Under the pieces are notes generated by a model. The model had not been told where the DNA came from and searched no databases. It was given only the letters and a program-made list of their open reading frames with translations. The translations under genes and the position numbers were made by a program. A stretch of 64,000 bases of DNA from a virus: positions 31,274 through 95,273 of IMG/VR virus record IMGVR_UViG_3300038429_000195. One strand, 5' to 3'. This document shows, piece by piece, positions 1-64,000 of this stretch; position 1 is the stretch's first letter, and each line of letters begins with the position of its first letter.

Positions 1-2187
1 ACCTGACCAATAAATTTTTCTCCCTGCTAATGAATCATATTCAGAAACCAATGACCTTTTTGTAGAAATGTGTAATGTATCCAGTCTATTAGATGAATTA
101 TCTAAAGTTAAATACAAATATGTATTATCATAAGTAATATCAACAATCGGGTCAAAAACAATAGCACCATCAGCTCTAACCGATAACACTCTACTTTGGC
201 TTATAGCAGAACCACCGGGTCTTGCTGGTAAGTTTGGTACAAACAAACTTCCTGTAACAACTAAATTTTGATAACCCCCTCCCCCCGGTATATATGGTAT
301 CAATGTGCTACCTGATGGGTCAAAACTTTGCAATGTCTCCAAATCTGAATAAACTAAACTATTATTGATATCAAATAGTTCAGCTTTAATATCAAAGCAT
401 TCATTAGCTACAGAAATAGGCCAAGGAATCTGTGTAACAAACACATCAGGTGAAAATCCATCATCACCATAAACCCTAAATGAAATATTTTTAATATATG
501 ATTGGCAAAGTCTTGGTACAATCACCAATGTCCCAAATAAATCATTTTGAGGTGTATAAAAAGCAATTACATTGTCAAAATTGACTTGTGAAGAAGTAAT
601 ATTAGCCACTAAATTGGCAATATTGATACCAAAAGTATTATTATAAGTAGGTTCTTGTTGAGCTGTAGGAATTGAACTGGTAAAATAAAATGATAATCCA
701 GCCGTTGTTTCTGATGGGTTTTTTATTACAACTGCAGAAACTTCTATAATATATTGAACATTAGCTTTTAGAGCTATAAAATTTGAATCATAAGAAGACC
801 CCGATTCCTCCAAAAACTGATTCATATCAAAGGGAACATAAATAGCATTTTTATCCGTTGTTACAGAATCACTTTTAACCATGAAATAATCGCTCCCTGA
901 CAAACTGGTATATGATGGAGAAGATATAAACATAGAATCAATAGCAAAACTTGGAGAATGAATCAATGATATATTATTGGAACTCGTAAACCAATAACGA
1001 GCTATATGTTCATCATTATAAAATTTACCCAATAAATCATAAAACGCATTTTGAGTTATATCATCTTCTAGTAATTCATTTGCAATAATAGGTTCATCTG
1101 CAACTATTGAAAAGTCCGCAGTAGATAATAAACTTTTTCTATACACTTTATGACGAGCCACATAACCTGAAAATGTCCTAATATTTCTATAAGTTATATC
1201 AGCATATGATTGCTGAACAATGTATGGAATTCCACCTATAATTGTTGTTTGATAACTGGATGTAGCATTATTATATGCTATAAATGGATATTGAATTGAA
1301 AAGTTTGCATTTACTATATTAGTTATCGTACTATTACCATATTGGTCACTATAATAATAAGGTGTAGAAATTTGGATGGTGCTATTGTTTATAACACTGG
1401 TAATAGTGTAAGATGCTGTAGCAGAAACGGGAATATTAGTTTGAGATAACGGTGATTGTATAGTATTGATATTGAGATTGATGGTAGCACCCACCATTTG
1501 CGAATTAAAAGCATTCGGGTCAGGAGTAGTATCCGTAACAATAGGAGATAACAATGTCAATCTATAATCTATATTCGTATTGCGTTTATTAATTGTAGAT
1601 AAATTAGTATCTTTTGGAGGACTTATTGCTAAACCCTGAACTGTTCCTGTAAACAGTTCATTACTCACCAACCCCGTAGATATACTAGAATTTAAAACAG
1701 GAACTTCAGCAGACGCAACTTCTAACACAGGTGTTCGATAAAATCTTACTCTTGAAATATTTTTTAAAGTTTTATTGATGGTAATATTTTGTATCCATTT
1801 TACCGTTCTTCCATCAATTAATGTTCCATATAAAATTATTTTACCAACACCATCTGATGTATCACCGAAAACATATATAGAAAAAATATAGGATGTTCCT
1901 TCCTTATAAGCATAAGTTATAGAAGAAACATTAGAAGATTGTGCCAATTCAATATGAAGGGCATTGCCTTGAGAATCCAAACATTCTATAAGAATTTGAC
2001 TACCGGATTTAAGATAAGTAGATCCATTAAAAGAAAAAGAATTTTTACCAGCGGTAAATTGTGGATTAAATTCAGAAATAACAAAAAACTGTGAAAGATA
2101 TTGTGTATCAATCACATCTGCCTGCATTGTATATAGACCATAATCCGTTCCCCCAACCCCAAAACTATTTAACAAATTTAATGCCAT
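1..2187 (-). CDS. Tail/virion structural protein, C-terminus beyond window
   Basis: One uninterrupted reading frame runs from an ATG at 2187 off the left edge, giving at least 728 codons. The protein is rich in Ser, Thr, Asn, Ile and Tyr, with no long helices or membrane segments, like the beta-rich tail and adhesin proteins encoded further right. I recognise no catalytic motif. It is the last gene in transcription order and starts 17 nt after the SbcD/SbcC stop. The start lies directly after a TATTTATA motif with no Shine-Dalgarno, so the message may be leaderless, or a later ATG (residue 22) may be used. The virion role is inferred from composition and neighbours. Confidence 0.7.
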   Translation of the reverse strand, partial: MALNLLNSFGVGGTDYGLYTMQADVIDTQYLSQFFVISEFNPQFTAGKNSFSFNGSTYLKSGSQILIECLDSQGNALHIELAQSSNVSSITYAYKEGTSYIFSIYVFGDTSDGVGKIILYGTLIDGRTVKWIQNITINKTLKNISRVRFYRTPVLEVASAEVPVLNSSISTGLVSNELFTGTVQGLAISPPKDTNLSTINKRNTNIDYRLTLLSPIVTDTTPDPNAFNSQMVGATINLNINTIQSPLSQTNIPVSATASYTITSVINNSTIQISTPYYYSDQYGNSTITNIVNANFSIQYPFIAYNNATSSYQTTIIGGIPYIVQQSYADITYRNIRTFSGYVARHKVYRKSLLSTADFSIVADEPIIANELLEDDITQNAFYDLLGKFYNDEHIARYWFTSSNNISLIHSPSFAIDSMFISSPSYTSLSGSDYFMVKSDSVTTDKNAIYVPFDMNQFLEESGSSYDSNFIALKANVQYIIEVSAVVIKNPSETTAGLSFYFTSSIPTAQQEPTYNNTFGINIANLVANITSSQVNFDNVIAFYTPQNDLFGTLVIVPRLCQSYIKNISFRVYGDDGFSPDVFVTQIPWPISVANECFDIKAELFDINNSLVYSDLETLQSFDPSGSTLIPYIPGGGGYQNLVVTGSLFVPNLPARPGGSAISQSRVLSVRADGAIVFDPIVDITYDNTYLYLTLDNSSNRLDTLHISTKRSLVSEYDSLAGRKIYWSG

Positions 2188-2190
2188 GCC

Positions 2191-2198
2191 TATAAATA
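2191..2198 (-). promoter_or_regulatory. Late-type promoter motif TATTTATA
   Basis: Reads TATTTATA on the minus strand inside CCTATTTATAGG, immediately before the ATG at 2187. No -35 element is visible. The same core precedes many virion genes in this window. Confidence 0.45.
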
Positions 2199-2204
2199 GG
2201 CTCA

Positions 2205-5200
2205 TTAAATGAAATTGACTTTAGAAAACCCCTTATCTTTAATTATTTCAATGTGTTTATCCACTATATCACGAAGAGATTCTAAATGCGAAACTATTAT
2301 GATAAAATCAAAATTAGTCTTCAAATAAGAAAATAACGTTTGCATTGAGGCCAAATTCTCTGCATCCAATACCCCAAAACCTTCATCTATAATAAGAAAA
2401 TTGGGTCTTGGTAAATTTGAAATATTTATCAAAGCTATGCGGATGGCTAAAGATAAAGCAAATTTTTCAAACCCACTAGTTAAACTCATCAACCATTTTT
2501 TGTCATTATAAACAATATAGGGAACTACATTTTTGCCATCAGTTTCAAATATCGATGTAAAATCAGTAACTTGACTCAAAATATTATTAACTTCATTTTG
2601 AATTTCTGGAACGGTGGCTGTGATTACACCGAACGGAATTCCATCTCTACTGACAGCTTGACAATACACTTCATAAAGTTTATATTTTTGTTCTACAATT
2701 TTAATTTGGTCAATTTTACGATTGATTTCTGAAATTTGATTCTTACATACAGAAATTTTACTATTGATATCCATGACACTTTTATTTTTTTCTTTGTAAG
2801 AATATTCTGTTTCTTCTAAAACTCGTTTGTAATCATTGATTTGTTTGTTAATTTTTTCATTAATCAATATTGATTCACTACTTTTATTGTATAATTCTAT
2901 ATTTTTTTCATGAAGCTTAACTTCTTCTTCAATTTTTGCCAAAGATTGATGTAATAAATTAAGTTGATTAGTAAATTGTAACTTTGTATCTTTTAAGTCA
3001 TTTCGTTTTTTGAGAAGGCCCATATGTTTTAGATTAGCTCCATGAGCCCATGAAGATTCACCAATTTGTACATCAATAAGTTCATTTTCCTTTTTTAAAT
3101 TGGTTGCATCTTCTTTAAGTTTAACAATTCGTTTTTTAGCTTCTTCAGCTTCGGTTGCTACTTTACCTGCATTTTTAACACAGTATGAGCAAGCAGAGTC
3201 ATATTCAAGCATTTCAGCATTTTTACAAATTTGAATGTCATGTTCATAATTCAATTTTATTCTTGCTCGTGCGTTCTCAACGTCTTGTCTTCTAGCTACA
3301 AGTTTTTGATAAGTTACATACACGATATCTATCTTTTTTAATTCCAATATCTTTATTTCATTTTCAACTGTTATCAGTTGTCCCGACAACTTTTCCACTT
3401 TCTTTTCAACACCGACAATGTCCGATTTTTTAATGGTTATATTCAATTTAGCTTTATCCAAATGGGACTGACTTGCTGACAAAAGAGGTATTTCATAATC
3501 AATTTTAATCAATTTTCGGGTTTCGTCTAAAATATTCTGTTGAATTCTTTCCTTAATCTTTCCAAGTTCAGCCAATACTTCAGTTTCATCATGATATAAA
3601 CCTTCAGCCTGTCCAAGAAGATTGGTATAATTCACCAATTTTTGCGTATAATCATCATTTCTATAGGCTTTGAGAGTTACAATTTGTTCTTTTAGCTTTT
3701 GATTAGCTTCTGTGTAAAGTCTATCAAATATTGTTAATCCCATAAACTGAGCAAACAAATCTTTGCGGTCTGTATCACCCATATCAATAATGGAAGCATT
3801 GTTTTTACCACTCTGAACACTCAAGGAAGTTAATACAAAATCATCATAAGACCCCAAATATTCTCTAATAATTTCATTTGTATCTTTTCTTTGTTCACCA
3901 TTCAAATCCACTTCTTGGCCATTTTTAATTTTCCAAAAACGAACATCAACTTTGACTTTATCTTTTTTATCAGTTTTACCTTCTCGTTTAATGAAGTATC
4001 TTTTACCGTCAATTTCAAATTCAAATTTACAATTAAAACTGGTTTTATGAACATTCATTATGTTGGCTGCTTTAAATTCTCTTTCACATTTATCAAATAA
4101 ACAAAATGTCATTGCAGAAAATATACTGGACTTTCCAGAAGTATTTGCTGCAAATAAACCTACAAGGTCCCTCATTTTTGTAAAATCAATAATATTCTTT
4201 TCACCGTAAGAAAACATGTTTTCCCATTCAAATTTGATTGGAATCCAACGAATATTTCTGGCAAAATCATCTTTCTTTACCAAATCATTCATTTCATCAT
4301 TTATCTTGATGATTCCATCAATAAAGGATTGGTCGATAATTTTAAGTTTAGTTTTCAGAAATTCTTTTAGAAGGTCAACTTGATAGTTTTTATCGTTAAT
4401 ATTACCCAAAATCACATTGCCATTAGCTGTTGAAATCTTCGCTAAAGAAATTCCTGAATCCAACTTTTGATAACATGATTCAACAACTTCCGTCAGTTGC
4501 CTAACGTGAGTCAGAGCTTCCTTGACTTCGGTAGGCATTGTATTTTTTAGCTGAAAACGAACTCTAGCCTTCTTAGGAAGGTTATTCAAAGAGGTAGAAA
4601 TGACGCCATTATTAAGAAGAACACTTAAAAACCCATAATCATTTGGAATGTCTGAATGAATATAATCTCTTTGCCCTAAATTCCAAAACGAATAACCGTG
4701 GCCCTTTATGGGTTCATCGTGTTTTTGTTGAATAAGTGACCCCACATATCTTATAGCAGGTTTGGATTCTTCTTCGTCATATATTTGAAGAGTTTGTTCT
4801 TTGTGAATATCACCCAATAAAACGATATCATGACCATCAAATGTATGAGTAGTAATTAAAGGATTGGTTAGAGTGAACCCAAGGTCTGTTTTAGCTCCAT
4901 CAACTTGTCCGTGATATGTAACAATGAAATATTCATATTGGTTTTTATAAATATCAGGTATATACCGTTTCTCCATGTATTTGTCAGGTGAATCGAATAC
5001 ACTATAGTTATTTATACAAATATTACCTAATCCATAAAGACCTGATTTCTTGAGATAGAAAAGAGATGGATGATTTAATGCATCCACAATAGGAGTTAAA
5101 CTATCCATTCTATTGCGATTTGTCAGATTTGTATCATGATTACCTGCAACAAGAACAGTAGGTCGTAGTGAGGCCAACTCAAACAAAAAATCAGCAGCTA

Positions 5201-5414
5201 AATCCACACATTCAGGACTCAAATCAATTTTACTATTAACTACATCACCAATAACAAAGATTGCAGTTGTTAATGGCGTTTTTAATATTTTATCAAACAG
5301 TCTTGAAAATACTTCTTTATATTCTTCATGTCTTTTTGTGAGCCGAATATGAATGTCCGATAAATGAACTATATGGCTGAATTTTTTATTTGTTATTAAG
5401 TGCTTGATTGCCAT
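2205..5414 (-). CDS. Fused SbcD-SbcC (Mre11-Rad50, T4 gp47-gp46) nuclease/ATPase
   Basis: A single 1069-residue polypeptide joins the two subunits that are normally separate. The N-terminal ~300 residues are a calcineurin-like phosphoesterase: DIH (residues 20-22), GD (56-57), GNHD (about 91-94), an H near 167 and LLGDIH near 200 are the metal ligands of Mre11/SbcD/gp47. From about residue 390 it is a Rad50/SbcC/gp46 ATPase: Walker A ANTSGKSS (about 424), long coiled coils on both sides of a CSYC zinc hook (about 740), a degenerate signature TSGFEKFALSLA (about 980) and Walker B FLIIDEGFGVLD (about 1010). In T4 this complex processes DNA ends for recombination-dependent replication. The N-terminus overlaps the upstream gene by 29 nt. 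Function is secure; the fusion is the unusual feature. Confidence 0.93.
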   Translation of the reverse strand: MAIKHLITNKKFSHIVHLSDIHIRLTKRHEEYKEVFSRLFDKILKTPLTTAIFVIGDVVNSKIDLSPECVDLAADFLFELASLRPTVLVAGNHDTNLTNRNRMDSLTPIVDALNHPSLFYLKKSGLYGLGNICINNYSVFDSPDKYMEKRYIPDIYKNQYEYFIVTYHGQVDGAKTDLGFTLTNPLITTHTFDGHDIVLLGDIHKEQTLQIYDEEESKPAIRYVGSLIQQKHDEPIKGHGYSFWNLGQRDYIHSDIPNDYGFLSVLLNNGVISTSLNNLPKKARVRFQLKNTMPTEVKEALTHVRQLTEVVESCYQKLDSGISLAKISTANGNVILGNINDKNYQVDLLKEFLKTKLKIIDQSFIDGIIKINDEMNDLVKKDDFARNIRWIPIKFEWENMFSYGEKNIIDFTKMRDLVGLFAANTSGKSSIFSAMTFCLFDKCEREFKAANIMNVHKTSFNCKFEFEIDGKRYFIKREGKTDKKDKVKVDVRFWKIKNGQEVDLNGEQRKDTNEIIREYLGSYDDFVLTSLSVQSGKNNASIIDMGDTDRKDLFAQFMGLTIFDRLYTEANQKLKEQIVTLKAYRNDDYTQKLVNYTNLLGQAEGLYHDETEVLAELGKIKERIQQNILDETRKLIKIDYEIPLLSASQSHLDKAKLNITIKKSDIVGVEKKVEKLSGQLITVENEIKILELKKIDIVYVTYQKLVARRQDVENARARIKLNYEHDIQICKNAEMLEYDSACSYCVKNAGKVATEAEEAKKRIVKLKEDATNLKKENELIDVQIGESSWAHGANLKHMGLLKKRNDLKDTKLQFTNQLNLLHQSLAKIEEEVKLHEKNIELYNKSSESILINEKINKQINDYKRVLEETEYSYKEKNKSVMDINSKISVCKNQISEINRKIDQIKIVEQKYKLYEVYCQAVSRDGIPFGVITATVPEIQNEVNNILSQVTDFTSIFETDGKNVVPYIVYNDKKWLMSLTSGFEKFALSLAIRIALINISNLPRPNFLIIDEGFGVLDAENLASMQTLFSYLKTNFDFIIIVSHLESLRDIVDKHIEIIKDKGFSKVNFI

Positions 5415-5889
5415 AAGTTATAATAGGTTTTACTCTTAAATCCTTTATTAAATCGTAAAATAATTCTTCCCAAGGTTCATAGTTGCTAAGAAACCCTGCA
5501 TGAATATATGAGAATCGAAGAGCATCTAATTCAGTTTTTGATGTGGTAAAATACAATCTTGCTATATCATTATAATTTTCTTTTGTTATTTGGGTAGCTT
5601 TACATTTTGGCGTTTCTTTTTCTATACCTTTGAAGTATTGCCAATGGTGACGCCATTCATGTGCAATAATATTTTTCTGTACTTTATTGTCATATTTACT
5701 GCTAACAACAATTGCACCATATTTTAGAGAATGGGGCTTTCCATCAATATCATATATTTCATTCTTCGGGGATGGATTGTAATAACTACCAGCTCTACCA
5801 CTAGTAAATGGAAAAAACAACACTTCTGGGAAAGGGATGGTTTTATCTACCTTTCTACGAATCCAATTTAGTTCTAAACTTTTCATCAT
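5386..5889 (-). CDS. Putative HExxH metallopeptidase-like protein
   Basis: 167 residues. The clearest motif is IIAHEWRHHWQYF around residues 75-87, an HExxH zinc-peptidase signature inside a predicted helix. A downstream TELDALRFSY (about 115) could supply the third ligand through its Glu. The start ATG overlaps the stop of the small upstream frame (ATGA), and the 3-prime end overlaps the SbcD/SbcC start by 29 nt, so the three are probably co-translated. The substrate cannot be guessed. The HExxH is seen; peptidase activity is inferred. Confidence 0.6.
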   Translation of the reverse strand: MMKSLELNWIRRKVDKTIPFPEVLFFPFTSGRAGSYYNPSPKNEIYDIDGKPHSLKYGAIVVSSKYDNKVQKNIIAHEWRHHWQYFKGIEKETPKCKATQITKENYNDIARLYFTTSKTELDALRFSYIHAGFLSNYEPWEELFYDLIKDLRVKPIITYGNQALNNK

Positions 5890-6086
5890 TTCAATGATTT
5901 TATTGTAAGAAGAGCAATTCTAAGCATAAATAAAAGTTGTAATGTTTCTTGTTCTTTTACACTAAATTTATTCATAGCAGACATAATATATTCACTAAAT
6001 TCTTTACACGATTTCCCATTCATTCTCATTTCAATATACGGTTTAACCAAATTGTTATCAATAAATTTTATAACATTTTCTATAAT
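5886..6086 (-). CDS. Small hypothetical protein, possible non-ATG start
   Basis: A 66-codon frame fills the gap between primase and the HExxH protein. It ends in TGA overlapping the next ATG by 4 nt, a strong sign of real translational coupling. The frame opens just before the primase stop but contains no ATG, GTG or TTG near its beginning. ATT at 6086 is the best candidate; otherwise translation starts at an internal TTG or ATG about 13-18 codons in. The product is Lys/Asn-rich and helical with no recognised domain. Confidence 0.4.
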   Translation of the reverse strand: MIENVIKFIDNNLVKPYIEMRMNGKSCKEFSEYIMSAMNKFSVKEQETLQLLFMLRIALLTIKSLK

Positions 6087-6088
6087 CT

Positions 6089-7021
6089 TTATCTATCAAG
6101 TCTTGCTTTAATTATGTCCGAAAAATCAAAAGCTTTTGACTTCTCAATCAATTCATTTACTGCTTCAAATCCAAGAATAGATGGGTCTTTTTCTCCCAAT
6201 CTGATTAAATGAATATCAATTTGATTAACTTGTAAATCCTCAATTCTGTCAAAAATATCCACTGCTTGTTTTAATGCATCATTATCCAAAACAATATTAA
6301 CCCTCTTAACTTTATTAGATACAACTGCCAGTTTTAAGGAAAATGGTAATGTAGTTCCGAACAGAGGTATTGCATTATTTCTAACTGACATTGCATCAAA
6401 CGTGCCTTCCACTAATGTTATGGGTTCATGCCAATTCACAAATAACTCAAATCCAATAATATCTTTGGACCAAGGTGGTAACATATATTTATACCAATTT
6501 CCTTCATGGTAAGCTCTAGCTGCAAAAAAGTTTACATTACCATCTTTATCATAGGATGGAACTAGAATTCTTTGTTTATAGATACCCTCTTCACAATAAC
6601 CAATATTATAACGAAGAATATCATCCATTGTAACTCTTCTATCTCCAAGATATTCTATAGCATGTCCATAATCAAACGATTTTGATGGTTTCCAAAGAGG
6701 TATAAATTCGTTTGGTAAAGATAAATTTTTTGGTCGCTCTACTTCTGTTATAATTCGCTTCCACGATTTCCCTACAATTTTATACAATTCATCAAAATAA
6801 GCTTCTTTGACTTTAAGTTTATAAAAAAGCGAACTAATGGACCTGCCACAAGAGTTACAAACCCAACAATGCCATTCTTGAGTTCTAACATTGACTTCCA
6901 ATTTTCTTTTATAGTGTGAACAAAATGGACAGAAATAAACTGCTTCTTCACCCTTCCGGATATAAGAAATTTGGTTCAATACCTTATCAAGAAGAGAAAA
7001 TAATTGTGATTCCTTTAGCAT
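6089..7021 (-). CDS. DnaG-type DNA primase (T4 gp61-like)
   Basis: 310 residues. The N-terminal zinc ribbon has C31, C34, C52 and C55 (CPFC ... CWVC) as in the CHC2 domain of DnaG and phage primases. The Toprim core follows: LVEGTFDAM near residue 203 gives the catalytic Glu, and VLDNDAL near 245 gives the DxD metal site. The length matches T4 gp61 (342) rather than host DnaG (about 580), so the C-terminal helicase-binding domain is short or absent. It would make RNA primers on the lagging strand with a phage helicase not present in this window. It lies between a fibre gene and the SbcD/SbcC cluster. Confidence 0.9.
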   Translation of the reverse strand: MLKESQLFSLLDKVLNQISYIRKGEEAVYFCPFCSHYKRKLEVNVRTQEWHCWVCNSCGRSISSLFYKLKVKEAYFDELYKIVGKSWKRIITEVERPKNLSLPNEFIPLWKPSKSFDYGHAIEYLGDRRVTMDDILRYNIGYCEEGIYKQRILVPSYDKDGNVNFFAARAYHEGNWYKYMLPPWSKDIIGFELFVNWHEPITLVEGTFDAMSVRNNAIPLFGTTLPFSLKLAVVSNKVKRVNIVLDNDALKQAVDIFDRIEDLQVNQIDIHLIRLGEKDPSILGFEAVNELIEKSKAFDFSDIIKARLDR

Positions 7022-7063
7022 CTAAGAAATGCTAAATTATAAAAAGTTGAGAGTCAAATATTT

Positions 7064-7810
7064 TTAATAACTAAACACTACTAAACTTCCAGAAACAAAA
7101 TCAGCTATAGCATTTGAAGCGGTAAGTAAAACTGTTGACATTGTAAATCCTTCCGGATTCATATTAAAAGGAACTCCAAACGAAGCAGTTACAGATGAAG
7201 AACTACTACCACTCCATCCATTAAAGATTGCTGCATAATAAATACTTGCTGCTGGATTGTTAAAACCAATACAATACATTCCAGTACTTGAACGAGAAAG
7301 ATAGCAATTATATGATTTGCTTATCGCAGATGAAGTTAAAGAAGTTACCATACTTGCCCAAGCAAAAGCACCTTGAGATGCTGTGATTGCATTATTTGCC
7401 CAACTAGAAGTCCCAACGCATGAACCTGTAAATGACCCCATAAATGAGCCTGTTGATGAACCACTCAAATAACTTGAAGAAATAGCATTAATTACCCACG
7501 AAGCAGTTCCATAAAATGAACCAGTATATGACCCTGTAAATGAACCAGTAGCAGAACCACTTAAATAACTTGCGCTAATAGACTGAGTAGCAAATGAAGA
7601 AGTAATTGACATTACTGATATAAAATCAAATGAAGAAGTAATGGTATAACTAGAACTAATTGCATTACTTGCAGTTAAATTTATACTTTGAGTCAATACA
7701 TTTCCCGAACCATCCGTAAAAGACGAAGATTCTGTAACATACTCAACGAGTTGGGTCCATGTTTGCCAAGGTTGTTTGCCTGCTAAAGTGTATTTGTCGT
7801 AATTTGGCAT
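7064..7810 (-). CDS. Repeat-rich tail fibre/adhesin protein
   Basis: I start it at MPNYDK (7810) rather than further upstream because this start avoids the RuvC gene and follows a TATATTTATA motif by 6 nt. The 248-residue protein has repeats of the type SSYLSGSATGSFTGSYTGSF between about residues 60 and 150, typical of elongated phage fibre shafts, and a more complex C-terminal head. N-terminal residues 1-40 (KQPWQTWTQLVEYV) may attach it to the particle. No enzyme motif. A host-binding role is inferred. Confidence 0.7.
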   Translation of the reverse strand: MPNYDKYTLAGKQPWQTWTQLVEYVTESSSFTDGSGNVLTQSINLTASNAISSSYTITSSFDFISVMSITSSFATQSISASYLSGSATGSFTGSYTGSFYGTASWVINAISSSYLSGSSTGSFMGSFTGSCVGTSSWANNAITASQGAFAWASMVTSLTSSAISKSYNCYLSRSSTGMYCIGFNNPAASIYYAAIFNGWSGSSSSSVTASFGVPFNMNPEGFTMSTVLLTASNAIADFVSGSLVVFSY

Positions 7811-7816
7811 ATAGTT

Positions 7817-7826
7817 TATAAATATA
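7817..7826 (-). promoter_or_regulatory. Late-type promoter motif TATATTTATA
   Basis: Minus-strand TATATTTATAAAC ends a few nt before the ATG of the fibre gene. No TTGACA-like -35 is found 16-17 nt upstream. Confidence 0.45.
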
Positions 7827-7830
7827 TTGA

Positions 7831-8343
7831 TTAGCCAAATAAAGCACAAACTATAGCATCATACATATCACTATTATGCGCATCCCACTTACCCCGTTTA
7901 TTTAATTTCTCAAACTTGGATATATTAGGTACTATCAAAGGGATTTGTTGTTTAACATAATCTTTGGGTTTGATTCCTTTTATCCTTGCTTTACCAAATA
8001 CTTTTTTTCTCATAGTATTAACATTACAAAGAGCAATTGGAAATTTGAAATATTCAGACAACATATATTCAAACACAGAATTCCATCTTGAAAGAGTAAT
8101 AATAGTTTGTTGAGAAGTAAGGCCACCACCAAATCCTGACAATGCAGCTTCGAGATTAATATGGTCAACTGAAGTGATTAAAGAATGTTTTAACAAAAAA
8201 TCTATAACAAATTTTCCTTTTTCCTTGTTAGTTTCAAATTTTGAAACATTAAGGAAACCAGCATCCATTACTGAACCACTTTGTGCAAATCCCCACCCAA
8301 CTATGGATGTTGATGCATCAAGACCTAAAACAATATTGGACAT
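7831..8343 (-). CDS. RuvC-like Holliday-junction resolvase
   Basis: 170 residues with the RNase H-fold arrangement of RuvC: a first catalytic Asp in VLGLDAST (D9), a Glu in INLEAAL (E65) and terminal acidic residues in NSDMYDAIVCAL (D159, D162). Length matches RuvC (about 170). It could resolve recombination junctions before packaging, the job T4 gives to the unrelated endonuclease VII. It lies among tail genes and is preceded by a strong AT-rich hairpin. Confidence 0.8.
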   Translation of the reverse strand: MSNIVLGLDASTSIVGWGFAQSGSVMDAGFLNVSKFETNKEKGKFVIDFLLKHSLITSVDHINLEAALSGFGGGLTSQQTIITLSRWNSVFEYMLSEYFKFPIALCNVNTMRKKVFGKARIKGIKPKDYVKQQIPLIVPNISKFEKLNKRGKWDAHNSDMYDAIVCALFG

Positions 8344-8346
8344 AAT

Positions 8347-8380
8347 AAAATCCTATATAACAATAATATATAGGATTTTA
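8347..8380 (-). terminator. Hairpin terminator between RuvC and the upstream gene
   Basis: AAAATCCTATATA pairs with TATATAGGATTTT around a 6-8 nt loop, followed by a T-rich tract on either strand. It ends the 8399-8671 transcript and may also act on antisense RNA. The RuvC start lies just after it. Confidence 0.6.
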
Positions 8381-8398
8381 TAAAACTTTTAATTAAAT

Positions 8399-8671
8399 TT
8401 AACCAATAGCTGAATCGTATTTTTTAGTATCCAATCCCTGAACATATATGGATAATCCATTTCCATCATTTATAAAATCAGAAACTTCCAATTGTTCTTT
8501 GGTTAAAAATCCATTTTTTACTTGAAATTCTGCACCCTGCATACTTGCAAATAATGCATCTACTCCGCTTTCAATAATATCTCTAGCATCAAATGCTCCA
8601 CCAACAGGTTGAGTTTCATATCTCTCTGCTAGGGTTGTTGTTAATGATGGTCTTGTAATTGGTGTTGGCAT
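8399..8671 (-). CDS. Small structural protein of unknown function
   Basis: 90 residues, no membrane segment or signal peptide. It starts with a Pro/Thr-rich arm, then a predicted helical centre (FDARDIIESGVDALFASM) and an acidic end. A GGAG Shine-Dalgarno lies 9-13 nt before the ATG and a TATATTTATA motif lies upstream of that. Between tail genes and the resolvase; no family recognised. Confidence 0.6.
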   Translation of the reverse strand: MPTPITRPSLTTTLAERYETQPVGGAFDARDIIESGVDALFASMQGAEFQVKNGFLTKEQLEVSDFINDGNGLSIYVQGLDTKKYDSAIG

Positions 8672-8690
8672 ATAATATGTCTCCGTTGTT

Positions 8691-8700
8691 TATAAATATA
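8691..8700 (-). promoter_or_regulatory. Late-type promoter motif TATATTTATA
   Basis: Minus strand TATATTTATAAAC, about 19 nt before the 8671 start and followed by a GGAG ribosome site. No -35 is visible. Confidence 0.5.
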
Positions 8701-8701
8701 G

Positions 8702-11401
8702 TTAGAAATCTATTTTCACCACAAAATTAATAGGAAAATCTGGGGTAATTTTGATTGGCGAACCCAATTTTGCTATGGCTACTAAATCACATCCATCATA
8801 TAATCCAATTGAAGTTACTGTAGGTGCCAAATATGAACCCGTTGGGTCCTGCTTGACTAAACTTTCATATTCTAAAAAGGTAGGATTAATCATCGGTGGT
8901 TGACCACGAAGAGTTTTACTATTCATATAATCAAGAATATTAGCCAAAAATTTGTTCTGTGAATTTGGAGTAATATAAAGATTATAATTTTTCTGTGTTA
9001 ATCTGTAAATAAAGTATTTCCACAAAATATACATGTCATTATTATCAATTTTATTATCATTGTTAAAATCCAAATCTCCATACATAGTATTATTTATGGT
9101 GGAATAACTTGAGGCAAATAAATTATCTGTTCCAACCCAAAAAGATGAATACATCTTAAACACAGCTGGTTCTTCATTTGTAGTAGTATCAACAATTGAA
9201 GAACTCCAATCAGTATTTGGTTGTCCTGTTACTTCAGTATTCTTGTAGGCCATATACCTAAGTAATACATCTGCATCTTGAAAATCAAATTTGCCATTTT
9301 GATTTATATCAAATTCGGCATTTGGAAATATAATTGCTGTTGGATTGGTACTAACGTTAAATTCTCCTATATCAACAGGACAAACAACTTGTTTTTCAAA
9401 TATGGTCTGAGAAGATGTGAATTCTATATCATAATCATATTCATTAACAGTATTACTGAGTTGTAATCCCTCAAAATTTGAACCAGAAGTCATAATAACC
9501 ATTTTACCGTTTCTATAAAAAACATTACCAACATAAAAATTTGGGCGAAGATTTTTAAGATTATAAATGTAAGATTTTCCACTAAGGTCGCCAATAACAT
9601 CCACACTACCAGTAAAGCTTCCCGTAAAAGGACTCAAATCCATGATAGTGTTTGACCCTGATATCAACATAGGAGAACCTATTATGATGAATTGATTACT
9701 AATATTTGCATCCCACCCATACACACGATATGGTGACAAAAACTGTTTTTTAACTTGATAAATATTGGATATATCCCAATCAATATTAGTTGTGTCGGGT
9801 ATAGAACCTGTGTTTTTGTTATATAAAATAAATTGCCCATTTAAAAGAGCATCAGGACTATCTCCACAAAACCATTTTTGGAATAAAGAACCTCGAAGAT
9901 AACAAATTGAAGAAGATAAAGCATTTATTTTTGGAACTCCTGCTACAGCATATTGATCATAAACACTCACCGACCAACCTAACATATTATTGTTGATAAT
10001 CTTTTCATTACCATATGATTTTCTAGCCAAATAATATCCATAGTTTGCATTAGCACATCTTTCAAAGAAATAAACAGAACCTTGTGTATATGATAAACTG
10101 TCATTTTCATATTCTTGTATAGTTCTGTCAGTTGGTGCTCCTACCATTACTGTATTACCATACATCGAAACAGAATGACCAAAAGAATCATTAACATTCG
10201 GATAATTTAAAACTATAGGAAAAGTAGGATAAAATGGAAGTGGATAAATAGAACCACTATCAGGATACAAAGTAAACGTATTATTCCATTCAGTTCCATC
10301 AAATTCATAAATATAAGCTCTAGATTCACTTGATTTCAAACTTCCAACAACCATACTCCAACTAAAAGAGGATGATGCTTTATTCATTCCAATACTAGCA
10401 CCAAAATCATCATCTACATCAATATCGGAAGGTAGTGGTAACGTTTGAAAAAACGACCAACTCAGATTATTTTCATCCAATTTTCTAAACATGAATACTG
10501 CTCCCATACTTCCTGATTCAAGAGGTGAACCTACAGCCAACCATTCATCATTTAATGAAACAGAATACCCAAAGGAAGATGTTATGACAGGATTTGGATT
10601 ATATATTGTCGTTAAGTATGGATTTGTTCCAACTATTCCAACTGTTCTTAGACTTAAATTTACAAGGTCTGTATTTGTATAAAATGTTTGTATGTTTACA
10701 TTACCACCACTATTTGATGTTGATGCTATTGACACGTTTATCCAATTAGCTCCCGGAGTCAATAAATCCAATGATTGAAGTAATACAAATGAATAATTTT
10801 GTACTGATGGAACATTTGCTTGAACAGTCACAGGCCCATTTAGTGATGAAGAGAAATAACTGGTAATTGTAGGTGGTATTCTCTTAGCATAAGGGTCTAT
10901 ATCTAATACTGAAACATCAAAAAGGTCAACATATCCCGACCCTGTAAAAACAAAAGACTCCGTTATAAATGTAAATGTACTTGTAAAGTATGGATTTCCT
11001 ATTGCTAATAAAGTATTACGTAAATCTAATGATAATCCATATCCATCTTCCGAAGCTGTATAATATAATCCCGTATCAACAGACAAATCCAAGTCTGCAG
11101 TATAAGGGATGGAACCTGTATATTCTGTTTGTATATAATCGGTTGGACCTGTTGGAAAAGGATTATTATATTCTGTTGTTAACAAAATCAATTCGGATGG
11201 AGTTAAAGGGCGAAAAAGAGTTGTTTTATAATCATGAATATCTGAATTTATATTATATTTATAAACTTCTACGGAACCTGTTCTGGTAAGGCTACTTGTC
11301 ATTGGGTCATAACGAAATAAACTAGGATTTCCCACTGCTGCCCAATATCCATCGCATGCTACAGACCATCCAAAATTTTGGTTATAAATATTTGCAATCA
11401 T
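8702..11401 (-). CDS. FG-GAP beta-propeller tail protein with dockerin-like module
   Basis: 899 residues. The first ~640 contain repeated blades such as FGYSVSLNDEWLAVGSP and FGHSVSMYGNTVMVGAP, the FG-GAP/integrin-alpha type of propeller. Between about residues 690 and 800 are two EF-hand-like loops, DINQNGKFDFQDADVLLRYM and DLDFNNDNKIDNNDMYILWKYF, spaced as in type I dockerins but with a longer linker. Dockerins bind calcium and a cohesin partner, so this could be a non-covalent docking module on the virion or for a surface polysaccharide machine. The C-terminal ~80 residues (SIGLYDGCDLVAIAKLGSPI ... NFVVKIDF) resemble the end of the 394-residue protein at 13581, implying a shared particle-attachment domain. 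Confidence 0.75.
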   Translation of the reverse strand: MIANIYNQNFGWSVACDGYWAAVGNPSLFRYDPMTSSLTRTGSVEVYKYNINSDIHDYKTTLFRPLTPSELILLTTEYNNPFPTGPTDYIQTEYTGSIPYTADLDLSVDTGLYYTASEDGYGLSLDLRNTLLAIGNPYFTSTFTFITESFVFTGSGYVDLFDVSVLDIDPYAKRIPPTITSYFSSSLNGPVTVQANVPSVQNYSFVLLQSLDLLTPGANWINVSIASTSNSGGNVNIQTFYTNTDLVNLSLRTVGIVGTNPYLTTIYNPNPVITSSFGYSVSLNDEWLAVGSPLESGSMGAVFMFRKLDENNLSWSFFQTLPLPSDIDVDDDFGASIGMNKASSSFSWSMVVGSLKSSESRAYIYEFDGTEWNNTFTLYPDSGSIYPLPFYPTFPIVLNYPNVNDSFGHSVSMYGNTVMVGAPTDRTIQEYENDSLSYTQGSVYFFERCANANYGYYLARKSYGNEKIINNNMLGWSVSVYDQYAVAGVPKINALSSSICYLRGSLFQKWFCGDSPDALLNGQFILYNKNTGSIPDTTNIDWDISNIYQVKKQFLSPYRVYGWDANISNQFIIIGSPMLISGSNTIMDLSPFTGSFTGSVDVIGDLSGKSYIYNLKNLRPNFYVGNVFYRNGKMVIMTSGSNFEGLQLSNTVNEYDYDIEFTSSQTIFEKQVVCPVDIGEFNVSTNPTAIIFPNAEFDINQNGKFDFQDADVLLRYMAYKNTEVTGQPNTDWSSSIVDTTTNEEPAVFKMYSSFWVGTDNLFASSYSTINNTMYGDLDFNNDNKIDNNDMYILWKYFIYRLTQKNYNLYITPNSQNKFLANILDYMNSKTLRGQPPMINPTFLEYESLVKQDPTGSYLAPTVTSIGLYDGCDLVAIAKLGSPIKITPDFPINFVVKIDF

Positions 11402-11436
11402 AACTATAACTATCCATATAAAAAATAATTTTCAAA

Positions 11437-12096
11437 TTATACTCCCCAATACCAATTACATCCAGATGAACTGGCATTTGCATTAAATGTATTTGAAAAA
11501 TAACCTATTTCCTGTTGGTGAGAAAATAAATTAGTTCCAGCAAACAAATTTCCATTACCGTCATCCATTACAGTGTATGGATTATCATAAGTATCAATAT
11601 ACATCGTAATTGTATTCGGTAAGATTTTATCTCCATATAAATATCTTGGAATATCAATCAGCCAAAATCCATTTGATAAAAATCGTTTGGTTTTAGAAAG
11701 TTCAAAATCAATATTTTCAATACCCCACATTTTACTTGGGTCATAGTAAGTATTATAAAACGCTGTTTTAACTTGATAATAAATGGACCTCTGATATGTT
11801 CCATCCAAATTCACAGGGTCAGAATCAGGATAAAATGAACCTGTAACATTTAAACCTTGTTCTATTGTAGCTAAATCATATGGTGCCGGATTTAATGCTA
11901 AACTACACGAAATATTTAAAACTGGAGAAGAACTTCCATTACCATAATCAAGAAATTGTAATGCAAGAGTAACAACTGATTGCGTACCCATAGGCAGTAA
12001 AAGCAAGTCGGAATTATCAGTGTTGTTAACTGACCATGCTTTTATTGCACTAAAAGGTGTAGATTGAACTTGATACTTTTTAAGTGATTTTATCAT
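11437..12096 (-). CDS. Tail protein, paralogue of the N-terminus of its neighbour
   Basis: 219 residues that align along their whole length with the first ~215 residues of the next upstream protein (shared: YQVQSTPF/DTQTTPF, NLFAGTNLFS+QQE+G, CNWYWG/CDWYWE). This is probably a tail-attachment domain kept without the propeller. The start follows the upstream stop by 2 nt, so it is likely translationally coupled. No enzyme motif. Confidence 0.65.
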   Translation of the reverse strand: MIKSLKKYQVQSTPFSAIKAWSVNNTDNSDLLLLPMGTQSVVTLALQFLDYGNGSSSPVLNISCSLALNPAPYDLATIEQGLNVTGSFYPDSDPVNLDGTYQRSIYYQVKTAFYNTYYDPSKMWGIENIDFELSKTKRFLSNGFWLIDIPRYLYGDKILPNTITMYIDTYDNPYTVMDDGNGNLFAGTNLFSHQQEIGYFSNTFNANASSSGCNWYWGV

Positions 12097-12098
12097 AT

Positions 12099-13571
12099 TT
12101 AATCAGTAGTATATTGTCTTCCAATTATAATGGAACTTCCATAGGCCAGAAGTCCCCGTACTTCCGGTGAAAAATGTTCATGGACAACTGGCGTCCATAC
12201 AATAGTATCGGTTGACTGGTAAAAAGTATTATTTAAACCTGCTACGTAATACACACCATTATCAAATAGAACAGTATATAAGTCATTTGTGATATCGCTG
12301 CTTCGAATATTCCATAGAGTTCCATTCGATGATACTATAATAGTACCCCCAAAACCTGCAGCAACAAAGTTATTGCCGTCATAAATAACTTGGTGAAGTT
12401 CACTGCTTACTCCAGAAATTTGGACTGACCACAAAGTAGCGTTTGTTGACGTGATAACAATTCCACCACGTCCAACTGCGACATACTGTCCTTGAGCGTA
12501 AATTACGCTATACAGGTCGTTTCCTACGGGAGAATCATGTTTTGTCCATAAAGTTCCATTCAATGAAAGAATTGTAGTACCGCCGGTTCCTACAGCAACG
12601 TATTGTCCATTTGCATAAATTATTGATTGTAAATTGGATAGTGTGGGCGATACTTGTTGATACCAGACAATGGCATCTGAGGATGTATATATTACACCAT
12701 CATTCCCTACACCAACAAACAAAGAATTTACATAAATAAAACTAACAATTGTATCATTGACATCACCTATAAAAGTCCAATAGTATCCATCAGGCGAAGA
12801 AAAGAAATTGCTACCATCGGTACCATAGAGTGTACCATTTACATCTATTATACAGCGAAACCCATATGCTCCTATACAATCTTGGGGAACAAATATAAAA
12901 GAAAGGGAAGGCTTCGGTGTTAATGATTCCCAATACCAATCACAACCTCTATCACTAGCAGTTACAAAATTATTTGGATATGTACCAAGTTCTTGCTGAC
13001 GGGAAAATAAATTAGTTCCAGCAAACAAATTTCCATTACCATCATCTACAATAGTATAATTATTATCTGTTGTAGTATCATACATCACAATAGTATTAGG
13101 TAACATTTTTTCTCCAAAAACTGCTTGAGGAATTTCAAACATTTTGAATTTATCAGTTATAAATCTTTTTGTTTTGGAATTTTCAAAATCAATGTTTTCC
13201 AATCCCCAAATTTTTGTAGGGTCACGATAATTGTTATAAAACATACCAGCAATTTGTGTATAAACACACCGTTGATAAGTTCCATCTGGATTTTGAGGGT
13301 CGGAGTTAGGATAAAAAATTCCCGTAACTTTTAGTCCATCTTTAAACAAAGCTAAGTCAAGTTCTTGTTGTTCCAATGCAATATTACAAGCACTAGCAGT
13401 TATAGGACCAGAAAGTTCATTATCAATATACTCCAGAGCAACAGGTAGACCAGCACTTCCACTATGTTCCATGAGAATTAAATCCTCATTTATTACATTG
13501 GATACTTCCCAATTTTGTGTAGCAACAAAAGGTGTGGTTTGCGTATCATCTTTATAAAGTGATTTAAGCAT
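12099..13571 (-). CDS. Tail protein with C-terminal beta-propeller
   Basis: 490 residues. Residues 1-215 are the domain shared with the adjacent paralogue. Residues about 225-480 are six or so blades of about 41 residues with the pattern IYANGQYVAVGTGG...SLNGTLW, a BNR/YCF48-like propeller often found in carbohydrate-binding or adhesin proteins. There is no sialidase Arg triad. Most likely part of the host-recognition apparatus. It sits in a run of tail genes with very short spacers. Confidence 0.7.
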   Translation of the reverse strand: MLKSLYKDDTQTTPFVATQNWEVSNVINEDLILMEHSGSAGLPVALEYIDNELSGPITASACNIALEQQELDLALFKDGLKVTGIFYPNSDPQNPDGTYQRCVYTQIAGMFYNNYRDPTKIWGLENIDFENSKTKRFITDKFKMFEIPQAVFGEKMLPNTIVMYDTTTDNNYTIVDDGNGNLFAGTNLFSRQQELGTYPNNFVTASDRGCDWYWESLTPKPSLSFIFVPQDCIGAYGFRCIIDVNGTLYGTDGSNFFSSPDGYYWTFIGDVNDTIVSFIYVNSLFVGVGNDGVIYTSSDAIVWYQQVSPTLSNLQSIIYANGQYVAVGTGGTTILSLNGTLWTKHDSPVGNDLYSVIYAQGQYVAVGRGGIVITSTNATLWSVQISGVSSELHQVIYDGNNFVAAGFGGTIIVSSNGTLWNIRSSDITNDLYTVLFDNGVYYVAGLNNTFYQSTDTIVWTPVVHEHFSPEVRGLLAYGSSIIIGRQYTTD

Positions 13572-13580
13572 TTCATTATT

Positions 13581-14765
13581 TTAAAAATCCAATCTGACCT
13601 TAATTAAAAGCTCATTGTCAAAGGTTTTTATAGCAGGTCTACTTAATTTACCAACTGCTACCAGTTCATTGCTAGCATCATACAAACCAATCGTAGTAAT
13701 ATATGTTGTTGGATTTGTAATAAAATCAGAATTGTATATAGTTCCGGCAGCATGAATACCGTCTGTACCATCATAAACATATGTCGGATTATTAGAATAA
13801 TTAAAATCAAGATTTTTAACTCTCACAAAATAATGCTGAGATGGAACATATTCAGTTTTACGAACTTTCATTGTATTATTTGCATTCTGAATTGCCCAAA
13901 AGAATACTTTATGATTTACAGTAGTTGGGACTAATGATAATTGGCCGAGAATAGGTATACCAGAAATACTTCCAGTACTATAATTTGACATACATACTGT
14001 TCCAGCACCACTAGGACTAGGCGGCCCAACTGTTCCTGAAAGATTACTCAATCCTATGAGTTGATCAATAATTTTAGCATTAAATACAACTACACCATCT
14101 TCTGGATAGAATAATCCAATACCCTGATATGAAGGCAAAGTGGTCGTTGAACCATTAATAGACCCTATTATCAAATTATAAACTGATGAAGCTTGAGAAA
14201 AGAATGGTGAATCATCTCGTAAAGTTATAGAACCATTAGACCCCGTTAATGTAATTTCAAAAAGACCCTCATCAACTTTGTCTTTCATTTTATAAGAGGA
14301 AAAATTTATAACAAATATATCATATCCAGTAATCATTTGAGGATTAGCAGAACTTCCAGATAAAAATTGAAACAATCCAGTTTCTCCTTCTCCCAACAAT
14401 AAATTTTGATATTGCGTATAAATAGCTTTGGGTGCAAACGCTAAAATACTTCCAGTATCTAAATCAAAAGAACCACTTCCAAATTCACCATAATAATTAC
14501 CATAAGCTACTGAAAAATATGGGTCATTATTACCATAAGTTGTGGTATCTGGAAATATATTAATATAATACATGGTTCTACGAATATCATAAATTGATGC
14601 TCCGAACGAAGGTGATGGTGTAGTTGCTGATTGGGTTAGTGCAAAAAAGTCATCAAGAAAAGAACTTTGAGTTAGGAAGGTAACTCCTTCGGGCCAAAAT
14701 CCACTTGTAACGGTACTCGTTCTACCAGCTACTATATCAGTGGGGTCAAATTGATTGAATATCAT
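13581..14765 (-). CDS. Tail-associated structural protein
   Basis: 394 residues, beta-rich, no catalytic motif. The last ~70 residues (TIGLYDASNELVAVGKLSRPAI ... LLIKVRLDF) match the end of the 899-residue FG-GAP protein, which suggests a common attachment or oligomerisation domain. N-terminal FNQFDPTDIVAGRTSTVTSGFWPEG may be the particle-proximal part. Ten nt separate it from the neighbouring genes on each side. Confidence 0.65.
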   Translation of the reverse strand: MIFNQFDPTDIVAGRTSTVTSGFWPEGVTFLTQSSFLDDFFALTQSATTPSPSFGASIYDIRRTMYYINIFPDTTTYGNNDPYFSVAYGNYYGEFGSGSFDLDTGSILAFAPKAIYTQYQNLLLGEGETGLFQFLSGSSANPQMITGYDIFVINFSSYKMKDKVDEGLFEITLTGSNGSITLRDDSPFFSQASSVYNLIIGSINGSTTTLPSYQGIGLFYPEDGVVVFNAKIIDQLIGLSNLSGTVGPPSPSGAGTVCMSNYSTGSISGIPILGQLSLVPTTVNHKVFFWAIQNANNTMKVRKTEYVPSQHYFVRVKNLDFNYSNNPTYVYDGTDGIHAAGTIYNSDFITNPTTYITTIGLYDASNELVAVGKLSRPAIKTFDNELLIKVRLDF

Positions 14766-14775
14766 ATAATTATAT

Positions 14776-15432
14776 TTATGTTGTTATATTAGTAGTCGTC
14801 AGTGGGACTGTTACTGTAACTTCAATACTCAAACTACCTCCAGATTCATTACCAATAATTGTCAATGTCGTAGAAGTTGTTTGACCTAAACTACTATTCG
14901 GAAGAAAGATAAAAGTTTGTCCTACAACAACCTGTGAACTGGATGTATTGATATCACCAGCAAATGCTGGTATTGTACTAGAAACAGAATTAATTGAATT
15001 AGCTTGAGAAACAATCAAAACACCAACATTCTTATTTCCAAGAATTGCTGTATAACCAAGAGTAAGATTATAAGGTGGATTGGTTGAAGGAGCAATGGTA
15101 ATCTGACCAGTATAATTACTAGCAACCGAAATTTTATCCTGTGCAATACTGATAACAGGAATAGAAGTAACGCCTTGATTAAGACTTACCAATTTATATT
15201 TCATGACCTGAGTTTCATCGGAAACAGGTTCAAAAACAGGTGTATTTCTTATAGCAATATCATAAAAAGCACTACCATTTGGATGATTTGGTTGATAAAG
15301 TGTATAGTCAATTTCATCGTCTGCCAAAGCAAATGATGTAATATTCAGATTTCCATTCTGCGCCAGAAGCTGGCGTCCTTTTTTAGTAAGAATAGCATCT
15401 ACAGTTATTGTTTGATTGTCAATATATCCCAT
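14776..15432 (-). CDS. Tail structural protein
   Basis: 218 residues. Begins with GYIDNQTITVDAILTKKGRQLLAQ, then NITSFALADDEIDYTLY, a segment I associate with tail proteins of large T4-like phages, although I cannot name the family. The rest is Thr/Ser-rich and beta-like, possibly an Ig-like fold. A purine-rich AGAGAAAAGAGAA serves as the ribosome site. Confidence 0.6.
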   Translation of the reverse strand: MGYIDNQTITVDAILTKKGRQLLAQNGNLNITSFALADDEIDYTLYQPNHPNGSAFYDIAIRNTPVFEPVSDETQVMKYKLVSLNQGVTSIPVISIAQDKISVASNYTGQITIAPSTNPPYNLTLGYTAILGNKNVGVLIVSQANSINSVSSTIPAFAGDINTSSSQVVVGQTFIFLPNSSLGQTTSTTLTIIGNESGGSLSIEVTVTVPLTTTNITT

Positions 15433-15495
15433 ATGAATTTCTCTTTTCTCTTATAAGTATTCTCTTAAATGTGTTTTTTTCCATCTTTCCATATT

Positions 15496-18400
15496 TTAAC
15501 TGGAGCCGCCCCTACTACCGGGAGGACCGCCCCTACTGGGAGGACCCTTACTAGGTCGTCTGGTTGGCCCAGCCGAACCTCCACCAGATAAAACTATTTG
15601 ACCAGTAGTTGAAGAAGGAACAGTTTGAATAACATTACTAGCATTTATTACAGTAACATTACTGACGTTAGTTGATTGAACAGGAGAACTTCCATCGTTA
15701 ATACCATTACTATTAATCGTTGAATCTGATGTTTCTTGTCCTTTAATAAAAATTCTATTACCATAGGTTCCATATTTTATTTTTGAGAATTGTTGTAATT
15801 TATGAGAATAATGATTTCTTGGATAACCAGAAACCAATTCAAAATATTGTGATAAAGGACTTATATTTAAATTAAAGTTGGTTTTGGTAATAGGTGTAAA
15901 TATATTTGCAGAAGCACTTATATTACTTACTTTTTGATCTGGTGTTCCAAGAAACGTGTTAGTTCTATGAAGATATGCATTTGCAACAAAATCATATGTA
16001 TAAGAATAGCTTGATGAGTCATATACAGGCAATGATACTAAATCCGTAAAATATATTAGATTTCTCATATAATGTTCATCAAGCATAACGTATCTATAAA
16101 GATATAGCGACGAGGATGAATATGTGTTATCTAATGGATTATCAGAACGAATATATTCCCCTGTTTTGGCATAATAATAATATTTATCCCACACTTTTAC
16201 CATATAGTATAGAATTGGATGATTTCCTTGATTAGAACCTGAAAAGAATTTATTTGGATAATTAACACCGTGGTCAGGTCCAATTATAAATCTACCACCT
16301 TCATCTTGAGAAGTTACCGAACCATAAATAGGAATGGTGTAATTAGATGATAATGGTCCTGATGAAGATGTTTCCCACAATCTAGGCAATAATTCAAAAT
16401 CAGGATAGAAGGAATGTTGAATTTTATCCATGAAATCAGTATAATATCCACTTCCAATATTAGAAGGCTTTACTTCTGTAGGGTCATCTATGTATGTTAA
16501 GTCTATTATATCACTATAACTTGGAGGCATAGAGTTTGCCATAGACTGTTGTAATTGTGGAAAACCACCGTTTACCAATGTCCAGTCAGTATTAAAATCT
16601 GTCCAAAAAAGACATTCATCAAAATTATAAATATTTTTTATTACAGTTGGAGTTTTATATGAAATGTCAAGACTAGCTGTTATTGGCCTATTTTGATATT
16701 TTGGTCTTTCAAGAAGTGTTGGCTCAATTACCACACCTGTATAAGAATTAGCTCTAGCTGGTATAATATTTCGTATAGCTTGAAAAATAGATTTATCAAA
16801 ATAAAATTTATATACTGTCAATAATTCATTAAAATATGTTCTTTTATTACCATTTGTATTATATTCATAATTTTTATTAACTAAATTTGCATATTTGTCA
16901 TTGTAAAGGTCAGATGTATTACCAATAAGCCCCATAATGCCGCTTTTACCAACATATCTCAAAATATCTTTATTTTTAGAATCCTGTGGGTCAATAAAAA
17001 ATCCAAGTTGATTAGACTCACCTGAAACTGTTATATCAGGATTAATGGTTGACCTGTCAAATGGGTCAAGTCTAGTATCGAGATTATAAGATAATGTTCG
17101 GATTTTAACATTTTTATATTTATTAGGTCCAAATTTAGATGCATCAATATTCTGTTGGTATGTCAATTCTTGAAATTGATATGGATAAACTGATTGAGAA
17201 AACCATTGACATGTAGGATAACCAACCCAAGAAGCAGAAAAAGCATTTCCAATTGCTTCTGGAAAGTTATGAGCAATAATTTCAACTGAACCTGTCGGAT
17301 AATAAGATTGCCAATTTTGTTCAATAATACTCAAAGATGCAGAATATAAAGTAGGATTAACAGTAGTAAGAGTTTGGTCTGTGTAATAGTTTGGAATAGC
17401 ATAGTATGGAGATTCATTATCAACCCACACAGAACCACTATAATAATACATGTTTTGTGGATAATCCCAATTTAATCTTACCCATAAATGTTGATAAGGA
17501 ACAGAACCACTAAAACCATATGAATTTAAATCATCAACGTGTTCTTCAAAATCGTTATCATCAATAGGAACATCCCAAATTAATAATTTATCCAATGCCC
17601 CTTTAAATGTTCCATCACTTAATCTAAATTTACCAAATTGAGAAAATACATCATTGTCATTATTATAAAAAATTGCATCGGATGTAGAATAAAAAATTTT
17701 TCTTCCATTTTCATTCCTTTGAACGGTTAAATCATATTCAGTAGGAATATCATTTAAATCTGTAGATGGGTCAAATAAAGAATTTGGATAATTTCTTCTC
17801 AACATCACACTAAAAATATCACCATTGAAAATAGGCAATACACTACTTGTTATATTAATACCTGAAGAACCAGAACCCATTTGAAACACAACTTTTCCAG
17901 TATATTGACCCGGAACTCTATAGAATCCTAAAGCCCAATTAAAATTATAAGAACTTGAATATGGATATGGAATACTTGTAAATAATGGGAAAAATTTAAA
18001 ATTTGGGTAATAAGTATTGTTAGGGTCAGAACCAATGGAAAATTTGAATTCTGTTGTCATAACTGAATATGGTATTGGTCCTTCAATGTAATCACTCACG
18101 CCTGAGAATTGGAGCATATACATTTTTTCATCTAGTTCATATGTAGGAGATATATCGCTAGCATAATCTGTCCCACCATATTCTCTTATCGTAAGCATCG
18201 ATGAAGGTAAACCATAACATGACAACAAATAATCCACACATTGTTCTGTACCCTTGGTCTTATAGATGCCCGGTAAACTAATGAGAATGCGATTCCATAT
18301 AATTTGAAGTCTCTGTTGGGAAGATAAAGCATTATAAGATGCTGAATTCATACTGTTCAGATATACTTCGTCAAGGTCTAGCGACCCAATAATATCATCG

Positions 18401-20358
18401 ACATCCCATCCAAAAGAATACAACATTTCTTTTAATGTATTGGTTGGAAGGCTAGAAGTAAATTCATTTTTTACCTGCCTTTCAATAGGCATAGCAGAAA
18501 TATATGTGTAAATATCATCAAAATGATGACCTATCATATTCAAAAAGGTCAAATACTCTGAATAGTTGTCGTCATCAATAATATATTGGGGTACATTTGA
18601 TGAAAGACTATCTCTATTATTTGTGTCATATAGACTTGCACTAAAGTCTGCATCACTTATATAACTCGCACTATAAAATGAACCAGACTGCAAATTATAT
18701 TGGTAGAAACCAGAATTAAATAAATAGGACTCAAATCCATCGAATGAATCAACTATTTGGTTACTTTGTGTACTAAAACTAGATAATTCATTAAAATAAT
18801 ATTGATAAGGTATTGAAGATGATAATGAACTATTATATCTATTATTAAGTTCCACTATCGAAGCACTCAAAACTGTCCATTGAATCATCTTATTCTTAAA
18901 AATATTAAGCCTGTTTTGTGCAGACGAGAATACCACAAAATTATTATAATCAGTATAATCCGTATTCAATTTAGCAATATTTTTGTTAATTCTAATACTA
19001 TTTTCTATAGTAGATGGATAAGAAAGGTCATCTGCTGAATATAAAATGTTAGAATTCCCTACATTAATAAGATTTTGCGGTGGTCCAAAATTTGGGGAAG
19101 AAATTGTTATAGTTTGATATTGTACCGGTGCTTGTAAAATAGCAGTAAACACATAAGGCACCATACCAAAATTAGATACCCAGCACGTATCCTTTATTGA
19201 AATATCAGAAGAAAGTGCCGATGATAATTTTACAATAAGAGTCAGAGGGTCTGTAGGAATTGTCCTTTCATCAAGATATCCTATATCTAATATTGAGAAA
19301 TATTTATTATTTCCAAAATTTAGTACGTTTTTTAAATATCCAAAATATTTGTCTTCGTAACTGGATTGTAATGGACTAACAGCATTGTCATAAAAATATG
19401 TCACAAAGAAATCATAACAAAACTGTCTAGCATCTTTATATCCTTGGTCTTGTGAATTTAAAAGTTGGCTGAATTTTTCATCTAATCGAGCATTTACAAA
19501 ATTGATATACTGTTGTCTAATATCATTAAAATCAGCAATATGTCTATAACTTTGTAATAAATAATTACTATAATATGTTCTTATACCCTGAATTCTCTTT
19601 ATAGTTACAGGTTGTTGTAAAGTATTTGTTGTTGGAGTTACAAAAGTATATTTTATGTAATCTTCGTATAAATTTTTTAACAAATTTATAACAGAACCGT
19701 CATCAGTAAGAAAAAAAACAAATTTCAAAAAAGAAATACCATCTTGATATTGACTTAAAGAACTCATTTCCTCATAAATTGTATCATAAGGAAAATTTTT
19801 AATAATTGACAACAAAACAGGAGCCACATCTCTAATTGGAAACTTTTTAATACAGAAAGAACTATATTCAATATCAAATGTATTGGATGGTATAAGTTTT
19901 ATTTCAGTTCTTGATGGAGAAATATCCTTGATTGTAAGAGATGATGATAAATTACCTGCCACTTCTCTTACAAAATTATAAGACACAGTATAACTTCCAC
20001 TAGTAATTCCTATTCCATTTAAATCAAATGGTGGTTGAAATAATATTGAATTATTTTTATAAAGTGTAAATGGATTAATAAGTTGGCTGTATGAATAACT
20101 TACAGGCATGTTAAGATTATTCAAATATGTTAATGTAATTGTTTGAAATGTCTTATCTTGACCAATAGTTCCCCATGCTATAAGAGTTTGATCGTCTGTA
20201 GAATATGCACCTATTTCAATTGCATCATTAGTAGAAAGACCGAACCAAATATCTGAGCTTTGAGAAACATAAAGTAATGATGTATCTTGTACACTCAAAA
20301 CCGAAGCAGATTCAATACTGCCTGTGAATTCACCTAAAATTGTATATGGTAATGACAT
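15496..20358 (-). CDS. Giant baseplate/tail protein (1620 aa)
   Basis: The largest protein in the window. The N-terminal half is mixed alpha/beta with many Tyr/Asn residues. The central part (about 740-1000) contains a jelly-roll-like stretch ending in GKFRLSDGTFKGALDKLLIWDVPIDDNDFEEHV, reminiscent of LamG/concanavalin-like modules. The C-terminal ~45 residues are Gly/Pro/Arg-rich and probably disordered. Its place immediately downstream of the gp6- and gp25-like genes fits a large wedge component (T4 gp7 position) or an adhesin scaffold, but I see no direct gp7 similarity. The ATG follows the upstream stop by 2 nt. Confidence 0.6.
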   Translation of the reverse strand: MSLPYTILGEFTGSIESASVLSVQDTSLLYVSQSSDIWFGLSTNDAIEIGAYSTDDQTLIAWGTIGQDKTFQTITLTYLNNLNMPVSYSYSQLINPFTLYKNNSILFQPPFDLNGIGITSGSYTVSYNFVREVAGNLSSSLTIKDISPSRTEIKLIPSNTFDIEYSSFCIKKFPIRDVAPVLLSIIKNFPYDTIYEEMSSLSQYQDGISFLKFVFFLTDDGSVINLLKNLYEDYIKYTFVTPTTNTLQQPVTIKRIQGIRTYYSNYLLQSYRHIADFNDIRQQYINFVNARLDEKFSQLLNSQDQGYKDARQFCYDFFVTYFYDNAVSPLQSSYEDKYFGYLKNVLNFGNNKYFSILDIGYLDERTIPTDPLTLIVKLSSALSSDISIKDTCWVSNFGMVPYVFTAILQAPVQYQTITISSPNFGPPQNLINVGNSNILYSADDLSYPSTIENSIRINKNIAKLNTDYTDYNNFVVFSSAQNRLNIFKNKMIQWTVLSASIVELNNRYNSSLSSSIPYQYYFNELSSFSTQSNQIVDSFDGFESYLFNSGFYQYNLQSGSFYSASYISDADFSASLYDTNNRDSLSSNVPQYIIDDDNYSEYLTFLNMIGHHFDDIYTYISAMPIERQVKNEFTSSLPTNTLKEMLYSFGWDVDDIIGSLDLDEVYLNSMNSASYNALSSQQRLQIIWNRILISLPGIYKTKGTEQCVDYLLSCYGLPSSMLTIREYGGTDYASDISPTYELDEKMYMLQFSGVSDYIEGPIPYSVMTTEFKFSIGSDPNNTYYPNFKFFPLFTSIPYPYSSSYNFNWALGFYRVPGQYTGKVVFQMGSGSSGINITSSVLPIFNGDIFSVMLRRNYPNSLFDPSTDLNDIPTEYDLTVQRNENGRKIFYSTSDAIFYNNDNDVFSQFGKFRLSDGTFKGALDKLLIWDVPIDDNDFEEHVDDLNSYGFSGSVPYQHLWVRLNWDYPQNMYYYSGSVWVDNESPYYAIPNYYTDQTLTTVNPTLYSASLSIIEQNWQSYYPTGSVEIIAHNFPEAIGNAFSASWVGYPTCQWFSQSVYPYQFQELTYQQNIDASKFGPNKYKNVKIRTLSYNLDTRLDPFDRSTINPDITVSGESNQLGFFIDPQDSKNKDILRYVGKSGIMGLIGNTSDLYNDKYANLVNKNYEYNTNGNKRTYFNELLTVYKFYFDKSIFQAIRNIIPARANSYTGVVIEPTLLERPKYQNRPITASLDISYKTPTVIKNIYNFDECLFWTDFNTDWTLVNGGFPQLQQSMANSMPPSYSDIIDLTYIDDPTEVKPSNIGSGYYTDFMDKIQHSFYPDFELLPRLWETSSSGPLSSNYTIPIYGSVTSQDEGGRFIIGPDHGVNYPNKFFSGSNQGNHPILYYMVKVWDKYYYYAKTGEYIRSDNPLDNTYSSSSLYLYRYVMLDEHYMRNLIYFTDLVSLPVYDSSSYSYTYDFVANAYLHRTNTFLGTPDQKVSNISASANIFTPITKTNFNLNISPLSQYFELVSGYPRNHYSHKLQQFSKIKYGTYGNRIFIKGQETSDSTINSNGINDGSSPVQSTNVSNVTVINASNVIQTVPSSTTGQIVLSGGGSAGPTRRPSKGPPSRGGPPGSRGGSS

Positions 20359-20360
20359 AT

Positions 20361-20852
20361 TTATTGTGATGGTGGATTTTTTTGTTCTGGTGGAATCGGA
20401 AGATATGGATATATATCTTGGAAATCATTTGGAACAGAACCTTGCCCTAATTGAATTCTAAGATTAATAATCGTATTTTCTATAGATTGTATATCAGCAG
20501 AACTTGTATTTATTGAGCTACTAGCAACCACAGAATTTAATTGGCTTTGTAATTGAGTATTTTGATATGTAATTGCATTAATTTGGTCAATAGCAGCTTG
20601 TGGAAATGATGATGACAATGATGCAGATGTTGAACTTGTTGGCGAAGCTGGAACAAATTCCGTAAATGTTGGATTATAAAAAGATAATACTTTAGAATTG
20701 TTATAAACAAAATTTCCCAGAGGAAGATTAAAATAAACTTGTTGAAAAATAGACGAAGACTGATTTAAAATTTCGTTACCTATACTATCAAATCGATAAT
20801 TATATGTCCCGTAATTTATGAAACTTGCTATTTGTTGACTGAAATCCGTCAT
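20361..20852 (-). CDS. Short coiled-coil tail protein
   Basis: I start at MTDFSQQIASF (20852); the frame extends further upstream but would overlap the preceding gene by about 50 nt, and this ATG follows its stop by 1 nt. 163 residues, with a Ser-rich centre, a probable coiled coil (INAITYQNTQLQSQL ... IENTIINLRIQL) and a Pro-rich end. Position among baseplate genes suggests a connector or trimeric accessory; no family recognised. Confidence 0.6.
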   Translation of the reverse strand: MTDFSQQIASFINYGTYNYRFDSIGNEILNQSSSIFQQVYFNLPLGNFVYNNSKVLSFYNPTFTEFVPASPTSSTSASLSSSFPQAAIDQINAITYQNTQLQSQLNSVVASSSINTSSADIQSIENTIINLRIQLGQGSVPNDFQDIYPYLPIPPEQKNPPSQ

Positions 20853-20853
20853 A

Positions 20854-23418
20854 TTATCTAACAATTTTAAAAATATTATTATGGTCAAGAGTATAAACAC
20901 TTCCACTTTGTTCTACTCTTACTAAGATTTTGAAATATCTTTCCTGTGGAAAACTTGTGGTATCTAGCATAAAATAATTACCATTAAGATTACAACTTAA
21001 TTGTGTATATTGGTCAAAATCAAGTATCATTTCTTCGGTTTCATTATCTTTAATTGCATAATATGATGACGTAGGCAAATATTGTGGAATAAGAAATTGA
21101 GTAAATTGGGTTTGTCTGTCAAAATTTTTAAGTGGAAACTCTGGTCTAGCAAAAACATTTACCTTAATTATATCACCAGCAGTTACAGATGATGGAACAT
21201 TCTGAATTACTGTAGCAAATGAACTTTTAACATTAACAGGATTGATAACCGATGAAGTTGTATTGAGGCTACTTGTGTAACTGTAACTAGAGCTCATTAT
21301 ACTTCCAGAAAACGGCGCATAAATCTTATAGCCGGCAAGAAGACCATTAATAAATACACCACTAAATATACCATAACTAGAAGTGGAATAACTATTAGTC
21401 AATGGAAGTTCCGTTACAGACCCAAATGCTGACCCACTGAAATAATTACCATCAAAAGTTACTACAATTCCAGAAGGAAATGATGATGGATATGATGAAC
21501 TTATGATAGTACCATCTATCATTGATTCATTCCAATTACCAATCAAAAACCCTCTACCCAAAAGATATCCATCACAGAAACTTGAAGTAAAAACACTTCC
21601 ACTAAAAATTCCATCTGTAAAAGTTCCCATAATTAATGATATTGTAATAGATAAAGAAGGATTACATGGACCAAGACATGTTGTATTATCAATTGCAGAT
21701 TGAATACATGGATCGCCAGTTGCACAGTTATATAGACTACTAGAATAGGAATATGCTATCGCTCCTTGTTGAGTAGGATTGCAATTACATCCTTTATTTA
21801 CAAAAAACGGTATGGAACCCGGTCCAAATTCCTCCTGAAAAACGTGGTCACTCGTCCAGTCATATTGGTTAAATTCATTAAACTTATCACCCCAACCATA
21901 TATGTCATGACCTTCGTATTGTGATTGATTTTGACCTTGATTAAGATATGCTAGACCTTCCTGTACAAACCCCGGCACATTAGGATATGGAGAATACATT
22001 GACGGAAATTGACCATCAATAACCCAACTATCACCAGTTCTGGAATAAAAGTTTGGTATGCATGAACTACAAGTAGAAATTAAACAAACTGTAGAACTAC
22101 TAACCATACCAACAAAATCCCCATTGATAGACATACTTGTTATCAACCCAGAAAGTCCAGTTGCTTGAATTATCCCACTCGCATAAGAATTTGTGATAAA
22201 AGAACCACTAGAGCCACTAATAGGGTCAATACTAGAAGAAAAGGACATATTACCAAATCCTGTGAAACAACCAAATAGGAAACCACTTATAGAACCACTA
22301 TCACTAACACTTCCAGAAATACCTGCAGGAATTGTAGAAATATTCGCACTAGAAGTGATTATACTACCCGTTGACCAAGAAAAATCACTCCATCCAACAT
22401 CCAAAATAGGTTCATAAATAGTGTTAGTATCCTTACTAAAGAAATACAAACTCATACCTGAACTTGTTGGTGCAAATTCATCACCGCTGATTAAAACAAT
22501 TCCATTATTAGGAACTGTTCCACTTACCCATGCATTGACAATGGGTGTAACATCCACATTGATGTCACCAACCTGATAATTAAAAGACTGAGTAACAGAT
22601 AAAGATGAAATATAAGATGAACCTGTAGTAGCCCAAGGTGTGCCTCCATCATAATCTCTATATATCCAGTTAGCCCCCTGTGATGAACCGTTATCAGATA
22701 CATATCCATTACCCATTACCCAACTTTCAGAAATTGGAAAAGCATAAATATGATATTGTATAGGTAATTCAAATTCCCTTGCTACCTTTAATTTTAGTCT
22801 AAATTCTGGATTAACAATATCCCTACTAGCAATGGACTGAGAAATAGCAGTTATGTCAAATTGAACTAATGCTCTATTATCATAAATTATATCAGAAATG
22901 GTTGTATTTTGTTGTGGTAAAATGTCAGCTCCATTAACACTTCCTGAAATAATTTGACCAGTAAACCCAATCACATTACCGTTAAAGTACTGTAAATAAT
23001 CAGTCCAAAGATAACCAGAAACACTTCCACTAAAAATACCTGTAAAACTACCACTGAAATTTGTCAATGAACCTGTAAAAGCTGAACCACTCAATAAAGA
23101 AGATGAAAGATAACTACCTGTCAATATTCCATTAAAATTAGAAGCAGTTACATTTGCATCAATACTACTTGTAATCACTCCCGATGCAAATGATGCTGTC
23201 CCATAAATGGAAGAATTAACAATAGAACCTGAAAATCCTGACACACATAAATTTAATACCGTTCCAAAGATAGGAATAGTTGTAGTTGGTGATGTGCTTT
23301 TAACAGTAATCGTTTCAGTACCTACACGCAAAATTTCATCCAATCCAAAATTTAGGTCTTCAAGTCCTACAGTGTTGGTTATGAATGTGTCTTGTGATGG
23401 ATAAATGAAATGATGCAT
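20854..23418 (-). CDS. DNRLRE-domain tail adhesin with SGS repeats
   Basis: 854 residues. The N-terminus (HHFIYPSQDTFITNTVGLEDLNFGLDEILRVG) and residues about 180-340 (RALVQFDITAI ... WVSGTVPNNGIVLIS ... LDVGW) form a DNRLRE-like surface domain. It is interrupted at about 50-170 by SGS/FTGSFSG repeats, as seen in the fibres. The middle contains several Cys (CLISTCSSC, CNCNPTQQG, CATGDPC, CLGPC), unusual for a phage tail protein. The end (SGSVYTLDHNNIFKIVR) closes 1 nt before the next start. An adhesin role is inferred. Confidence 0.7.
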   Translation of the reverse strand: MHHFIYPSQDTFITNTVGLEDLNFGLDEILRVGTETITVKSTSPTTTIPIFGTVLNLCVSGFSGSIVNSSIYGTASFASGVITSSIDANVTASNFNGILTGSYLSSSLLSGSAFTGSLTNFSGSFTGIFSGSVSGYLWTDYLQYFNGNVIGFTGQIISGSVNGADILPQQNTTISDIIYDNRALVQFDITAISQSIASRDIVNPEFRLKLKVAREFELPIQYHIYAFPISESWVMGNGYVSDNGSSQGANWIYRDYDGGTPWATTGSSYISSLSVTQSFNYQVGDINVDVTPIVNAWVSGTVPNNGIVLISGDEFAPTSSGMSLYFFSKDTNTIYEPILDVGWSDFSWSTGSIITSSANISTIPAGISGSVSDSGSISGFLFGCFTGFGNMSFSSSIDPISGSSGSFITNSYASGIIQATGLSGLITSMSINGDFVGMVSSSTVCLISTCSSCIPNFYSRTGDSWVIDGQFPSMYSPYPNVPGFVQEGLAYLNQGQNQSQYEGHDIYGWGDKFNEFNQYDWTSDHVFQEEFGPGSIPFFVNKGCNCNPTQQGAIAYSYSSSLYNCATGDPCIQSAIDNTTCLGPCNPSLSITISLIMGTFTDGIFSGSVFTSSFCDGYLLGRGFLIGNWNESMIDGTIISSSYPSSFPSGIVVTFDGNYFSGSAFGSVTELPLTNSYSTSSYGIFSGVFINGLLAGYKIYAPFSGSIMSSSYSYTSSLNTTSSVINPVNVKSSFATVIQNVPSSVTAGDIIKVNVFARPEFPLKNFDRQTQFTQFLIPQYLPTSSYYAIKDNETEEMILDFDQYTQLSCNLNGNYFMLDTTSFPQERYFKILVRVEQSGSVYTLDHNNIFKIVR

Positions 23419-23438
23419 ATTGTTTAATCTTACCTAAT

Positions 23439-25427
23439 TTACATTGTGGTTCCTTGTATATCACTGTTTGGATATTTTACTTCAAAAATGGATGGGTCCA
23501 AAGAAGGATAAATTATGTCATTTTTAGTAGCAGCTGAAATATCGTATGCTACGGGAGAATAATTTCCACCATTGGTTGTTAATGGTGTAAGATTGATAAT
23601 ATTTAACGATACAACCGTCTGAACACCTTCAACTTTAGCAATTTCCAATCTTAAGCTACTTAAATTAATAGGTTGTGAGAATTCCCATTTATCTATATCA
23701 AAAAAAGCTTGAACAGCAGCAATAGCATTTGTTAATACATCTTTCTTATTATAACCTTTGAAAACACTGATTGTAAATTGGACTCCTATATTGATTATAT
23801 AACCATCAATAACATTAATGCCATCAGTCAACATTCTATAACGTCTCAAATAAGTCAACAAATTAGTTACCAACGCTTCATTTGATTGAGTAAGATTTCC
23901 ATTTTCATCAAATGACAAAATATAAAGGTTAACAGCAAAAGGATTGCTTCTATCAAAAGCAACATTCCTAAAATAAGTTTGGGTATTGGCATTATTAACA
24001 ATAGCAATATTGTCTTGACTAACTGTTCCTGTTAAAATTTGATTTTGATATACATCCAAACTATTATAAGTTATAACCTGCGCTTTAGCAATTGAACCAT
24101 ATTTTGGGGGTAATGCATATACTCTTGCCAAATAATCATTTTGTGTAACTACTCTATTCTGAGCTGCAAAAGCAGCAATAGCATTTTGCCGAATATTGTC
24201 ATTACTTTCAGGTCCAGCACCGCCCACGGTAGCATCTGGGTTGTTAACTTTTAAAGAACTTTGAACGGTATTGAGAAGTGACGTTTGTTCAGGTGTAAGT
24301 CCATCTGTTGAATTGTTTATAGTAACTGAATCGACATTGATAATGGAATTTGATGGTGAATTTGACTCAAAACCACCACCAATTGTATATGTTACAGTCA
24401 ATGTAGTATTTTGTGGTGCTAATCCGTAAGTGTCATTATTAAGAAAATTAGAAGGGTCTATTGGTAAATTAAGATTACTTATGTTAGATAATCCAACTCC
24501 AATTTGTTGTGAACTTAAATTAATAATTTCATCAGCAAATCCACTCGTTCCAGCTCCAAATTGCAAATATGTTTTATTATTTTCATCTACATTAACTGTA
24601 AATCTTCGTGATGTTTTCAAGTAATCAAGAATATAAGGAACAGTACCTTGATAAGTGGAAAGCGTTCCTTCAAATGCTTCATTATTTGGAACATCAGTAA
24701 GAACCATTTCTTGAGCTAAGAAATCAACTTGATGCCATTGATTATTATCAGAATCAACCACGCTTATGATTTCCAAAACATTATCCTCATCAAGATAAAG
24801 ATTTATAAATGGTTGCATTGCACTAATTGTAAAAGTTTTAGTTACAATTTGTCCTGAACGAATATTAGAAGTTTTTTGCAATAAGAAAAATGTGGGAACT
24901 CCTGTATTATCTCTTTGATAAACTGATGAAGTCAACGGAGATAAGTTGGTATTAACTGTGAAATCTATGGTTTCAGAAGTCAAAAAATATGCACCAGCAT
25001 TATTAGACACTTGCATATTTTCCTGAATACTTAATGCATAATTATTATCAGGAACATAATTTCCATTCTCATCAACTGTAGTAGGACAAATTTGAGATAC
25101 ATTTATCTGTCCGGTGGCACCTTTTGCCGGCGAAGTTGTATAACCAAGATATTTTGCTAGAGCGATAATATTTTTTCTCTCTGTTGTATTATAAAGAAGA
25201 CCCTCTTTGAAAGCATAGTCAGTATAATAAGATAAAACATCTCCAACATAAGATGCCATTTCAATAAACATCATACCCGGAGCTGCATCATTAAAATCAG
25301 CATAAGTGTTTGGAAAATAATACTTGGCAAAATTAATAAGATTTTGGCGAAATTGAGAAAAATCCTTATTGAGATATCTTACTTCTTTACTATTTGGCTG
25401 AAAGCTTTTTTGTGTTGTTGTTGCCAT
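23439..25427 (-). CDS. Baseplate wedge protein (T4 gp6-like, J-like)
   Basis: 662 residues. The N-terminal block (KEVRYLNKDFSQFRQNLINFAKYYFP ... DFNDAAPGMMFIEMASYVGDVLSYYTDYAFKEGLL) is the hallmark of gp6/Baseplate_J-type wedge proteins of T4-like phages. T4 gp6 is also about 660 residues and forms the inner ring of the baseplate, contacting gp25 and gp53. The gp25 homologue lies directly upstream with 3 nt between them, the same pairing as in T4. Confidence 0.9.
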   Translation of the reverse strand: MATTTQKSFQPNSKEVRYLNKDFSQFRQNLINFAKYYFPNTYADFNDAAPGMMFIEMASYVGDVLSYYTDYAFKEGLLYNTTERKNIIALAKYLGYTTSPAKGATGQINVSQICPTTVDENGNYVPDNNYALSIQENMQVSNNAGAYFLTSETIDFTVNTNLSPLTSSVYQRDNTGVPTFFLLQKTSNIRSGQIVTKTFTISAMQPFINLYLDEDNVLEIISVVDSDNNQWHQVDFLAQEMVLTDVPNNEAFEGTLSTYQGTVPYILDYLKTSRRFTVNVDENNKTYLQFGAGTSGFADEIINLSSQQIGVGLSNISNLNLPIDPSNFLNNDTYGLAPQNTTLTVTYTIGGGFESNSPSNSIINVDSVTINNSTDGLTPEQTSLLNTVQSSLKVNNPDATVGGAGPESNDNIRQNAIAAFAAQNRVVTQNDYLARVYALPPKYGSIAKAQVITYNSLDVYQNQILTGTVSQDNIAIVNNANTQTYFRNVAFDRSNPFAVNLYILSFDENGNLTQSNEALVTNLLTYLRRYRMLTDGINVIDGYIINIGVQFTISVFKGYNKKDVLTNAIAAVQAFFDIDKWEFSQPINLSSLRLEIAKVEGVQTVVSLNIINLTPLTTNGGNYSPVAYDISAATKNDIIYPSLDPSIFEVKYPNSDIQGTTM

Positions 25428-25430
25428 AAA

Positions 25431-25865
25431 TTACTGTAAGGCATTATTAATTGTTACTATTACCGTGTCAATTTGTTTTGTTAAATTTACCATGAAAGTC
25501 ACAGCAATTTCCAACATATAAATATCTGTTTCTGCTATTATTTGATTACTTGTTAATAAATTAGCAGTTACATTAGTAACCGTCACATTTGGTATCCATG
25601 ATGATATATCTTCACTCACTATATTAATTGCTTGGTCTTTCAACGTATCTACGTTTTGTTCAAAAACCAAATTCCATAATCTTGTTCCAAATGTTGGTTG
25701 AAATCTTTTTTCTCCCTGACGAGTATTTAAAAGATTAGTAATATTGGTTTTAACTTGTGTTAAAGTATCAAACGATTGTGCAAAATATCCACTATTACCA
25801 TCTTGAATTGGTAAAGTTAATCCAATTGGAACTGCTGATATAGGATTTGTGACTATAGTTGCCAT
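25431..25865 (-). CDS. Baseplate wedge protein (gp25/gpW-like)
   Basis: 144 residues with the GPW/gp25 core: a YFAQSFDTLTQVKTNITNLLNTRQGEKRF segment followed by FGTRLWNLVFEQN. gp25 is the conserved sheath-initiating wedge protein with an EPR-type motif in many phages; here the corresponding turn is QPTFGTRLW. Adjacent to the gp6 homologue, so the assignment is firm. Confidence 0.9.
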   Translation of the reverse strand: MATIVTNPISAVPIGLTLPIQDGNSGYFAQSFDTLTQVKTNITNLLNTRQGEKRFQPTFGTRLWNLVFEQNVDTLKDQAINIVSEDISSWIPNVTVTNVTANLLTSNQIIAETDIYMLEIAVTFMVNLTKQIDTVIVTINNALQ

Positions 25866-25867
25866 AA

Positions 25868-26422
25868 TTATCCAGATAAAAGTTTTGTAGTATCAATATA
25901 TCCTCCACTAGCTGTTCCCTTTTTCTGTTCATCTATCCTTTTCATAATAGCTCTAAAGTCCTTTTTGAAAACCTTCTTTAAAGCAGCAGGAACTTCAGCT
26001 CCGCCATCTAAAGCAGATGGTTGACTTACTTCTGATGGCTGTCCTACTATTTGTTTCAGGAAATCTATTTTAGTAGCAGGTTGTTCTGATTCCATATTTT
26101 CCTCTTGACCTATTTTTGCCATTCCGCCACCAATCAATTCTATCAAAGATGCATCAGTTGTTTTCTGTAATGGTTTGAAATTACGAGCAGTTTCAGCCAA
26201 AACAGAATTAAGTTTTGGATTTTTTGTTTGTATGATAGCAGCAGTAGATTCTGGCACTTCTTCAACATCTTCAATTATCTTAGAAGGATTATTGGATTTA
26301 ATTTCCTTTACCATTTCCACCAACACCTTACCCATAGCTTTACTGACCTCTTCTGCTACCGTTTTTTTAACTTCTTGTCTTACCAAGTGTCGAATAGCTT
26401 TTCTTAATTCATCTATTTTCAT
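25868..26422 (-). CDS. Helical baseplate-region protein of unknown function
   Basis: 184 residues. Residues 1-45 (MKIDELRKAIRHLVRQEVKKTV) form a strongly amphipathic helix. The remainder is low-complexity and acidic, ending in a basic helix (ALKKVFKKDFRAIMKRIDEQ). It lies between the spike and gp25 genes with 2-8 nt spacers and is therefore probably a tail-assembly factor. No family recognised. Confidence 0.6.
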   Translation of the reverse strand: MKIDELRKAIRHLVRQEVKKTVAEEVSKAMGKVLVEMVKEIKSNNPSKIIEDVEEVPESTAAIIQTKNPKLNSVLAETARNFKPLQKTTDASLIELIGGGMAKIGQEENMESEQPATKIDFLKQIVGQPSEVSQPSALDGGAEVPAALKKVFKKDFRAIMKRIDEQKKGTASGGYIDTTKLLSG

Positions 26423-26430
26423 ATTATGTA

Positions 26431-28047
26431 TTATGTTTTATAATTAGACCCGCCCCATCCGCCCGGAACTCCAGTCCCAGAAGGTGTGGTTATTGTTACA
26501 GGTGATGCACCGTTTGGAATAGTCCCACCATTCACACCCGGTGCTAGCCCGCCACCCACTACAAATACTCTTCTACTCATTAATAAATTTAAAGTATCTC
26601 TTAATACAATCAAAGATGCTATCTGAACCGATGCTTGTGTTTGAACCGGATTTGGGCCACCCACTGTTCCACCCTGTGCATCCGGATGATTGTGTTTATA
26701 CCAATGGGTATGTTCCAATAACCAATTACACAAATTATACAGCCAATTGACCGATGTTTGCCCAAGCAAAACAGGTTCATTAGTCTGATTATATTCTCCT
26801 AAATAAATAGCCGGGGAATTTAATACCGTTTTATTGTTTGTGTTAATAACTATTTGATTTTGAGCATCAACTGTAAATTCATCATCCGTAACAAATGCCA
26901 TTCGTTTTTTTGAATATTGAAACATTTCGTTTCTTTTAGCTGAAATAACAATTCTATCACTGTTTATTACTATCTGGTCACCTAATAATTTAGGAAATAC
27001 AAATAAAGTATTACCGTTAAATTTAGATTGTTCTTCTCCCATTCCCCACATTTTCTTTAAGCATGTTGTTTGAAATGCACTTAAAGTAACACCTGATGTA
27101 AGATGTATAGAAGAACCATCATTATTAATATCTTCTAGCATGTAACCACCAACATTTTTCTCATCATCACTTGTTGAATTTAATGGTCGTTGACGATTGC
27201 GAATAAGAAGCATAGGATTGCCGCCACCTGCTTCTGTTTTAGAATATGGATTGGTTATACCACTACCTTTATAATCAGCATATCCACTGAAATCAGAATT
27301 ATAACCTTTATCATTATTTCTGTTGTCATCATAAGAAGCAAATCGAATAGACTGCCCAAAACGACTTTCAAAAATCAAATCTCCTTCTCTTCTCTTAAGG
27401 CATCGTATTCTATTATTATAAAAAAAATATCTTCCTAATGCACCTACATATCCAACACTACCTAAAGAGTTTAACTTAGAGGGTGGTCCAATATACGGAA
27501 TTTTTGGGTCTGTAGAATTAACCAATAATTCTCTATTTCCTTGAATTATAGATTGAGGATTATCTCTAAATCCACCATACGCTAATTCCATATTAAAATT
27601 AGCATCAGCGTTAGGAGTATTAAAGATGTTAATTTTTCTTGTATAATAATATTGACCCAAATAAAATACTACACCAACAATTTCATTTAATACAGGATAT
27701 TCTGATATATTGGATTCCAAAGGTATTGCCCATATCAAATCTTCTTTAGCTACATTACGTTGACTATAAAGAAGCCTGACTTGCGCTCTACCTACCCAAG
27801 TATAATCTTGGTCGGTATTTAGAGGCGGTTTTCCATTTATACAGACAGGCCATTGGTCAGGAATCAATTTATAATTTTTTTCTTTAAAATAAGGATGATT
27901 TATGTCTAATATTATATCTAAGACTATAGCAGGTTCTATTTCATAAAATTCATCAGCAGTAGTCTTACCCTTTCGCATACCAGCAGAAAGAGATACTGTA
28001 TCTAACGAAGGAGCAAAGTTACTAAAAGGTCTATTCCAATATGACAT
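26431..28047 (-). CDS. Baseplate hub/central spike protein (gp5-like)
   Basis: 538 residues. The N-terminal ~240 residues contain an OB-fold-like region (VGRAQVRLLYSQRNVAKEDLIWAIPLESNISEYPVLNEIVGVVFYLGQYYYTRKIN) as in spike proteins. Residues about 360-430 are short strand repeats (IVINSDRIVISAKRNEMF ... QIVINTNNKTVLNSPAIYLG) as in gp5/VgrG beta-helices. The C-terminal ~90 residues are His/Gly/Pro-rich (HTHWYKHNHPDAQGG). I see no lysozyme domain, unlike T4 gp5. An AAAGGA ribosome site lies 8 nt before the ATG. Confidence 0.8.
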   Translation of the reverse strand: MSYWNRPFSNFAPSLDTVSLSAGMRKGKTTADEFYEIEPAIVLDIILDINHPYFKEKNYKLIPDQWPVCINGKPPLNTDQDYTWVGRAQVRLLYSQRNVAKEDLIWAIPLESNISEYPVLNEIVGVVFYLGQYYYTRKINIFNTPNADANFNMELAYGGFRDNPQSIIQGNRELLVNSTDPKIPYIGPPSKLNSLGSVGYVGALGRYFFYNNRIRCLKRREGDLIFESRFGQSIRFASYDDNRNNDKGYNSDFSGYADYKGSGITNPYSKTEAGGGNPMLLIRNRQRPLNSTSDDEKNVGGYMLEDINNDGSSIHLTSGVTLSAFQTTCLKKMWGMGEEQSKFNGNTLFVFPKLLGDQIVINSDRIVISAKRNEMFQYSKKRMAFVTDDEFTVDAQNQIVINTNNKTVLNSPAIYLGEYNQTNEPVLLGQTSVNWLYNLCNWLLEHTHWYKHNHPDAQGGTVGGPNPVQTQASVQIASLIVLRDTLNLLMSRRVFVVGGGLAPGVNGGTIPNGASPVTITTPSGTGVPGGWGGSNYKT

Positions 28048-28050
28048 AAC

Positions 28051-28428
28051 TTATTCCTTTTGAGAAATAGTTTTAACAATAACCGAATCTGATTTCTTAA
28101 TCTCATCAATAGTAGTCATCAATTCTTTTTTTTCTTCTTCACTAAGACCAAAAGAACCACCACCGGCTTCAACATTAGCTTGAATAGCCATAATTCTTTG
28201 GCAAATTTGAGCCAATTTTACAAGATGTTCGTCATTAGAAATGCCTGCATCAATATATTGTTTTATAAGAGGAACAACTTGCATAGCATCGTTAACCGTT
28301 TTAATCATTGGACGCAAATCTCCAATAAAAATTTCGATTTGTTCTTTGCGATGAGTTTGATTAGTAACAATATCTCTACATAAATCCCTGAAGGATTTTC
28401 CTTCAAATAATTCAAAATCAGTTTCCAT
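28051..28428 (-). CDS. Helical protein upstream of the spike gene
   Basis: 125 residues, almost entirely helical (SFRDLCRDIVTNQTHRKEQIEIFIGDLRPMIKTVNDAMQVVPLIKQYI ... LSEEEKKELMTTIDEIKKS). The start follows a CTATTTATAGGGT motif directly. It is the first gene of the baseplate run and ends 3 nt before the spike start. A structural or chaperone role is plausible; no family recognised. Confidence 0.6.
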   Translation of the reverse strand: METDFELFEGKSFRDLCRDIVTNQTHRKEQIEIFIGDLRPMIKTVNDAMQVVPLIKQYIDAGISNDEHLVKLAQICQRIMAIQANVEAGGGSFGLSEEEKKELMTTIDEIKKSDSVIVKTISQKE

Positions 28429-28432
28429 ACCC

Positions 28433-28440
28433 TATAAATA
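28433..28440 (-). promoter_or_regulatory. Late-type promoter motif TATTTATA
   Basis: Minus strand CTATTTATAGGGT runs straight into the ATG at 28428. No -35 element. Confidence 0.45.
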
Positions 28441-28458
28441 GAGGCGTATGGTATTTTA

Positions 28459-29388
28459 TTAAACCTTTATGTAATTTTCGGTATTTATAGAACCTTGGTT
28501 AAGATAAGAACGGGATATGTTATTTTGATATTGTTTCATCTTGTTGATTACTTTAGTAATTTGCTGGGTTTTACAAGACGAAATTTCTCGGATATAGAGA
28601 TATAAAGCTTTTTTATTGAATGCATCTATTCGGTCAGAACTTCTAAACAATTCAATAACCGCATTAGCTATATCTAAATCCCTTTGTTTGGTAAAAATTT
28701 TTCCTACATTATTTTCCCAAAATTTTATCATCAACTCCATGAATTCATGCATTTCTGCATCTTTATAATGTTTATCTTCGGTTTGAAGCTGAACTGTATT
28801 TTCATCATGCTCTTCACTTATTTCGACATGTTGGTTACGTCTTTTATAAGTTGAGTTATTTAACGCAATTAAATAATGTTTTGCTATAATTGAAAAATAA
28901 GAAAAAGCTTTACCCTTTCCAGCTTCAAATTTATGTATGTTTGATACTAAATGAGCGACAGTTTCTTTTTGAACATCCAAAGGACCAATTTCAAAATAAC
29001 TAAATTTAAATGTATTAAAAATATTCTCAACTAATTTTTCAAACGGATGTTTAATTTTAGTATTGTAAATATCTTCTCTAATTTGAGAATCAGTTGTGTT
29101 ATTATATTTAATAATAGAATCCTCAGTATCTTTAGTAAAATACATCTTACTAATGGAGGTGTTACTACTTCTTTTACCTCGTTTTGGTGGTGTAATTACT
29201 ACAATGGGAGATACAGATGATATTATAGGATTTTTTATAACTCTTTTCTTATGATATCGGCGCATCACCTTTCTTCTATAATGACGAACAACTCTTTTTT
29301 TTCGATGAATAGTTTTTTTTCTTAGTTTTCTATTCTTCTTATTGAATTTATGGACATGACTATGCTTCAGGGTTTTTTTCTTCTTCAT
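28459..29388 (-). CDS. Late-transcription sigma factor (T4 gp55-like)
   Basis: 309 residues. From about residue 80 the sequence follows the gp55-type phage sigma family: YFTKDTEDSIIKYN, then HPFEKLVENIFNTFKFSYFEIG, then VSNIHKFEAGKGKAFSYFSIIAKHYLI, the last matching sigma region 2 that contacts the core beta-prime coiled coil. T4 gp55 (185 aa) directs host polymerase to -10-only late promoters. This homologue has an extra ~75-residue N-terminus made almost wholly of Lys, Arg and His, which could bind DNA non-specifically or be a tail for another factor. It is embedded in the late region. Its target is plausibly the TATTTAT motif found before many genes here. Confidence 0.8.
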   Translation of the reverse strand: MKKKKTLKHSHVHKFNKKNRKLRKKTIHRKKRVVRHYRRKVMRRYHKKRVIKNPIISSVSPIVVITPPKRGKRSSNTSISKMYFTKDTEDSIIKYNNTTDSQIREDIYNTKIKHPFEKLVENIFNTFKFSYFEIGPLDVQKETVAHLVSNIHKFEAGKGKAFSYFSIIAKHYLIALNNSTYKRRNQHVEISEEHDENTVQLQTEDKHYKDAEMHEFMELMIKFWENNVGKIFTKQRDLDIANAVIELFRSSDRIDAFNKKALYLYIREISSCKTQQITKVINKMKQYQNNISRSYLNQGSINTENYIKV

Positions 29389-29396
29389 AGAAAATT

Positions 29397-29690
29397 TTAT
29401 TCTCCTTCTTCTTCTATGGTTTCTTCAGTTCTATTATTAAGATTCTGTATAAGGTCTTTCATATCTTGAAATACAATGCCAACTTCATCGTCTTTTTCAA
29501 ACATTTGCTTATCATCAAGCATTTTCATATGTGCCCAAGTCTTTAGAACTTGTATTCTCCATTCAGATATCCAGCTTATATACAATTCATTTATTACAAG
29601 TTGTCGTTCACCTGCTTTTAAAAGGAGAAAGTTGAAAACAACAGATACTATTAATAATATTAACAACAATATAACTAAAGAAATTAACAT
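29397..29690 (-). CDS. Membrane-anchored small protein next to the late sigma
   Basis: 97 residues. Residues 1-27 are a hydrophobic transmembrane anchor (LISLVILLLILLIVSVVFNFLLL), followed by a soluble helical acidic domain (MKMLDDKQMFEKDDEVGIVFQDMKDLIQNL). It lies 8 nt upstream of the sigma gene and is probably cotranscribed. I considered a gp33-like coactivator, but a membrane anchor argues against that. Function unknown. Confidence 0.6.
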   Translation of the reverse strand: MLISLVILLLILLIVSVVFNFLLLKAGERQLVINELYISWISEWRIQVLKTWAHMKMLDDKQMFEKDDEVGIVFQDMKDLIQNLNNRTEETIEEEGE

Positions 29691-29693
29691 ATG

Positions 29694-29831
29694 TTATTCT
29701 TCTTCATATTGGGGGTCATCTTGAAATTCTTGAATATATTCAAGAGCTTCTGCCACGGCATCCCAATCATTTTGTTTTATGGCTTTACTTAATAGTTCTA
29801 CTATACAATTTATATCAGATTGATTCATCAT
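29694..29831 (-). CDS. Small acidic protein (45 aa)
   Basis: Reads MMNQSDINCIVELLSKAIK then DWDAVAEALEYIQEFQ and an acidic tail ending EEE. It ends 3 nt before the membrane protein start. Typical of a small helical phage regulator, but nothing specific can be said. Confidence 0.5.
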   Translation of the reverse strand: MMNQSDINCIVELLSKAIKQNDWDAVAEALEYIQEFQDDPQYEEE

Positions 29832-29936
29832 TAATTACATAAGGATTATCAGCGTCATATATAGTTGAATAACTAATTAAATATCAAAATTTTTAATATA
29901 ATTGAGTTTAATATATGTTATTCATTTTGGCAAGTA

Positions 29937-30938
29937 TTAAAGTTTAAACATTTGTTTATACCACAATGGCATATTATATTTAGGTTTCTTTTCTTCTATT
30001 TTCTCTACTTTTGGTTCCTCTTTGACAGTAGGCAAAGGTTCTGAATCAATTTTTGGTTGAGATATGGGTGGTGGCAAAGGTTCTGGTTCGCTTTTCAACA
30101 ATACTGGAATATTATTTGTATTTCTATCATATACGGATTCATCTTCTTTTCTATAAACAGCTACATTGTATGCTAAAACTAAAGAAATTGCCAATGGGTC
30201 AAATACAAAAATTAAACATAAAATAAACCATCTAGCTACAGTATCCAATGGTAATTTTAATGCATCGGCAACAAATTTAAAAGTCTGAATATCTTTTCTT
30301 GCTACTATTGTTGATTTTAACTGATTAATTTGATTGTCAATACCACGAATAGTATCAATAGATTCTTGTATTTTTTGATTTTCTTCTTTTATACTCTTAT
30401 CAGTATCAGAGATTAAATCCACCGTTTGTTGTTGTGATGATTGATTCCACTTTGAAGAAAAAAGACCTTTCTTTTCTATCACGTTATTTATTGTAGTTTC
30501 TTGAGAAGCCCGAAGTTTAGTAAGGTCATCAATACGCTTTTTAGCCACATCTATTTTATCTTTGTAATAGGTTTTTTGGTCCTGTACATTTGATATCTTT
30601 TCTTGTGCCACATTAAATTCTGAGGAAGATTTTTGATAAGCAGCCGATAAATAACCAAAAATACCTAATGACGTTATAAGCATTAATACCAAAATAGCAC
30701 TTATTAAATATGCTTTTAAAAATCCCCTACATTTTGTCCAATAACGATATAGAAATGTAACTCCAACCAATTTACCTATTTCAAGAGATGACGCCATAAT
30801 TACAGCGGAAATAAATGCTCCTGCAAAAAGGGTTGAAATACCATAAACACTAAAAAATGCTGCACACAATGCTATAAAAAGTGCTGAACATCCTAATATC
30901 CATGAAAATTTAGACTTTAGTAAGTTTTTGTCTTTCAT
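29937..30938 (-). CDS. Membrane protein with coiled-coil domain
   Basis: 333 residues. Four probable membrane helices: about 12-35, 37-58, 74-96 and, after a long coiled coil, 235-260. The coiled coil (about 105-215) contains KTYYKDKIDVAKKRIDDLTKLRASQETTINNV and is interrupted by a KKGLFSSKWNQ turn. The cytoplasmic tail is Pro/Glu/Lys-rich. Similar four-helix plus coil proteins occur in several large phages without known function; inner-membrane reorganisation or superinfection exclusion are guesses. Confidence 0.65.
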   Translation of the reverse strand: MKDKNLLKSKFSWILGCSALFIALCAAFFSVYGISTLFAGAFISAVIMASSLEIGKLVGVTFLYRYWTKCRGFLKAYLISAILVLMLITSLGIFGYLSAAYQKSSSEFNVAQEKISNVQDQKTYYKDKIDVAKKRIDDLTKLRASQETTINNVIEKKGLFSSKWNQSSQQQTVDLISDTDKSIKEENQKIQESIDTIRGIDNQINQLKSTIVARKDIQTFKFVADALKLPLDTVARWFILCLIFVFDPLAISLVLAYNVAVYRKEDESVYDRNTNNIPVLLKSEPEPLPPPISQPKIDSEPLPTVKEEPKVEKIEEKKPKYNMPLWYKQMFKL

Positions 30939-30973
30939 TATGAATTCATCAGTAGTAATATATTATAACTATT

Positions 30974-31921
30974 TTACGGATGTAAAACCATGAAATTAGT
31001 TAAGAATTTTCCTTCAGTACTACTATTATCACCACCAGAAAATGACATAGTATATCCATTAATAGTTTGACCTACTGGACTGATATATGTATTAATACCC
31101 TCATACCCATAAGGTTCGTATCCATTATAGGTATTTACAACCGTATAATATTTTGTTGGCATAGGATTATTAAACGTAATACAAATGGCATTTCCGGGTA
31201 AATGAGTGTGTAATGTATTTACACCTAATGGTGAAGACCAATTATTATCTGGTAGAATATTACTTGCATTATTATTACCTAAATATACAGCAGATTTTAT
31301 GTTATATGAAGCTGATGAAATAAGTATAGTATCATATTTGTTTGCTTGCGCCATTAATATCGTACCAAAAGCACGTATCATATTAGCAGATGGTGGTGTA
31401 TAACTTGCTGTTGCTGAATAACTTGAACTCAATGAGTTAAAAGCATATGAGGCACTAACTGATGGAATAAATGGACTCCACGATGAACTTATTGACTGTG
31501 AAGCCCACGATGATGATAACGACCAAATAGACCGAGAAGCAAACGATGATGATAACGACCAAATAGACCGAGAAGCCCACGAAGAACTAGCAGGCGATGA
31601 TGCCCACGAAGCACTTATTGTATAACTTGAACTTATTGCATAACTTGAACTTATTGCATATGAAGCAGTAGATAAATTAGGATAAATTAAATAACTGGAG
31701 CTAATACTCATAAAAGCCCAACTGCCTGAGTAGGCATATGATGCTGATACAGATGAAAATGAAGAACTAGCATCAACAGACGAAGATATCCAATTCGCTA
31801 ACACTGACAATGGTACTCTAAAAGTTGTTAAAGAAGAACTTTGAACTATTGGTATAAAATCACTTGATACAACTACACTATCCGGATTTAAACCACTGAT
31901 TGGTATGCTTTGTAATGACAT
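30974..31921 (-). CDS. Tail fibre with SSYA repeats
   Basis: 315 residues. The N-terminal ~50 residues (IPISGLNPDSVVVSSDFIPIVQSSSLTTFRVPLSVLANWI) resemble in layout the leader of the two proteins encoded upstream and probably bind the particle. Residues 55-170 are alternating AISSSYAISSSYT / SWASRSIWS repeats forming a shaft. The C-terminal ~145 residues, from GTILMAQANKYD, form a distinct head with HTHLPGNAICITF. A good AAAAGGA site precedes the ATG. Receptor binding is inferred. Confidence 0.7.
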   Translation of the reverse strand: MSLQSIPISGLNPDSVVVSSDFIPIVQSSSLTTFRVPLSVLANWISSSVDASSSFSSVSASYAYSGSWAFMSISSSYLIYPNLSTASYAISSSYAISSSYTISASWASSPASSSWASRSIWSLSSSFASRSIWSLSSSWASQSISSSWSPFIPSVSASYAFNSLSSSYSATASYTPPSANMIRAFGTILMAQANKYDTILISSASYNIKSAVYLGNNNASNILPDNNWSSPLGVNTLHTHLPGNAICITFNNPMPTKYYTVVNTYNGYEPYGYEGINTYISPVGQTINGYTMSFSGGDNSSTEGKFLTNFMVLHP

Positions 31922-31949
31922 ATTTTTATATTCCTTTTAAGTATAAGTA

Positions 31950-33968
31950 TTACATATCGTATAATGCCACCCATCCATTATTTATTAACGTCTGTAAATT
32001 GTTTAATGCTGTACTATCGGGTGCGCCATTTCCTCTTATATCAACTGTTCCGCTAATCATACTAGCAGATAAGCTACTAGATGCTAAATTAGCTGTAATA
32101 TTCTCCAAAACTGTCGAATTAAGACTACAACTTTGTAAAGATAAATATAAAACTCCTGTCGGTATGCTCGGTAAACTACCTATATTTGGACAATTATTGA
32201 AAGAAAGATAACCCAATTGAGCAGGTAAAGGTGTTAGTGAAAAGTTTAATAATGAAGTATTATTATTCATTGACATAGTAACTATGGTATCTGGAAGGGC
32301 AGATGGTAAAACTTGTATCTGATTATTATCAGCCAAAAATGTATATGACCCTGATGGAAGAACACTTGGTAGTGAAGTCAGTTGATTTAAAGAACAATTC
32401 AAATATGATAATGTTAATGGTAAATTTAAAGATGTCAAATTGTTATTTGAGCAATTTATATACGACATGGATGTTGGAAAATTTGGTAATGATGTTAAGA
32501 AATTACCATCACAACTTAGAGTACTTAACGATGAAGATTGGAATGTGTAAAACGATGCCAAAGAGCAATTTGAACATGATAGAGAAGTTAAAGAATTAGG
32601 TACACCACTCAATATTGATAATGGATTATTTGAAAAATTTGATTCTGTGACGCTATTCAATGTCCAATAATAATACATTGATGTCAAACCTTGGTTAATG
32701 GCATCTAATGTAAATATTTGTTTATTAAAAGACATTGTGTAAAATAAACCTGTAATATAATCCGTAAAAGGACCACCATCTGTGGATGTAAATGTGAATA
32801 CAACAGAACTAGATGGAAACACACTTAAACTTAATGGAACATTTACATAAGAATTTACCGTGTCACTTTGACTGGAAATTTTAAATCGAACAGTTCTCGT
32901 TGGTTCAATTTTAATATTATTTGATGAACTCACAAATAACATATAAGAACCATAAAAACTTGATTGCCCCATTAAGGAAAACGGAGTTTCTATAGTTCCA
33001 CTAGCATATTGATTATCCCAAGTATATATAATAGGGACATTCACTGATATTGGAGTTGAATCCAACAAAGTCTGGAATCCTGTATTTCTATCCATTGCGG
33101 AAAGATATACAATTCCATTTGTAGGAACTGATGATGTAAAAGGAACAATTACAGTTCCCATAGCTTCAATGGGTGTTATGGCCTCTGCTGCTGTGGACCA
33201 CAATATATCTACATCATCAAGTTGTGCCATATTAACTGATTGAGTATATGCTAAAAAGATACCATAATTAGCCATTATATTAGCTATGACTTGTGCAGCC
33301 ATAGCATAAGATGATGTTCCATTAGTTGAAGAAAATATCAAATAACTAGACGACCCCGGAGCCGATTGTTGAGCATAAAGAGCATATGAAGCTGTAGCTG
33401 TTGGTCCTCCAGCAACATAAGACGCAGTATCAGATGTAGTCGAATGCTGTACATTTTGAGTGGTTATAGCATACGATGCCGTTCCATTATTACTTCCACT
33501 ATTATAAAGTAAAAAGATAGCATTTTGAGCAGTATTTGATGTGAAAGAAGTTATAGCATATGATGCCGTTCCATTGGGCACACCTGAATAAAGTAAATAC
33601 GAAGCAGTAATGGAAGTTGCTCCTCCTGACCCACTCATAGCAAATGAAGCAGTCAAAGCATATGAAGAACTATTTGCAAGCAGAGCAAAAGAAGCGGTAT
33701 CTGATAATGAAGATTTATTTGAATAACTTGATGAAATTACCGTTCCATGTACTTCACTCCCCAAAATATATGAAGCTGTATCAGCATTTACTGCATAAAT
33801 TGCATAAAGACTTCCACTTGCATTCAACCACAATGCCAAATCATATGCTTGAATTTTTTTTGATTCATTAGCACTTATATCTACAATAAGAAATATATCA
33901 TTTGGTTGAACTTCAGGTGCTGTAAGTTCCACTAACTGTGTTAATAATTGATTTCCTATATTTGGCAT
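31950..33968 (-). CDS. Tail fibre with TASYA repeats and leucine-rich repeats
   Basis: 672 residues. Residues 1-60 are the particle-binding domain shared with the adjacent gene (ELTAPEVQPNDIFLIVDISANESKKIQ). Residues 60-215 carry GTASYAIT / SSYALTA shaft repeats. Residues about 300-440 look Ig-like. From about 450 to 655 there are about nine leucine-rich repeats of 20-22 residues (LTSLSCSNCSLASF, LSYLNCSLNQLTSLP, LGYLSFNNCPNIGSLPS). LRRs are protein- or glycan-binding scaffolds and are unusual in phage fibres. Reading frame and composition match the flanking fibres. Confidence 0.75.
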   Translation of the reverse strand: MPNIGNQLLTQLVELTAPEVQPNDIFLIVDISANESKKIQAYDLALWLNASGSLYAIYAVNADTASYILGSEVHGTVISSSYSNKSSLSDTASFALLANSSSYALTASFAMSGSGGATSITASYLLYSGVPNGTASYAITSFTSNTAQNAIFLLYNSGSNNGTASYAITTQNVQHSTTSDTASYVAGGPTATASYALYAQQSAPGSSSYLIFSSTNGTSSYAMAAQVIANIMANYGIFLAYTQSVNMAQLDDVDILWSTAAEAITPIEAMGTVIVPFTSSVPTNGIVYLSAMDRNTGFQTLLDSTPISVNVPIIYTWDNQYASGTIETPFSLMGQSSFYGSYMLFVSSSNNIKIEPTRTVRFKISSQSDTVNSYVNVPLSLSVFPSSSVVFTFTSTDGGPFTDYITGLFYTMSFNKQIFTLDAINQGLTSMYYYWTLNSVTESNFSNNPLSILSGVPNSLTSLSCSNCSLASFYTFQSSSLSTLSCDGNFLTSLPNFPTSMSYINCSNNNLTSLNLPLTLSYLNCSLNQLTSLPSVLPSGSYTFLADNNQIQVLPSALPDTIVTMSMNNNTSLLNFSLTPLPAQLGYLSFNNCPNIGSLPSIPTGVLYLSLQSCSLNSTVLENITANLASSSLSASMISGTVDIRGNGAPDSTALNNLQTLINNGWVALYDM

Positions 33969-33981
33969 AAAATTGTTATTA

Positions 33982-34974
33982 TTAGTAATATCCTATTAAA
34001 CGAATCGTTGTTCCACCATCTGCTGTTTGTGTCACACTGAATTGAAATGTTAAAGGACTAATTGAAGAAAGAGGAAAACTTCCTTGTGCACCAACTGCTA
34101 CATTATCACCACTGCCTGCTGAACGAAATGCTATCAATACATAATTTGAAGCAGTAAAAAAGGAATCTGGTCTTATATAAACAAATCCGGTAGTATTTGT
34201 ATTACCATTTACAGACCATGCATCTAAAATAACCACGCTGGTTCCAACCGGAATATAAGGACTACAATCAAATGTTGTAAATGCAGATTGTCCTGTACCA
34301 GAAAAAATAGTAACGGGTGCTATAAAAGTAGGAGCAAATCTTGGGCCATTGTAAAAACTTGCTGTCTGTGCGGTATTACATGATATTGCTATACTTGAAG
34401 TATCAGAATATAATGACGTATTGGAATATGATGATGTATTGGAATACGATGCTGAAATAGTAGTGAGCGACGTTACAGAATACGATGATGTTCCATTATT
34501 ACTTCCACTGGAATAAATTAAAAACGCGGCATTTTGAGCAGTATTTGATGTAAGGGAAGTTATAGCATACGAAGCTGTACCATTAGGTGTTCCAGTATAT
34601 GACAAAAATGAAGCAGTATTAGCAATATCTGATGTAATTGAACAAAATGCAGAATATGAAGAAGATGATGCTGTAATAGCATAAGAACTTGTATCAGCAA
34701 GACTCGCCCAACTTGATGATATAGATTGTGACGCATTAGTAGCAAGAGGTATAATACCATCAATACCACTAGCCAAAATATAAGAGGCCGTATCTGCATG
34801 AGCAGAATCATAAGCCAAAAAACTTCCACTACTTTCAATAAATAGTAATAATTGTCCTACTGGAAGTTGTTTAGACTCCCGTTGACTCATATCTGTGACT
34901 AGAAAAACATCATTTGGTTGTATTTCTGGTGCATCTAATTCCAGTAAGGAAGATACTTTTTCATTATCAGACAT
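33982..34974 (-). CDS. Tail fibre, paralogue sharing the N-terminal domain
   Basis: I start at MSDNEKVSSLLELDAPEIQPND (34974) because the longer frame overlaps the PhoH gene and this ATG follows a CTATTTATAGG motif. 330 residues: N-terminal particle-binding domain shared with the LRR fibre, TASYA/SSYS shaft repeats (about 60-225), and a compact C-terminal domain (FAPTFIAPVTIFSGTGQSAFTTFD ... TIRLIGYY), probably a jelly-roll head. The nearly identical GTASYAITSLTSNTAQNA segment in both fibres marks recent recombination or duplication. Confidence 0.7.
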   Translation of the reverse strand: MSDNEKVSSLLELDAPEIQPNDVFLVTDMSQRESKQLPVGQLLLFIESSGSFLAYDSAHADTASYILASGIDGIIPLATNASQSISSSWASLADTSSYAITASSSSYSAFCSITSDIANTASFLSYTGTPNGTASYAITSLTSNTAQNAAFLIYSSGSNNGTSSYSVTSLTTISASYSNTSSYSNTSLYSDTSSIAISCNTAQTASFYNGPRFAPTFIAPVTIFSGTGQSAFTTFDCSPYIPVGTSVVILDAWSVNGNTNTTGFVYIRPDSFFTASNYVLIAFRSAGSGDNVAVGAQGSFPLSSISPLTFQFSVTQTADGGTTIRLIGYY

Positions 34975-34983
34975 AATATAACC

Positions 34984-34991
34984 TATAAATA
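34984..34991 (-). promoter_or_regulatory. Late-type promoter motif TATTTATA
   Basis: Minus strand CTATTTATAGG, about 10 nt before the fibre ATG at 34974 and just after the PhoH stop. No -35. Confidence 0.5.
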
Positions 34992-34996
34992 GACTC

Positions 34997-35728
34997 TCAA
35001 ATCGTTTTTTTAACTTTTTTGACAATGAATTGAACCAATCCACTTCTTACAATATCATTATCGGTAAATCTAAACACTTGAATTCCATTAGCTCTCGATT
35101 CTTCATCATCAAAATAAGATATCATTTTAAGAAATCCGGTTTTACCGTTGAGGTCCGATTGTTCAGGGTCACCCAAAATAAACATTTTACTAAATTCTCC
35201 TACCCTAGTAATCAATGTAAATAATTCTTTAAAAGTCATGTTCTGCGCTTCATCAGAAATTATTACTCTAGCATTCCAATTTAACCCTCTAAGAAATCCA
35301 ACTGGGATAGATGAAATTCTATTTTCTTTTTTTAAAATATCTATATCATTTTTTGGTAATAATTCTACTAATTTATCCGTTAAAGGAGCTAAATATGGTG
35401 CCATTTTTTCGTCAGCTTCTCCGGGTAAGAATCCAAGTTTAGCTTCTGATGATTCTACTGCTGAACGAATGTAGATTAAATCACTTACTTTTCTTTGATT
35501 GACCAGTGTAAGTGCAGCATATATTGCCATATACGTTTTGGACGTGCCAGCAGGCCCATATACGAATACAATTTTTGTATTCTTGTCCATGGCAATTTCC
35601 AAAAAATTTTTTTGCTTTTCATTAAGATTTCTTTGATAAATTGATAGAAGATTTTTAATCTTATTTCGTTGTGGGATAATAGGGCTTATGTCCTTAACTT
35701 CATTAGTGTCGATTCGTTTGGTTTTCAT
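34997..35728 (-). CDS. phoH: PhoH-like ATPase
   Basis: 243 residues. Walker A GPAGTSKT at residues 58-65, Walker B VIISDEAQNMT near 165 and a C-terminal FRFTDNDIVRSGLVQFIVKKV are characteristic of the PhoH family, a RecA-fold NTPase with suspected RNA helicase or RNA-metabolism roles that is very common in phages. Transcribed with the small upstream gene (26 nt overlap). Confidence 0.92.
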   Translation of the reverse strand: MKTKRIDTNEVKDISPIIPQRNKIKNLLSIYQRNLNEKQKNFLEIAMDKNTKIVFVYGPAGTSKTYMAIYAALTLVNQRKVSDLIYIRSAVESSEAKLGFLPGEADEKMAPYLAPLTDKLVELLPKNDIDILKKENRISSIPVGFLRGLNWNARVIISDEAQNMTFKELFTLITRVGEFSKMFILGDPEQSDLNGKTGFLKMISYFDDEESRANGIQVFRFTDNDIVRSGLVQFIVKKVKKTI

Positions 35729-36056
35729 CAGTATTTATTACGGACTTTTCCTTTAGAATTTTCTGTAACTTGACTACCTTTGGACAATATTCGTAAGCTT
35801 CTTTTTCTACATAGTAAGAATAAATATTGTTAAGGTTAGTCAAATAATCTCTCTCTGATAATGTTATAACAAAGTCAGAATTTTTAAACTGAAATACTTC
35901 AACAAGAGGTAAATTATGTTCAATAGCAAACGCAATCATGTTTATGACTTGCTCCATCATGTCAAACTTAAACTTTTTGGAAAAAAATTGCAATTCCTTA
36001 TTATCAGATGGTATAACATATAGAGTTGGTATATTTTTATTATTTTTTTCTACCAT
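35703..36056 (-). CDS. Hypothetical protein upstream of PhoH
   Basis: I choose MVEKNNKNIPTLYVIPSDNK (36056) as the start; the frame extends further back into the terminator of the previous gene, and this ATG follows a GATATTTATTC motif. 117 residues, mixed alpha/beta, with DMMEQVINMIAFAIEHNLPLVEVFQFK in the centre. No known family. Overlaps PhoH by 26 nt. Confidence 0.6.
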   Translation of the reverse strand: MVEKNNKNIPTLYVIPSDNKELQFFSKKFKFDMMEQVINMIAFAIEHNLPLVEVFQFKNSDFVITLSERDYLTNLNNIYSYYVEKEAYEYCPKVVKLQKILKEKSVINTDENQTNRH

Positions 36057-36067
36057 ATCTTCATTGA

Positions 36068-36075
36068 ATAAATAT
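36068..36075 (-). promoter_or_regulatory. Late-type promoter motif ATATTTAT
   Basis: Minus strand GATATTTATTC, 11 nt upstream of the 36056 start and downstream of a strong terminator, as expected for a new transcription unit. Confidence 0.5.
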
Positions 36076-36089
36076 CGGCAAAGACGTAC

Positions 36090-36125
36090 AAAAAGAAAAA
36101 ACGTGGTAGATTTCTCTACCACGTT
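36090..36125 (-). terminator. Rho-independent terminator
   Basis: AACGTGGTAGA pairs with TCTACCACGTT around a 3-4 nt loop, followed on the minus strand by TTTTTTCTTTTT. It ends the small-gene unit 36158-36734. Confidence 0.85.
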
Positions 36126-36157
36126 ACGTATAAATTTAGATAAATATTTTTATTTTT

Positions 36158-36451
36158 TTACCAAATGCGATGCTTCTTTTTATCATATTGAACGATTTCA
36201 ATTTTCGTTCCATCAGGCCAACGACTGATTACTCTGTTCCAAAAATTCATTTCAGAAATTGCCCTTGGGTCATCCCGTTCTGGATAATCTTTGTCAGATA
36301 CTCTTAATCCACCACGAACAATAACATAACGTGGCGCTGTATCTCCCGGCGACCAAATAATTTCCTCTTGTTTCATTATTTCGGCTATGGGTACTTCTAA
36401 AGTAAGGATTTCATCTGATTGCATTTCCTTTGTTCTTTTTTTGTTTGACAT
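36158..36451 (-). CDS. Hypothetical protein (97 aa)
   Basis: Reads ILTLEVPIAEIMKQEEIIWSPGDTAPRYVIVRGGLRV then FWNRVISRWPDGTKIEIVQYDKKK. Compact alpha/beta, no motif recognised. Overlaps the end of the upstream gene by 41 nt; the downstream terminator closes this two-gene unit. Confidence 0.55.
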   Translation of the reverse strand: MSNKKRTKEMQSDEILTLEVPIAEIMKQEEIIWSPGDTAPRYVIVRGGLRVSDKDYPERDDPRAISEMNFWNRVISRWPDGTKIEIVQYDKKKHRIW

Positions 36452-36734
36452 AATTTGCTCTTATTTGTTTGTTTAAGAAATTTACAATCGATTGTGCATC
36501 TGCTTTTTCTATTATTACATCATCACCACTAAGGTCTTTTCCACGAATTAAGTCCCAAACAAGTTTAAGGCGGTAAGAAAAAGAAAGTGGACATGGAGAT
36601 TGATTCCATACGGAAACATAAAAATCAGGTTCTACACCTTCTTCAATCCAATAATCATCGTAAGTAATTTCCAGAATATGCCCATGGCATTTACAACGAA
36701 TCAGCAATATTTTATCATCCTTTATTACAGGCAT
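36411..36734 (-). CDS. Hypothetical protein (107 aa)
   Basis: N-terminal ILLIRCKCHGHILEITYDDYW, a Trp/Pro-rich centre (YVSVWNQSPCPLSFSYRLKLVWDLIRG) and a Lys-rich end. The CKCHGH cluster could bind a metal. A sigma70-type promoter ends only 6 nt before its ATG, so the mRNA would be nearly leaderless. No family recognised. Confidence 0.55.
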   Translation of the reverse strand: MPVIKDDKILLIRCKCHGHILEITYDDYWIEEGVEPDFYVSVWNQSPCPLSFSYRLKLVWDLIRGKDLSGDDVIIEKADAQSIVNFLNKQIRANYVKQKKNKGNAIR

Positions 36735-36740
36735 AATTAT

Positions 36741-36768
36741 ATCATATCACAGGTCTGTTAAAAGTCAA
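36741..36768 (-). promoter_or_regulatory. Sigma70-type promoter TTGACT-N16-TATGAT
   Basis: On the minus strand; the -10 ends 6 nt before the ATG at 36734, leaving no room for a Shine-Dalgarno. Confidence 0.7.
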
Positions 36769-36888
36769 CACTATTTCATTTGTAGCAATGATACTTATAA
36801 TAGTGAAAAATAATAGTGGATATACTTGTTTCGACAATATGAAATTTCATGTCGGATGTTTAATCCGCGTTAGCAGTCTTCTATTGCA

Positions 36889-36928
36889 CAAAAAAATTCT
36901 CCCATCTGAATATTTCAGACGGGGAATG
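36889..36928 (-). terminator. Rho-independent terminator after the HD gene
   Basis: ATTCCCCGTCTGAA pairs with TTCAGATGGGAGAAT (two G-T or mismatched positions), followed by TTTTTTTG on the minus strand. Lies 20 nt past the HD-protein stop. Confidence 0.8.
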
Positions 36929-36947
36929 TTTTTTATTCATGGAATTA

Positions 36948-37631
36948 TTAGAGCTTTTCTTCAGCTTTAACATAATGCCACCTGTCATATTCTGACCTAC
37001 ATGCTGTATAATCAGCAGTATGAATTATGCGTGGTAAATTAGTTGATAAATACATTTCAGGATTATATTGTTTTAGATATTTTTCATTGGAATCATTGAA
37101 CAAACCATCTGATAATTTAATACCAAGGTATTCCTTCCAATCATAAACTACACCATACTTTTGAAGTAGAAATATAGCTCTATCAGTAACTTCCATGTAA
37201 GGAAGATTAGGATTCATTTTGTAAAATTCACCCTTCTTATACTTCCAATCTTGGTCTTGTGGAGCATAATATTCACCAAATTCAGGGTCACCAAGTTTTC
37301 CTAAATCGTGATGCATAGCTGCAAATACCATTTGTTCATCTGTAAAATCAATATTTGCTCCAGCAATTTCAAATAATTTCTTTCCTGCAAAAGATAATCT
37401 GATTACATGCATAACATGTTGCAAATATCCACCCGGATAACACAGATGAAAATGTTCACACATTGATGCAGGTGCAGTTGCTAAAGGTAATCCCAACGAA
37501 TCTTCTTCATCAGAATACATTTTTAGAAGTTTATCTTTTCTTTTACCAATGAAAGTATCACCAACAAATTTCAAAAATTCTTGGTAATTTTCTTGAATTT
37601 CAGCATCAGTCAAATTAGTTTTGTCAATCAT
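36948..37631 (-). CDS. HD-domain phosphohydrolase
   Basis: 227 residues. H75 in the HVMHVIRL segment, H107/H108-D109 in AAMHHDLGKLGD and an Asp in IIHTADYTACRSEYDRW near 205 give the H...HD...D metal site of HD hydrolases. Related HD proteins are widespread in T4-like phages and may act on nucleotides. A TTGATT/TAGTAT promoter and an AAGGAA ribosome site precede it, and a terminator follows, so it is a monocistronic unit. Confidence 0.8.
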   Translation of the reverse strand: MIDKTNLTDAEIQENYQEFLKFVGDTFIGKRKDKLLKMYSDEEDSLGLPLATAPASMCEHFHLCYPGGYLQHVMHVIRLSFAGKKLFEIAGANIDFTDEQMVFAAMHHDLGKLGDPEFGEYYAPQDQDWKYKKGEFYKMNPNLPYMEVTDRAIFLLQKYGVVYDWKEYLGIKLSDGLFNDSNEKYLKQYNPEMYLSTNLPRIIHTADYTACRSEYDRWHYVKAEEKL

Positions 37632-37652
37632 ATATTTTTCCTTCTGTGAAGC

Positions 37653-37680
37653 ATACTAACACAGATTAAGAGAAAATCAA
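37653..37680 (-). promoter_or_regulatory. Sigma70-type promoter TTGATT-N16-TAGTAT
   Basis: Minus strand, about 21 nt before the HD gene start. In contrast to several others it leaves room for the AAGGAA site. Confidence 0.6.
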
Positions 37681-37684
37681 TTTA

Positions 37685-38005
37685 TTATATTGACAATAAA
37701 ATTATAGCAATAAAACCAAATATTATACCTATAATTTGAAGTATGGTAAGAGTTTCATGAAATATTAAAATACCTATTCCCAATGTAATTATCATATAGC
37801 CTACATTCCAAATAGTTCCTAAAATAGAAAGTGAATTAAGCTTTTTTAAGGCTGGTAAAAAACAGATAGAAGTTAAAATATAGAAAAGAAGAGCTAGAAG
37901 AGCAAATTTTGAACCACCTATATTAGCAAATAATTTTGAAAAATATTCACCAAATCCATAAAATGTCATTGCTATAACAACTAAAATAAAAACACCCATT
38001 GTCAT
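37685..38005 (-). CDS. SMR/EamA-like small membrane transporter
   Basis: 106 residues from the ATG at 38005 (a TTG six codons earlier is possible). Four hydrophobic helices: about 4-21, 26-48, 58-79 and 84-104. The third-helix TIWNVGYMIITLGIGILIFHE and fourth-helix ILQIIGIIFGFIAIILL resemble EmrE-type small multidrug transporters and the half-EamA fold, but the SMR Glu14 in helix 1 is not obvious (a Glu occurs at about residue 21, GFGEYFSK). The start codon lies within a strong hairpin. Substrate unknown. Confidence 0.6.
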   Translation of the reverse strand: MTMGVFILVVIAMTFYGFGEYFSKLFANIGGSKFALLALLFYILTSICFLPALKKLNSLSILGTIWNVGYMIITLGIGILIFHETLTILQIIGIIFGFIAIILLSI

Positions 38006-38027
38006 ATCTAAATGATACAACAATGGG
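37995..38027 (-). terminator. Hairpin overlapping the transporter start
   Basis: CCCATTGT pairs with ACAATGGG around a 17-nt loop. On the minus strand it is followed by TGTTTTTATTTT, a plausible terminator for the TyrA-like gene, and its right arm contains the start region of the transporter. On the plus strand it is followed by TTTTT. It could terminate, attenuate or hide the start codon. Confidence 0.55.
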
Positions 38028-38062
38028 TTTTTATAATCAACTTATTTTATTTAATGGTTTTA

Positions 38063-38674
38063 TTAAAAATATGGATTTGCCATAATACTTTCAATAGTTC
38101 CTTTCGGCATATCATCAAGAGTTTTTACAAACTCTCGCATCATACGAAAACTATGAGGAATCAATTCATCAGGAACATCTTTAACTCTGTCAACAAATAC
38201 CTTTAATTGTTTAGCTGCCATAACGGCAGCTACATGGGTTTTAGCCATAAGCTGGTCATGCGATTCAGGTGTAAACTTTTTACCCTCTTGATCAGTATCT
38301 ATTATTTTAGAAACTTTTCCAAATATTTTTATGAATTCAAATTGACAATCTAATCCTGAATCCCATGTATCATTGTTTGTTCCTATATATGTCAAAATTG
38401 AATTCCGTTTATCTTCGGGTGTTCGCCTTCCAAATAAAGGATGAATACTTGTAACTCTGTCTGTTGACGAAAGAAGTATATCAGTTGATGGTTTTTGAAC
38501 CGAACATACATTTATTAGATGTTTATCAGACAATTGTGCTCCCCAAGATGGGTATGCAGATATAGGAATAGCAAGAATAACACTTTCTGCATCATCACAA
38601 ATTTCAAAATGAGGAGCAAGTAATTCTTTAAGAAAAGAACCAAACGCCCCATCACCTATAATTTTAAGTTTCAT
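38063..38674 (-). CDS. Prephenate dehydrogenase-like protein (TyrA family)
   Basis: 203 residues. An NAD-binding turn GDGAFGSFL at 7-15, DDAESVILAIPISAY (about 27-41), the family signature TSIHPLFGRRTP near 73-84, and a helix with SHDQLMAKTHVAAVMAA near 140, matching the His/Gln-containing helix of prephenate and arogenate dehydrogenases. Cellular TyrA enzymes are longer (about 280-370), so the dimerisation region is trimmed. In cells it would oxidise prephenate for tyrosine synthesis; in a phage it may be an auxiliary metabolic gene or a repurposed NAD enzyme. It overlaps the upstream small gene by 4 nt. Confidence 0.75.
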   Translation of the reverse strand: MKLKIIGDGAFGSFLKELLAPHFEICDDAESVILAIPISAYPSWGAQLSDKHLINVCSVQKPSTDILLSSTDRVTSIHPLFGRRTPEDKRNSILTYIGTNNDTWDSGLDCQFEFIKIFGKVSKIIDTDQEGKKFTPESHDQLMAKTHVAAVMAAKQLKVFVDRVKDVPDELIPHSFRMMREFVKTLDDMPKGTIESIMANPYF

Positions 38675-38880
38675 AAATCCTTATAAGGCCTTATTTCAAA
38701 TTGCATGTTTCTATTATTTGGATTAAGCATTTTCAAATCATTTACTCTTTCCAATAATTTTTCTGCTTTAGATAGACTATAACATTTAACATCTGCACCA
38801 ACATCTGAATCTGCATCTTGAACCCATTTATTCAAAGTTAGATTATAAATTCCATATATGATTGGTGGTTGAAAATTCAT
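38671..38880 (-). CDS. Hypothetical protein (69 aa)
   Basis: Start taken at MNFQPPIIYGIYN (38880): a TTGACT/TATCTT promoter ends 7 nt upstream, ruling out the longer frame. Contains YSLSKAEKLLERVNDLKMLNP and ends RPYKDL. Translationally coupled to the TyrA-like gene (ATGA overlap). No family recognised. Confidence 0.6.
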   Translation of the reverse strand: MNFQPPIIYGIYNLTLNKWVQDADSDVGADVKCYSLSKAEKLLERVNDLKMLNPNNRNMQFEIRPYKDL

Positions 38881-38887
38881 AAAGATA

Positions 38888-38916
38888 AAGATATCAAAAA
38901 AAGAAAGAAAAGTCAA
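38888..38916 (-). promoter_or_regulatory. Sigma70-type promoter TTGACT-N17-TATCTT
   Basis: The -10 ends 7 nt before the ATG at 38880, another nearly leaderless arrangement. It lies between the tRNA array and the TyrA-like operon. Confidence 0.65.
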
Positions 38917-38930
38917 GAAGAATATAAAAT

Positions 38931-39025
38931 TGGCGGTAAGTGTAGGATTTGAACCTACGGGTCAGCATTTTTGCCGACCTCCAGTTTTCGAAACTGGCGC
39001 CTTAGTCCACTCGGCCAACTTACCG
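38931..39025 (-). tRNA. tRNA-Ser(CGA)
   Basis: Complete class II cloverleaf with long variable arm; loop TTCGAAA gives anticodon CGA (codon UCG). G73 and encoded CCA. Its 5-prime end overlaps the stop of the adjacent zinc-ribbon gene. Confidence 0.95.
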
Positions 39026-39187
39026 TTTAAATCGTTTTCTGCCATTTCGTCTGCCACAAATGGGGCACTTTTTCCACGGTCTTATTAAGACTCTATCACA
39101 ACCACACCAAAGAGAAACTTTTCGTGGCACTAAAGTCTTATCCCTATTTGTTTCAGGGTAATCATCGTCATAATAACTCTGATTCAT
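39020..39187 (-). CDS. Small zinc-ribbon protein (55 aa)
   Basis: Reads MNQSYYDDDYPETN, then VSLWCGCDRVLIRPWKKCPICG and a basic tail. CxC and CPIC form a four-Cys zinc site. The stop codon falls inside the first 6 nt of the tRNA-Ser(CGA) gene. One of several small zinc-ribbon proteins in the array; nucleic-acid binding is likely but unproven. Confidence 0.6.
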   Translation of the reverse strand: MNQSYYDDDYPETNRDKTLVPRKVSLWCGCDRVLIRPWKKCPICGRRNGRKRFKR

Positions 39188-39188
39188 A

Positions 39189-39419
39189 TTACCATTTACT
39201 ACGGCCTTTACTATAATATTCCCAACAACTATTACAATTATTTGTTGGCGGACTTACAGGAATATAATCTGGATGAATTTTACAAGCAAATGGATTTGTT
39301 GATGGTTTTATTGCTTCGATATTAAATTTTTTGCCATCTGGTAATACAAAACCAATTACTACCTTTTCAGGGTTTTTTGATTTTTTAGCAAATAAAAATT
39401 TTACCCATTTTAAAAACAT
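39189..39419 (-). CDS. Small hypothetical protein (76 aa)
   Basis: Start set at MFLKWVKFLFAKK (39419) because the longer frame runs through a tRNA. Hydrophobic/basic N-terminus, then VVIGFVLPDGKKFNIEAIKP and a CNSCWEYYSKG end with CxxC. It ends 1 nt before the zinc-ribbon gene start region. Function unknown. Confidence 0.5.
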   Translation of the reverse strand: MFLKWVKFLFAKKSKNPEKVVIGFVLPDGKKFNIEAIKPSTNPFACKIHPDYIPVSPPTNNCNSCWEYYSKGRSKW

Positions 39420-39442
39420 TTTATTTATAATTTCAAATAAAT

Positions 39443-39534
39443 TGGCGGATGTGGAAGGATTTGAACCTCCGGGCCGATTTTCACCGACCTCTTGCTCTCC
39501 AAGCAAGCGCTATAAGCCACTCTGCCACACATCC
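39443..39534 (-). tRNA. tRNA-Ser(GGA)
   Basis: Class II, loop TTGGAGA, anticodon GGA (UCC/UCU), G73, CCA encoded; T loop TTCAAAT. Confidence 0.95.
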
Positions 39535-39537
39535 TAA

Positions 39538-39702
39538 AACAACGGATTTAATAACCTGTTGGAATCTCGTCCAACGGCAAAGCCACTGCTTTCGATTGTG
39601 GCCTCCTAACACGGTCTTCGGTAAACTTTAATTACCTACTTATTACCCGTGATTGTCCTGAGTATCAAATACGTCAGGATTTAACTGTAGGTATCCGTTG
39701 TT
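39538..39702 (-). ncRNA. Structured RNA closed by a 10-bp terminal stem
   Basis: AACAACGGAT at the 5-prime end and ATCCGTTGTT at the 3-prime end pair perfectly over 165 nt. Inside are stems TACCTAC/GTAGGTA, TCCTGA/TCAGGA, CCAC/GTGG and GTTGGA/TCCAAC. No coding frame. Lies exactly between two tRNAs. Confidence 0.65.
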
Positions 39703-39707
39703 AAAAT

Positions 39708-39781
39708 TGGCTGATTACCCATGACTCGAACATGGACGAACGCTTTCAGAGAGCGTCATGCTACCATTACATCAGTAATCA
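39708..39781 (-). tRNA. tRNA-Gln(CTG)
   Basis: Acceptor TGATTAC/GTAATCA, loop CTCTGAA, anticodon CTG (CAG), U1-A72 and G73 as expected for Gln; CCA encoded. Confidence 0.93.
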
Positions 39782-39802
39782 ATATTTTGTAATACTCTAA
39801 AT

Positions 39803-39876
39803 TGGTGGAGCCACTGGGAATCGAACCCGGATTTTCTCATTGCGAATGAGATGTCCTCCCGTTGAACGATGACCCC
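39803..39876 (-). tRNA. tRNA-Ala(CGC)
   Basis: Loop TTCGCAA, anticodon CGC (GCG). The G3-U70 alanine identity pair is present in the acceptor; A73, CCA encoded. Confidence 0.93.
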
Positions 39877-39935
39877 ATAAAGTTTCCCTTCCGAGAGGAA
39901 AACTTCATCTTTCTCACGAAGAGAAAGAATATACT

Positions 39936-40088
39936 AGATGCGGAATTTACGGTTATCTCCGAAGCTCTTTTTACAACTTACCCCTGTTGAGCGTTTTTAG
40001 CGTAGCCACCGCTACGACCTGTTTCGCAGGATTTATTCCCTTTTGGGGTTTTTTGTTTTAACAATATTTAATTGCTGTTACCACATCT
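39936..40088 (-). ncRNA. ACAGCAA-family structured RNA, member 1
   Basis: Terminal stem AGATGTGG/CCGCATCT (8 bp, one G-U), then the shared box AACAGCAA. 153 nt with internal hairpins including GTAGC/GCTAC and CCTGCGAAACAGG. Just before the 3-prime stem it has GTAAAT, as in member 2. Non-coding. Confidence 0.6.
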
Positions 40089-40093
40089 AAAAC

Positions 40094-40169
40094 TGGTGGA
40101 GCCTAGGGGATTCGAACCCCTGACCTTCTCAATGCCATTGAGACGCTCTACCAATTGAGCTAAGACCCC
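40094..40169 (-). tRNA. tRNA-Ala(GGC)
   Basis: Loop ATGGCAT, anticodon GGC (GCC/GCU), G3-U70, A73, CCA encoded. Confidence 0.93.
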
Positions 40170-40187
40170 AATAAAATTTATGACACA

Positions 40188-40457
40188 GACATAGCCGCGG
40201 TTCTGTTTTATCCTTACATTTCTCTAAGCGTGCTATTACCCAGACTTTATAACGAGCAGCACTACTCTTGTCCCTATTTGCACTTGCATCTAATTTGTGG
40301 TATTAACGAATCATACCGATTAACCCCTTTCAAGGCTCACTACCAGTTTTTCTCTGGCTACGGCTCGGTTGCAACATTTACTGATTCTCCCAATCATCTG
40401 CTGTGATGCCGCGAACTTCCTCTAACACATTTAGGTTAGCGTAAGGTCACTTATGTC
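40188..40457 (-). ncRNA. rnpB: RNase P RNA (bacterial type)
   Basis: On the minus strand the 270-nt segment carries the universally conserved RNase P core in order. CR-I is GAGGAAGTTCGCGGC (40408-40422; E. coli GAGGAAAGTCCGGGC). Next come the GAAAGGGG and CGGTATGA elements (cf. GAAAGGGTGCGGTAAGA), then GCAAGTGCAAATAGGG (about 40272-40287; cf. GCAAGGCCAAATAGGG). The GGGTAA L15 element, which binds tRNA CCA, is at about 40232-40241. CR-IV TTAGAGAAATG is at 40217-40227 and CR-V ACAGAACCGCGGCTA at 40192-40206. The E. coli pair CCGGG/CCCGG is replaced by CGCGG/CCGCG, a compensated change. GACATA/TATGTC closes P1. It is shorter than E. coli M1 (377 nt), so peripheral helices are reduced. It would process the many tRNA precursors here. 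Confidence 0.9.
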
Positions 40458-40489
40458 ACAAAAAAATTTCAAAGAACTCTTTATCTATA

Positions 40490-40518
40490 AATATAAATCA
40501 AATACATAAAAATGTCAA
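40490..40518 (-). promoter_or_regulatory. Promoter of the RNase P RNA/tRNA unit
   Basis: TTGACA-N17-TATATT, with the -10 continuing as TATATTTATAG so that it also contains the late TATTTAT core. It lies about 33 nt upstream of the RNase P RNA and downstream of a terminator. Confidence 0.75.
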
Positions 40519-40521
40519 GCC

Positions 40522-40562
40522 TTAAAACAAAAATCGTGTCAATAACAAAATTTTATTGACAC
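40522..40562 (-). terminator. Rho-independent terminator after tRNA-Leu(GAG)
   Basis: GTGTCAATAA pairs with TTATTGACAC, followed on the minus strand by GATTTTTGTTTT. It separates the upstream tRNA unit from the RNase P RNA unit. Confidence 0.8.
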
Positions 40563-40579
40563 AATTCACTATATAAAAT

Positions 40580-40668
40580 TGGTGCTACCAGAGGGATTCG
40601 AACCCACAAGTCCAATTACGGACCCCAACTTCTCAGGCTGGTCTGTATGCCAATTCCAGCATGGTAGC
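40580..40668 (-). tRNA. tRNA-Leu(GAG)
   Basis: Class II with long variable arm, acceptor GCTACCA/TGGTAGC, loop CTGAGAA, anticodon GAG (CUC/CUU), A73, CCA encoded. Confidence 0.93.
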
Positions 40669-40671
40669 AAA

Positions 40672-40941
40672 TTACACTTCTGGTTCTTTAAATATTCCTT
40701 GTTTATATTGTTTAATCAAACTTGGATATTTTTTCAAATCTACAGGTGGTTTAAACCCGGTTGAGGCATTTGCCCTTATACCTATTTCAATTTGCTTTTT
40801 ACTTCTACCTCTATCAAGTGCAGCTTTCACATAATGACGCAAACACAATCCTTGTTTAAATTGAACACCTGCTGCTTGAGCCTTAATAGTATAAGGTCCT
40901 AATTTTTGCTGTTCTATGCATTGTGAACAAATATAAATCAT
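40672..40941 (-). CDS. Cys-rich small protein, paralogue of the 62395-62778 protein
   Basis: 89 residues. CSQC (5-8) and CLRHYVKAAL (about 33) can hold a metal; the C-terminus PPVDLKKYPSLIKQYKQGIF matches APDLEKHPELVDIYSKGIF of the paralogue. The paralogue has a longer insert with an extra HxxxH. Role unknown; DNA or RNA binding is plausible. It starts 1 nt after the SEC-C protein stop. Confidence 0.55.
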   Translation of the reverse strand: MIYICSQCIEQQKLGPYTIKAQAAGVQFKQGLCLRHYVKAALDRGRSKKQIEIGIRANASTGFKPPVDLKKYPSLIKQYKQGIFKEPEV

Positions 40942-40942
40942 T

Positions 40943-41143
40943 TTATCTTACTGGTTTTTTGTAACAACAAAATTTGAATTTTTTACCACTTCCACAACCG
41001 CACGGGGAATACATTCTGATTTGTTTGTTAAATTCTTCCAATTTGGTCAAATCACGTTTAATTTCGGTGTATTTTACTTGTTCTTCAAGTGGTAATTTTT
41101 TAAGATCGTCAAAATTTATTAATTGTCCTGTTTCAGTATTCAT
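40943..41143 (-). CDS. SEC-C motif protein (66 aa)
   Basis: Ends with SPCGCGSGKKFKFCCYKK (about residues 46-63), the SEC-C zinc-binding motif known from the SecA C-terminus and many small nucleic-acid-associated proteins. The preceding 45 residues are helical (LEEQVKYTEIKRDLTKLEEFNKQI). Overlaps the upstream gene by 4 nt. Confidence 0.7.
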   Translation of the reverse strand: MNTETGQLINFDDLKKLPLEEQVKYTEIKRDLTKLEEFNKQIRMYSPCGCGSGKKFKFCCYKKPVR

Positions 41144-41307
41144 TTTACTTTACTGGTTAAGTGGTACCCCTTGCAATGCTTGCATTTATATGGCCTTAGT
41201 TCAATTACACCACCAAGAGATTCCATCACTAATGTATAAATATGTTCATTTGCCTGTTCCTTTGTAGAAAAGCGTTTTTTATCTTTACATTCAAACTTAG
41301 TAATCAT
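41140..41307 (-). CDS. Small zinc-finger protein (55 aa)
   Basis: MITKFECKDKKRFSTKEQANEHIY, then RPYKCKHCKGYHLTS. The C...H...CxxC...H arrangement fits a compact zinc finger; similar YxCxxCxxWHLT ends are frequent in phage genomes. ATGA overlaps link it to the genes on both sides. Confidence 0.6.
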   Translation of the reverse strand: MITKFECKDKKRFSTKEQANEHIYTLVMESLGGVIELRPYKCKHCKGYHLTSKVK

Positions 41308-41486
41308 GACAAAAATGTTAAAATAACAGAAATCACTATACTACTAATCAAAATATAAATGAGAAGTTTATTATCATATTTGTAATATAATATTTCTCCT
41401 AACATTTTATTTTTCTTGATTTTATTTTCAACCTTTTTTGATAATTCATCAATAAAATTATATAATGTTAACATCCTATTTTTCAT
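41304..41486 (-). CDS. Tail-anchored small membrane protein (60 aa)
   Basis: Basic helical N-terminal half and a single C-terminal membrane helix (KLLIYILISSIVISVILTFL). First of four overlapping small genes (41486 to 40672). Function unknown. Confidence 0.55.
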   Translation of the reverse strand: MKNRMLTLYNFIDELSKKVENKIKKNKMLGEILYYKYDNKLLIYILISSIVISVILTFLS

Positions 41487-41491
41487 AAAAT

Positions 41492-41571
41492 TGGTGTGAG
41501 TAGCAGGACTCGAACCTGCGATAAAAACTTCCGTGTAAGGGAAGCGCCGTTGCCGCTGGTGCCATACTCAC
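41492..41571 (-). tRNA. tRNA-Val(TAC)
   Basis: Acceptor GTGAGTA/TACTCAC, loop CTTACAC, anticodon TAC (GUA); variable region slightly long (TTTTTAT). A73, CCA encoded. Confidence 0.92.
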
Positions 41572-41613
41572 ATTAAAATTGTTTTATTCTCCATCCATAT
41601 TAAATACAATAAA

Positions 41614-41689
41614 TGGTCGGAGTGGGGCGACTCGAACGCCCGATATCTTGCTCCCAAAGCAAGCGCCATAGCCACTAGGCGACACTCCG
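41614..41689 (-). tRNA. tRNA-Pro(TGG)
   Basis: Acceptor CGGAGTG/CACTCCG, loop TTTGGGA, anticodon TGG (CCA), A73, CCA encoded. Confidence 0.93.
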
Positions 41690-41700
41690 ATTAAATTAAC

Positions 41701-41799
41701 GAGATACCGATTTACACTCTTTTCTGAGGAACCTTTTAATGTTGTTCTCTACAACGTGGAGTCGGTTGCCCGACAAAGTTTTATTGCTGCGTGTATCTC
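41701..41799 (-). ncRNA. ACAGCAA-family structured RNA, member 2
   Basis: Terminal stem GAGATAC/GTATCTC, then CGCAGCAAT (one-base variant of the box). 99 nt with hairpins GTCGG/CCGAC and GTTGT/ACAAC, and GTAAATCG before the 3-prime stem, as in member 1. Confidence 0.65.
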
Positions 41800-41808
41800 A
41801 AATCATTA

Positions 41809-41952
41809 TTTGTTAGAAACTGACGGAATCCCGATTCTCCACCATCTCTTGTTTTAATTCGTGTCTAAAACTTTAACATATTAGACCCTTATAGTTGCTA
41901 CTACTAAACTGTGCAATTTATTTATCGTATCTGTACACTACTTTCTAACAAA
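41809..41952 (-). ncRNA. Structured RNA closed by an 11-bp terminal stem
   Basis: TTTGTTAGAAA pairs perfectly with TTTCTAACAAA over 144 nt. Internal hairpin GGAGAATC/GGGATTCC near the 3-prime end. No coding frame; lies between member 2 and the T-armless tRNA. Confidence 0.65.
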
Positions 41953-41959
41953 CTTAAAC

Positions 41960-42012
41960 TGGTGCCAGAACAATTCGCTCATGAAACGAATTTGCCTGCA
42001 GGGCTATCTGGC
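41960..42012 (-). tRNA. T-armless tRNA-like RNA, anticodon CAT
   Basis: About 53 nt. GCCAGA pairs with TCTGGC, followed by A and CCA. A small D arm GCC-CTGCA-GGC and a 7-bp anticodon arm AATTCGT/GCGAATT with loop TTCATGA give anticodon CAT. The T arm is missing completely. Resembles nematode mitochondrial tRNAs; may be a decayed gene or a functional minimal tRNA. Confidence 0.5.
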
Positions 42013-42018
42013 ATAAAT

Positions 42019-42092
42019 TGGTGGTCACTACAGGAATCGAACCTATCTCTTAATCGTGTGAGGATTTTATTCTACCAATAAACTAAGCGACC
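42019..42092 (-). tRNA. tRNA-Val(CAC)
   Basis: Acceptor GGTCGCT/AGTGACC, loop CTCACAC, anticodon CAC (GUG), one mismatch in the anticodon stem. A73, CCA encoded. Confidence 0.8.
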
Positions 42093-42239
42093 TTATTTTT
42101 CTTCAAAAATGGATATATCTCCGTAAAAATATGTTAGTAATAAATTTTTAATTTTACTAAGTTTTTCAAAATAATCCAATGAAATATTATTTTTTACAAC
42201 ATTTACATCTTCAGATAATTTTTTTGTTTTATCATTCAT
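42093..42239 (-). CDS. Small helical protein (48 aa)
   Basis: MNDKTKKLSEDVNVVKNNI, then LDYFEKLSKIKNLLLTYFYG. The stop abuts the tRNA-Val(CAC) 5-prime end. It lies between a complete tRNA and a copy of that tRNA 5-prime half, as if inserted there. No known family. Confidence 0.45.
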   Translation of the reverse strand: MNDKTKKLSEDVNVVKNNISLDYFEKLSKIKNLLLTYFYGDISIFEEK

Positions 42240-42257
42240 AAAATTGATGGCAACTTT

Positions 42258-42280
42258 TTCCACCAATAAACTAAGCGACC
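42258..42280 (-). pseudogene. tRNA-Val 5-prime fragment, copy 1
   Basis: Plus-strand CCACCAATAAACTAAGCGACC differs by one base from the 5-prime half of tRNA-Val(CAC) (D arm plus acceptor). No 3-prime half follows. Confidence 0.65.
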
Positions 42281-42285
42281 ATATC

Positions 42286-42390
42286 TTAACGTCTAAATAC
42301 TAAAATTAAAACCACTATCAAAAGAACCAAACCTACTCCACTTCCTATATAGATAGTACTACCAAGTATTGGTGTCAATATCATATTCAT
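42286..42390 (-). CDS. Single-span membrane peptide (34 aa)
   Basis: MNMILTPILGSTIYIG, then SGVGLVLLIVVLILVFRR. One membrane helix with a basic end. A weak GAAAGAAA ribosome site. Function unknown. Confidence 0.4.
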   Translation of the reverse strand: MNMILTPILGSTIYIGSGVGLVLLIVVLILVFRR

Positions 42391-42440
42391 AATTTTTCTT
42401 TCATTTTTTAATGATAATTTATTTTACCATCTTTCTTTTT

Positions 42441-42460
42441 CCAATAAATTAAGCTATCGT
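42441..42460 (-). pseudogene. tRNA-Val 5-prime fragment, copy 2 (decayed)
   Basis: CCAATAAATTAAGCTATCGT resembles the same tRNA 5-prime half with more substitutions. Same spacing pattern: tRNA fragment, then small gene. Confidence 0.45.
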
Positions 42461-42463
42461 ATA

Positions 42464-42637
42464 TTAAGTATTAGAAAAATCTTCTTTCAATGCTTCTTCC
42501 GGTGAAAGTCCATCAATACCATAACTTTCCCAAAAAATATCCCAATCGGTATTATTAATACCCGATTCTAAAAACTTATATTTTTTACGAGCCACTTTTT
42601 TGATATTTTCAATCCATAATTTTTTTATATTTTTCAT
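42464..42637 (-). CDS. Small hypothetical protein (57 aa)
   Basis: MKNIKKLWIENIKKVARKKY, then TDWDIFWESYGIDGLSPEEAL. Basic helix followed by an acidic Trp-rich part. 2 nt separate it from the next upstream gene. No family. Confidence 0.45.
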   Translation of the reverse strand: MKNIKKLWIENIKKVARKKYKFLESGINNTDWDIFWESYGIDGLSPEEALKEDFSNT

Positions 42638-42639
42638 AA

Positions 42640-42768
42640 TCAAGAAATCCTCGTATAACCTGCTGGCGTAAAATTATCCACAATCACTTTAAAAGCAGCT
42701 AATGTTCCTTTTACTGTAAGTTCTTTTACCACCGGCTTCTGTTTTTTTTGCTTCTTTTTATTTTTCAT
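42640..42768 (-). CDS. Small basic protein (42 aa)
   Basis: MKNKKKQKKQKPVVKELTVK, then GTLAAFKVIVDNFTPAGY. Very basic N-terminus; starts 4 nt after tRNA-Ser(GCT). No family. Confidence 0.4.
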   Translation of the reverse strand: MKNKKKQKKQKPVVKELTVKGTLAAFKVIVDNFTPAGYTRIS

Positions 42769-42772
42769 AAAT

Positions 42773-42864
42773 TGGCGGAAGCGGTGGGATTCGAACCCAC
42801 GGACCCCCGTTAGAGGGTCACAAGTTTAGCAAACTTGCGCCATCAGCCTCTCGGCCACACTTCC
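42773..42864 (-). tRNA. tRNA-Ser(GCT)
   Basis: Class II, loop TTGCTAA, anticodon GCT (AGC/AGU), G73, CCA encoded. Confidence 0.94.
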
Positions 42865-42868
42865 AAAA

Positions 42869-42960
42869 TGGCGGAAGCCAAGGGAATCGAACCCCTGCCG
42901 GATTTTATTCCGGTCCAGTTTTCAAGACTGGCGCAGCAAACCAACATCTACCTGACTTCC
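42869..42960 (-). tRNA. tRNA-Ser(TGA)
   Basis: Class II, loop CTTGAAA, anticodon TGA (UCA), G73, CCA encoded. First tRNA after promoter 42975-43002. Confidence 0.94.
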
Positions 42961-42974
42961 ATAAACTATCTATA

Positions 42975-43002
42975 AATATATCAAAAACAGTTAAAATGGC
43001 AA
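42975..43002 (-). promoter_or_regulatory. tRNA promoter TTGCCA-N16-TATATT
   Basis: The -10 continues as TATATTTATAG (late core included) and ends 14 nt before tRNA-Ser(TGA). Nearly the same GTTGCCATTT -35 region recurs at 59503-59530. Confidence 0.7.
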
Positions 43003-43006
43003 CAAA

Positions 43007-43429
43007 CTAATTTGATATTCGCAAACCATTTGGAGAAAGAGGTTGGTCTATATTATTAGTAACAGTAAATCCGCAAACCGCTTGAGATAAAAATGGAGAC
43101 TCAACGCTATTAGAATTTATTAAAGTAATGCCATCAAAAAATTGTTGACCTAAAATCAAACCATCTATAGGAATATCCACATGAGGAGCACTCCAGATTC
43201 CGCTTTTGCATTGCACCTGATCATAGGCTGCATAAGTTGTAGTAACAATATTATTAGCACTTAAAGATGCTATAATATAATTTGTATATGTCTGTAATTG
43301 TGAACCATAATAAATTTTAAGGTTAACGGGCGATAAACTATATCCCGTCATAAAATGAATAGTTACCATTGCTGAATTAACCAACAATGTTGATAGACAT
43401 ATTAGACAAGTAATCAATATTTTTTTCAT
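43007..43429 (-). CDS. Exported protein, paralogue family member A
   Basis: 140 residues with an N-terminal signal peptide (MKKILITCLICLSTLLVNSA). The mature part shares YYGSQLQTYTN, IDGLILGQQFF, CGFTVTN and a final LSPNGLRISN with three other proteins in the array. The beta-rich layout and PPxxLRV-like end suggest a single Ig/Fn3-type domain. Probably secreted to the host envelope or periplasm. Function unknown. Confidence 0.6.
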   Translation of the reverse strand: MKKILITCLICLSTLLVNSAMVTIHFMTGYSLSPVNLKIYYGSQLQTYTNYIIASLSANNIVTTTYAAYDQVQCKSGIWSAPHVDIPIDGLILGQQFFDGITLINSNSVESPFLSQAVCGFTVTNNIDQPLSPNGLRISN

Positions 43430-43436
43430 AAACTAT

Positions 43437-43862
43437 TTAATCAACTATTCGCAAATTGGTTGGTGGAAAAAGTACTACATCATTAGTTGGGACTGTAGAT
43501 GCACACATCGATTCCCACATTAATACTTCACTTCCACCTTTCCATATATAACTCATTTTATAATAAAATGGTTGTCCACTTATCAAGCCAGAGATTGGCA
43601 ATTTAGTATAAAAAGGCATATATTCACCCCGGCAGTATATTGGATTATATCCATTAAATGGAGCATTAGTAATGTATATTAAAGTATTTACTGGAAATGA
43701 AATAGAATTTGTATAAGACTTTAATTGTGAGCCATAATAAACTTTAATACTATCTATCATATTGGTTGATGGCATACCACCATAGTATATAGTAAGAGTA
43801 GATGAACAAGCTATTGATATAGCTGTTAAAAACATTAAACAAAAAACTAAAATATTTTTCAT
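43437..43862 (-). CDS. Exported protein, paralogue family member B
   Basis: 141 residues from MKNILVFCLMFLTAISIACS (43862; the longer frame enters a tRNA). The Cys after the signal peptide (AISIACSS) may make it a lipoprotein. Shared features: VYYGSQLKSYTN, ISGLISGQPFYY, FPPTNLRIVD. Seven nt upstream of member A. Confidence 0.6.
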   Translation of the reverse strand: MKNILVFCLMFLTAISIACSSTLTIYYGGMPSTNMIDSIKVYYGSQLKSYTNSISFPVNTLIYITNAPFNGYNPIYCRGEYMPFYTKLPISGLISGQPFYYKMSYIWKGGSEVLMWESMCASTVPTNDVVLFPPTNLRIVD

Positions 43863-43871
43863 AAATTTTTT

Positions 43872-43945
43872 TGGAGCCAGCAGAAGGAATCGAACCCTCA
43901 CGTCCAAGGTACAGGCTTGGCAGGCTACCGTTACATCATGCTGGC
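43872..43945 (-). tRNA. tRNA-Thr(TGT) with C33
   Basis: Acceptor GCCAGCA/TGCTGGC, stem CCAAG/CTTGG, loop CCTGTAC: anticodon TGT (ACA) but position 33 is C, not U. U73 as in the other two Thr tRNAs here. CCA encoded. Confidence 0.8.
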
Positions 43946-44116
43946 ATTTCTTAATTTATCACATCGACGTTCTTTAATTTTCTTTAATTTCTTAATGGCC
44001 TTTTCTGAAAAAGTTACTCCACCGATTTGTTCTAACTGAAGTAATGCTTCTTCTTCCGTTGTTAATGGTTGACTTAATCTACCTTTTAATGTTGGCCATG
44101 TGGTTTTTACTTCATA

Positions 44117-44290
44117 TCATACTGATTTTATTAAATCTTTCTCTGCTACCCAAAATGAAAAATTGCAATACCAACAATCTAATCCAATTCTGGTTGGTCC
44201 TTTAACATACTTTCTTTGTATAAGTTTCACCAAATAATCTTCAAGGTCACGTAATGTTCCACAATTTGGACATTTACACTTAAATTTCAT
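44117..44290 (-). CDS. Zinc-ribbon protein with possible UGA read-through extension
   Basis: From MKFKCKCPNCGTLRDLEDYL (44290; a start 3 codons earlier is also open) with C..CxxC and a later CWYC pair: a rubredoxin-like zinc ribbon of 57 residues ending ...KDLIKSV, then TGA. The same frame continues without interruption for another 61 codons to 43931 (YEVKTTWPTLKGRLSQPLTT ... LQLEQIGGVTFSEKAIKKLKKI), lacks its own start codon, and ends inside tRNA-Thr. Either the UGA is read through or a longer gene has been broken. Confidence 0.55.
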   Translation of the reverse strand: MKFKCKCPNCGTLRDLEDYLVKLIQRKYVKGPTRIGLDCWYCNFSFWVAEKDLIKSV

Positions 44291-44459
44291 AGCATCCATA
44301 ATATGTCATTTTCCATCTATTCATTTGTTCTATCACAAATTGTTCAGATTTTCCAATTAGTCCAATCATATCTTCAGCAGAAACAATTTCCATAAATGGA
44401 TGATATTTTACAAATTGTGATTTTAATTTGTTAAAATTATCTTTAATTTGTTCACACAT
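44280..44459 (-). CDS. Small hypothetical protein (59 aa)
   Basis: Start chosen at MCEQIKDNFNKLK (44459), 4 nt after the upstream stop, rather than the overlapping ATG at 44507. Contains FVKYHPFMEIVSAEDMIGLIGKSEQFVIEQMNRWK. No family. Confidence 0.45.
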   Translation of the reverse strand: MCEQIKDNFNKLKSQFVKYHPFMEIVSAEDMIGLIGKSEQFVIEQMNRWKMTYYGCYEI

Positions 44460-44463
44460 ATCA

Positions 44464-44637
44464 TTATTTTGGCAATTTTTTGAAATGTTTTTCAATCCAT
44501 TTATCAATTTCTTCTTTATGACTACAATACCAATTCCATCCTGTCGGCGTCATTGGGTCTTTTTCTCCATTAGGTAAAAAAAGAAATGCTGGAACTCCAT
44601 CTAACCACAATATATTTGTATGTATTTCGTATTTCAT
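44464..44637 (-). CDS. Small hypothetical protein (57 aa)
   Basis: MKYEIHTNILWLDGVPAFLF, then NGEKDPMTPTGWNWYCSHKEEIDKWIEKHF. Trp-rich, ends in a basic helix. Directly follows tRNA-Gln(TTG). No family. Confidence 0.5.
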   Translation of the reverse strand: MKYEIHTNILWLDGVPAFLFLPNGEKDPMTPTGWNWYCSHKEEIDKWIEKHFKKLPK

Positions 44638-44643
44638 GTAGAT

Positions 44644-44717
44644 TGGCTGATGCGGTAAGACTTGAACTTACACCTTTCTGCTTCAAGGGCAGGGGCGCTA
44701 CATTACACCACGCATCA
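44644..44717 (-). tRNA. tRNA-Gln(TTG) with C33
   Basis: Acceptor TGATGCG/CGCATCA, stem CTGC/GCAG, loop CCTTGAA: anticodon TTG (CAA), C at position 33. U1-A72 and G73 fit Gln. CCA encoded. Confidence 0.75.
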
Positions 44718-44722
44718 ATAAA

Positions 44723-44971
44723 TTAAGTTTTAACTTCTATAGCAATGGGTGGAAATCTCTCTTTCCATTTCAATTCTGTTTCACCATTAACAAGCTTCAA
44801 CATATATTCATGAAAACAAAGCAATGAACAAAAGAAATGTTCTTGTTTGTCTGTTTTAGTTCGGTAACAGTGATTACAAAACTCACTTTTATTTAGGGTT
44901 AAATCAACACTAATACCGCCCAAAGGTATTGTATCGCCACCACAAGTTTCACATCTTATTACTTGCATCAT
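44723..44971 (-). CDS. Cys-rich zinc protein (82 aa)
   Basis: CETC (7-10), CNHC (about 33-36) and CSLLC (about 49-53) supply six Cys, enough for a treble-clef or double zinc site. The rest is KWKERFPPIAIEV. Located between two Gln tRNAs. No family recognised. Confidence 0.55.
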   Translation of the reverse strand: MMQVIRCETCGGDTIPLGGISVDLTLNKSEFCNHCYRTKTDKQEHFFCSLLCFHEYMLKLVNGETELKWKERFPPIAIEVKT

Positions 44972-44975
44972 AACT

Positions 44976-45158
44976 TTACTCCTGTATTAATTCAGCATAA
45001 ACAAGAATTAATTGATAAACATCACTCAATTTAGATAATTTAATATCCATATAATTTCCAACACAAATTTTTTCTTTGGATAACCAATCAGAAATTTTTG
45101 TTTCTATTTCTTCCAAGGTCGAACCCAAAAACAATTTTACTTTTAATATTCTTATCAT
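44976..45158 (-). CDS. Small hypothetical protein (60 aa)
   Basis: MIRILKVKLFLGSTLEEIETKI, then SDWLSKEKICVGNYMDIKLSKLSDVYQLILVYAELIQ. Alpha/beta layout. Four nt upstream of the Cys-rich gene and 4 nt downstream of a tRNA. No family. Confidence 0.5.
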   Translation of the reverse strand: MIRILKVKLFLGSTLEEIETKISDWLSKEKICVGNYMDIKLSKLSDVYQLILVYAELIQE

Positions 45159-45162
45159 AAAA

Positions 45163-45237
45163 TGGCTCCCGCCTACGGTTTCGAGCCGTCACTTATGGTT
45201 CCAAAGACCACCGTGCAAACCACTACACCATGCGGGA
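45163..45237 (-). tRNA. tRNA-Gln(TTG)
   Basis: Acceptor TCCCGCA, stem GTGGT/ACCAT, loop CTTTGGA, anticodon TTG with normal U33, U1-A72, G73. T loop begins with C (CTCGAAA). Second Gln(TTG), distinct in sequence from the C33 copy. Confidence 0.75.
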
Positions 45238-45244
45238 ATTAAAT

Positions 45245-45321
45245 TGGCGGGATGAAGGGGACTCGAACCCCCGGTCTTCTGCGTGACAGGCAGACGCTTT
45301 ATCCGGCTAAGCTACCACCCC
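45245..45321 (-). tRNA. tRNA-Asp(GTC)
   Basis: Loop CTGTCAC, anticodon GTC, G73, CCA encoded. Confidence 0.92.
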
Positions 45322-45327
45322 CTAATA

Positions 45328-45609
45328 TTATTTTTGGTCTAATTCATATTTTTCATAAAGATATGATTGAAGAGCATTATAATCTGCATCCCATATCATT
45401 TCAGTATCTCCTGAAATTATATTGACCGACATAGGCAAATCCACAGACCATAAAACTCTTGTATTCATTTCCAATGTTATATCTCTTGATGAATTTTTCA
45501 CTTCATCATAAATAGTAATTCTATCTCTTACTTGATATTTCTTTTGCCCATTCAATTTTGTTACAACAGAACCAACAGGTATTTCTTTAACCGGCAATAT
45601 AACTTTCAT
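45328..45609 (-). CDS. Hypothetical protein (93 aa) with consensus promoter at its ATG
   Basis: Start at MKVILPVKEIPVGSVVTKLN (45609), because a perfect TTGACA-N17-TATAAT promoter ends 6 nt upstream and excludes the longer frame. Beta-rich N-terminus (KKYQVRDRITIY), ends DADYNALQSYLYEKYELDQK. No family recognised. Confidence 0.6.
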   Translation of the reverse strand: MKVILPVKEIPVGSVVTKLNGQKKYQVRDRITIYDEVKNSSRDITLEMNTRVLWSVDLPMSVNIISGDTEMIWDADYNALQSYLYEKYELDQK

Positions 45610-45615
45610 ATTGAT

Positions 45616-45644
45616 ATTATACACCATTAAAGCATTTATGTCAA
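45616..45644 (-). promoter_or_regulatory. Perfect sigma70 promoter TTGACA-N17-TATAAT
   Basis: Both hexamers match the consensus with 17-nt spacing; the -10 is 6 nt from the ATG at 45609, so the transcript would start at or within a base or two of the start codon. Confidence 0.85.
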
Positions 45645-45669
45645 TTAAGAAATTAAAGAGGATTTCACA

Positions 45670-45900
45670 GTCGTTCCGGGCGTCCAACATGCTAACCATT
45701 TGCACCACCGCCCCAGAGGGGCAGGGAGGAATTGAACCTCCATCTTCGGATTTTCGTCTATCTCTCTATTTCTATCAGGGGATTTCACTAATGCTCCGTC
45801 GAGCCGATTCCATTCGAGCAAGAGCTCATCATAACACTTACGATTTGAACGTAACCTCCCTAAACGGGCGTGCTACCGGATTACACCAACATAACCAAGG
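45670..45900 (-). other. tRNA-like fragments, possibly permuted
   Basis: 230 nt without a gene. In transcript order: a D arm plus T arm (TTACG-TTCAAAT-CGTAA) without a matching acceptor; a linker with hairpins around GAGCTCTTGCTCG and TCGAATGGAATCGGCTCGA; a perfect T arm (GGAGG-TTCAATT-CCTCC) followed by CTGCCCC; then at once GGGGCGG and a normal D arm. CTGCCCC and GGGGCGG pair as an acceptor stem but in reversed order with only TCT between. Decayed or circularly permuted tRNA genes. Confidence 0.35.
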
Positions 45901-45905
45901 AATGT

Positions 45906-46775
45906 CTATCCCTGTTTAGCTAAATAATACAACTTTTTTAATTCATCTATAGATTGTGGTAAAACTTTTTTGTAGTCTCTTAAATTTATGGCCATGGCAT
46001 TCTTTATAGGATATACTTTTACCACTCTTACTTTTTCTGGTTTAAAAACATATATTTCGTGACCGAATTGCCGTGTAGTATCCCTATAATCCACATTCGG
46101 TTTTAAATCTGATAAATCTATTTGAGCAGCATATTTTCTGGATTTCTTAAAAATAGAATACCAATTGCCCAAATCTGTACTCAGCGTTAATCCGGGTTCT
46201 CCAGAACCACCAATAGCCAATGAAGAAAGGTCTGATGGAGAATGCTTGGGGTCTATTCGAAAATTTGGATTATTGGTTAAATGCCAATAAATTCCATGAT
46301 AATTTTTAAATTGATAATCGTTATAAAAATTCTCAAATGTATTATATTGTCTGGCAAGTTTTATTAAAGGAATTAAACGCTTTGTTCTGGATAAATTTTG
46401 AATAGATTCTTCCAAAACATCATGAACCGACCAAAGAATTTTATCACCTTTATCACCACCATCCCATTCCACTTTCTCAAAACCAAGTTGTATTGCTAAT
46501 TCAATTAATCTAACTTTCTGTTTATCATTTGGTTGATAAAATTCATTATGAACATTAAGGTCAGTACCATAATAAAATATTCTTTGCCATCCTCTTTTCC
46601 ACAATATAACAACATTATCATCTTTCGGGTCACCACCAACATGTTTTAAAGCATCCAAACCATGTTCGCGTTTTACAGGAATAAAAGTTCCATCAGGTTT
46701 TTGCCAAGAATATGCAAGTTTTTTAAGTTGCTCTTTACTTTCTATTTCTTTCAATATATTGACTAATTTAATCAC
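45906..46775 (-). CDS. Possible ADP-ribosyltransferase-like late protein
   Basis: 289 residues from a GTG at 46775, just after an ATATATTTATTAAAT late motif. Residues 25-120 contain WQKPDGTFIPVKREHG and a KVEWDGGDKGDKILWS segment. The C-terminal ~110 residues read YHGIYWHLTNNPNFRI, then PGLTLSTDLGNWYSIF, YAAQIDLSDL and FGHEIYVFKPEKVRVVKV. The H...ST...E order recalls ADP-ribosyltransferase folds, but this is only suggestive. The amphipathic start VIKLVNILKEIE may be a capsid-targeting leader. Function uncertain. Confidence 0.5.
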   Translation of the reverse strand: MIKLVNILKEIESKEQLKKLAYSWQKPDGTFIPVKREHGLDALKHVGGDPKDDNVVILWKRGWQRIFYYGTDLNVHNEFYQPNDKQKVRLIELAIQLGFEKVEWDGGDKGDKILWSVHDVLEESIQNLSRTKRLIPLIKLARQYNTFENFYNDYQFKNYHGIYWHLTNNPNFRIDPKHSPSDLSSLAIGGSGEPGLTLSTDLGNWYSIFKKSRKYAAQIDLSDLKPNVDYRDTTRQFGHEIYVFKPEKVRVVKVYPIKNAMAINLRDYKKVLPQSIDELKKLYYLAKQG

Positions 46776-46780
46776 ATTTA

Positions 46781-46788
46781 ATAAATAT
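46781..46788 (-). promoter_or_regulatory. Late-type promoter motif ATATTTAT
   Basis: Minus strand ATATATTTATTAAAT, 5 nt before the GTG start at 46775; no -35. Confidence 0.45.
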
Positions 46789-46806
46789 ATGAATAAACTT
46801 GAAAAT

Positions 46807-46882
46807 TGGTGCATCCGCTCGGACTCGAACCGAGACCGCTAGCTTAAAAGGCTAGCAGTCTATCCAGTTGACTTACGGATGC
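46807..46882 (-). tRNA. tRNA-Lys(TTT)
   Basis: Acceptor GCATCCG/CGGATGC, stem CTAGC/GCTAG, loop CTTTTAA, anticodon TTT, A73, CCA encoded. Confidence 0.93.
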
Positions 46883-46886
46883 AAAC

Positions 46887-46948
46887 AAGATACCATCTTT
46901 TTAGTCTGCTTGATTAGCGGATTGTATTAGAATTGCTGTTGGTATCTT
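46887..46948 (-). ncRNA. ACAGCAA-family structured RNA, member 3
   Basis: The compact 62-nt member: 9-bp stem AAGATACCA/TGGTATCTT, then ACAGCAA. No CCA, no tRNA arms. Between tRNA-His and tRNA-Lys. Confidence 0.65.
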
Positions 46949-46952
46949 AAAT

Positions 46953-47029
46953 TGGTCAGGTGGAAGAGGTTCGAACTCTTTCCGACAGATTCACAGTCTG
47001 TGATGCTATTCGAATACACCACGCACCTG
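46953..47029 (-). tRNA. tRNA-His(GTG), copy 1
   Basis: Stem ACAGA/TCTGT, loop CTGTGAA, anticodon GTG. 3-prime A73 and no encoded G at -1, unlike canonical bacterial tRNA-His (G-1:C73). CCA encoded. Confidence 0.8.
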
Positions 47030-47030
47030 A

Positions 47031-47160
47031 TAAAGTAACACGGTCAAGTTTACTAGCGAACCGTTGCCCACTTTTTGCTTACTTTCTTTCGATTTCATGG
47101 GACTCATGGGCCGTCTGACGTTATCGCTTCATTCCGTTTTTACGGAAACATATTACTTTA
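47031..47160 (-). ncRNA. Structured RNA closed by an 8-bp terminal stem
   Basis: TAAAGTAA/TTACTTTA bound 130 nt; internal hairpin TTTCCGTAAAAACGGAA and a GACGGCCCATGAGTCCCATG segment. No coding frame. Confidence 0.55.
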
Positions 47161-47166
47161 TAAATT

Positions 47167-47285
47167 TGGCAGGCAGGGTTGGATTCGAACCAACGTAACT
47201 TAGAGTTTTGTTGTTAGAGTATGTAACTAAAAATAAACCAACAACGCCATTAACTCATGACATGAAACCGCTCTGTTACCTGCCC
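47167..47285 (-). tRNA. Class II tRNA-like gene with oversized loops, identity unknown
   Basis: Acceptor GGGCAGG/CCTGCCT and T arm GTTGG-TTCGAAT-CCAAC are perfect and CCA is encoded, with a variable arm AACT/AGTT. The D loop is about 10 nt too long, and stem TTGTT/AACAA encloses a 24-nt loop instead of 7. About 119 nt in all. Either an intron of about 17 nt or a decayed gene; no anticodon can be assigned. Confidence 0.45.
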
Positions 47286-47293
47286 ATAAAAAT

Positions 47294-47370
47294 TGGCTCC
47301 AGAGGTAGGCATCGAACCTACAACCTTGCGGTTAACAGCCGCACGCATCTACCGATTGAGCTACTCTGGA
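47294..47370 (-). tRNA. tRNA-Asn(GTT), copy 1
   Basis: Acceptor TCCAGAG/CTCTGGA, stem TGCGG/CCGCA, loop CTGTTAA, anticodon GTT, G73, CCA encoded. Confidence 0.93.
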
Positions 47371-47380
47371 ATTAAATCAT

Positions 47381-47525
47381 GATACAATAACCTCTGAAAA
47401 TTCACATTCATCTTTCAAAGTCTTTTTAGCAATCCCTTTCGGGAATTCCTTTCGGAATGTGGTCATCTAAAAAGAGTCAATCACCAAGAATGTTTATTAG
47501 GCAATTGATATCATATTATTGTATC
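47381..47525 (-). ncRNA. Structured RNA closed by a 10-bp terminal stem
   Basis: GATACAATAA pairs with TTATTGTATC over 145 nt, with CCGAAAGG and CCCGAAAGGG hairpins (GNRA-like loops) inside. Starts 1 nt after the stop of the 47526-47876 gene. Confidence 0.6.
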
Positions 47526-47876
47526 TTAAATTAACTTGGCTTTTTTAAGCCTTTTTGTTTGCTGTTTGCTTAAATCATTCAATGTTTTCAGTAAATGTTC
47601 TTTTAGAACATCAGAGCATTTACAACCATTGACCTCTACAGCAATTTTTTTCTCAATTAACTTCTGTGCTAATGATAGTTTTTCTCCCGGTTCTGGAATA
47701 TCAGTGAAGTAAAATTCAATTCCAGCTTTAACTAATTTTCGACCAGATTCACCAAGGATACCGGTCAGAAATATAGCTTCCGGGTCTATGACTTTACACC
47801 GCACAGCTTTAGGAACATATGCCATTGAGGCAAGTAATTCCGGGACCACCATGAATTGTAATTTTACTTTTTTCAT
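47526..47876 (-). CDS. Hypothetical protein (116 aa)
   Basis: KVKLQFMVVPELLASMAYVP, then DPEAIFLTGILGESGRKLVKAGIEFYFTDIPEPGEKLSLAQKLIEKKIA, a single CKC, and a basic C-terminal helix (LNDLSKQQTKRLKKAKL). Alpha/beta with an exposed basic tail. No family recognised. Confidence 0.55.
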   Translation of the reverse strand: MKKVKLQFMVVPELLASMAYVPKAVRCKVIDPEAIFLTGILGESGRKLVKAGIEFYFTDIPEPGEKLSLAQKLIEKKIAVEVNGCKCSDVLKEHLLKTLNDLSKQQTKRLKKAKLI

Positions 47877-47885
47877 ATACTGTTG

Positions 47886-48032
47886 TTATTTTTTGTTTAA
47901 TTGAGCTTCCAATTCAGCTAATCTTTGAGAGATTCTGAGTCTTTGCTCTGATGTTAATTCTTTTACCGTCAATCGTTTCTTACAACGATTCAAACGATTT
48001 TTCAATTTACCAAGTTTGTGTGACTCATTCAT
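47886..48032 (-). CDS. Small basic helical protein (48 aa)
   Basis: MNESHKLGKLKNRLNRCKKR, then LTVKELTSEQRLRISQRLAELEAQL. Coiled-coil-like and basic. AAAAGGA ribosome site; its ATG overlaps the stop of the upstream gene by 8 nt. Nucleic-acid binding is possible. Confidence 0.55.
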   Translation of the reverse strand: MNESHKLGKLKNRLNRCKKRLTVKELTSEQRLRISQRLAELEAQLNKK

Positions 48033-48417
48033 TTTGTTTTCCTTTTGTTAATTCTTCTTTAAAAAGTTGTTCTTCCCAAGCTGATAATTCACCATTAGAT
48101 TGTAATTTTTTCCAATTAATTTCTTTTTCTCCCTTAGCAAGAGTTTCAAGAATATGTTTCTTTATTCTCAAAGACTTTTCATAAATTCTAATTTCATCTT
48201 TGGAGAGGTAATCTTGTACTTTAGTCTTACATAAGTCAAATTCAGTAATATCATCATGACACTTTTCACAACTATGACCATTACAGGAACTACCACCACA
48301 ATTAGGGTCCAGACAAATAATAATTGCTGTATCACAAAGATCACACCACTCAACAAAATATTTGTCTTTCCACTTTTTACCACCAAAAACTTCTTTTAAC
48401 AATCTGTCTTCATTCAT
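48025..48417 (-). CDS. Cys/His-rich zinc protein (130 aa)
   Basis: From MNEDRLLKEVFGGKKWKD (48417); the longer frame would enter tRNA-Ile. WCDLCDTAIIICLDPNCGGSSCNGHSCEKCH (about 29-59) holds eight Cys and two His, probably two zinc sites in a treble-clef-like fold. The rest is helical and charged. A nucleic-acid or protein-interaction adaptor is plausible. Confidence 0.6.
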   Translation of the reverse strand: MNEDRLLKEVFGGKKWKDKYFVEWCDLCDTAIIICLDPNCGGSSCNGHSCEKCHDDITEFDLCKTKVQDYLSKDEIRIYEKSLRIKKHILETLAKGEKEINWKKLQSNGELSAWEEQLFKEELTKGKQNE

Positions 48418-48430
48418 AATTTTTCTTAAA

Positions 48431-48504
48431 TGGTGCTCAGAGCCGGAGTTGAACCGACACAATCCGCTCATCAAGCGAAGGGACTACCATTATCGTACCT
48501 GAGC
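48431..48504 (-). tRNA. tRNA-Ile(GAT)
   Basis: Acceptor GCTCAGG/TCTGAGC, stem TTCGC/GCGGA, loop TTGATGA, anticodon GAT, A73, CCA encoded. Confidence 0.9.
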
Positions 48505-48507
48505 ATA

Positions 48508-48658
48508 ATGAGATTTATGTGATAGTTCTGTGATTTTACTTTCGTAAAGGCTCCCGCTAAGACTCCTTACCCTTGTTTCTCATGTGTTCAACCAAATTTT
48601 ATTTGGCCGGCCTAGTCTGTCTATATCACGAGCACGGTTTTACTCTTTTCAATCTCAT
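48508..48658 (-). ncRNA. Structured RNA closed by an 8-bp terminal stem
   Basis: ATGAGATT/AATCTCAT over 151 nt. Contains a palindromic GGCCGGCC and a TTTACGAAAGTAAA hairpin. Non-coding; between tRNA-Ile and the next structured RNA. Confidence 0.55.
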
Positions 48659-48668
48659 AAAAATTAAA

Positions 48669-48783
48669 TCCCGTAGCCAAGCGAACACCCGAAAGGGTGA
48701 CCAGTGAGACTGTAGATTATTAAGAAAAAGATTGGAATCAATTTCTTTACCTACCGTCATGGGCATTGCACCCACCTACGGGA
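48669..48783 (-). ncRNA. Structured RNA closed by an 8-bp terminal stem
   Basis: TCCCGTAG pairs with CTACGGGA over 115 nt; internal CACCCTTTCGGGTG hairpin. It begins about 13 nt after a perfect-hexamer sigma70 promoter (48796-48823), so this is probably the first product of that unit. Confidence 0.65.
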
Positions 48784-48795
48784 AATCTTTCCTTT

Positions 48796-48823
48796 ATTAT
48801 AACACAATCCTTTGGATTGTCAA
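48796..48823 (-). promoter_or_regulatory. Sigma70 promoter TTGACA-N16-TATAAT
   Basis: Consensus -35 and -10. The spacer contains an ACAATCC/GGATTGT inverted repeat that may end the upstream tRNA-His transcript or bind a regulator. Confidence 0.8.
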
Positions 48824-48831
48824 TTTTAAAT

Positions 48832-48905
48832 TGGTACGAGTGACAGGAATCGAACCTGTATATTTGGTTCCACAAACCAACGTTCTACCATTAAACTATA
48901 CTCGC
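48832..48905 (-). tRNA. tRNA-His(GTG), copy 2
   Basis: Stem TTGGT/ACCAA, loop TTGTGGA, anticodon GTG; like copy 1 it has A73 and no encoded G-1. CCA encoded. Confidence 0.8.
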
Positions 48906-48914
48906 ATTATGAAA

Positions 48915-49865
48915 TTATTTATTTAAATGATTTTTAATATACCACGTTTCTAAATCATTAAGTAATTCTTGAATCGTGGAATAATATCCCCCTTTAGATG
49001 GGGGAAGTTTTAATCTAAATGCTCCAGTATGGCGATTTACAACCCACTTTCCAGCATATTTTGGATTCCAATCTGCAGCCATTTGAACAGCATTGGCAAA
49101 CCATTCATTTCCTAAAAATATCTTACCTGCGCCCTTTACTATATCAGGTTCTCCAAATTTTACCCAAAAATGTTCGGTTTTAGCATTTTTATCTTGACCT
49201 GATAAAACTTCATTAACAATTTTTTTATTTGATATTTTTTTATCAATTACTGAGACTAATTTTGGAAAAGAATCGTAACCATCATCAGTAGTAAAATGAC
49301 CAGCATCATCAACTGTAATAATTGTTGACCCAAAGAGTTTTTCAAATTTTTCTTTAGTTTTTTGATATGGAACATCAGTGTCGTCATTACTTAGAAAAAC
49401 AATAGAAAATCCTATATTATTTTTAACTTTCTCTATGTCTATTGGTGTCTCAATCCATTGTTTAGCAATCTTTTTTTCTTCATCACCCAAATTCTTAAGG
49501 TCAAAAAAACCAGCAACAAAAACAACACCACCAACTTTTGTATCAATAGTTTCTAAATATCTCATTATAGTTTGGCATCCTATACTATGTCCTATGAAAT
49601 AAGTATTTTTATTGGGTTCGCCTACAATATTTGATAGAAAAGGTATCCAATCTTTTATGGTTGGATTATCAGAGTGAGGCATAGTTGGACAAATAACATT
49701 ATATCCTAACTTTTTAAGTGATGATTTAGTATAGGGTATCCAATTATCTTCAGGAGACCCCGACCATCCGTGGACTATAATTATTGTTTTATCATTTTTA
49801 TCTTCTTTGGATAAAACCTCTTTAACAATTTCCTTGATTAGCCATTTCAATTGAGATTTCTTCAT
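48915..49865 (-). CDS. Alpha/beta hydrolase (RBBP9/YdeN-like) with C-terminal extension
   Basis: 316 residues. IIIVHGWSGSPEDNW (28-42) is the oxyanion region, GHSIG (92-96) the nucleophile elbow with Ser94, NDDTDVPY near 160 the acid, and DDAGHF near 190 the base His: a complete serine-hydrolase triad of the RBBP9 type. Residues 215-316 are an added domain (HFWVKFGEPDIVKGAG ... WVVNRHTGAFRLKLPPSKGG). The amphipathic leader KKSQLKWLIKEIVKEVL and the upstream late motif suggest a late, possibly capsid-packaged enzyme. Substrate unknown. Confidence 0.75.
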   Translation of the reverse strand: MKKSQLKWLIKEIVKEVLSKEDKNDKTIIIVHGWSGSPEDNWIPYTKSSLKKLGYNVICPTMPHSDNPTIKDWIPFLSNIVGEPNKNTYFIGHSIGCQTIMRYLETIDTKVGGVVFVAGFFDLKNLGDEEKKIAKQWIETPIDIEKVKNNIGFSIVFLSNDDTDVPYQKTKEKFEKLFGSTIITVDDAGHFTTDDGYDSFPKLVSVIDKKISNKKIVNEVLSGQDKNAKTEHFWVKFGEPDIVKGAGKIFLGNEWFANAVQMAADWNPKYAGKWVVNRHTGAFRLKLPPSKGGYYSTIQELLNDLETWYIKNHLNK

Positions 49866-49869
49866 ATAA

Positions 49870-49877
49870 ATAAATAT
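49870..49877 (-). promoter_or_regulatory. Late-type promoter motif ATATTTAT
   Basis: Minus strand CATATTTATTTAT leading directly into ATG at 49865; no -35. Confidence 0.45.
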
Positions 49878-49897
49878 GAAATAGATTTTAATAAAAT

Positions 49898-49973
49898 TGG
49901 TAGCCCTACTCAGAGTCGAACTGAGTTCCCCGACTTGAGAAGCCAGAATCCTTTCCTATTAGACGATAGGGCC
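49898..49973 (-). tRNA. tRNA-Glu(CTC)
   Basis: Stem CTGGC/GTCGG, loop TTCTCAA, anticodon CTC (GAG), CCA encoded; A73 rather than the usual G73. Confidence 0.85.
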
Positions 49974-49977
49974 AAAT

Positions 49978-50054
<77 letters not shown>

Positions 50055-50060
50055 AAAAAT

Positions 50061-50138
50061 TGGCAGCGCCGAAGGGAGTCGAACCCTCATCGTACTCGCT
50101 GAAAACGAGTTGTTCTAAGCCAATTAAACTACAGCGCC
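50061..50138 (-). tRNA. tRNA-Glu(TTC)
   Basis: Stem ACTCG/CGAGT, loop TTTTCAG, anticodon TTC (GAA), G73, CCA encoded. Confidence 0.9.
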
Positions 50139-50168
50139 ATTAAAATGTAATATAAAAGTTAAAATAAT

Positions 50169-50636
50169 TTATTCTACTACCCTCAAATCAATTGGAGGAA
50201 GAAGTAAATTTACGGAATTTGTTACAATAAATCCACATTGCGATTCAAAATAGAATAAAGATTCTGAACCATCATCATATACCATATCATAAGCATAATA
50301 AAATTGTTGACCTAATTGTAATCCATATACTGGAATATTAATAGCATTTCCTATGGCTTCAATCTGGCAGTTGTATGCATCAAATGCCACCCCCGGATAA
50401 TTGGTGGAAGGACCAACCGGCCATAAAAATTGATTTGTATAAGTCTTTAATTGAGAACCATAATACAGATGAACATAAGAAATGTGCGGGATGCCGAATC
50501 CATTAGGCTGACTAAGGTAGATATTTACCATAGCTGCACCAACTTGACTAGATTCATTAATAGAAGTAGTTGGAATACCTGTTGACATGGATAACGTTAA
50601 AAAAAATATACAACAGAACATTAAAATCTTTTTCAT
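50169..50636 (-). CDS. Exported protein, paralogue family member C
   Basis: 155 residues with a signal peptide (MKKILMFCCIFFLTLSMSTG). Shares LYYGSQLKTYTNQFLWPVG, VYGLQLGQQFYY, SQCGF+VTN and LLPPIDLRVVE with member D; about 15 extra residues follow the signal peptide. Its own sigma70 promoter (50653-50680) makes it independent of D. Function unknown; single beta-sandwich domain likely. Confidence 0.65.
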   Translation of the reverse strand: MKKILMFCCIFFLTLSMSTGIPTTSINESSQVGAAMVNIYLSQPNGFGIPHISYVHLYYGSQLKTYTNQFLWPVGPSTNYPGVAFDAYNCQIEAIGNAINIPVYGLQLGQQFYYAYDMVYDDGSESLFYFESQCGFIVTNSVNLLLPPIDLRVVE

Positions 50637-50652
50637 AAATTATCTACCAATA

Positions 50653-50680
50653 ATTATGAACCATCATTCAATTTTGTCAA
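50653..50680 (-). promoter_or_regulatory. Sigma70 promoter TTGACA-N16-CATAAT for member C
   Basis: Nearly the same sequence as the promoter of member D, showing that gene and promoter were duplicated together. Confidence 0.7.
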
Positions 50681-50715
50681 CAATATTATGATGTTAGTAT
50701 CTAAATTAAAATAAT

Positions 50716-51138
50716 TTATTCTACTACCCTCAAATCAATTGGAGGAAGAAGTAAATCTGCGGAATTTGTTACAGTAAATCCGCATTGTGATTCAAAAATA
50801 GGTAAAGATTCTGAACCATCAGAATACACAAAATTATATTTGCAATAAAATTGTTGGCCTAATTGTAATCCATATACTGGAACCTTAATGGCATTTCCTA
50901 TAGACATAATCCGACAGTTTTCCGCATCAAATGCCACTGCAAGATTAGTGGATGAGCCAACCGGCCATAAAAATTGATTTGTATATGTTTGAAATTGCGG
51001 TCCATAATACACATGGACATAGGAGATATATGGGACACCAACTCCATTAGGTAAGTTGAAATAAATACTCACCATAGCCGAATAAGACATGAATAACATC
51101 AAAAAAAACACATAACAGGAAATTAAAATCTTTTTCAT
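50716..51138 (-). CDS. Exported protein, paralogue family member D
   Basis: 140 residues, signal peptide MKKILISCYVFFLMLFMSYS. Very similar to member C over the mature part (NGVGVPYISYVHVYYG, LPIFESQCGFTVTNSADLLL). Tandem duplication of a ~550-bp unit including promoter. Unlike the rest of the array these genes are flanked by promoters rather than tRNAs. Confidence 0.65.
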   Translation of the reverse strand: MKKILISCYVFFLMLFMSYSAMVSIYFNLPNGVGVPYISYVHVYYGPQFQTYTNQFLWPVGSSTNLAVAFDAENCRIMSIGNAIKVPVYGLQLGQQFYCKYNFVYSDGSESLPIFESQCGFTVTNSADLLLPPIDLRVVE

Positions 51139-51154
51139 AAACTATCCATCAATA

Positions 51155-51183
51155 ATTATAAACAATCATTCAGTTTTTGTCAA
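51155..51183 (-). promoter_or_regulatory. Sigma70 promoter TTGACA-N17-TATAAT for member D
   Basis: Consensus hexamers, 17-nt spacer; the -10 is 16 nt upstream of the ATG. Confidence 0.8.
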
Positions 51184-51214
51184 CAATATTATAATGTTAG
51201 TGTCTAAATTAATT

Positions 51215-51305
51215 TTAGAGGGTCTTACCACGGCGGATGCCGTTCAGACTGTTCAGACGTTGTTGCGTCCCGCTTAATGATTACAAATCATTTCAGTCCC
51301 TCTAA
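51215..51305 (-). ncRNA. Structured RNA closed by an 8-bp terminal stem
   Basis: TTAGAGGG/CCCTCTAA bound 91 nt, with hairpins ATGATT/AATCAT and GACG/CGTC and a tandem CAGACTGTTCAGACG. Between the exported genes and a pseudo-tRNA. Confidence 0.6.
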
Positions 51306-51307
51306 AT

Positions 51308-51380
51308 TGGTGGATAATATGGGAATCAAACCCATACAGGCTAACCTGTTTGTTATCAGCATTCACTGAACTTGTCATTT
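51308..51380 (-). pseudogene. tRNA pseudogene, 3-prime half only
   Basis: A perfect T arm (ATGGG-TTTGATT-CCCAT), acceptor 3-prime strand ATTATCC, A73 and CCA are present, but no matching 5-prime acceptor GGATAAT exists and the anticodon arm pairs over only 3 bp. Confidence 0.6.
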
Positions 51381-51423
51381 AATATTAAAAGAAAATGACG
51401 GGCCAACCTTCACTGTATCAATC

Positions 51424-51894
51424 TTACCCAAAATTGTCATTTATAAAGTCTTCTATTTCTTTATCAGAAATATTAAGGCGTTTTGCTTTTCCTTTTTGAT
51501 AAGAAACTAATGCTTCCTTACAAAACCGTGTCATTTGTGGTACCCACCACTTAGCTATTGATTTTGCTTCTTTCCAAGCACTCTTTTCATAAATCCATCC
51601 AATCGGAGTAAGTTGAGTATTAAAAGGCGGGTCAAAATATGCTTTACTATTATCATCACCATTTAATCTATGACTAGATTCATGTAGAAAAATAGAATAC
51701 TCTCTATAATTTAAAATATTAGGGCAAATAATATTGTGATAATTAACAATTGGGACCACAACACAATTACCATTATAATTTGATGATAAATTCCAATCAG
51801 TTATCCATTTCACCGTCCCAAGAGATGGCTTTAATTCTAATCCATGTTTCTTAATCAATTCTAAAGCATGTCTCTGATATTTATTGAATTTAAT
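51424..51894 (-). CDS. Putative metallopeptidase-like protein, start uncertain
   Basis: About 145-157 residues downstream of, and overlapping, the HNH gene. FLHESSHRLNG is an HExxH zinc motif; GWIYEKSAWKEAKSIAKWW about 35 residues later has the Glu-containing helix expected for a third ligand. The frame is open back to 52062 inside the HNH gene, but the part before about 51890 reads as a shadow. Candidate starts are ATT at 51894, overlapping the HNH stop, or TTG at 51858. Function unknown. Confidence 0.5.
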   Translation of the reverse strand: MKFNKYQRHALELIKKHGLELKPSLGTVKWITDWNLSSNYNGNCVVVPIVNYHNIICPNILNYREYSIFLHESSHRLNGDDNSKAYFDPPFNTQLTPIGWIYEKSAWKEAKSIAKWWVPQMTRFCKEALVSYQKGKAKRLNISDKEIEDFINDNFG

Positions 51895-52357
51895 AAATTG
51901 TTTTAATTGAATGACAGTTTGGGCACAGCCATTCCAAATTTTCTGGAATATTATTCCATCTACAATCATCTTTATGATTGATTTCAAGTTTAAGTTTCTT
52001 TCCATACCATTCACCACCATTTTTACAGTCAACACATTGTATAGGAATATTTTTTTCTTCACAATATTCTTTATATGCTCTTCTGAATTTATTTGACCTT
52101 TCTCTATCGTTAGTTTTTCTAAAAATTAGAATTTCAGACCAGTGTTTTCTTTTGGCCTTACCAGTTCCTCTTGGACCTGCATGCGCTGCTTTTCCTAGAA
52201 AATGACTTGTATTAAAATTTAACTTTTTTACTCTTGATTGGTAATGTTGATATGCTGCCCCACCTATAGGAGCACCACATGCTCTAATTACGTCACTCCA
52301 AGAAATAGAATTTTTAACTATTTCTGACAATTCTTCGTTTGTAGTAATTTCTCTCAT
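51890..52357 (-). CDS. HNH endonuclease
   Basis: 155 residues. CVDC (about 107-110), KLEINHKDDCRWNN and LEWLCPNCHS form a zinc-coordinated HNH site. The N-terminal ~60 residues (SWSDVIRACGAPIGGAAYQHYQSRVKKL) look like a helical DNA-binding segment. Free-standing homing endonuclease type, a common invader of phage tRNA clusters. Late-type motif directly before the ATG. Confidence 0.85.
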   Translation of the reverse strand: MREITTNEELSEIVKNSISWSDVIRACGAPIGGAAYQHYQSRVKKLNFNTSHFLGKAAHAGPRGTGKAKRKHWSEILIFRKTNDRERSNKFRRAYKEYCEEKNIPIQCVDCKNGGEWYGKKLKLEINHKDDCRWNNIPENLEWLCPNCHSIKTIY

Positions 52358-52362
52358 ATTAA

Positions 52363-52370
52363 ATAAATAT
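52363..52370 (-). promoter_or_regulatory. Late-type promoter motif ATATTTAT
   Basis: Minus strand CATATTTATTTAAT precedes the HNH ATG at 52357 by 5 nt. A palindrome AGCGCT...AGCGCT (52385-52409) upstream may end the preceding tRNA transcript. Confidence 0.45.
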
Positions 52371-52420
52371 GATGAAATTAGTAAAGCGCTTAATTTTATT
52401 TTAGCGCTCTACTATTAAAA

Positions 52421-52496
52421 TGGTCCCCGTACCCGGATTCGAACCGAGCTCATTCGGTCTTCAGCCGAAGGCAATCACCAGATTTGCTAAACGGGG
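52421..52496 (-). tRNA. tRNA-Phe(GAA)
   Basis: Stem TTCGG/CCGAA, loop CTGAAGA, anticodon GAA, A73, CCA encoded. Confidence 0.92.
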
Positions 52497-52502
52497 AAAG
52501 CT

Positions 52503-52601
52503 AGATGCCAGACGCCTTTCGGCGTTTTGATGGGTTTGAACCATCTTGTCATTGCTTTATAGTGCATTGATTTTACCTTTTGGGTGTTGCTGTGGGCATC
52601 T
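52503..52601 (-). ncRNA. ACAGCAA-family structured RNA, member 4
   Basis: Terminal stem AGATGCC/GGCATCT, then CACAGCAAC. 99 nt with an ACGCCGAAAGGCGT hairpin (GAAA tetraloop) and GATGGTTCAAACCCATC, which resembles a T arm. Confidence 0.6.
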
Positions 52602-52610
52602 AAAAATTTT

Positions 52611-52903
52611 CTAGTCCCAACTGATACACATACCAAGTGTATAGTTGCTTCACAAGTGTTGTGGTTATTTCAGCCATACGGCTCAAGTAAGAGCTACTTA
52701 CTCTCAACACCGCAATAGGATTTTACCTATAATGAGGGATAGATTGGTAGCCAGCCCTCAAACGAGTCTGTCTCGGTGCGCCACCTTTCCGAAACCGGGG
52801 CTCGCTGACTTTGCTTTACCCTTCCTGTGTCACAAGACCGCCCAAGGCGTCTGATAGCGTGCGTTGTAACATCTACGATACATTCCGCCACAGAAGGAAC
52901 TAG
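52611..52903 (-). ncRNA. Large (293 nt) structured RNA, unassigned
   Basis: CTAGTTCC/GGGACTAG closes the element. GC-richer than its surroundings, no coding frame of note, several hairpins (TTGAGGGCTGG/CCCTCA region, TATAGGTAAAATCCTAT, TACACTTGGTATGTGTA). It lacks the RNase P core and tmRNA ends. Immediately precedes member 4 in the transcript. Confidence 0.55.
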
Positions 52904-52907
52904 AAAT

Positions 52908-52990
52908 TGGCGCCAGAGATCGGATTTGAACCAATATTTCCTAATGGTTTGCTGTAAATATCTGAAAGAAACTAGATATATTACTCTGGC
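52908..52990 (-). tRNA. Aberrant tRNA-like gene, no readable anticodon
   Basis: Acceptor GCCAGAG/CTCTGGC and T arm ATTGG-TTCAAAT-CCGAT are perfect; G73 and CCA present. The D and anticodon regions fold only as ATATCT/AGATAT or ATATTT/AAATAT with a 16-nt loop. Probably a pseudo-tRNA. Confidence 0.45.
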
Positions 52991-52996
52991 ATAAAT

Positions 52997-53086
52997 TGGT
53001 CAGAGTGGTGAGATTCGAACTCACAGGGTCATAAAGACGCCTCGTTCCAAGCGAGGGTGGCTTCCAAGTTACCTTCCTACACTCTG
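52997..53086 (-). tRNA. Class II tRNA with proline anticodon TGG
   Basis: Acceptor CAGAGTG/CACTCTG, stem CCTCG/CGAGG, loop CTTGGAA, giving TGG, but a long variable region (GTC-TTTAT-GAC) as in Leu, Ser or Tyr tRNAs. A73 as in the Leu tRNAs here. The normal tRNA-Pro(TGG) is at 41614. Confidence 0.65.
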
Positions 53087-53094
53087 ACAAAAAT

Positions 53095-53169
53095 TGGAGG
53101 GAAGTGTTGGACTCGAACCAACGAATAAGAATTTTGCAGATTCCTGCCTTTCCTCTTGGCTAACTCCCC
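53095..53169 (-). tRNA. tRNA-Cys(GCA), copy 1
   Basis: Stem GGAAT/ATTCT, loop CTGCAAA, anticodon GCA, the U73 expected for Cys, CCA encoded. Confidence 0.93.
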
Positions 53170-53177
53170 GTTAAAAT

Positions 53178-53252
53178 TGGCGGTCATAAGGAGAATCGAA
53201 CTCCTGCCCGTTGTTTGACAAACAACCACTGCTACCACTACAACATACGACC
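53178..53252 (-). tRNA. tRNA-Asp(GTC), copy 2
   Basis: Acceptor GGTCGTA/TATGACC, stem GTTGT/ACAAC, loop TTGTCAA, anticodon GTC, G73, CCA encoded. Confidence 0.93.
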
Positions 53253-53261
53253 ACGAATACT

Positions 53262-53348
53262 GTAGAAAGCCGCCCATTCATTTTACTGATGGTCTGAGCA
53301 GAGGTTATCTCCTAGACATACCTACAATAGAGGTATTTACTTTCCTAC
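53262..53348 (-). ncRNA. Structured RNA with bulged terminal stem
   Basis: GTAGGAAAG/CTTTCTAC (one bulged G) bounds 87 nt; internal ATACCT/AGGTAT hairpin. Non-coding. Confidence 0.45.
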
Positions 53349-53363
53349 TAGCGCTTAAATTAC

Positions 53364-53418
53364 GAGATACTTATTTTTCATTTAGCATATGAATTTTTTT
53401 AGTTGCTGTTCGTATCTC
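53364..53418 (-). ncRNA. ACAGCAA-family structured RNA, member 5
   Basis: The smallest member: 55 nt, stem GAGATAC/GTATCTC, then GAACAGCAAC and an A-rich interior with CATATG. Same stem sequence as member 2. Confidence 0.65.
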
Positions 53419-53426
53419 AAATTATT

Positions 53427-54164
53427 TTATTGTCTTATTGTTTTTTCTCTCCAATACCAATCAAGTCCAACAAGACTTGTGTGAAATCCATGCTGTAACA
53501 TTTCTTGTCTTGCATCTTGCTTTGACCAACCATCCACAAGATAACGATATTCAGCAACAACCAAACCAGTCCTATCTTGTCCCCCTTGACGGTCTAATGT
53601 TTTATCTATTCCTGATTTTGTTCTTAAATCACTACCACAATGAATAAATGTTTTATCCGTAATTGATGCTAAAATAGAATTTATTTTTTGACTTGATGGA
53701 CCCATCATTTGTTCCTCAAATGAAATTGGAAAATAATTAACCTTCATTCCCAATGATATAGCATATTCATCAGAACCTTCTTTTTCGGTATTAAGTTTTA
53801 CAACGTTAGTCACACCAAGAACATTATGTAAATATCGCCATCCTACTTCGGTTGGTTGACTTCCTCGGTAAATATTATTGGTCACTCTGTCAAAATTGGG
53901 TATTGCTCCAGTATCCATAATCTCAATCATATCACTATCACTCAAAATATTATTTGAATAACATATCACTACATTAGTTGAAGGTACTACATTTGAGGGT
54001 ATTACTACATTGTTTGAAACCACAATATATGTTGAATTTGATGATGGATTTATTATTACTTTATGGCTTCTACTACTACCAATAATAAATGATGTAGAAA
54101 TTCCTATCAAGAATAGTAAAACTATACCTGATATCATCGTTGTATTTTTAATTTTTCTTTTCAT
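53427..54164 (-). CDS. Membrane-anchored phosphatase-like protein with split P-loop
   Basis: 245 residues. One N-terminal membrane helix (about 9-30), a Ser/Asn/Val spacer, then a dual-specificity phosphatase fold: IPNFDRVTNNIYRGSQP, VVKLNTEKEGSDEYAISLGM and GWSKQDARQEMLQHGFH are typical. The catalytic loop HC(xx)GxDRTG is split: His175-Cys176 and Asp197-Arg-Thr-Gly200 are separated by about 16 extra residues in frame. With that insert the canonical C(x)5R cannot form unless the loop folds out. Extracytoplasmic orientation is likely. Late-type motif before the ATG. Confidence 0.7.
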   Translation of the reverse strand: MKRKIKNTTMISGIVLLFLIGISTSFIIGSSRSHKVIINPSSNSTYIVVSNNVVIPSNVVPSTNVVICYSNNILSDSDMIEIMDTGAIPNFDRVTNNIYRGSQPTEVGWRYLHNVLGVTNVVKLNTEKEGSDEYAISLGMKVNYFPISFEEQMMGPSSQKINSILASITDKTFIHCGSDLRTKSGIDKTLDRQGGQDRTGLVVAEYRYLVDGWSKQDARQEMLQHGFHTSLVGLDWYWREKTIRQ

Positions 54165-54169
54165 ATAAT

Positions 54170-54177
54170 ATAAATAT
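54170..54177 (-). promoter_or_regulatory. Late-type promoter motif ATATTTAT
   Basis: Minus strand TTATATTTATATTAT leading to ATG at 54164; no -35. Confidence 0.45.
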
Positions 54178-54217
54178 AAAAAGTTGGTAAATACATTGTA
54201 TCAATCTTACCCAAAAT

Positions 54218-54291
54218 TGGCTGGAGCAGAAGGAATTGAACCCTCATCATTCGGGTAACAACCGAAGGACCTACCATTGATCGACACTCCA
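54218..54291 (-). tRNA. tRNA-Asn(GTT), copy 2
   Basis: Stem TTCGG/CCGAA, loop TTGTTAC, anticodon GTT, G73, CCA encoded. Confidence 0.9.
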
Positions 54292-54301
54292 ATTAAAATT
54301 T

Positions 54302-54394
54302 TGGTGGTAGGGGTGAGATTTGAACTCACAATGTTTACCAACAAGGGTATAAGTTTTACAGACTTACGCCATCAACCGTTCGGACCACCCTACC
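54302..54394 (-). tRNA. tRNA-Tyr(GTA)
   Basis: Class II, acceptor GGTAGGG/CCCTACC, stem TAAGT/ACTTA, loop CTGTAAA, anticodon GTA, A73, CCA encoded. The 86-nt spacer that follows to tRNA-Lys(CTT) holds a TATCAA/TTGATA hairpin. Confidence 0.93.
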
Positions 54395-54480
54395 ATATAT
54401 CATACTTGGGACTCTTACCCCTTTCTTTAATCATATCAACGCATAACATTTATTGATAGAGTTTTCTTTGTTAACAAAAT

Positions 54481-54555
54481 TGGTGGGTTCGCTGAGACTT
54501 GAACTCAGTTCCAGCACTTTAAGAGAGTGAGCTTCACCATCAAAGTTTCGAACCC
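54481..54555 (-). tRNA. tRNA-Lys(CTT)
   Basis: Acceptor GGGTTCG/CGAACCC, stem CACT/AGTG, loop CTCTTAA, anticodon CTT (AAG), A73, CCA encoded. Confidence 0.9.
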
Positions 54556-54561
54556 AAAAAT

Positions 54562-54636
54562 TGGTCGTCACGGAGAATCTCGAAATCCCACTCTATCGCT
54601 TATCGAGCGATTGCTTTGCCTTTAAGCTACGTGACG
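54562..54636 (-). tRNA. tRNA-Ile-like (GAT) with C33
   Basis: Acceptor CGTCACG/CGTGACG perfect, stem ATCGC/GCGAT, loop TCGATAA: GAT at the anticodon position with C33. The stem could extend to leave a 5-nt loop. T arm has one mismatch. CCA encoded. Confidence 0.6.
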
Positions 54637-54649
54637 GTAAAAAATTGTT

Positions 54650-54735
54650 ACCTATCGGATTAATTACTTCCAATAGGATTAGTGGTTTGTGATTAAACCA
54701 TCACTGATTTATATCATAGGACTTCTCCTAGAAGA
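54650..54735 (-). ncRNA. Hairpin-rich spacer RNA
   Basis: Three hairpins in 86 nt: TAGGA/TCCTA, GTGAT/ATCAC and CCTAT/ATAGG. No terminal stem joins the ends, so it is less convincing than the other spacer RNAs. Confidence 0.35.
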
Positions 54736-54736
54736 A

Positions 54737-54814
54737 TGGTGCTCCGGGTGGGATTCGAACCCACTGTCATCAGATTAAAAGTCTGATGCTTATCCAGACT
54801 TAAGCTTCCGAAGC
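54737..54814 (-). tRNA. tRNA-Lys(TTT), copy 2
   Basis: Acceptor GCTTCGG/CCGGAGC, stem TCAGA/TCTGA, loop CTTTTAA, anticodon TTT, A73, CCA encoded. Confidence 0.93.
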
Positions 54815-54829
54815 ATTAACTATTAAAAT

Positions 54830-54903
54830 TGGCAGGCGCCGTAGGAATCGAACCCACACCAATTCTTTTGGAGAGAATCAGGCTACCATTACACCAGACG
54901 CCT
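54830..54903 (-). tRNA. tRNA-Trp(CCA)
   Basis: Stem ATTCT/AGAAT, loop CTCCAAA, anticodon CCA, the G73 expected for Trp, 3-prime CCA encoded. Confidence 0.93.
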
Positions 54904-54934
54904 AAAAATTAAAACCATTCCATTCGCCATATTA

Positions 54935-55067
54935 TCTCTGCATCTATCTCAGAGACCGGGTTCTGATTTTACTCATAACACCCCATGACCGATAAGTGAT
55001 TTTTTCTAGCTTTTCAACTATTTGACACCGATTTACGGAGGCTCACTGTTTGAGTTCTAAGCCTATT
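54935..55067 (-). other. Intergenic region with hairpins
   Basis: Between tRNA-Trp and the next gene there are about 200 nt without a reading frame. AGGCT/AGCCT and CCG/CGG hairpins are visible but no clear terminal stem. Possibly a further spacer RNA. Confidence 0.3.
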
Positions 55068-55105
55068 CAAAAATTTTATATCCAACTATCACCAATTTCC
55101 GTTTT

Positions 55106-55276
55106 CTATACCTTTTTTCCATCTTTAAGATTTAATGTTATTCCACTATCACTTTCCATTATGGTTTCATCTTCCCATGCCCATCCCTGCAATCCAAAGT
55201 TATCTGTTTTAAAAATTCTTTTTTTACCATTTATTTTAACTATTATACCTACCAATTCAATCAAATCGTTTTTCAT
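55106..55276 (-). CDS. Small hypothetical protein (56 aa)
   Basis: MKNDLIELVGIIVKINGKKR, then IFKTDNFGLQGWAWEDETIMESDSGITL. Beta-strand-rich. Follows the coiled-coil gene by 9 nt. No family. Confidence 0.5.
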   Translation of the reverse strand: MKNDLIELVGIIVKINGKKRIFKTDNFGLQGWAWEDETIMESDSGITLNLKDGKKV

Positions 55277-55285
55277 AACACCATT

Positions 55286-55444
55286 TTATACCGACACCTT
55301 TTGTGTCTTTTTCACATATTTTTCCATTTTCTCCAATTCTTTTAACAAGTCTTGCATTTCTTTGGAATTCAAATGTTCTTCCAACTCTTTTGTAAGAGCT
55401 CGTTTTTGTAATTTCTCTTTTTTCTTTTCTTCCAATGTTTTCAT
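55286..55444 (-). CDS. Small coiled-coil protein (52 aa)
   Basis: MKTLEEKKKEKLQKRALTKE, then LEEHLNSKEMQDLLKELEKMEKYV. One long charged helix. Three nt after the NUMOD4-HNH stop, so part of the same unit. Confidence 0.5.
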   Translation of the reverse strand: MKTLEEKKKEKLQKRALTKELEEHLNSKEMQDLLKELEKMEKYVKKTQKVSV

Positions 55445-55447
55445 AAA

Positions 55448-55912
55448 CTAAAACCGACAACTTCTTTCAATCTTTTTTAATATCTCTGTTTCATCAATAT
55501 TTTCTTTTAATAACCCCATTTCATTCAAGATTTTTAATAAATCCATTAGTAACTTTTTCTTTTTGACATATTTAGGCATTTTATTTTGTAAATTATAAAG
55601 GTGTGTAACCCATTCTAAATTTTCTACTCTATTATCAGACCTATTATAATTTTTATGATGAACTATTTTTTTGTTATCATCCGATTTCTCGATAAACGTT
55701 TCTGCTACTAACCTATTAATCCTACATCTTGTTCTAACTCCATTTTTCCACAATGATATTCCTGAATATCCATTTTTATGTTTACAAACTTTCAATAATT
55801 TGCAAACCAAATATTTTCCAGATGGCGATTTTACACGCTTGACATTACCCAACGATGAAATTTGAAATGTTCCATCATATCCCTTTATGTCTTTCCATAC
55901 TTCATTGCTCAT
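55448..55912 (-). CDS. NUMOD4-HNH homing endonuclease
   Basis: 154 residues. The N-terminal NUMOD4 motif (VWKDIKGYDGTFQISSLGNVKRVKS) is followed by HNH (IVHHKNYNRSDNRVENLEWVTH), then a helical C-terminus that differs from the usual NUMOD1 DNA-binding repeat. Homing nucleases of this kind cut tRNA or conserved genes in competing phages. A strong terminator precedes it. Confidence 0.9.
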   Translation of the reverse strand: MSNEVWKDIKGYDGTFQISSLGNVKRVKSPSGKYLVCKLLKVCKHKNGYSGISLWKNGVRTRCRINRLVAETFIEKSDDNKKIVHHKNYNRSDNRVENLEWVTHLYNLQNKMPKYVKKKKLLMDLLKILNEMGLLKENIDETEILKKIERSCRF

Positions 55913-55926
55913 ATTTTAACAATAAA

Positions 55927-55955
55927 AAACCGCCGTTTTATTTAGCGGCGGTTTT
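55927..55955 (-). terminator. Rho-independent terminator
   Basis: AAACCGCCG pairs with CGGCGGTTT, followed by TTTTTT on the minus strand. Ends the short upstream gene. Confidence 0.85.
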
Positions 55956-55982
55956 CAAAGTATCTTTTTTGTTAGCTTGAGC

Positions 55983-56123
55983 TTATCCGCCGCTCCTTTC
56001 ATTAATGCTATCAAATTGATGATTATATGATTCATACCACACGGGCTTTACAGAAAGGACACATTGTCCTTTAATTGCCAATGGGCAAATCTCTTTTTTC
56101 GATGTTGATACTGTTCTCATCAT
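55983..56123 (-). CDS. Small protein (46 aa), nearly leaderless
   Basis: MMRTVSTSKKEICPLAIKGQ, then CVLSVKPVWYESYNHQFDSIN. A TTGACA/TATACT promoter ends 6 nt before the first ATG and a terminator follows, so this is a complete early transcription unit of its own. Two Cys (CPLAIKGQC) could bind a metal. No family. Confidence 0.6.
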   Translation of the reverse strand: MMRTVSTSKKEICPLAIKGQCVLSVKPVWYESYNHQFDSINERSGG

Positions 56124-56129
56124 GTTATA

Positions 56130-56157
56130 AGTATATCAGACTTTTAAAAACTGTCAA
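56130..56157 (-). promoter_or_regulatory. Sigma70 promoter TTGACA-N16-TATACT
   Basis: The -10 ends 6 nt from the ATG at 56123; one of the best examples of the short-leader arrangement. Confidence 0.75.
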
Positions 56158-56200
56158 GCGTTCATCGATTTTTCTTTATTTTGTTGATTTTACAAGGGTT

Positions 56201-56473
56201 TTATCCGCCAGCAATAGCTGGAATTATGCTAATTTCATCCCCATTATTAATCTTCGTGTTTATTGAATTTAGAAACCGTATATCCTCACCATTCACATAC
56301 ACATTGATAAACCTGTTAAATTCTCCTTTTTCATTGATTAAACGCTCTTTTGCCTGTGGATATAAGGATGAAAGCTGTTCAATCAAATCAGATATGCTTG
56401 TCAATTCCAATGTTAAAACTTTTTGTCCACCAACAACTTTCTTCAATTGTTCAGGTATTAATATGTTATTCAT
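56201..56473 (-). CDS. MoaD/ThiS/CysO-like sulfur-carrier protein ending in Gly-Gly
   Basis: 90 residues with a ubiquitin-like beta-grasp pattern: MNNILIPEQLKKVVGGQKVLTLE, LTSISDLIEQLSSLYPQAKERL, FINVYVNGEDIRFL and NNGDEISIIPAIAGG. The end IIPAIAGG is almost the C-terminus of CysO/MoaD proteins, where the terminal Gly is adenylated and converted to a thiocarboxylate by an E1-like enzyme. A role in sulfur transfer (tRNA thiolation, cysteine or cofactor synthesis) or in protein conjugation is possible. No E1 or JAMM protease is in this window. Overlaps the upstream gene by 8 nt. Confidence 0.8.
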   Translation of the reverse strand: MNNILIPEQLKKVVGGQKVLTLELTSISDLIEQLSSLYPQAKERLINEKGEFNRFINVYVNGEDIRFLNSINTKINNGDEISIIPAIAGG

Positions 56474-56684
56474 CTGACCTAAAAGCTTCTTCCATTAAAT
56501 TTTCTTCATGCACCCTAAATAATTCCTTCTCATACTTATCTTCTATATTTTCAGGCAATTTTTTCTTTTTATCAAAATTATCATATATTCTTTCGGGCAT
56601 TTTAGCAACAGCATTTTTTCTTTTCTTATGAATTACTTGTTTACAAAGCAATTCATAAAAATATATATCATCTTTATTTAACAT
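56466..56684 (-). CDS. Hypothetical protein (72 aa)
   Basis: Start taken at MLNKDDIYFYELLCKQVIHK (56684) because AAGGAT lies 9 nt upstream; an ATG triplet at 56720 would overlap the previous gene. Contains KMPERIYDNFDKKKKLPENIEDKYEKELFR, with an IEDKYEKEL segment also seen (IEDKYEEEL) in the protein encoded just upstream, suggesting a shared motif. Confidence 0.55.
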   Translation of the reverse strand: MLNKDDIYFYELLCKQVIHKKRKNAVAKMPERIYDNFDKKKKLPENIEDKYEKELFRVHEENLMEEAFRSDE

Positions 56685-56691
56685 AGATATT

Positions 56692-56985
56692 TTATCCTTC
56701 CATATCTCCTTCATCATCATATTCTATAATCATAGGTTCTTCATTCAACCTTCTAACTATATCCTCAGCAATTTGTTTAAATAAAAGCTCTTCCTCATAT
56801 TTATCTTCTATAGAAGAAGGTTCTGGTGGCAATTCAGATACCGATTGAAGGTCTAATAATTCTTCGATTTTTAAATCGTCATTTTCTATAGCATTGTCAG
56901 TTTCGAAAATAGGATATCCATCAGGATATTGTTTTACTATCATCTCACACAATTTTTCATCATCTTGTTTGATTATATCATTCAT
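56692..56985 (-). CDS. Acidic hypothetical protein (97 aa)
   Basis: MNDIIKQDDEKLCEMIVKQY, then strongly acidic to the end, with PPEPSSIEDKYEEELLFKQIAEDIVRRL. Shares the IEDKYEEEL motif with its downstream neighbour; the two may be relics of one duplication. Start overlaps the upstream stop by 8 nt. Confidence 0.55.
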   Translation of the reverse strand: MNDIIKQDDEKLCEMIVKQYPDGYPIFETDNAIENDDLKIEELLDLQSVSELPPEPSSIEDKYEEELLFKQIAEDIVRRLNEEPMIIEYDDEGDMEG

Positions 56986-57154
56986 ATGAATTTTTTAACA
57001 AATTTATCACAGAACTATCATCGATAATTAATAAAATACATTTTCCACAAAGCTCTCTAGGATTTTTACTGTCATTTAAAAAATCCCTAGCTAAAACAAA
57101 CCCCATACATTCTTTAATGATTTTACCGCACTTAAAACAATGATGTTCATTCAT
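56978..57154 (-). CDS. Zinc-ribbon protein (58 aa) with a patch from the 1620-aa tail protein
   Basis: Start at MNEHHCFKCGKIIKECMGF (57154), just after a sigma70 promoter and a TATTTATA motif. CFKC and CGKC form a zinc ribbon. The last 14 residues DDSSVINLLKNSYE nearly equal DDGSVINLLKNLYE of the giant tail protein (around 19670-19705), and the DNA matches at about 31 of 34 nt, so a piece of that gene was probably captured. Confidence 0.6.
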   Translation of the reverse strand: MNEHHCFKCGKIIKECMGFVLARDFLNDSKNPRELCGKCILLIIDDSSVINLLKNSYE

Positions 57155-57159
57155 GTTTT

Positions 57160-57167
57160 TATAAATA
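57160..57167 (-). promoter_or_regulatory. Late-type promoter motif TATTTATA
   Basis: GTATTTATAAAAAC, 5 nt before the ATG at 57154, downstream of the sigma70 promoter for the same gene. Confidence 0.4.
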
Positions 57168-57175
57168 CAACTATA

Positions 57176-57203
57176 ATTATACACCATTAAGAAGATATGT
57201 CAA
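57176..57203 (-). promoter_or_regulatory. Sigma70 promoter TTGACA-N16-TATAAT
   Basis: Consensus hexamers overlapping the end of the methyltransferase gene. Drives the 57154 to 56201 operon including the MoaD-like gene. Confidence 0.8.
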
Positions 57204-58635
57204 CATTTTTTAAAAATGATGTATCAAACACTTCTGGAATTCCAAAGTAAAATCTATGATATATATTTTTTAAATTTTTATACCATTCCGATTTTGAAAT
57301 AAATATGATATATGAAAAAACCTTACCATATGGAAGCCCGTTTGTATTCTTATCCCAATACTTCTTAAAGTCATCACACAAATTATCCTCAATTCCAACT
57401 ACTGGCACACATCTGTTGGCTCCCGGACCACTATTTCTATTTACATCATAATCACAAAATCCAAAATAATCCGTTGAATTGGAACTGGGATTACCCGGAA
57501 AATAAAAAGAAGGGCATGGATTACTATTCAATATGTAAACGAAAGAAGACTTTTTCAAAAATTCATGTCTAAAATAAAATCTTTTTTCATTTCTATGTTG
57601 AATTGGTTTATAATTTTCTAAATCTTCAAATAAATGATAATCGAATCCGTTTAATTTTTTTATTTCATGTATATATTCAATCAATTTTTTTATTTTGTTT
57701 GCGCTACCCCTTTTTACACTTCTAATATGTTGATTTCCATCAAATGTGAGCAAATCTTTCAATGTTTCGCAAGTAATAACTGTATCTGGATGAAATATTT
57801 TGATCAGTCTATTTTTAAATTGTATTTTTGATTCATCTGAAATAGACAAAAATAGACTTTCACATGGTACCGACCCCAAATATGTTTTCTTGAATATATT
57901 TTGAAAAGTTATATACTGTGTATTATTACCATAAAACTCATCAACCAATTTGATTTCTCCATTATATTTAAATGAATTATTATTAGAACGGTTATTGTCA
58001 ATTTCCATTGATACGAAAACAAGTTTTTGATTCACATCTGGAAATTTATTTATATCCCAAACCTGTAATAACTTGACATATTTTTTCAAAAATAATATAA
58101 AAGATTCACACCTTGTAGAATTATTCTGAAATATGGATTTTGGCAAAATATAATGAATAAATCCTTTAACCCTATGTGTAAGAATTAAATGAATCGTGTT
58201 TATTAGAAAAAACACAGATTCTTCTTTTATACCTTTGATAGAATATATTTCCATCAATTGTTGAATGCGTGAGCGATGTGTTTTTAGAGAGGCGGCAGGA
58301 CTTCTAAACGGGGGATTTCCAATAAACGTAACATCTCTTGGTGTGGAAAAATCATACTCATAATCATAATCATAAAAATTTTTTACTAAAATTGTTTCTT
58401 TACCTGTATATTGTTTTGCTAATTCTGCGTCTAATTCTATCCCTATAATTTGATGATTATCAGACGTTGCACATCTTATAGCATTTAAAAATGCACCATT
58501 TCCACAACTAGGTTCTATTATTAAGTTGGTATTTATTTGAATTTTGTCCAAACAAAAATTTACTAAATTGGGTGGTGTTAAGAATTGTCCTAATCTTTTC
58601 TTTTTAGAAGATATGTCTTTATCAACTACATTCAT
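57187..58635 (-). CDS. DNA adenine-N6 methyltransferase of a type II R-M system
   Basis: 482 residues. KKKRLGQFLTPPNLVNF (11-27) and EPSCGNGAFL (41-50) form the SAM motif (X and I), and GNPPF (106-110) the catalytic motif IV of gamma-class N6-adenine enzymes. The long C-terminal part would contain the target-recognition domain. The start overlaps the upstream gene by 4 nt, and that gene looks like the partner nuclease. Confidence 0.88.
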   Translation of the reverse strand: MNVVDKDISSKKKRLGQFLTPPNLVNFCLDKIQINTNLIIEPSCGNGAFLNAIRCATSDNHQIIGIELDAELAKQYTGKETILVKNFYDYDYEYDFSTPRDVTFIGNPPFRSPAASLKTHRSRIQQLMEIYSIKGIKEESVFFLINTIHLILTHRVKGFIHYILPKSIFQNNSTRCESFILFLKKYVKLLQVWDINKFPDVNQKLVFVSMEIDNNRSNNNSFKYNGEIKLVDEFYGNNTQYITFQNIFKKTYLGSVPCESLFLSISDESKIQFKNRLIKIFHPDTVITCETLKDLLTFDGNQHIRSVKRGSANKIKKLIEYIHEIKKLNGFDYHLFEDLENYKPIQHRNEKRFYFRHEFLKKSSFVYILNSNPCPSFYFPGNPSSNSTDYFGFCDYDVNRNSGPGANRCVPVVGIEDNLCDDFKKYWDKNTNGLPYGKVFSYIIFISKSEWYKNLKNIYHRFYFGIPEVFDTSFLKNVDISS

Positions 58636-59318
58636 TGTAAATAATCTCCCAAATTTCTAAGAGAGATATTATTATTATGAATTAATTCGAACATAATAAA
58701 TTTTTCTGGCTTAGCGTGAATATTTCTTAACAAAAGGTGTCCTTCCTTCGGATTCCTATGTTGCGGCACAAGATTTATCCTATCACTAACTTCACCAATG
58801 GTATGTGCAATATTCTCAGATGGAATAACATACACTCTGACTTTGTCCAAGAAAAATACAAACCCTATAAAAATATCAAATTCCGATGGGTTCGTTTGCT
58901 GAAATGACGTATTACTTAAAGATTGACATTTACCATTTTTATCAAGTCCATGACTAAAATCATCATCTATTGACCTCAATGCACGACTATTGAATGTGTT
59001 CTTTGTAGGAGAGCTTATTACACAATTCGTTGGTCTTACCTTTTTTGATGATGCTCGAATAACTTTAATTTCAAGTTTGTTATCATCACACTTCTTGTCA
59101 TAATGTGGATTTTCGCCACACACAATACCTTCAAAAACTTTTTCTACATATTCATTGGCAACCCAATGTCCAAATTCTACACCATTTGGATTCTCAAAAT
59201 ATTTTTCTCCATTAATTTCATCTGGTATAATTTCGTCTGATATAGTTATTAAATCGCTTATTTCAGCAACTGTATTTTTAAGTTCATCGTCAAACATTGT
59301 AACTATTGTTTCATTCAT
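58632..59318 (-). CDS. Putative type II restriction endonuclease
   Basis: 228 residues. VEFGHWVANEYVEKVFEG (47-64) followed by an acidic residue (D74 or D78) and LEIKVIRAS (E83-I-K85) fits the PD-(D/E)xK nuclease core; the context EFDIFIGFVFFLDKVRVYVIPS near 145-167 is a typical later strand. Translational coupling to an N6-adenine methyltransferase supports the call. No DNA-specificity can be read. Confidence 0.75.
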   Translation of the reverse strand: MNETIVTMFDDELKNTVAEISDLITISDEIIPDEINGEKYFENPNGVEFGHWVANEYVEKVFEGIVCGENPHYDKKCDDNKLEIKVIRASSKKVRPTNCVISSPTKNTFNSRALRSIDDDFSHGLDKNGKCQSLSNTSFQQTNPSEFDIFIGFVFFLDKVRVYVIPSENIAHTIGEVSDRINLVPQHRNPKEGHLLLRNIHAKPEKFIMFELIHNNNISLRNLGDYLQ

Positions 59319-59350
59319 ATTCTTGTTTTGTGTTTATAATTCAATTATTA

Positions 59351-59425
59351 TGGAGGCATGTCAGGGAATCGAACCCTGTTCTTTCGTTTTGCAGACGAAC
59401 GTATGAGCCATTCTACCACCACGCC
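59351..59425 (-). tRNA. tRNA-Cys(GCA), copy 2
   Basis: Stem TTCGT/ACGAA, loop CTGCAAA, anticodon GCA, U73, CCA encoded. Confidence 0.92.
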
Positions 59426-59429
59426 ATTA

Positions 59430-59493
59430 AGATTCAGACTGGATTAGAGCCAGCGTTTGTCATTTGACTGTTCTACCACTAAACTACTGAATC
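59430..59493 (-). pseudogene. tRNA with truncated anticodon arm, no CCA
   Basis: 64 nt. Acceptor GATTCAG/CTGAATC, a normal D arm and T arm (GCTGG-CTCTAAT-CCAGT), but the anticodon arm is reduced to GTC-AAAT-GAC. The only tRNA-like element here without an encoded CCA. Confidence 0.6.
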
Positions 59494-59502
59494 TCTAAAT
59501 AT

Positions 59503-59530
59503 AATATATCATAAAAACAAGAAATGGCAA
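59503..59530 (-). promoter_or_regulatory. tRNA promoter TTGCCA-N16-TATATT
   Basis: Same GTTGCCATTT -35 region as the promoter at 42975-43002. The -10 ends 9 nt before the truncated tRNA; tRNA-Cys follows. Confidence 0.65.
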
Positions 59531-59538
59531 CAAATAAT

Positions 59539-59859
59539 TTACTGTATATATTCTTTACTACAAACTAAAACATCACCGACAATAGTATCATTACCATACA
59601 ATTGCGTTGCTCTTAAATTCACAGGCAATCTTTTTAATTTACCTTCTTCATTAAGTATCATTAATCTACCATCTCTAAGATAAACAATTTCAATTGGCCC
59701 ACCATTTGTGAATTCATATAATTCTTCCAAAGAAAAATCTTTTCCGTTTTTGGGTTTTACTGAAATTACTTTACCATCAGAATGTATCCATATTGGACCG
59801 ATGATTTGGCCAGCAAAAGAAATTTCATTTATTAATGATTTAAGACGGATATTTGCCAT
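59539..59859 (-). CDS. DUF3846-like protein with leader helix
   Basis: 106 residues. GGPIEIVYLRDGRLMILNEEG and LPVNLRATQLYGNDTIVGDVLVC are the conserved blocks of the DUF3846 family of small phage and plasmid proteins of unknown function. The added N-terminus IRLKSLINEIS resembles the leaders of the hydrolase and the 46775 protein. Late-type motif directly upstream. Confidence 0.7.
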   Translation of the reverse strand: MANIRLKSLINEISFAGQIIGPIWIHSDGKVISVKPKNGKDFSLEELYEFTNGGPIEIVYLRDGRLMILNEEGKLKRLPVNLRATQLYGNDTIVGDVLVCSKEYIQ

Positions 59860-59865
59860 AATAGA

Positions 59866-59873
59866 ATAAATAT
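59866..59873 (-). promoter_or_regulatory. Late-type promoter motif ATATTTAT
   Basis: Minus strand ATATATTTATTCTATT before the ATG at 59859; no -35. Confidence 0.45.
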
Positions 59874-59892
59874 ATTCATCTTAATCATAAGA

Positions 59893-59967
59893 TGGAGCCT
59901 GTTGTCAGAATCGAACTGACGCCTTTGCTTTACGAAAGCATCGTGCTGCCATTATCACCAAACAGGC
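59893..59967 (-). tRNA. tRNA-Thr(CGT)
   Basis: Acceptor GCCTGTT/AACAGGC, loop TTCGTAA, anticodon CGT (ACG), U73, CCA encoded. Spacer to the next tRNA holds a TGGGATT/AATCCCA hairpin. Confidence 0.88.
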
Positions 59968-60041
59968 AAATCGTGGTGCGTATCAAGGTCATTCCCCATC
60001 TCCACACCCAAATGGGATTGAAACGAATCCCAAACCAAAAT

Positions 60042-60116
60042 TGGAGCCTCAGGATGGAGTCGAACCATCTCTTCGTCTTTACCAAAGACGTATGCTGCCG
60101 TTATCATTACAGAGGC
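60042..60116 (-). tRNA. tRNA-Thr(GGT)
   Basis: Stem CGTCT/AGACG, loop TTGGTAA, anticodon GGT (ACC/ACU), U73, CCA encoded. Followed by two hairpins (TGGAAGG/CCTTCCA, ACGGG/CCCGT) in the 65-nt spacer. Confidence 0.92.
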
Positions 60117-60181
60117 ATTATGGAAGGATTTATTTTCCTTAACCTTCCATTTAACGGGCTATGGAAATAAGTCCCGTAAAT

Positions 60182-60258
60182 TGGTACACCCGGCAGGAAT
60201 CGAACCTGCTGTTCTCTACGTTCGAAGCGTAGAATGATTCCATTATCACCACGGGTGC
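60182..60258 (-). tRNA. tRNA-Arg(TCG)
   Basis: Stem CTACG/CGTAG, loop CTTCGAA, anticodon TCG (CGA), A73, CCA encoded. Confidence 0.93.
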
Positions 60259-60261
60259 ATT

Positions 60262-60438
60262 TCAAAAATCATCGCTAAATTGTTGTTCTTCTTGTCGTTT
60301 TTCTTCTGCTAAACGTTCTTGCTCTTCTGCCCATTGACGATAATAACCATCTTTACCGTAATCCATATCACCGTAACACATGGAACAAACTTTTTGTCCA
60401 TCAGGAATTGGACTTCCACAATTTGTGCAATATTTCAT
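60262..60438 (-). CDS. Zinc-ribbon protein (58 aa)
   Basis: Start at MKYCTNCGSPIPDGQKVCSM (60438); the longer frame is tRNA sequence. CTNCG ... CSMC is a standard zinc ribbon, followed by a Glu/Gln-rich helix (RQWAEEQERLAEEKRQEEQQ). Squeezed between two Arg tRNAs. Function unknown. Confidence 0.6.
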   Translation of the reverse strand: MKYCTNCGSPIPDGQKVCSMCYGDMDYGKDGYYRQWAEEQERLAEEKRQEEQQFSDDF

Positions 60439-60444
60439 AAAATC

Positions 60445-60519
60445 TGGTACTCCACCGGGGAGTCGAACCCCGACTTTCGCTTCCGTAGAGCGACGTGATA
60501 TCCATTTCACTAGCAGAGC
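60445..60519 (-). tRNA. tRNA-Arg(ACG)
   Basis: Stem TCGCT/AGCGA, loop CTACGGA, anticodon ACG (CGU; would need A34-to-I for wider reading), A73, CCA encoded. Confidence 0.92.
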
Positions 60520-60522
60520 ATT

Positions 60523-60596
60523 TGGTGGCAATAAGCGGGGTCGAACCACTATCAAGACCTTATGAGAGTCCTGTCTTACCGTTAGACGATACTGCC
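60523..60596 (-). tRNA. tRNA with anticodon CAT (Met, or Ile2 after lysidine)
   Basis: Acceptor GGCAGTA/TATTGCC, stem GGACT/GGTCT, loop CTCATAA, anticodon CAT, A73, CCA encoded. G1-C72 is paired, so it is not a typical initiator. Confidence 0.9.
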
Positions 60597-60610
60597 ATTA
60601 ATACTAAATA

Positions 60611-60638
60611 ACTATATCAGAAAAAATAAAAATGTCAA
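60611..60638 (-). promoter_or_regulatory. tRNA promoter TTGACA-N16-TATAGT
   Basis: Ends 14 nt before the CAT tRNA; start of the tRNA-Met/Arg/zinc-ribbon/Arg/Thr unit. Confidence 0.75.
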
Positions 60639-60651
60639 GCGTAACTACAAA

Positions 60652-61131
60652 TTATTGCCCACTAAGAAGATAAAGGCTTCCGGTTGAACCTTTTGACCCC
60701 GAATAAGATGCCACAAAATATCTTCTCCTACTTGAACCTGTTATTCTCATTAAACTTGAACTTACCGATGATGTTGAAACAAACGAAAATTCTCCAACAA
60801 AATTTAAACCATCAATTGAAGAAGACACATAAATACTACCCGTACCACCTACTGATGCTGTTACAAACGCTTGAAATGTATGATTATTATAATCAGATAC
60901 ATCTACTGACGATGTTGTAGTCGTTGTAGTTCCATAATAAAGAAAAGAACCAACCGAACTTGTTACGGGATAAGAAAATGATATAAAAAATGGATTGATA
61001 AGCGTAGTTATAAATCCAAATCCTTGCTGTTGTATAACCGCACCATTAAGAGTACCATATGGAATTGGCGGATAATCAGCAATGTCAGTACTTCCTACGT
61101 TTTGTATTGGATTAGGTATATTAATTGGCAT
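60652..61131 (-). CDS. Beta-rich structural-like protein (159 aa)
   Basis: Start at MPINIPNPIQNVGSTDIADY (61131). Contains TSSVDVSDYNNHTFQAFVTASVGGTGSIYVSSSIDG and ends TGSSRRRYFVASYSGSKGSTGSLYLL, composition like the virion proteins of the left half. A late-type motif precedes it. A virion decoration or tail protein misplaced in the tRNA region is the best guess. Confidence 0.55.
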   Translation of the reverse strand: MPINIPNPIQNVGSTDIADYPPIPYGTLNGAVIQQQGFGFITTLINPFFISFSYPVTSSVGSFLYYGTTTTTTSSVDVSDYNNHTFQAFVTASVGGTGSIYVSSSIDGLNFVGEFSFVSTSSVSSSLMRITGSSRRRYFVASYSGSKGSTGSLYLLSGQ

Positions 61132-61143
61132 ATGTTTCGCATA

Positions 61144-61151
61144 ATAAATAT
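61144..61151 (-). promoter_or_regulatory. Late-type promoter motif ATATTTAT
   Basis: Minus strand ATATATTTATTATGC, 12 nt before the ATG at 61131; no -35. Confidence 0.45.
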
Positions 61152-61178
61152 ATGCCAATCACAAAAGAATATCAGATT

Positions 61179-61490
61179 TTATTTAGATAATTGTCGACTC
61201 TTTAATTGTCTCTCATAAGCACAATCTTCACAAAGAAATTTAGTTTCTCCGGGAACACAAAAAAACATTCTGTTTTCCTTACAATCTTCACAAGTCAATT
61301 GAGACAATTCATATTCAAACTGATTTACCTTAGCAAAAGGTCTTAACATTTCAACCAATTGTGGAGAATATTCTACTAATACTGTTGCATAATTAGTTCC
61401 AATATATGCAGTTTTACCAAACTCCTTTGCCATTCTATCTTGAAAGGTTCGAAATTTATCAAATTCTCTTTGTGTGAATGTAACTTTCAT
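61179..61490 (-). CDS. Protein with C-terminal zinc ribbon (103 aa)
   Basis: The N-terminal ~65 residues are alpha/beta (FTQREFDKFRTFQDRMAKEFGKTAYIG). CEDC and CEDC (about 67-90) form a zinc ribbon near the end. A TTGACT promoter overlapped by a perfect 18-nt palindrome lies just upstream. No family. Confidence 0.55.
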   Translation of the reverse strand: MKVTFTQREFDKFRTFQDRMAKEFGKTAYIGTNYATVLVEYSPQLVEMLRPFAKVNQFEYELSQLTCEDCKENRMFFCVPGETKFLCEDCAYERQLKSRQLSK

Positions 61491-61492
61491 AA

Positions 61493-61510
61493 TATGGTAA
61501 TATTACCATA
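61493..61510. promoter_or_regulatory. Perfect 18-nt palindrome, candidate operator
   Basis: TATGGTAATATTACCATA is its own reverse complement. It covers the -10 region of a TTGACT-N16-TAATAT promoter (-35 at 61522-61527) and lies 2 nt from the ATG at 61490. Confidence 0.5.
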
Positions 61511-61523
61511 GAAATATAAAAAG

Positions 61524-61793
61524 TCAAGCCTTAAAATTTGGATGAATAGATTGAATGAGTTTTATTTTCTCTTTACGACCCATTCTTTTTATTTGAGATT
61601 CTTTTTGAGCAGCTTTTGCCCGTGTATCAAATTCTTCAACATATACCAGCTTCACAGGTCTGCGAGTTCTAGTGTATCTTGTTTTACTACTACCATCATT
61701 ATGTTCTTGTATTCTTCTCTCTAAATCTAACGTCCAACCTGTATAAAATGTACTATCATTACATTGAACAATATATGTGTATGATTTTTCCAT
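61524..61793 (-). CDS. GIY-YIG nuclease-family protein (YhbQ-like)
   Basis: 89 residues. YTYIVQCNDSTFYTGWTLDLERRIQEHNDG is the GIY-YIG core (YIV ... YTG with Arg in the helix), and KLVYVEEFDTRAKAAQKESQIKRMGRKEKIKLI has the Glu of the nuclease. Same size as UPF0213/SLX1-like single-domain enzymes. Possible homing or repair role. Confidence 0.85.
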   Translation of the reverse strand: MEKSYTYIVQCNDSTFYTGWTLDLERRIQEHNDGSSKTRYTRTRRPVKLVYVEEFDTRAKAAQKESQIKRMGRKEKIKLIQSIHPNFKA

Positions 61794-61795
61794 GT

Positions 61796-62062
61796 TTAAT
61801 ATAATTCTGTATAATCTAACTTCATAGTTTTAGGATTTATTTTAACTATTGTTATTGAATTATCTTCTGGAAATTGAGACTTCAATCTTCCAAACCATTC
61901 ATATGCCTCATTTTCCGTTAAAATTTCTGCATTTTTCAGTATAGGTGTCAACTTTGGAATATTTTTGGAACGTTTATCTTCTAAATATACTTTTACATTA
62001 CCAAGAGGCTTTCCGTTTTCTATGCTAAGTAATCTACTTTTTCTTTCTACTACATATTTCAT
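61796..62062 (-). CDS. Hypothetical protein (88 aa)
   Basis: MKYVVERKSRLLSIENGKPL, then VKVYLEDKRSKNIPKLTPILKNAEILTENEAYEWFGRLKSQFPE. Alpha/beta, 2 nt upstream of the GIY-YIG gene and 1 nt downstream of the HNH gene, thus an operon of three. No family. Confidence 0.55.
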   Translation of the reverse strand: MKYVVERKSRLLSIENGKPLGNVKVYLEDKRSKNIPKLTPILKNAEILTENEAYEWFGRLKSQFPEDNSITIVKINPKTMKLDYTELY

Positions 62063-62063
62063 A

Positions 62064-62360
62064 TTAATGATATTTATTTTTATCTCTAAACTTACCACGT
62101 TCAGATTTAAACAAAACTGTCGGTGGTTGTTTCAATCTCCATTTTAAAAATCTTTGAAATTGTTCTGTTTGAAGAATGGATTCTATTGTGTTATATACAT
62201 CACGGAGTTCATTATGAGTCCAAGTTTTATGAATAAATGATTCACATGTCTCGCAGGTAAGAACAATAGTATCACCACCTTTACTTTTTGGAATTACATG
62301 ATGACCACGGGTTAAAGATGGTAATCCACAAAATTCACATTTGTTCATTTCTGCTGCCAT
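62064..62360 (-). CDS. Small HNH-type protein (98 aa)
   Basis: Start at MAAEMNKCEFCGLPSLTRGH (62360). CEFC, RGHHVIPKSKGGDTIVLTCETCESFIH form the zinc-bound HNH module (H-H ... N replaced by D/T, so activity is uncertain). A TTGACT-N17-TATTAT promoter ends 9 nt before the ATG. Confidence 0.7.
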   Translation of the reverse strand: MAAEMNKCEFCGLPSLTRGHHVIPKSKGGDTIVLTCETCESFIHKTWTHNELRDVYNTIESILQTEQFQRFLKWRLKQPPTVLFKSERGKFRDKNKYH

Positions 62361-62369
62361 AATTGGCAA

Positions 62370-62398
62370 ATAATACAATAACTAATTAGAAAAGTCAA
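62370..62398 (-). promoter_or_regulatory. Sigma70 promoter TTGACT-N17-TATTAT
   Basis: Minus strand, drives the HNH / 88-aa / GIY-YIG operon; leader of only a few nt. Confidence 0.7.
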
Positions 62399-62778
62399 GA
62401 ATGAATTCCGGCAAGAGTTTTAAATCTTTCGGTAACTTGTTGATTTTCTTGTTGTAAGGACAGAATATATTGCTGATATTGTTCTTGAGTAAAAATTCCT
62501 TTGGAATAGATGTCAACCAATTCAGGATGTTTTTCCAAATCAGGAGCAAGATTATTATTCATTTTTGCAGAATTAAATTTAATTCTAATCTCTTCATTAT
62601 TATAACCATATTCTTTCATCATTTTTATATAATGACGAGGACAAAATCCGTGAGAAAATGTAACTTTCCCTTCTATACCATGTTGTCTCATAACATGTCT
62701 CATAGCAGCACCAACTTCATGAAATTCTACTTCACAATAACTACAAATTTTTACCAATACTTTTTTCTTATCTTCCAT
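62395..62778 (-). CDS. Cys/His zinc protein, paralogue of 40672-40941
   Basis: 127 residues from MEDKKKVLVKICSYCEVEFH (62778). CSYC, HVMRQHG and CPRHYIKMM form a likely zinc site; PDLEKHPELVDIYSKGIF matches the 89-residue paralogue. A Gln-rich C-terminal helix is added. Late-type motif upstream. Confidence 0.6.
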   Translation of the reverse strand: MEDKKKVLVKICSYCEVEFHEVGAAMRHVMRQHGIEGKVTFSHGFCPRHYIKMMKEYGYNNEEIRIKFNSAKMNNNLAPDLEKHPELVDIYSKGIFTQEQYQQYILSLQQENQQVTERFKTLAGIHS

Positions 62779-62785
62779 ATCTACT

Positions 62786-62793
62786 ATAAATAT
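62786..62793 (-). promoter_or_regulatory. Late-type promoter motif ATATTTAT
   Basis: Minus strand GATATTTATAGTAGAT before the ATG at 62778; overlaps the stop of the upstream frame. Confidence 0.45.
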
Positions 62794-63248
62794 CAACCAA
62801 ATTTGCGTATAAAGTATTTATCCTTTTGTTCTTGTGATATGCCTGTAAAAGAGTTTATGAAATCAACAAATCTCAATCCGTGTTCTTCCATACATCTTTT
62901 CTTTATTTTAAGCAATGATAATTTAAATATTCTATCATTTTTAATACTATCTATAGTAGATTGTAAAGGATAATACCAACCCCAATTATTAGACCACCAA
63001 TCACACATTTCTTCAACAATCATGCGAATAGTAAGTTCATAATTTATTTGACCATTTAGCAACGGTTCAATTTTTTTAAGTTGTTCGGATGTAAGATTTT
63101 TTTTACCGTAAGATTGGTAATCTCTGAATATTTTTTCAACTTCTTCGGTTGACTGAAAATCAGGATACCATCGTCTATCAATAAAGCCTATATAATGCTT
63201 TATTATTCTACGATGTCTGATTTGCTGGCGTTTAGCATTGTCATATTC
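62793..63248 (-). CDS. Hypothetical protein, start codon unclear
   Basis: An open frame of about 152 codons begins right after tRNA-Leu(CAG): EYDNAKRQQIRHRRIIKHYI, then GFIDRRWYPDFQSTEEVEKIFRDYQSYGKKNLTSEQLKKIE and a Trp-rich centre (CDWWSNNWGWYYPLQ). It has no ATG/GTG before residue ~65; a TTG at 63062 would give 89 residues. Either the start is non-standard or the 5-prime end was replaced by the tRNA. No family. Confidence 0.45.
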   Translation of the reverse strand, partial: EYDNAKRQQIRHRRIIKHYIGFIDRRWYPDFQSTEEVEKIFRDYQSYGKKNLTSEQLKKIEPLLNGQINYELTIRMIVEEMCDWWSNNWGWYYPLQSTIDSIKNDRIFKLSLLKIKKRCMEEHGLRFVDFINSFTGISQEQKDKYFIRKFG

Positions 63249-63261
63249 ACTTACTCCAAAT

Positions 63262-63340
63262 TGGTGCTACTCACAGGATTCGAACCTGTAAAAAATCAAA
63301 GTTCTGAGCTTTGAATGTCTGCCAATTGCATCAGAATAGC
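63262..63340 (-). tRNA. tRNA-Leu(CAG) with short variable region
   Basis: Acceptor GCTATTC/GAGTAGC, Leu-type D arm, stem CAAAG/CTTTG, loop CTCAGAA, anticodon CAG. The variable region is only ATTTTTT, not the long arm of other Leu tRNAs. A73, CCA encoded. Confidence 0.8.
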
Positions 63341-63445
63341 AAAACACCGGTTATTTGACACCGGCAAACTAGGGCTGAGTAGCTTAAAGAAAATTTCTTA
63401 TCGCATCCGACGCCTCCACCAGTTAGTTTTAATAAACTAACAAAA
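63341..63445 (-). other. Spacer with hairpins
   Basis: 105 nt without a gene. Contains GTTAGTTT/AAACTAAC, AAGAAA/TTTCTT and CCGGT/ACCGG hairpins; AAACTA...TAGTTT could close the element. Probably a further spacer RNA. Confidence 0.35.
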
Positions 63446-63446
63446 T

Positions 63447-63523
63447 TGGTGGAGCCTACGGGATTCGAACCCGTCACCTGCTGAGTGCAAATCAGCCGCT
63501 CTCCCAAAATGAGCTAAGACCCC
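63447..63523 (-). tRNA. tRNA-Ala(TGC)
   Basis: Acceptor GGGGTCT/AGGCTCC with G3-U70, stem GCTGA/TCAGC, loop TTTGCAC, anticodon TGC, A73, CCA encoded. Confidence 0.94.
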
Positions 63524-63531
63524 ATAAAAAT

Positions 63532-63617
63532 TGGTGCTGGTAAAAGGAATCGAACCTTCACGGATTACTCCAACTGGTCCTAAGCCAATCGCGTCTGCCT
63601 AGTTCCGCCATACCAGC
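63532..63617 (-). tRNA. tRNA-Leu(TAG)
   Basis: Class II, acceptor GCTGGTA/TACCAGC perfect, stem ATTGG/CCAGT, loop CTTAGGA, anticodon TAG (CUA), A73, CCA encoded. Confidence 0.93.
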
Positions 63618-63630
63618 ATAACATTTAATA

Positions 63631-63659
63631 AATATAAGTTAGTTCACAAAAAATGTCAA
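63631..63659 (-). promoter_or_regulatory. tRNA promoter TTGACA-N17-TATATT
   Basis: The -10 continues as TATATTTATTAAAT (late core included), 13 nt before tRNA-Leu(TAG). Confidence 0.75.
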
Positions 63660-63660
63660 G

Positions 63661-64000
63661 GATTATCACGAAACGTTCCCCGAAGGTCTATCTTGACAAT
63701 TTTGTGATTTACTTTGAGTGAGAATACCTCATTGTGTACCGGCCTTCTAAGATTATCGCTACCTTGCGGATAGCCTTCCTTTTCATCCAAATCCACCGTT
63801 GCGGGCAACGTATGGTTTATCCGGTAAGCCTGCCTGTTTTAGTTGGTGGCGTTTCCAACCTGACGATGACGTATTCCGTATTTCATCTAACGTCTGCCTT
63901 GCGAGCAGTAAGAGGGGCTAACCTCTCCGTTATCTTCAACGCGAACAACTTTCGCCTTGCGAGCTACGGTTGCCTGAATTACCTTACGGCTCCAGAATTA
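63661..64000 (-). ncRNA. Large GNRA-rich structured RNA, 5-prime end beyond window
   Basis: 340 nt, much more GC-rich than its surroundings, without a reading frame. On the minus strand it contains several stems capped by GCAA or GAAA loops (TGCTCGCAAGGCA, CTATCCGCAAGGTAG, TTGCCCGCAACGG region, GGTTGGAAACGCCACC). No RNase P, tmRNA or group I core is recognised. Ends just before the promoter at 63631. Confidence 0.55.

Follow-up and report, generated by a model that had tools for sequence, protein, structure and literature searches.

The window analysed here is 64 kb of a linear IMG/VR record of 95,273 bases, and among its tRNA genes it carries, on the minus strand, a gene for an RNase P RNA (Table 1). 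The identity of the RNA rests on homology: cmscan returned a full-length match to the model of class A RNase P RNA (RF00010, RNaseP_bact_a), covering model positions 1-367 of 367 with a score of 44.1 bits and an E value of 1.3e-12 for a scan of 408 bases (40171-40578), or of 7.1e-14 when the searched space was the whole 95-kb record. The Rfam gathering cut-off for RF00010 is 100 bits and the window RNA, at 44.1 bits, is therefore missed by a standard scan; indeed, the gathering-threshold Rfam scan of the whole window returned 40 matches to tRNA but none to RNase P. As the gathering score is unmet, the RNA is not filed as a curated member of class A. Its single-sequence folding energy is ordinary, with an MFE z of -1.10 and 30 of 200 shuffles folding equally well.

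Table 1. Features of the RNase P RNA gene and its surroundings, in positions of the window.
Feature	Position	Strand	Basis
tRNA-Leu(gag), upstream neighbour	40580..40668	minus	ARAGORN
Terminator-like hairpin after tRNA-Leu, upstream of promoter-like site	40531..40567	minus	15 pairs (3 G-C), T tail
Sigma-70-like promoter TTGACA-17-TATATT, 31 nt upstream of RNA match	40490..40518	minus	11/12 matching
Leader motif GTTCTTTGA, just upstream of P1	40469..40477	minus	motif search
RNase P RNA gene, about 282 nt	40177..40458	minus	RF00010 match at 40458..40177, 44.1 bits; model R1, 188 bits
P1 5' strand UGACAUA	40452..40458	minus	pairs with 40181-40187, 7/7 pairs; sequence reading
P2 5' strand CCUUAC	40441..40446	minus	pairs with 40212-40217; two-sided changes in 6/7 pairs in relatives
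P3 hairpin CUAAC...GUUAG	40422..40439	minus	two-sided changes in 3/6 pairs in relatives
P4 5' strand GU-U-CGCGG, unpaired U at 40414	40409..40416	minus	pairs with 40194-40200
P5 5' strand CAUC	40405..40408	minus	pairs with 40287-40290; two-sided changes in 4/4 pairs in relatives
P6 pseudoknot 5' strand CAGC	40400..40403	minus	pairs with GCUG in loop L17; permutation test
Between P5 strands: P6 5' strand, P7 region, reduced specificity domain	40291..40404	minus	114 nt
Outer stem GAAUCA/UGAUUC, specificity stretch	40382-40387 + 40308-40313	minus	sequence reading
P5 3' strand GAUG	40287..40290	minus	covariation in relatives
P15 5' strand GGAC	40270..40273	minus	pairs with 40242-40245; sequence reading
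P17 GAG/CUC with loop L17	40254..40267	minus	sequence reading; crude permutation test without signal
P6 pseudoknot 3' strand GCUG, in L17	40257..40260	minus	permutation test
P15 3' strand GUCU (40242-40245) and L15 GGU (40238-40240)	40238..40245	minus	P15 permutation test
P2 3' strand GUAAGG	40212..40217	minus	covariation in relatives
P4 3' strand CCGCGGC	40194..40200	minus	covariation; P4 helix survey
P1 3' strand UGUGUCA	40181..40187	minus	sequence reading
tRNA-Ala(ggc), 7 nt downstream of RNA	40094..40169	minus	ARAGORN

An initial annotation of the locus had claimed an RNase P RNA inside a tRNA array, with the conserved blocks in order, a closed P1 and a compensated CGCGG/CCGCG change, in a region where nearly all tRNAs encode CCA, and these claims held. 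The five quoted blocks (5/5) occur in order on the minus strand, which had been left unstated; P1 closes through UGACAUA/UGUGUCA with 7 pairs; and CGCGG and CCGCG pair and, with their outer neighbours, form 7/7 pairs around one unpaired U in P4. The gene does lie between tRNA-Leu(gag) and tRNA-Ala(ggc), and CCA ends 40/40 of the ARAGORN tRNAs in the window. The check proposed there, a covariance-model search, gave the class A match above (E 1.3e-12), and the outcome named as refuting the claim, a fold that cannot form P4 and P2/P3, did not occur, since P4, P2 and P3 form and covary. The family in large phages, the reduced specificity domain and the RnpA genes of two huge phages, all described below, go beyond that annotation.

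P4 is the most conserved helix of RNase P RNA, and the GGU of L15 is the expected pairing partner of the tRNA CCA; in the window RNA, GGGU directly follows the P15 pairing of GGAC with GUCU. A P15 test at fixed offsets began one base early, and the window scored 3/4 pairs in it. P18 was not seen in the window RNA as read from the RF00010 alignment.

We then consider the surroundings of the gene. A promoter layout placed like that of the window, GCTTGAC...TATAGT, is found in three relatives (L014, L018 and L225); promoter-like sites as such are not enriched in the region (11 vs 9.0 in shuffles, sd 3.0). The leader motif GTTCTTTGA, which we take to be boxA-like as it resembles the boxA antitermination element, occurs once in the window, where 0.78 occurrences are expected by chance, and it also precedes the RNA in L014, L018, L088, L225 and L242. 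The spacing from the RNA to the downstream tRNA is 2-7 nt in 7/7 cases measured (the window, L014, L018, L088, L129, L131 and L225), and in the phage genome LR756508 a tRNA-Ser starts 3 nt past the RNA match. Because the RNA adjoins a tRNA, an RNase P cut at the tRNA 5' end would be predicted to form the 3' end of the RNA as well. No tRNA directly behind the RNA was found in several relatives (L027, L130, L216, L228, L236 and L242), and in LR756501 a terminator-like hairpin lies downstream of the RNA. Concerning the tRNA calls themselves, window matches at 59430-59493, 54484-54555 and 54740-54814 were given by Rfam and not by ARAGORN, the 64-nt one being possibly an odd or decayed tRNA, and ARAGORN reports further tRNAs that are absent from the Rfam matches.

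The locus resides in a phage genome. Within the window are genes for a baseplate wedge protein and for PhoH, and a Gp23 capsid gene lies on the same record outside the window. A sequence from a record of 365,299 bases (L034) is 100% identical to the window across its 7,915 bases, and this 365-kb record carries Gp23 and a PF03237 terminase together with the same RNA and flanks. The identical 282-nt RNA is present in five records, the window's included, and a divergent relative (L014, from a 73-kb record with a terminase) has a 268-nt RNA at the same syntenic place with a similar tRNA array.

To what extent the structure is under selection was read from an alignment of 11 RNAs (A2), in which 90.5% of the cells of P2, P3, P4 and P5 are paired and 19 of the 24 pairs of these helices show two-sided changes. 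The covariation score of P2-P5 was 0.572, compared with 0.180 for shuffled and at most 0.108 for slid controls, and P4 alone was 100% paired with two-sided changes in 6/7 pairs. The rows of A2 were mostly fetched by motif, and L286 and L002 are shifted in P2/P3 within it; the covariation test itself is free of choices of the P4 strand or of the U anchor. Since relatives show two-sided pair changes in P2-P5, a chance match is excluded.

Permutation of pairing partners among 21 RNAs, with strands defined by anchors and L018 omitted as a near copy of L088, gave self-pairing of 130 for P2 (permuted mean 89.5), 146 for P4 (128.4), 79 for P5 (49.8), 83 for P15 (65.5) and 124 for P6 (97.0), each reached by 0 of 20000 permutations. 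P17 was without signal in this test (84 vs 82.2, reached by 7098/20000). Such tests are inflated by the relatedness of the RNAs, and anchor-based pairing has exceptions, namely P2 in L216 (3/7) and L296 (4/7) and P5 in L284 (0/4). Taken together, the data show that the structure is under selection, with P2-P5 covarying and P6 and P15 also supported, and that the window locus is a genuine RNase P RNA gene kept by selection in a jumbo phage; its expression and activity are inferred.

A survey of P4 in 26 RNAs found all 7 pairs in 23 and a mismatch in 3. The inner part of the helix occurs as 12 different helices, 3 with a mismatch and 2 with a G-U pair, examples being CGCGG, CGGGG, CAGGG, CGCGA, CGACG, CGACA and CUAGA with their complements. 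In this survey the 3' strand was the best-pairing of motif-anchored candidates and the 5' anchor required the unpaired U. The U is present in 26/26 RNAs, a count partly built into the procedure, as both the anchor and several of the fetch patterns required it; nine RNAs (LR756511, LR745206, LR756502, LR756508, L130, L131, L228, L242 and L286) entered by routes independent of the U.

The specificity domain is reduced in many of the RNAs: the gap between the P5 strands is only 41-61 nt in 11 of the 24 phage RNAs measured (LR756502 excluded), which, from sequence alone, we read as a single hairpin replacing the domain. Two near-identical RNAs, L018:1481-1839 and L088:7124-7378, differ in the length of the specificity hairpin, L018 having about 104 nt more, by insertion or deletion of a module. 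L010:1079-1309 and L058:2513-2743 have a long insert between the AAUG motif and the P4 3' strand.

A covariance model, R1, was built from 11 RNAs; L215 and L216 were excluded from the seed (L215 having been misaligned at first), and P15 and P17 were omitted because A2 misaligns them. The window is among the seeds, so its R1 score of 188 bits is not independent evidence. At E<=1e-7, R1 finds a match in 35 of 65 sources, the latter mostly picked by motif. In this count the seeds match by construction, the RNA in L012, L034, L081 and L121 is that of the window, and L284 and L290 duplicate places in L220 and L213. Most relatives were gathered by scanning viral contigs for exact patterns, which biases the sample to the motifs searched for. 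E. coli rnpB scores only 12.7 bits against R1 (E 0.39).

Among 12 public phage records searched whole, R1 matches five, all of them huge phages of 484-735 kb with Gp23 (5/5): LR756501 (735,411 bases, 190 bits) and LR756511 (595,163 bases, 128 bits), which are both R1 seeds, LR745206 (634,780 bases, 97.8 bits), LR756502 (642,428 bases, 83.4 bits) and LR756508 (484,177 bases, 65.6 bits). LR756501, LR756511 and LR745206 were picked for this search due to prior blastn matches of their RNA, LR756508 via a baseplate protein, and LR756502 and LR756504 via accession alone. With stricter filters, R1 found no match in LR756504 (636 kb), XacN1, Atu_ph07, Bacillus phage G, CBB, Mel-JY01 or immuto, nor was there an R1 match in SCTP-2. 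In 18 contig fragments, selected for a related baseplate protein, no match reached E<=0.001 (best 0.0026). The phage RNase P RNA is thus a family found in large phages, and it is not universal among them. The 167-kb record of L216, which has a phage RNase P RNA, also carries a tmRNA call (L216:6578-6966, minus strand, tag ANDDTFEVRLAA).

The family is poorly visible to other searches. Rfam at E<=0.1 recovers 1/5 of the huge-phage loci, that of LR756502, and as archaeal RNase P, the match to RF00373 being weak (32.4 bits, cut-off 84). LR756501 was matched by blastn with L027 as query, at 67% identity over 67% of the query (E 1e-6). Of four weak blastn matches in the phage collection, three records were searched whole and gave no RF00010 match at E<=0.01; among these weak matches LR756501 and LR756511 were later confirmed by structure and R1, and LR756503 by blastn. 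For MT838799, also a weak blastn match, R1 gave none. An exact-pattern scan of a genome collection of 84,980 species returned 17 places with 0 full R1 matches (best 18.8 bits, partial).

Several candidates were set aside. The match in Microcystis phage MaAM05 has fabI, engB and mtgA alongside, resembling a bacterial chromosome, and that in Acinetobacter phage MD-2021a has coaD and an integrase, with the same resemblance. The former (MW495066.1, 112823-117868, L300) is an RNase P-like blastn match that suggests that a 274-kb record labelled as phage contains bacterial chromosome. Canonical RNase P RNAs in IMG/VR records, which exceed the cut-off in 7/7 records searched whole, were not counted as phage. 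One record of 463 kb (G029, IMGVR_UViG_3300033405_000001) has a canonical RNase P RNA at 305811-306131 (208 bits); matches to Gp23, PF03237 and RnpA are all absent from it, and whether it is phage, plasmid or bacterium is undecided.

The protein subunit, RnpA (PF00825), was sought in 42 records. It was found in 0 of 6 records of the first set, which includes the window's record and the 365-kb record, in 2 of 10 of the second set, LR745206 and LR756502, and in 0 of 26 of the third. The LR745206 protein is a 115-aa ORF scoring 49.2 bits and that of LR756502 a 122-aa ORF scoring 52.4 bits, the PF00825 cut-off being 22.3; solved RnpA chains were matched with E of 0.0012 and 3.1e-6, respectively. 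The two proteins are 50% identical and have in common SSKKFKRAVDRNR-KRLMRE, which we take to be the RNR motif of RnpA. These two huge phages (635 and 642 kb) thus appear to encode both RNase P subunits, RNA and RnpA. The neighbours of the RnpA gene include ClpP and an RNA ligase in LR745206, and SpoVR and a PolyA_pol-head match below cut-off in LR756502. Also near the gene in LR745206 (LR745206.1, 72000-82000; L327:5455-8103, minus strand) is a TonB-dependent receptor-like protein with plug and CarbopepD_reg_2 domains, an unusual phage cargo; this neighbour may point to a Bacteroidota host for LR745206. As the window's and the 365-kb records are without RnpA, host RnpA is assumed for the window's phage.

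In light of these data, we consider it likely that the RNA is a functional RNase P RNA of the phage and acts in the maturation of phage tRNAs, in this phage together with the host RnpA; its expression and activity are inferred. Transcription of the RNA would start at a promoter of its own, located between the tRNA-Leu and tRNA-Ala genes, and the RNase P cut of the adjoining pre-tRNA-Ala would free the 3' end of the RNA too. It would fold to the catalytic domain (P1-P6, P15 and P17) with a reduced specificity domain and without P18, and the GGU of L15 would pair with the CCA encoded by the phage tRNAs. The RNA would bind host RnpA, two other huge phages supplying their own, and the 5' leaders of phage pre-tRNAs would be removed during infection, catalysis and substrate both being inferred. 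The catalytic domain of the E. coli RNA alone can cut, a P6-like contact is likely to be important, and P18 is dispensable once the specificity domain is gone (PMC5839562); the retention of P6 in the phage RNAs and the apparent absence of P18 from the window RNA are in line with this. As for the initial annotation, its proposal that the phage brings its own RNase P RNA is supported, the location in a phage genome being shown and catalysis inferred. Use of the host RnpA, which it also proposed, fits the lack of RnpA in the window's and the 365-kb records and remains an inference, and its suggestions of escape from host control and of processing of aberrant tRNAs are borne out by no result.

A first alternative is that the RNA is kept as a decoy: weak in catalysis, it would mimic RNase P RNA, tie up host RnpA or pre-tRNAs and in this way limit host RNase P and the host tRNA supply. 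In its favour, the window's and the 365-kb records lack RnpA, so that the RNA would share the host protein, many relatives have a reduced specificity domain, and the catalytic helix P4 is of unusual sequence. However, the catalytic features are kept, with P4 paired in 11/11 aligned RNAs, P6 and P15 pairing, and GGU in L15 of the window RNA; the gene lies inside a tRNA array whose ARAGORN tRNAs all end in CCA (40/40); and two huge phages carry their own RnpA, which a sponge of host RnpA would not need. We consider the decoy unlikely.

It is also improbable, in our view, that this is a specialised RNase P acting mainly on other phage RNAs (mRNA or small RNA) or on poor substrates of host RNase P. 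A reduced specificity domain should, by inference, loosen the dependence on the tRNA T-arm, and no tRNA is present on the fetched stretch around some of the RNAs, e.g. L228, L236, L314, L315 and L316. Against this, the RNA lies within the tRNA array in the window's lineage, and the CCA expected to pair with L15 is encoded in the window tRNAs. A functionless captured fragment or pseudogene of host rnpB, or a misassembly that joined bacterial DNA to a virus contig, could account for the low Rfam score (44.1, cut-off 100) and the missing parts of the specificity domain, but is very unlikely given the two-sided changes in 19/24 pairs, the occurrence of the identical RNA in five records (the 365-kb one among them encodes capsid and terminase), the span of the family across large phages, and the 0 full R1 matches among 17 places in the genome collection of 84,980 species.

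Returning to a working phage RNase P RNA, a bolder form of this reading may be put forward, that large tailed phages hold a separate viral RNase P lineage. In it P4 would have drifted with compensation, the specificity domain would have become a hairpin, some lineages would release their own 3' end via the adjacent tRNA, and at least two genomes over 630 kb, with RnpA, would have a complete, cell-independent RNase P holoenzyme. As a joint claim we lean towards it, by a narrow margin.

A phage-borne RNase P, with both subunits in two genomes, would transfer another step in supplying translation from the cell to the virus. The natural series of specificity-domain loss offers a test of the minimal RNA for pre-tRNA cleavage, and the natural compensated variants of P4 a test of the tolerance of the active site. 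Current RNA cut-offs hide such genes, as the standard scan misses the window RNA. RNase P is the classic cellular ribozyme, and its early study included work on how the host enzyme processes the tRNA precursors of phage T4 (PMC11143913). Within the literature searched, outside which most subscription papers lie, no earlier report of a phage-encoded RNase P RNA or RnpA was found by title or start of abstract. RNase P, ribonuclease P and rnpB have 0 occurrences in the main text of Al-Shayeb 2020 (PMC7162821), and RNase P has 0 in the main texts of Iyer 2021 and of the 2025 Jug phage preprint.

In comparison with known systems, the window RNA resembles bacterial class A RNase P RNA (RF00010; E. 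coli M1 RNA) in P1-P5, in the unpaired U of P4, in the P6 pseudoknot to L17, in P15 with GGU and in the full-length model match. It differs from class A in being phage-encoded, below the curated cut-off and without a visible P18, and from E. coli rnpB in the sequence after GAGGAA (GUUCGCGG in the window, AGUCCGGG in E. coli) and in having 114 nt instead of 164 between the P5 strands. The phage RNAs with small specificity domains are like the minimal RNase P RNA of Pyrobaculum (type P, PMC4919922), where the catalytic domain is kept and the specificity domain nearly lost; unlike that archaeal, cellular RNA, they retain P6, the GGU of L15 and one hairpin where the specificity domain would be. 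Nor do they belong to an archaeal cellular lineage, the records being Gp23 phage records, two of them with bacterial-type RnpA (PF00825). The divergent RNase P RNAs described from CPR bacteria (Lui 2021, PMC8172020) also miss helices, and some were found only below Rfam cut-offs, but they are bacterial, and the Rfam scan of putative megaphages in the same study yielded only tRNAs and a tmRNA. Huge phages are described to carry tRNAs, tRNA synthetases and a CCA-adding enzyme (Al-Shayeb 2020, PMC7162821), and ours are the same kind of phage with the same theme of a phage-borne tRNA supply. The theta ribozymes of gut phages, linked to tRNA-based recoding (PMC10879173), are likewise phage ribozymes tied to phage tRNAs, although by the title they are HDV-like, unlike the phage RNase P RNA. 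The ribozyme family is a classic one; relative to the literature searched, what is new is that phages carry it, that its architecture is reduced and that RnpA is phage-encoded as well in two genomes.
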